Below are positions 1 to 11,585 of a DNA stretch of 11,585 nucleotides, piece after piece. Numbering within the stretch: position 1 is the stretch's first letter; every line of letters begins with the position of its first letter. The notes below the pieces were generated by a model that saw only the letters and a program-made list of their open reading frames with translations, was not told where the DNA came from and searched no databases. The stretch comes from Candidatus Poseidoniaceae archaeon. GTDB taxonomy: Archaea > Thermoplasmatota > Poseidoniia > Poseidoniales > Poseidoniaceae. A program made the translations under genes and the position numbers. The stretch is from positions 16,587-28,171 of the forward strand of contig DUKP01000059.1 of the NCBI GenBank assembly GCA_013329295.1. Direction: 5' to 3'.

Positions 1-450
1 GATTTATATAACCAATTATACCTAGGTAAATATTCCAAAAATAACCCTCGTTTCACGCCATTATTTCATTACGAGTGTTCCAATCGGAAAATTTTGAATT
101 ATCAATTATTATTCGACGGAGACCAAATCATTGGAGTATTAGGCATGAAGGTTGTAGACGAAGTTTCAACCACGCCGATTTTGGGTTATGATCATCATCA
201 CCCAAATGCAAATGTTCTGTACCGAATTATTACTGCCAAAATCACTAGAACCAGTTCAGATTGTAATTTCCACCGGCATGCGAGTTCCGGGGCAAATAAA
301 TTCAAGCAATTACGCGGCGGTGTGACAAATGAAGAATTCACCATGGTCAAGACATCACATTTATCTTGGTGGCGTCGTCTAAATTGGGGACTAATCCGTT
401 TTATGGCTCAAAAGATTGGTAGACCTTTAACCCACAAATTCGAAACCTAA
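1..450 (+). CDS. GNAT/BioF2-like acyltransferase, C-terminal part (5'-truncated by window)
   Basis: The reading frame is open from base 1 to a TAA at 448-450, so this is the last 149 codons of a gene that starts outside the window. The TTG at 94 is only an internal codon. The fragment reads like the C-terminal half of GNAT-fold proteins of the Acetyltransf_6/BioF2-like group. It has LYLGKYSKNNPRFTP near the start, a strand-rich stretch with GVLGM and the 'TTPILGYD' turn, then HRHASSGANKFKQLRGG, where family members usually carry 'SAGAxxFKRxRGA'. It ends with an 'HLSWWRRLNW' helix. Such enzymes move an acyl group from acyl-CoA or a similar donor onto an amine. The substrate cannot be read here, and no transmembrane segment is seen. 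It converges on the minus-strand gene ending at 507. The family is fairly secure from motif pattern, the function is not. Confidence 0.62.
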   Translation, partial: DLYNQLYLGKYSKNNPRFTPLFHYECSNRKILNYQLLFDGDQIIGVLGMKVVDEVSTTPILGYDHHHPNANVLYRIITAKITRTSSDCNFHRHASSGANKFKQLRGGVTNEEFTMVKTSHLSWWRRLNWGLIRFMAQKIGRPLTHKFET

Positions 451-456
451 TGATGC

Positions 457-462
457 TTTTTT
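457..462 (+). terminator. possible T-tract terminator for the acyltransferase gene
   Basis: A run of six T residues begins six bases after the stop codon at 448-450, in the 56-bp gap between two convergent genes. Archaeal RNA polymerase can terminate on short T-rich tracts without a hairpin, and no strong stem precedes this one. The call rests on position and base run only. The minus-strand gene ending at 507 shows no equally clear T-run of its own. Confidence 0.3.
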
Positions 463-506
463 GAAATTCAAATATGTCAACTTCTACAATTCTAAAATTC
501 AACTTT

Positions 507-1589
507 TTATTTTTTCACGAAGTTTTTCCATCGTTTCATATAATCGATAAATACAGGACTTAAGTCAACACTTGCCAAATGTTCTACACTAAATGGTGGT
601 CTTTGTGGTTGGTAATTTTCATCAATTAGATTCTGTGGCCAATCTGGATGTGCAATACCTACTCTGGCAACACCAACAATATCTGCGCCTTCATCCATCA
701 ACCATTGTGCTTCTTTTGTATCCCAAACCGCACCAGTAGAGATAAGTGGAAAATCTGCTGGTATTACATTGCTAAATCGTTTTGTTAGGCTTTCTTCATT
801 ACCATCTCCAACTTCTTCGAAAACATCCCAACATGAGATGTGTAGCATATCAATATCCATCTGGCACAAAGAAAGTGCAAGTTCAAGACTGTCTTCTAAG
901 TAAATTCCTGCCTTCTCAATAATCGGAGATATGCGTACAGTGATTAGAAAATTTTTGTTTGTGACTTTTCTAATGGATTTGATGATTTCTTTCAAAAACT
1001 TACTTCTCCCGTGGATATCACCACCCCATTCGTCATTTCTTCGATTGGTTTTTGCGCCCAAAAACTGGCATATTAGGTAGGAATGAGCACCATGAAGTTC
1101 AACTCCATCAAAGCCAGCTTTTTCACAGCGTAGTGCAGCATCTGTAAATGATTGAATCATTTCTTTTACCTCGGTTGAGGTCATTTCCCTAGTGTATTCT
1201 CCTTTCATATTTGGTTCAGTATTTTCACTTGCAGAAATAGGCTGAACACCGTTGATTTCTCTTGGAGCACGCATTCCACCATGAAATAATTGAACTAGAC
1301 TGATTGTTTCGTGGCTGTTTAGTAGTGTTGCTAATTTAGTTAATCCTGGAAGTTGGTGATCGCCCCAAACCCCCATTTCGCCTTCCCAGCCTCTGCCTGT
1401 TTCAGTTACATTTGCAGCAGCAGTAGTAGTAATTGCAAAGTTTCCTTTTGCTCTGCGAACTAGCCAGGTTATTTCTTCATCAGACAAAGTACCATCTTCA
1501 TTACTTTGTTTGTTAGTCATAGCTGCAAGCAAACTACGATTCTTCAAGACGAAACCTCGACCGATTTCTAATGAGTCAGTGGGTTTCAT
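507..1589 (-). CDS. NADH:flavin oxidoreductase, Old Yellow Enzyme family
   Basis: A 360-residue protein of normal length for the family, with a single TIM barrel carrying FMN. OYE enzymes use NAD(P)H to reduce activated C=C bonds of enones and similar electrophiles. Visible signatures, in order: LKNRSLLAAMT (about 15-25), the first flavin strand; LVQLFHGGMRA (98-108), with Gln100 and His103 near the flavin; GVELHGAHSYL (162-172), the active-site His166/His169 pair plus Tyr171, the likely proton donor; TNRRNDEWGG (181-190); and the FMN-phosphate segments ISTGA (283-287) and GADIVGVARVG (301-311). The His/His arrangement matches the bacterial YqjM/PETN-reductase style rather than yeast OYE1 (His/Asn). 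The ATG at 1589 is preceded by GGTGAT (1598-1593), a fair Shine-Dalgarno remnant. It lies 22 bp after the photolyase and is probably the last gene of the minus-strand operon. The physiological substrate is unknown. Confidence 0.9.
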   Translation of the reverse strand: MKPTDSLEIGRGFVLKNRSLLAAMTNKQSNEDGTLSDEEITWLVRRAKGNFAITTTAAANVTETGRGWEGEMGVWGDHQLPGLTKLATLLNSHETISLVQLFHGGMRAPREINGVQPISASENTEPNMKGEYTREMTSTEVKEMIQSFTDAALRCEKAGFDGVELHGAHSYLICQFLGAKTNRRNDEWGGDIHGRSKFLKEIIKSIRKVTNKNFLITVRISPIIEKAGIYLEDSLELALSLCQMDIDMLHISCWDVFEEVGDGNEESLTKRFSNVIPADFPLISTGAVWDTKEAQWLMDEGADIVGVARVGIAHPDWPQNLIDENYQPQRPPFSVEHLASVDLSPVFIDYMKRWKNFVKK

Positions 1590-1611
1590 GACATCACCGA
1601 GTAAGTCTCAA

Positions 1612-3156
1612 CTAATGAGTTAAACTCATCTGACTGGATGAATACTCTTGACTTTTATTCAATGCAGAAAGTATTTCTGTGAATGCTTTAATGTCTTGTT
1701 GCTTTTTTTCATCGCTACGTTTGGCAAGATTTCTAAGGGGCATTGCTAACCTTATGTTACCTTCAAATGATTCTTTATGCCGTTCAAGAAAAGCCCAATA
1801 TAGATTTGAAACCTTGCAATCTTTCTTTGGATTGAATTTACAATTTTTGCAAAAATCTGACATTTTATTGATGTATGGTGTTCCTGAAACATATGGTTTT
1901 GTCATCATTGCCGGGCCAAGAGAATATGTCCCCATACCCAATACGTTTGGCTCAACTACCCAATCATAAGCATCAATGAAAGCTTCGTGAAACCAAGTAG
2001 TTAATTCTCTTGGATTAATATCGAGTAAACTAGCAAAATTACTCAGAACCATCAATCTAGGTATATGATGAGTCCATCCTTCATCTAAGACTGATTCTAC
2101 AACCAAATCTAAGCAATTAAATCCACTTTTTGCCCCCCAAAACGCTTGAGGGAGAGGATTATTCTGATGCAAATAATTTGGTTGATCTAATCGTTTATCA
2201 AATACATCAAGAGTTCTAAAGCCGTCTGTTACATCATGGATATGCTTGACGTATTCTCGCCATATCATTTGTCGGAAAAATCCTTCAATGCTATTAATCG
2301 GTGCATTATTGGAGATAACTAATTCCACAATTTGTTGTGGTGAAAGTCGGTGAAGATTTACTGAAATCGCTAATTTAGAATGGAATAAATATCTACTTTT
2401 ACTACTCATTGCATCTTCATATTTTCCAAAATGCTGCAAATTTTTGATGGCCCAATCTAATGCTTGATGTTGCTGTTCGATACTTGTAGGAACTTTACTT
2501 AAATCACATTCACCGGGATGGTTTGAGAACTTCTGATTTACTAATTTCATCACAGATTCGTCTATCTCATCTATTGAGAATCGTAATTCTTCTTGAGTTT
2601 CTGGATTACCCTTCCATGGCATGCGATTATCAGCATCAAAACTATACTTGCCTCCTATTGGTTTTCCTTGTTCCATCAAAATACCGGTTTCTTTTCTCAC
2701 CCTTTGATAGAATTTATCCATTCTAAATGGTGGTTTAACTCCGACTGATTCGACAAACCACTCACGCTTTGTTAGCCACCCATTGTGTTCATGTCGTATC
2801 AAATTGCCAGTACTAAATAACGGTTCAAGTTCAATTCTCATACTTCTTTCTGCAGGAATTACAACATTAATCGGACCTAAATCATTTGACACTTTAAACA
2901 GTAAATCATGATAGTTCCCTGAAGTGTAAAGATACTTTATCGGATGTCCAAGTTCTTGTGCTTCTTTAGAAAAATGTCTCATATTAGACAATAATAATGC
3001 CAATTTCTGTTTGTGAAAATTAAGTGATTTACCTTTGGCTTCAGACTCAATGAAAATCAAACCGGTACTAGTTCTATCCCCCTTAGACCAAGGAAAAATA
3101 TCATGGTTAAGTTGATCATAACATACGAAATACCAATCTATCTCTTCGTCAACCAT
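1612..3156 (-). CDS. iron-sulfur photolyase/cryptochrome (PhrB/CryB type, probable (6-4) photolyase)
   Basis: A 514-residue member of the deoxyribodipyrimidine photolyase-related (FeS-BCP) group, which carries FAD and a [4Fe-4S] cluster. The characterised relative PhrB of Agrobacterium repairs UV (6-4) photoproducts in DNA with blue light. An N-terminal Rossmann-like antenna domain covers about 1-130. The helical FAD domain follows, with FFRQMIWREYVKHI (293-306), WTHHIPRLMVLSNFA (361-375), the paired histidines 363-364, and AYDWVVEPNVLGMGTY (396-411). Four cysteines fit the cluster: Cys348, Cys436, Cys439 (FCKNC) and Cys447. The last spacing is a few residues shorter than I recall for PhrB. 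A YWAFLERH tail motif (453-460) is also typical. The ATG at 3156 leaves 41 bp after the upstream EF-hand gene. Repair versus pure light sensing cannot be separated from sequence alone, but all cluster ligands are intact. Confidence 0.92.
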   Translation of the reverse strand: MVDEEIDWYFVCYDQLNHDIFPWSKGDRTSTGLIFIESEAKGKSLNFHKQKLALLLSNMRHFSKEAQELGHPIKYLYTSGNYHDLLFKVSNDLGPINVVIPAERSMRIELEPLFSTGNLIRHEHNGWLTKREWFVESVGVKPPFRMDKFYQRVRKETGILMEQGKPIGGKYSFDADNRMPWKGNPETQEELRFSIDEIDESVMKLVNQKFSNHPGECDLSKVPTSIEQQHQALDWAIKNLQHFGKYEDAMSSKSRYLFHSKLAISVNLHRLSPQQIVELVISNNAPINSIEGFFRQMIWREYVKHIHDVTDGFRTLDVFDKRLDQPNYLHQNNPLPQAFWGAKSGFNCLDLVVESVLDEGWTHHIPRLMVLSNFASLLDINPRELTTWFHEAFIDAYDWVVEPNVLGMGTYSLGPAMMTKPYVSGTPYINKMSDFCKNCKFNPKKDCKVSNLYWAFLERHKESFEGNIRLAMPLRNLAKRSDEKKQQDIKAFTEILSALNKSQEYSSSQMSLTH

Positions 3157-3197
3157 GTTGTAAACAAACTATTAGAGAACATAAACCCCTGTTTTGA

Positions 3198-4448
3198 TTA
3201 CAGATTTTGAAGTCTTGAATCGTCAACCCATTCATCCCAACTAGAATCGAATCCAACGTAATGAATTAGATAATTATCGCCTTTGACTTCGCGAATTAAT
3301 CCATCCCACCAACTACCTTTCCATTCTACTTTTACCTGCTGTCCTGCAGCATAATCAGATTTGTTAAATGGGTGGTCTTGTGGTCTAATTTCCCAACCTG
3401 TAGGGCCTACAATGTAAATCGTATTATTTGTCTCAACTCTAGCAGTTGCTCTATTATCATAAGTCATGCTCAAAATAGCAGATGTCTTTACTTCAGTATC
3501 GCCCAATTTGGGATGCCCATGTACAAATCCATGTAATGAGTCACCGATTATTTTTGCATTTTGAATGATTACTTCAGATTTAGCTTCAAAGGGTTGAACC
3601 ATTATTTTTGCAAGATCCTTATAGTTCAATTCTGAATCCATTGAAATTCCCATTTCGTTAAACATTTCTTGAGCTTCAGAAACGTCTAATGGATCACCCA
3701 TCTGTGTTAAAATTTCGAATAATTTGCTAGCATGAATAGTTCCTGAATTATTTTCGTCAAATACCTTAAACGAATCAATCAATTCTTGTTCTTCTTTCGA
3801 GATTTGTTCAACATAGGCTTGAGTCGCTTCTGAATCTGGTTGTTTAGCAATTCTTGAAGGAGGTACTCCAGACTCAACATCACCATCATCGAAGTGTATC
3901 ATATAGGTGTGGTGTGGTTGTACTTCAGCGATTTTACCTGGGAAATAAGTGCCATAGTTTTTCCAGTTAACTAATACTCTGTCTCCCTTGTTCAATGCAT
4001 CATCCGCACGGCGAATATTTCTTGGCCCATCTCCAATAAGCAAACCTTGCTTTGATTCTACACCACTACTCTTTGGTACATCTACATCATAACTTCCATC
4101 ATCATTTATCTTAGTAACAGTACATCTATCTAGCCATCGTTCATTTGTCGGACTGAAGTATTCGACATGCGTACCAACTTCTAATTCAGGAATTATTGGT
4201 GATTGTATCATTTCTTCGACTTGAACACTAGTCTGATTTTTGTTAACCATCCCTAAGCGTTCCAATGCAGTTATTACTGCATTTGTAACTGCATCAACAT
4301 CATTGTTAATTACTGTATTATGAACAACATCTCCACCAACTACTGAATCTTGCATATTCAAAGTCTGACTAGCCTTTGGAGGTGCAGGAATCCATTCGGA
4401 ACCACTCCACATAAATTTACCATCGGGACTGTAAATAGGTTCTGACAT
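3198..4448 (-). CDS. multidomain protein: Tudor-like repeats, calmodulin-like EF-hand pair, C-terminal chromo-barrel/Tudor-knot
   Basis: From the first ATG (4448) this is 416 residues with no signal peptide or membrane helix, so probably cytosolic. The frame runs upstream to a TTG at 4502, but that start would overlap the RND gene, and MSEPIYSPDGK looks like a natural N terminus. Parts in order: a DGKFMWSGSEW motif (10-19), similar to short WxGxxW modules; a QDSVVGGDV segment (33-41); two Tudor/agenet-like barrels (about 89-147 and 154-200, the latter with GDRVLVNWK and MIHFDDGD); an EF-hand pair (217-285), whose first loop runs from Asp231 to position 12, which is Lys242 instead of Glu, while the second loop is degenerate; an unrecognised beta-rich region (291-350) with GFVHGHPKLGD; and a C-terminal barrel (367-416) ending in YLIHYVGFDSSWDEWV, which strongly resembles the chromo-barrel of MOF/MRG15. 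The likely role is ligand or peptide binding. No enzyme motif is seen, and function is unknown. Confidence 0.85.
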   Translation of the reverse strand: MSEPIYSPDGKFMWSGSEWIPAPPKASQTLNMQDSVVGGDVVHNTVINNDVDAVTNAVITALERLGMVNKNQTSVQVEEMIQSPIIPELEVGTHVEYFSPTNERWLDRCTVTKINDDGSYDVDVPKSSGVESKQGLLIGDGPRNIRRADDALNKGDRVLVNWKNYGTYFPGKIAEVQPHHTYMIHFDDGDVESGVPPSRIAKQPDSEATQAYVEQISKEEQELIDSFKVFDENNSGTIHASKLFEILTQMGDPLDVSEAQEMFNEMGISMDSELNYKDLAKIMVQPFEAKSEVIIQNAKIIGDSLHGFVHGHPKLGDTEVKTSAILSMTYDNRATARVETNNTIYIVGPTGWEIRPQDHPFNKSDYAAGQQVKVEWKGSWWDGLIREVKGDNYLIHYVGFDSSWDEWVDDSRLQNL

Positions 4449-4491
4449 AAATAGTCTAAATCGATTAATTAAAAAGAGATTTTGAAGAAAA

Positions 4492-6888
4492 TCAATCTTC
4501 AATTAAATCGTCTTTGTTATTGTTCTTCTTTACTGGAAATAACTTATCCATCCATTTTGGCGACCACCAATTTGCCTTGCCCATAAGCCTCATTGTTGCT
4601 GGGACTACTAGCGCCCTAACTATTGTTGCATCTAGAAGAATTGCCAATGCTAAACCAAATCCTATTTGCTTTAGTATTACTACTGAAGATAATCCAAATG
4701 CACTGAATACGACTACCATAATAGCTGCAGCACCAGTAATCAAACGGCCTGTTTTCTGAAGTCCATTTGCGACTGCAAGTGTATTATCTCCTGTACGCTC
4801 CCATTCTTCATGAATTCTAGAAAGCATCAAAACTTCATAGTCCATTGATAAACCAAATACAATACAAAATAGAATTATTGGATTTGTTGTTTCAATTGGT
4901 TGGGGTGTAAAGTTTAGTAATTCAGCTCCATTACCCCATTGGAAAACAAATACCAGCATACCAAATGACGCTGAAACAGATAAAATATTCATTATAATCG
5001 CCTTAATTGGAATTATTACACTTCTAACTTGAATAAATATGAGTAGAATGGTTGCGACTAGAATAAATGTTATCGCAATCGGAAGATTATCGATAATCGC
5101 ATCAAGAACATCTAAACTGTATGCTGCAAACCCGGCAACCATTAGAACTCCATCATCTCCAGTGTTTAATTCTGATAGTAATTCTCCTCTTTCTGACCTA
5201 ACGTCCGATACAAAATCCCTGCTGCTTTCTCCAGTGATAGTTCCTGTCAGTGAAAATATGACAAAAGTAACATTTTCAGAGATAAATTGGTCTCTAAGAT
5301 ATTCTCGGCTAGCAATAGTATCATTATCTAAAAATTCATCAGGAGTTTGCCAAAACTGGAGTACTTCTGATTCACTCATATTTTCACTAGGCAACGCAAA
5401 TCCTGAAGCATTAATTACTCGATCATCATCTAAATAATTCTTCATCCAACGATACATTGTAACCAGATTATTTTCTTCAAGAGGGTCTTCTCCATCAAAG
5501 TCGATTACAATCATTGCTCGATTAACTGCACCTTCTGGCCATTTTTCATCTATTAACTCAAAGCCTATTCTGGTTTCATCATCAGGAGGTAATGCATCTC
5601 TTGAAGCAATAGAAAAATCAGCCTGTAAAAATGGTAAACCCGCACCTAATAGAATGACGAGTGTAGGAATCAATACGGCCCATGGACGTTTCATTACAAA
5701 ATTAGCAATCCTTGCCCATGCTCCGTCTTCTTTCTCTCCTTCAGTAGAAAATGCAAATTTGATTTTATTAGGAATTCTAAACGGCTTTTTTCTTATCGGC
5801 AACTTCAACAAAAATACATCTTTATCTAATTTTGTTCCTAAAATGACCAAGATTGCTGGTAACACAATAATAGAGAATAGCATGGCTATGCTCACTGCTA
5901 ATGTTCCTCCAATTCCTAAACTTGGAAGTCCAGTATTTTCGAAGAAAAGCATACCCATTAAGCCAATTGCAACAGTTATTCCGCTGAAAAATACTGCTTT
6001 ACCAGCTGTTGCAACTGTCATTGCAATTGAAGTTCGAGAATCTCTGCCATGACCCAATTCCTCTCTGAATCTGTATACCATAAAGAGGGAATAATCAACC
6101 GATACTCCTATTCCTATCAGTGTAATTATGTTAAGCGCATATTGGGTTACATCGGTGATATTGGAAAGCCAAATGGTCACACCCATGGCTGAAATGACCG
6201 TCAGCATAGCAACTCCAATAGGTAATATTGCAGCAACTATAGTGCCAAAAACTATGCCTAATATAATCAGTGACAAAGGCCCTGAAATTAGTTCTGCTTT
6301 GATTAAATCATCTTGAATTCTAGAATCAAAAATAACATCGATTGCTAAATCTCCTGTACGCCATGAATTAAATTCAGAATCTACATCAATATTTTCCCAG
6401 TTTTCATCATAAATTGCCTTTGCTTCTTTCCGTTCTATAGAAATTTTCACTTTGTTTTTAGCCCAAAAACCATCTTCATCTTGGTAGACAAAATTGTCTC
6501 GTTTTTCTCCAGAAGTTTCCCAAGAGTACTGTATTGTGACATCATCCATAACTGCAAAGTCGGCTAAAGCAGAAATCACCGCTGCTCGCCATTCTGGAGA
6601 AGAATCGTTTAGATTCGGATGGTTAATCAATAGAATGAAGTTCTCTGACTTGTTTCCTTCATCTTCAGATGCAAAAGCACTCTTTTGCAAGTCCCCTGCC
6701 TCAACAGATTCTAGATCTCCCTCGCCCCAAGATTCTGCCCAGTTTGGCCCCATAGAAATTAGAGAACCTAACATCAAACAAGACAAAATTCCGATAATTA
6801 GAACTTTTTTATGGTGGTCATGGACTGCTTCTCCTAATTTGTAAAATGCTCTACCTTCAAGCATTTTTGGGTCTGTAGACCACTCCAT
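4492..6888 (-). CDS. MmpL-type RND superfamily exporter
   Basis: A 798-residue, 12-helix membrane protein with the internal duplication of RND transporters. TM1 is about 28-48, TM2-6 about 198-352, TM7 about 402-420, and TM8-12 about 601-763. Large extracytoplasmic loops lie between TM1 and TM2 (about 49-197) and between TM7 and TM8 (about 422-600). Each half carries the Asp-Tyr pair of the MmpL proton relay: GVSVDYSLFMVYRFREEL (Asp265-Tyr266) and FGLSMDYEVLMLSR (Asp683-Tyr684). TAGKAVFFSGITVAIGL (294-310) is a classic MMPL/SSD-type segment. MmpL and HpnN relatives export lipids or hydrophobic compounds using the proton gradient. In a cell with one membrane it would act without periplasmic or outer-membrane partners, and none is encoded nearby. 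It heads the minus-strand gene run; the next gene begins 43 bp downstream. The ATG at 6888 faces the divergent promoter. The cargo is not predictable from sequence. Confidence 0.92.
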   Translation of the reverse strand: MEWSTDPKMLEGRAFYKLGEAVHDHHKKVLIIGILSCLMLGSLISMGPNWAESWGEGDLESVEAGDLQKSAFASEDEGNKSENFILLINHPNLNDSSPEWRAAVISALADFAVMDDVTIQYSWETSGEKRDNFVYQDEDGFWAKNKVKISIERKEAKAIYDENWENIDVDSEFNSWRTGDLAIDVIFDSRIQDDLIKAELISGPLSLIILGIVFGTIVAAILPIGVAMLTVISAMGVTIWLSNITDVTQYALNIITLIGIGVSVDYSLFMVYRFREELGHGRDSRTSIAMTVATAGKAVFFSGITVAIGLMGMLFFENTGLPSLGIGGTLAVSIAMLFSIIVLPAILVILGTKLDKDVFLLKLPIRKKPFRIPNKIKFAFSTEGEKEDGAWARIANFVMKRPWAVLIPTLVILLGAGLPFLQADFSIASRDALPPDDETRIGFELIDEKWPEGAVNRAMIVIDFDGEDPLEENNLVTMYRWMKNYLDDDRVINASGFALPSENMSESEVLQFWQTPDEFLDNDTIASREYLRDQFISENVTFVIFSLTGTITGESSRDFVSDVRSERGELLSELNTGDDGVLMVAGFAAYSLDVLDAIIDNLPIAITFILVATILLIFIQVRSVIIPIKAIIMNILSVSASFGMLVFVFQWGNGAELLNFTPQPIETTNPIILFCIVFGLSMDYEVLMLSRIHEEWERTGDNTLAVANGLQKTGRLITGAAAIMVVVFSAFGLSSVVILKQIGFGLALAILLDATIVRALVVPATMRLMGKANWWSPKWMDKLFPVKKNNNKDDLIED

Positions 6889-6930
6889 GTTGCTCGGGGT
6901 TAGAATTCCATATTTGAACTGATGTTTTCC

Positions 6931-6947
6931 AACTAAAATTTTTAGTT
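6931..6947. promoter_or_regulatory. perfect palindrome at the centre of the divergent promoter region
   Basis: AACTAAAA-T-TTTTAGTT has 8-bp arms with a single central base at 6939. The gap between the two divergent start codons is 6889-6990, so its midpoint coincides with the palindrome centre. The element is AT-rich and could be a symmetric operator or a shared BRE/TATA region serving both directions. It lies about 43 bp from each start codon, which would leave 5' leaders of roughly 15-20 nt if it acted as the TATA element. No second copy is visible in the window. Confidence 0.45.
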
Positions 6948-6990
6948 TAGAATACGAGATTTGATAACTTAAATCAATTACAGGTTTTTC

Positions 6991-7509
6991 ATGGCAAGAG
7001 CATTGTTAGGCGGTGGTTGTTTTTGGTGCACAGAAGGGGCATTTAAACGAATGAAAGGTGTAATTTCTGCATTACCAGCATATGCTGGTGGAGAAATGGT
7101 AAATCCAGATTATCGCTCTGTATGCGATGGAATTACAGGACATGCAGAAATTGTTGAAGTAAAATTTGATGAATCTGTTATATCATTTGATACAATTCTA
7201 GATGTTTTTTTCACAGTTCATGACCCTACTCAACTGAACCGCCAAGGCAATGATATTGGCACACAATACCGTAGTTGTATAATGCCGATAAATCCAAATC
7301 AGCTTGAAATCGCTGAGCAAAAAATTGCTGAAATGCAACCTGTTTTTGACAATAAGATTGTTACTACAATTGAGGAACCTATTAACTTCACAATCGCTGA
7401 AGATTATCATCATGATTATTATGCTAGAAATCCAAATCAAGGCTACTGTATGGCTGTTGTTGGTCCGAAAATCGCCAAGATAAGGCAAAAATTTGCTCAT
7501 CTACATTAG
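6991..7509 (+). CDS. msrA: peptide methionine (S)-S-oxide reductase MsrA
   Basis: A 172-residue enzyme, close to the minimal length of the family, that reduces the S epimer of methionine sulfoxide in proteins and free methionine with electrons from thioredoxin. The active-site signature GGGCFWCTEG (7-16) places the nucleophilic Cys10 and the conserved Glu15. GNDIGTQYRS (86-95) and the EDYHHDYYARNP segment (137-148) line the substrate pocket. Cys153 in QGYCMAV near the C terminus fits a resolving cysteine; Cys13 and Cys45 are further thiols. There is no signal peptide, so it is cytosolic. The start ATG directly precedes the first conserved strand (ARALLGGGCFW), so no earlier start is needed, and only a weak AGG lies upstream. 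It is divergent from the RND-led operon and is followed 36 bp later by the P5C dehydrogenase gene, probably in one transcript. No msrB or fused MsrB domain is in the window. Confidence 0.96.
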   Translation: MARALLGGGCFWCTEGAFKRMKGVISALPAYAGGEMVNPDYRSVCDGITGHAEIVEVKFDESVISFDTILDVFFTVHDPTQLNRQGNDIGTQYRSCIMPINPNQLEIAEQKIAEMQPVFDNKIVTTIEEPINFTIAEDYHHDYYARNPNQGYCMAVVGPKIAKIRQKFAHLH

Positions 7510-7545
7510 GGTGAAATTCAATAGACGGCTATTACAGGGCGGTAC

Positions 7546-9180
7546 ATGGTGAATAATGTACCAACACCGCCGAAACCTGTGAATGAACCTGTACTAGGGT
7601 ATTTGCCGGGGAGTAAAGAACGTGCTGAACTAAAGTCTGAATTACTTAGACAAAGCAATGAAATTGTTGACATTCCATGTATTATCAACGGTGTTGAAGT
7701 TTATACTAACAATGTAGTAGAACAGGTAATGCCTCATAATCACAGTCATGTTATCGCTAGAGTTCATATGGCTGGTGAAAAAGAAGTTAATGATGCAATT
7801 GAAGCATCTCTAGCCGCACATGATTCTTGGTCAACCATGCCATGGGAAGCAAGAGGTGCGATTTTCCTTAAAGCAAGTGAATTGCTTAGAGGTGAATATC
7901 GTGCTAAAATCAATGCCAGCACGATGATTAATCAGTCAAAGACATGCCATCAAGCAGAAATTGATTCTGCCTGTGAATTAATTGATTTTTGGCGATTTAA
8001 TGTCCAATATGCAAGAGAGATTTACGAAGATCTTCAGCCTCCTGTTTCACCTTCAAGCATGTGGAATTCTAGTGAAGTAAGACCTCTAGAAGGTTTTGTA
8101 TTCTCAGTAACCCCATTTAATTTTACTAGTATTGCTGCCAACCTACCTTCATCTGCTGCTATAATGGGCAATACTGGTGTTTGGAAGCCTAGCCGTAATT
8201 CATACCTATCAAATTACTACTTGATGCGCCTAATGATGGATGCAGGACTGCCTGATGGAGTAATTAATTTCATACCAGGTAAGGCAAGCATGGTAGGCAA
8301 TATATGCCTATCACATCCAATGTTGGCAGGAATTCACTTCACTGGTTCAACCTCAGTGTTTAGACAAATGTGGAAGGATGTTGCAAACAACCTTGAGAAC
8401 TTACGTTCATATCCAAGAATCGTTGGAGAAACTGGAGGGAAGGATTTCATTGTTGCTCATCCTAATTGCGACCGTCAAGCACTAACTGTAGCTTTGATTA
8501 GAGGTGCTTTCGAATATCAAGGACAGAAATGTAGTGCTGCAAGCAGAGCATATATTCCAGAATCTGTATGGGATTCTATCAAAGATAATTATGTCGATGA
8601 AGTTGCTAAAATTTCTGTTGGCGACCCAAAAGATTTCTCAAATTTCATGGCTGCGGTTATTGATCGAAAATCCTTTGATAATATTACAGGATATATCGAT
8701 AGAGCGAAGCAAGATTCTGGTTGTGAAATTATCACTGGTGGAGATTATGATGATTCAACTGGTTACTTTATCCAACCAACTACAATAGTGTGCTCAGATC
8801 CAAATTATGAATCTATGGCACAAGAAATTTTTGGACCTGTACTATCGATTTATATTTATCCAGACCATGAATTTGTTGAAACTCTAAAGTTATGTGACAG
8901 CACCTCTGAATACGCATTAACAGGTTCGATTTTTGCCTCTAATCGTACCGATATTGAAGTGGCAATGGCTGCATTAAGATATTCAGCTGGAAATTTCTAT
9001 ATCAATGACAAACCAACAGGTGCAGTTGTTGGCCAACAACCATTTGGCGGAGCTAGAGGTAGTGGAACCAATGATAAGGCTGGATCACCACTCAATCTAT
9101 TACGATGGGTTAGTCCAAGGTCAATCAAAGAAACTTTTGCACCGCCGCATGATTGGACTTATGGCTTCCTAAACGAGTGA
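7546..9180 (+). CDS. pruA: 1-pyrroline-5-carboxylate (glutamate semialdehyde) dehydrogenase, ALDH4 type
   Basis: A 544-residue NAD-dependent aldehyde dehydrogenase that oxidises glutamate gamma-semialdehyde (from 1-pyrroline-5-carboxylate) to glutamate, the second step of proline catabolism. Motifs: VTPFNFTS (188-195) with Asn192; KPSRNS (214-219) with Lys214 for cofactor binding; HFTGSTSVFRQMW (264-276); GETGGKD (294-300) with general base Glu295; YQGQKCSAASRAYIP (324-338) with nucleophile Cys329; QEIFGPVLS (426-434) with Glu427; and GQQPFGGARGSGTNDKAG (496-513). The QGQKCSA.SR.Y signature and the long N-terminal region are typical of the stand-alone ALDH4A1-like branch rather than the bifunctional PutA of many bacteria. 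No proline dehydrogenase domain or gene is present in the window. The ATG at 7546 has a poorly spaced GGGCGGT just before it. The last 22 bases overlap the convergent minus-strand gene. The symbol reflects the reaction, and the isozyme assignment is by motif only. Confidence 0.93.
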   Translation: MVNNVPTPPKPVNEPVLGYLPGSKERAELKSELLRQSNEIVDIPCIINGVEVYTNNVVEQVMPHNHSHVIARVHMAGEKEVNDAIEASLAAHDSWSTMPWEARGAIFLKASELLRGEYRAKINASTMINQSKTCHQAEIDSACELIDFWRFNVQYAREIYEDLQPPVSPSSMWNSSEVRPLEGFVFSVTPFNFTSIAANLPSSAAIMGNTGVWKPSRNSYLSNYYLMRLMMDAGLPDGVINFIPGKASMVGNICLSHPMLAGIHFTGSTSVFRQMWKDVANNLENLRSYPRIVGETGGKDFIVAHPNCDRQALTVALIRGAFEYQGQKCSAASRAYIPESVWDSIKDNYVDEVAKISVGDPKDFSNFMAAVIDRKSFDNITGYIDRAKQDSGCEIITGGDYDDSTGYFIQPTTIVCSDPNYESMAQEIFGPVLSIYIYPDHEFVETLKLCDSTSEYALTGSIFASNRTDIEVAMAALRYSAGNFYINDKPTGAVVGQQPFGGARGSGTNDKAGSPLNLLRWVSPRSIKETFAPPHDWTYGFLNE

Positions 9181-9467
9181 AGTGGTAACTTCTTGCTTTT
9201 GTCAGCAAGTTTGACAGATTCTGTTAATACCCTTGGCTCGAATCCAATACTAACCAACGAAATTATCCACCAGCCAAGAGATAGTAAAAATGTTGAAATT
9301 AGCATCAATAGACAAAGGAACACAACAATATTACCTCCTGATAATTGCCATGACCACCATCCAGAAAATATCATTCCTAATATGAAAAATATTCTTGCAG
9401 CTTCACTTGGAGTTGACCAACCGCGATGGTCTTTCCTAGGTGCAAATAGATACTCCATGAGGCTCAT
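9159..9467 (-). CDS. small two-helix membrane protein, unknown function
   Basis: A 102-residue protein that I do not recognise. It has a basic N terminus (FAPRKDHRGWSTPSEAAR, about 8-25), a first hydrophobic helix about 26-42 containing the run SGWWSWQL, a short GGN turn, a second helix about 47-73 rich in Leu and Ile, and a basic C-terminal tail (KLADKSKKL). The ordering of basic ends around two helices suggests a hairpin with both ends in the cytoplasm. The minus frame is preferred over the plus-strand open frame at 9193-9480 because only it gives a coherent membrane protein with basic flanks; the plus frame encodes a low-complexity polar string. An alternative start is Met4 at 9458. Its stop codon lies inside the ALDH gene, giving a 22-bp tail-to-tail overlap, and it is divergent from the guide RNA/PrsW unit. 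Confidence 0.68.
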   Translation of the reverse strand: MSLMEYLFAPRKDHRGWSTPSEAARIFFILGMIFSGWWSWQLSGGNIVVFLCLLMLISTFLLSLGWWIISLVSIGFEPRVLTESVKLADKSKKLPLHSFRKP

Positions 9468-9522
9468 AGTGACAAAATAATTTTTGTTACCATAAAAATG
9501 CGTGTATATTAGTAAACTTCCG

Positions 9523-9532
9523 ATTAATTATT
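9523..9532 (+). promoter_or_regulatory. candidate TATA element for the guide RNA / PrsW unit
   Basis: ATTAATTATT is centred about 27 bases upstream of the proposed 5' end of the C/D-box RNA stem (9555), the usual spacing of an archaeal TATA box to the transcription start. Other AT-rich runs lie nearby (GTATATT around 9504-9510 and GAAATAAA at 9533-9540), so the exact element is uncertain. Confidence 0.35.
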
Positions 9533-9554
9533 GAAATAAAACCCATAGGGTCAA

Positions 9555-9625
9555 TCCCGCAGTGATGATTGCTTTGGCCGACTGCTGATTTTTTCAGTGA
9601 CGAGTGATGGGCGAACTGAGCGGGA
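9555..9625 (+). ncRNA. probable C/D-box guide RNA (2'-O-methylation guide)
   Basis: A 71-base segment holds every element of an archaeal C/D sRNA in order: closing stem TCCCGC (9555-9560); C box GTGATGA (9562-9568); a 16-nt D' guide; D' box CTGA (9585-9588); an 8-nt spacer; C' box GTGACGA (9597-9603, one change from consensus); a 12-nt D guide GTGATGGGCGAA (9604-9615), which is the canonical archaeal length; D box CTGA (9616-9619); and closing stem GCGGGA (9620-9625), which pairs fully with the first arm. Such RNAs bind L7Ae, Nop5 and fibrillarin to direct 2'-O-methylation of rRNA or tRNA. From memory of archaeal 23S rRNA, the D guide pairs over 11 positions (one G-U) with UUCGCCCAUUA in helix 92, which would put the methyl group near E. 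coli C2558. The D' target is unclear. It ends 24 nt before the PrsW start, so co-transcription followed by processing is possible. Confidence 0.75.
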
Positions 9626-9649
9626 CCAATTAGAAAAAAAGGGAAGAAT

Positions 9650-11089
9650 ATGCAAGGAGTGCCACAAACCGGTTTATCTCCTGCTCCAAATAATTTGTAT
9701 CTATCACAAAAATCTTCACCGTGGAAAACTATTTTCTCGATGCTTACATCAGTAATGATTCTATTTTTCTTTGTCCAGATTTTTGTTGTTGTTGTTTTTG
9801 GTTTTGTGGATGGAGATATGGATGGGGATTTAGGGCCAATGGATCCTTTATTGGTTATTTTTGGCACTCTTTGCTCAACACCATTTTTGTTATTTTTCCT
9901 ATTGCTTCGCAAACCAAAACTTGCTCACATAGTAAGATTAGATTCAAGCAGTAATGGTAGTAATGCGCATTACATTACTCCAGGGACACTGATTCAATCA
10001 CCTACACCGACTATTTTACAGCATCACTTAATCCATAATACCGCACCACTTGAAATGCCAAGTGTCAAACAATTGTGGCTTATTTTCATCACAGGCACTA
10101 TAATATCAAGCATTTGCATGCTACCGTTATTAGTTATGGGGATTAATTCTTTAACAATTCTATTATTCTTAATTATAGCACTACCGGCATGGATTATCGG
10201 ATTTTCAACTCCAGTATTCGCTTGGTGGTCGACTTCAAACGAATATTTTGGACTCAGTACTACAAGAAGACAAGGAGAATGGATGCTTATTGCGGGAATG
10301 TTGTCAACCTTACCAGCATTACTAATCAATTCTCTAATCTCTCCAATAATTATCAATTTACTTGGACTATCTGTCACTAATGAATATAGTCTAGGTTATG
10401 GAATGATACTATTCCTTTCTGCACCAATTGGCGAAGAAATATCAAAAGCGTTGGCAGTTCTATTTCTTGCCAGATTTATTGATTCCCCTAAACGAGGTTT
10501 CCAAATTGGTTTTTCTGTTGGATTGGGTTTTGCATTACTTGAAAATATGATTTATATCTTGAGTTCAATATTGAATGGCGAAGGTGCCGCAATAAGTTTC
10601 GTATTTACTGCTGTCCTAAGAGCGATTGGTTCAATTCCAGGTCACGCTACTTGGACTGCTATTTCGGGATATGCAATTGGCAAATACGTTATCAACAAAC
10701 GGTGGCATATACGAAGTTTAGGAGTTTTTGATAAATCTAAAACTCAAAAAGAGAGTCAATGGATCTTATTCGATGGAAAATCTGGCCAACCAATAATTTC
10801 TTCAAAGACTCAAAAATTACCACGTCTACCAAAATGGCTTTCTGCTGGTCAAGAAAAAATGGTAAGGATTACCAGTAATCCAATCAAAGCAGTAGCAATA
10901 GCAATCATTTGTCACGCGATTTGGAATGGCTCCTTATGGACTGTAGGCGTTCTTTTGAAAGATACTTCAGTAATAATTCAATTTTTGGTAAATTTACTAT
11001 TAATTGTAGTATTAATTGTATTGTTATGGTTTGTTCTGAGACGACTTATTCCATTTGCATTGCTGGAAAACACTCATCAACAACAATAA
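9650..11089 (+). CDS. PrsW-family intramembrane protease (glutamic/metallo type)
   Basis: A 479-residue polytopic membrane protein with the conserved core of the PrsW family, whose Bacillus founder cleaves the anti-sigma factor RsiW within the membrane. Core motifs: APIGEEISKAL (258-268) with Glu262, Glu263 and Lys266; GFALLENMIY (293-302) with Glu298, Asn299 and Tyr302; GHATWTAISGYAIG (331-344) with His332; and ICHAIWNG (420-427) with His422 and Asn426. These are the expected catalytic or metal-site residues, all present. Differences from compact PrsW: a longer N-terminal part with a first helix (about 28-52), an acidic GDMDGDLG loop (55-62) and a second helix (66-86); an extramembrane linker (about 88-138); and a 60-70-residue soluble insert (about 345-410) between the last two core motifs. 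GGGAAG at 9641-9646 precedes the ATG. The substrate is unknown, and no sigma/anti-sigma partner is expected in an archaeon. It follows the guide RNA in the same direction. Confidence 0.85.
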   Translation: MQGVPQTGLSPAPNNLYLSQKSSPWKTIFSMLTSVMILFFFVQIFVVVVFGFVDGDMDGDLGPMDPLLVIFGTLCSTPFLLFFLLLRKPKLAHIVRLDSSSNGSNAHYITPGTLIQSPTPTILQHHLIHNTAPLEMPSVKQLWLIFITGTIISSICMLPLLVMGINSLTILLFLIIALPAWIIGFSTPVFAWWSTSNEYFGLSTTRRQGEWMLIAGMLSTLPALLINSLISPIIINLLGLSVTNEYSLGYGMILFLSAPIGEEISKALAVLFLARFIDSPKRGFQIGFSVGLGFALLENMIYILSSILNGEGAAISFVFTAVLRAIGSIPGHATWTAISGYAIGKYVINKRWHIRSLGVFDKSKTQKESQWILFDGKSGQPIISSKTQKLPRLPKWLSAGQEKMVRITSNPIKAVAIAIICHAIWNGSLWTVGVLLKDTSVIIQFLVNLLLIVVLIVLLWFVLRRLIPFALLENTHQQQ

Positions 11090-11104
11090 GCACCCTACAC
11101 TCGT

Positions 11105-11112
11105 AATATATA
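11105..11112 (+). promoter_or_regulatory. candidate TATA box for the DUF92 gene
   Basis: AATATATA lies about 50 bases upstream of the ATG at 11161, which would give a 5' leader of about 20-25 nt. A second AT-rich run, AAATTTAAG (11120-11128), lies closer and would give an almost leaderless transcript. Only one is likely to be used. The 71-bp gap after the PrsW stop is consistent with a separate promoter here. Confidence 0.4.
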
Positions 11113-11160
11113 GGGAAGCAAATTTAAGTTAGTCGTCGTCGAGTAGGTTTGGGGAAAACC

Positions 11161-11585
11161 ATGGATTACCTGCTCGAAGGTATCAATCAAGGCAACTTGA
11201 TTATCACTTCTATCGTGATGTTGGTATTGGTAATATCCTCAACTAAAGCTCGATTTTTGGATACTGCAGGAGTTGCTGCTGCTGCATTTATTGGTCTTCT
11301 GGTAGGTTTACTGGGTCACTGGAGTTGGCTACTAATTCTACTCTCATTCTTGGTTTTTTCACATTTAGCAACCAAATGGAAGTTTGAAGAGAAAAAATCT
11401 AGAAATATGGCGGAAAGTGATGATGGACACCGTGGCTGGGTGAATGTTTTTGCTAATGGTGGCATTCCAGCATTAATTGCTACAATTGCATTCTTAAATG
11501 AAGAATGGGAATATGGTTTATGGATGTTCGGAGCAGCAGTTTCTGTTGCTGCAGCAGATACATTTGCTAGTGAATTTGGTTGCTT
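11161..11585 (+). CDS. DUF92/TMEM19 family integral membrane protein, N-terminal part (3'-truncated by window)
   Basis: An ATG at 11161 opens a frame that runs without a stop to the window end (141 codons, last one partial). The product starts MDYLLEGINQ, then has hydrophobic helices at about 12-26 and 34-64, a charged loop (KWKFEEKKSRNMAESDDGHR), the HRGWVNVFANGGIPALIA segment (about 94-111) and an AAADTFASEFG motif (about 130-140). The ANGG and A.DT.ASE.G motifs are hallmarks of DUF92. One characterised plant relative, VTE6, is a phytyl-phosphate kinase, so an archaeal member could phosphorylate an isoprenoid phosphate for lipid salvage, but this is only inference. It is transcribed in the same direction as PrsW, 71 bp downstream. 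Confidence 0.87.
   Translation, partial: MDYLLEGINQGNLIITSIVMLVLVISSTKARFLDTAGVAAAAFIGLLVGLLGHWSWLLILLSFLVFSHLATKWKFEEKKSRNMAESDDGHRGWVNVFANGGIPALIATIAFLNEEWEYGLWMFGAAVSVAAADTFASEFGC

Follow-up and report, generated by a model that had tools for sequence, protein, structure and literature searches.

A small RNA of an uncultured ocean archaeon that appears to guide methylation of the ribosome, most likely at C1402 of the decoding site

Introduction

Between positions 9555 and 9625 of the window (the whole stretch of 11,585 nucleotides analysed here, G000:C138:16587-28171, from a MAG, ~77% complete, of a Poseidoniaceae archaeon of Marine Group II) lies a short segment that had been proposed, from its letters, to be an unannotated C/D-box guide RNA aimed at the stem of the A loop in 23S rRNA. 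The question that this locus raises is whether such an RNA is encoded there and, if so, which nucleotide of the ribosome it would mark. Comparison with related genomes makes it very probable that 9555-9625 encodes a box C/D sRNA, one that would chiefly guide 2'-O-methylation of C1402 in 16S rRNA and possibly also that of C2558 in 23S rRNA.

Anatomy of the RNA

The features of the RNA and of the gene that follows it are these:

9555..9560, + strand: closing stem, 5' arm TCCCGC, which pairs with 9620-9625 and covaries
9562..9568, + strand: C box GTGATGA, read directly
9569..9584, + strand: D' guide region TTGCTTTGGCCGACTG, which varies between species and is without a convincing rRNA target
9585..9588, + strand: D' box CTGA, which is CTGT in many of the relatives listed
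9589..9596, + strand: D'-C' spacer of 8 nt, read directly
9597..9603, + strand: C' box GTGACGA, one letter off consensus
9604..9615, + strand: D guide GTGATGGGCGAA, 12 nt, complementary to 16S 1400-1408 and 23S 2554-2564 (E. coli numbering)
9616..9619, + strand: D box CTGA, read directly
9620..9625, + strand: closing stem, 3' arm GCGGGA, from direct reading and covariation
9650..11089, + strand: PrsW-family intramembrane protease gene (PF13367, E 1.5e-26)

The 6-bp stem, the C and D boxes, the D' box, the 8-nt spacer and the 12-nt D guide of the original prediction are thus all present in canonical order, as is its near-consensus C', the letters of which are identical in 53 of the 68 distinct sequences that retain a C' box. 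The segment is also richer in GC than its flanks, as had been claimed, with a GC fraction of 0.47 (9550-9649) against 0.29 (9450-9549) and 0.30 (9700-9799) in overlapping 100-base windows. The window RNA therefore has what characterises a box C/D sRNA, namely C and D boxes with a closing stem, an internal C'/D' motif and a guide of ~12 nt upstream of D; the case for a C/D guide RNA is a strong one, given the conservation of boxes, stem and guide, the complementarity to helix 92 and the presence of fibrillarin and Nop5 in relatives.

The D' half is likely structural or degenerate. When the D' guide was scanned against the 23S and 16S of relatives the best matches differed among species, and its position N+6 is C, G or T among relatives; for these two reasons no D' target is claimed. 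A match of 13 pairs between a D' variant and the 5' end of 23S (L052-L054) was set aside, being absent from the window's variant and from those genomes' own variants. In two further loci, L264 and L254, there is a resemblance between the D' half (GTTCAGCCTT) and Rfam sR60, with E values of 2.7e-6 and 7.1e-6 that fall short of the gathering score; sRNAs may exchange their guide halves.

Conservation in relatives

A BLAST search with a 105-base query found the sRNA in 31 of the 34 other genomes of the same genus at E <= 2.1e-19 (G014, G024 and G033 were without a match), and in the sister family Thalassarchaeaceae the D-guide half has a match at E < 0.01 in 21 of 24 genomes (those without one being G035, G042 and G049). 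This goes well past what chance would produce; boxes, stem and guide are conserved, as was expected of a genuine RNA. Across the phylum a C'-guide-D pattern that permitted only R/Y at N+2, N+8 and N+10 occurs in 118 of 389 genomes and its reversed control in none; a relaxed form with N+1, N+2 and N+8 to N+12 free and GGGCG fixed occurs in 173 of the 389, with a control match in one, and the variants reported for it are those among the matches listed. A C-box/guide/D-box pattern gave at least 115 stretches in a one-genome-per-species collection, 114 of them archaeal by title; this pattern fixed the guide letters, and conservation of the guide was judged from BLAST and the two C'-guide-D patterns. 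The sole bacterial title among the 115 stretches listed, an Undibacterium (L155), is taken as a chance match. Matches elsewhere to the 18 nt of C' plus guide are likewise regarded as coincidence, the eight that were fetched (L032-L039) being coding-like and located at an overlapping stop/start.

The closing stem covaries. After removal of L155 and of L022, which was anchored on an upstream TGATGA, 573 of 612 cells pair (94%) among 102 distinct sequences, compared with 29-62% in slid registers. For most loci the search pattern dictated the 3' letters of the two innermost pairs; the outer four pairs were free of it, and there 369 of 408 cells pair, with exchanges of the kinds CG/TA/TG/AT and CG/GC.

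Within the D guide, N+2 to N+11 reads UGAUGGGCGA in 107 of the 118 genomes with the first C'-guide-D pattern and departs from it in 11, while N+12 may be G, T, A or C and N+1 may be A, T, G or C among relatives. The borders of guide conservation thus coincide roughly with the place at which box C/D RNPs cease to read, and high methylation has been described at duplexes of 8-10 bp (PMC7089733, citing Yang 2016, in the part of the text available).

Two of the proteins that such an RNA would need were found in relatives: 49 of the order's 59 genomes have fibrillarin, which is adjoined by Nop5 at L202 (G003), the sole locus examined, whereas the window's own MAG gave no match to fibrillarin, nor to 23S or 16S rRNA. 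To our knowledge L7Ae is universal in archaea.

Two complementarities in ribosomal RNA

Because the MAG itself is without a 23S or 16S match, the complementarity of the guide was tested on the rRNA of relatives, and it is present there in both subunits. The best 23S site is UUCGCCCAUUA in helix 92, with 11 contiguous pairs, one of them a wobble, and N+5 on C2558; the predicted pairing of 11 positions is thereby confirmed, and the site is identical in 22 of the 23 genomes where helix 92 was read. The best 16S site is CGCCCGUCA, with nine pairs (N+3 to N+11), one of them a wobble, and N+5 on C1402, and it is identical in all 13 archaeal genomes read (12 of the order plus G059). Both positions were checked in E. 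coli numbering. The original prediction of C2558 as the target thus stands as far as the helix-92 pairing and the position of N+5 are concerned, and is incomplete in having missed a second, near-equal site at C1402. For f16, f17, f33, f38, f45 and f51 (handles for families of the phylum) the 16S letters were assumed from their wide conservation, the E. coli letters being identical. The rRNA loci of G058 (L031 for 23S, L236 for 16S) look bacterial and were excluded; both lie on contig C25 of an archaeal MAG, which is likely to reflect contamination.

Calculated duplex energies for the window guide are -17.4 kcal/mol on 16S and -17.1 kcal/mol on 23S. The balance is struck letter by letter, as the A at N+2 does not pair with 16S C1399 and the U at N+8 only wobbles with G1405, both of them fitting 23S perfectly, whereas the G at N+10 forms a full pair with 16S and a wobble with 23S. 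Among 3000 shuffled guides a 9-bp match was found anywhere in 16S for 134, anywhere in 23S for 259 and in both for 14; since 134 of 3000 match anywhere in 16S, a chance hit on C1402 itself must be far rarer.

We infer that the RNA would be expressed and assembled into an RNP, its terminal K-turn and C'/D' K-loop binding L7Ae, Nop5 and fibrillarin, and that the main nucleotide to which the D guide (N+2 to N+11, UGAUGGGCGA) would direct methylation is C1402, in the decoding centre of 16S rRNA. In Poseidoniales this guide fits helix 92 of 23S as well, without a shift of register, and C2558 beside the A loop may be methylated or transiently opened by it.

Changes of the guide across the phylum

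The departures from the common guide bear on the choice between these two sites. With the first C'-guide-D pattern the other guides are UGACGGGCGA in seven genomes (f17, f33), UAAUGGGCGG in three (f6) and UGAUGGGCGG in one (f14); the matches listed for the relaxed pattern also include AGACGGGCGA, seen in f17, f38 and f51, AAAUGGGCGA, carried by four genomes of f16, and UGAUGGGCGC, from a single f6 genome. Guides with C at N+8 improve the pairing with 16S and break that with helix 92, the calculated energies being -18.3 kcal/mol on 16S versus -12.7 on 23S for AGACGGGCGA (f17, f38, f51) and -20.1 versus -13.5 for UGACGGGCGA (f17 g45, f33). Helix 92 is unchanged in G187, G155 and G128 (f17 g45) and in G132 (f33), all genomes with drifted guides; of the lineages with C at N+8, 23S was read for f17 g45 and f33. 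The converse is seen in G316 (f45), which keeps the usual guide and has a helix 92 that reads GUGUCCACCGAUUA, giving a duplex of -7.3 kcal/mol on 23S versus -17.4 on 16S; this is a single genome, and its 23S copy may be divergent or faulty. At that locus (L298, 1797-1860) CGGGUGUCCACCG replaces GGGUUGUUCGCCC in helix 92, the A loop being changed and the stem compensated. Overall, the complementarity to 23S is retained in most lineages seen and lost in f17 g45, f33 and G316, and the guides of f38 and f51 carry C at N+8. Since the fit to 16S persists where that to 23S is lost, in f17, f33 and f45, C1402 is the likelier primary target.

Not all changes run in that direction. The f16 guide AAAUGGGCGA gives -15.9 kcal/mol on 23S versus -12.8 on 16S, and the C/D RNAs that carry it (L314-L317) favour helix 92 over 16S and are possibly a retargeted version. 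The f6 variant combines A to G at N+2 with G to A at N+10 and is still balanced (-16.2 and -16.0 kcal/mol).

There is nearly an even chance that C1402 is the sole target and that the pairing with helix 92 is never used. The loss of only the 23S fit in f17, f33 and f45 speaks for this, as does the standing of C1402 as a known conserved site, and chance alone would give an equally good fit to helix 92 for nine of 76 possible guides competent for 16S. Against it stand the two letters that help only 23S, A at N+2 and U at N+8, which are kept in those 107 of 118 genomes (13 of the 16 matching families) while N+1 and N+12 vary; furthermore the 16S and 23S energies lie within 0.3 kcal/mol of each other for both the window guide and the doubly changed guide of f6.

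A more tentative reading, plausible if rather doubtful, is that one guide serves both subunits: a wobble-balanced guide of 10 nt, whose U at N+8 reads A or G and whose G at N+10 reads U or C, would methylate C1402 in the 30S and C2558 in the 50S subunit with near-equal affinity, a single sRNP would couple the maturation of two tRNA-binding centres, and daughter lineages would have specialised, those of the f17 type to 16S and f16 to 23S. Such dual use would explain why letters useful to 23S alone (A at N+2, U at N+8) persist alongside one that mainly serves 16S (G at N+10). It is not proven by these data, since cross-fit arises by chance in nine of 76 guides competent for 16S and in seven of 17 competent for 23S. 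If dual targeting is real, the dual, 16S-only and 23S-leaning guides of the phylum form a natural series in which target change could be studied, and they would show how a guide RNA is retargeted by way of wobble intermediates.

It is very improbable that the D guide targets just C2558 in helix 92 and that its match to 16S simply reflects sequence common to the two sites. Helix 92 does offer 10-11 contiguous pairs with one wobble, exceeding 16S, the states at N+2 and N+8 are those that fit it, its site is identical in 22 of the 23 genomes read and the f16 guides favour it. However, in f17 g45 and f33, where helix 92 is unchanged, the UGACGGGCGA guides are unable to pair with it across N+8, G316 retains the guide despite a helix 92 that no longer fits, and the G at N+10 is a wobble on 23S and a full pair on 16S; moreover, the literature on A-loop sites, in the portions available, mentions U2552, G2553 and C2556 and not C2558. 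The reading that we prefer remains a guide chiefly for C1402.

In two g7 genomes (G043:C27:126757-126778 and G057:C40:16290-16311) there is a second C'/D-like site with a guide ending in UUGGGCGUU, which is probably another sRNA.

Gene neighbourhood

The 3' end of the sRNA lies 24 nt upstream of the ATG of the PrsW-family gene, and in 123 of 155 loci a PrsW gene lies no more than 400 nt downstream in the same orientation, the proteins being as little as ~29% identical; this count includes some genomes twice, and several of the misses are short loci. That the element acts only in cis, as a K-turn leader of the PrsW gene (e.g. an L7Ae-controlled switch) and not as a trans guide, is scarcely credible for all this proximity, given that its strongest conservation is in a 10-nt guide matching rRNA, that a PrsW match is absent at L113, L147 and L164 (not titled Poseidoniales) and that processing of an sRNA out of an mRNA leader would be compatible with both observations (PMC7994747, in the excerpt available). 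The arrangement suggests that the sRNA would be cut from a leader transcript common with the PrsW gene. Upstream, the neighbour of the sRNA is an ORF of 102 aa on the opposite strand. Elsewhere in the window (3198-4502, - strand) a predicted protein has matches to an EF-hand pair and to Tudor, Agenet and Tudor-knot domains, a eukaryote-like mix that is unusual for an archaeon.

Change of architecture in the Thalassarchaeaceae

Most of the Thalassarchaeaceae sequences seen keep the D guide and the closing stem, and have a GC-rich hairpin in place of the D'/C' region. The main type of hairpin has 5-7 pairs in 27 of 28 distinct sequences and shows exchanges of whole stems (GATGCC/GGCATC, GATACC/GGTATC, GGTGCC/GGCACC), and a smaller group of five distinct sequences has a hairpin of the GCGGC/GCCGC type. 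Replacement of C'/D' by a covarying GC hairpin is seen at L042, L045-L049, L051 and other loci of the family, and a C'/D'-like form is retained at L154 (Thalassarchaeaceae) and at two g7 loci, L040 and L041.

The conserved GGAACCGCACC of this family was considered as a guide and has no consistent target in 23S or 16S. In the predicted fold it pairs with that RNA's own D guide; the conserved CCGCACC before the hairpin can do so, a possible self-lock. Archaeal C'/D' has been described as essential for function (PMC8413462, in the part available), and for that reason these RNAs constitute a natural test of whether archaeal C/D RNPs require a second K-turn.

Comparison with known guides and marks

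C1402 is known as Cm or m4Cm, and its 2'-O-methylation is recorded in E. coli, P. abyssi (as Cm1376), yeast and human (PMC7005279, in the part available). For the A loop, the sites named by Dennis et al. (PMC4644070) are U2552 and C2556, and neither C2558 nor C1402 was found in as much of its main text as was available. In bacteria the same ribose of C1402 is methylated by RsmI, a protein-only enzyme according to the source in part available; a search for RsmI (TIGR00096) was negative in all 59 genomes of the order, the control search being positive in 12 of 14 named genomes. The sRNA is thus put forward as the likely agent of C1402 methylation in Poseidoniales.

The Rfam search gave only sub-threshold C/D matches, no model passing its gathering score, and SNORD43, snR70 and sR12 were all absent from the matches at E <= 10; a literature search on Poseidoniales and snoRNA returned nothing. 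The claim that the RNA is missing from annotation is likely on the strength of these Rfam and literature searches, the only ones bearing on it. An uncultured order of ocean archaea, and the wider phylum, would thereby gain a guide RNA that Rfam does not recognise above its cut-off.

Judged by its predicted role, the window RNA corresponds to archaeal sR12 and to SNORD43/snR70 of eukaryotes and so is of a kind already known. The guide addresses the C1402-equivalent nucleotide as these RNAs do, and because none of them matched in Rfam the likeness is held to one of function only. Archaeal sR12, whose predicted target is the snR70-equivalent site (PMC3511168, in the excerpt available), is likewise a C/D sRNA aimed at this 16S nucleotide; compared by description, the window guide differs in also fitting 23S helix 92, and no closer relation is claimed. 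Eukaryotic SNORD43 (U43), snR70 and AtU43 guide the equivalent 18S cytidine, going by the sources in the part available, and homology with them is not claimed. An archaeal C/D guide with two predicted rRNA targets also has a precedent in Tte 509 (the available part of PMC4644070), both targets of which are in 16S, whereas those of the window guide would span the two subunits, each at a tRNA-binding centre. What is possibly new, then, is a single guide for both subunits, together with a sister family in which C'/D' has turned into a covarying hairpin.
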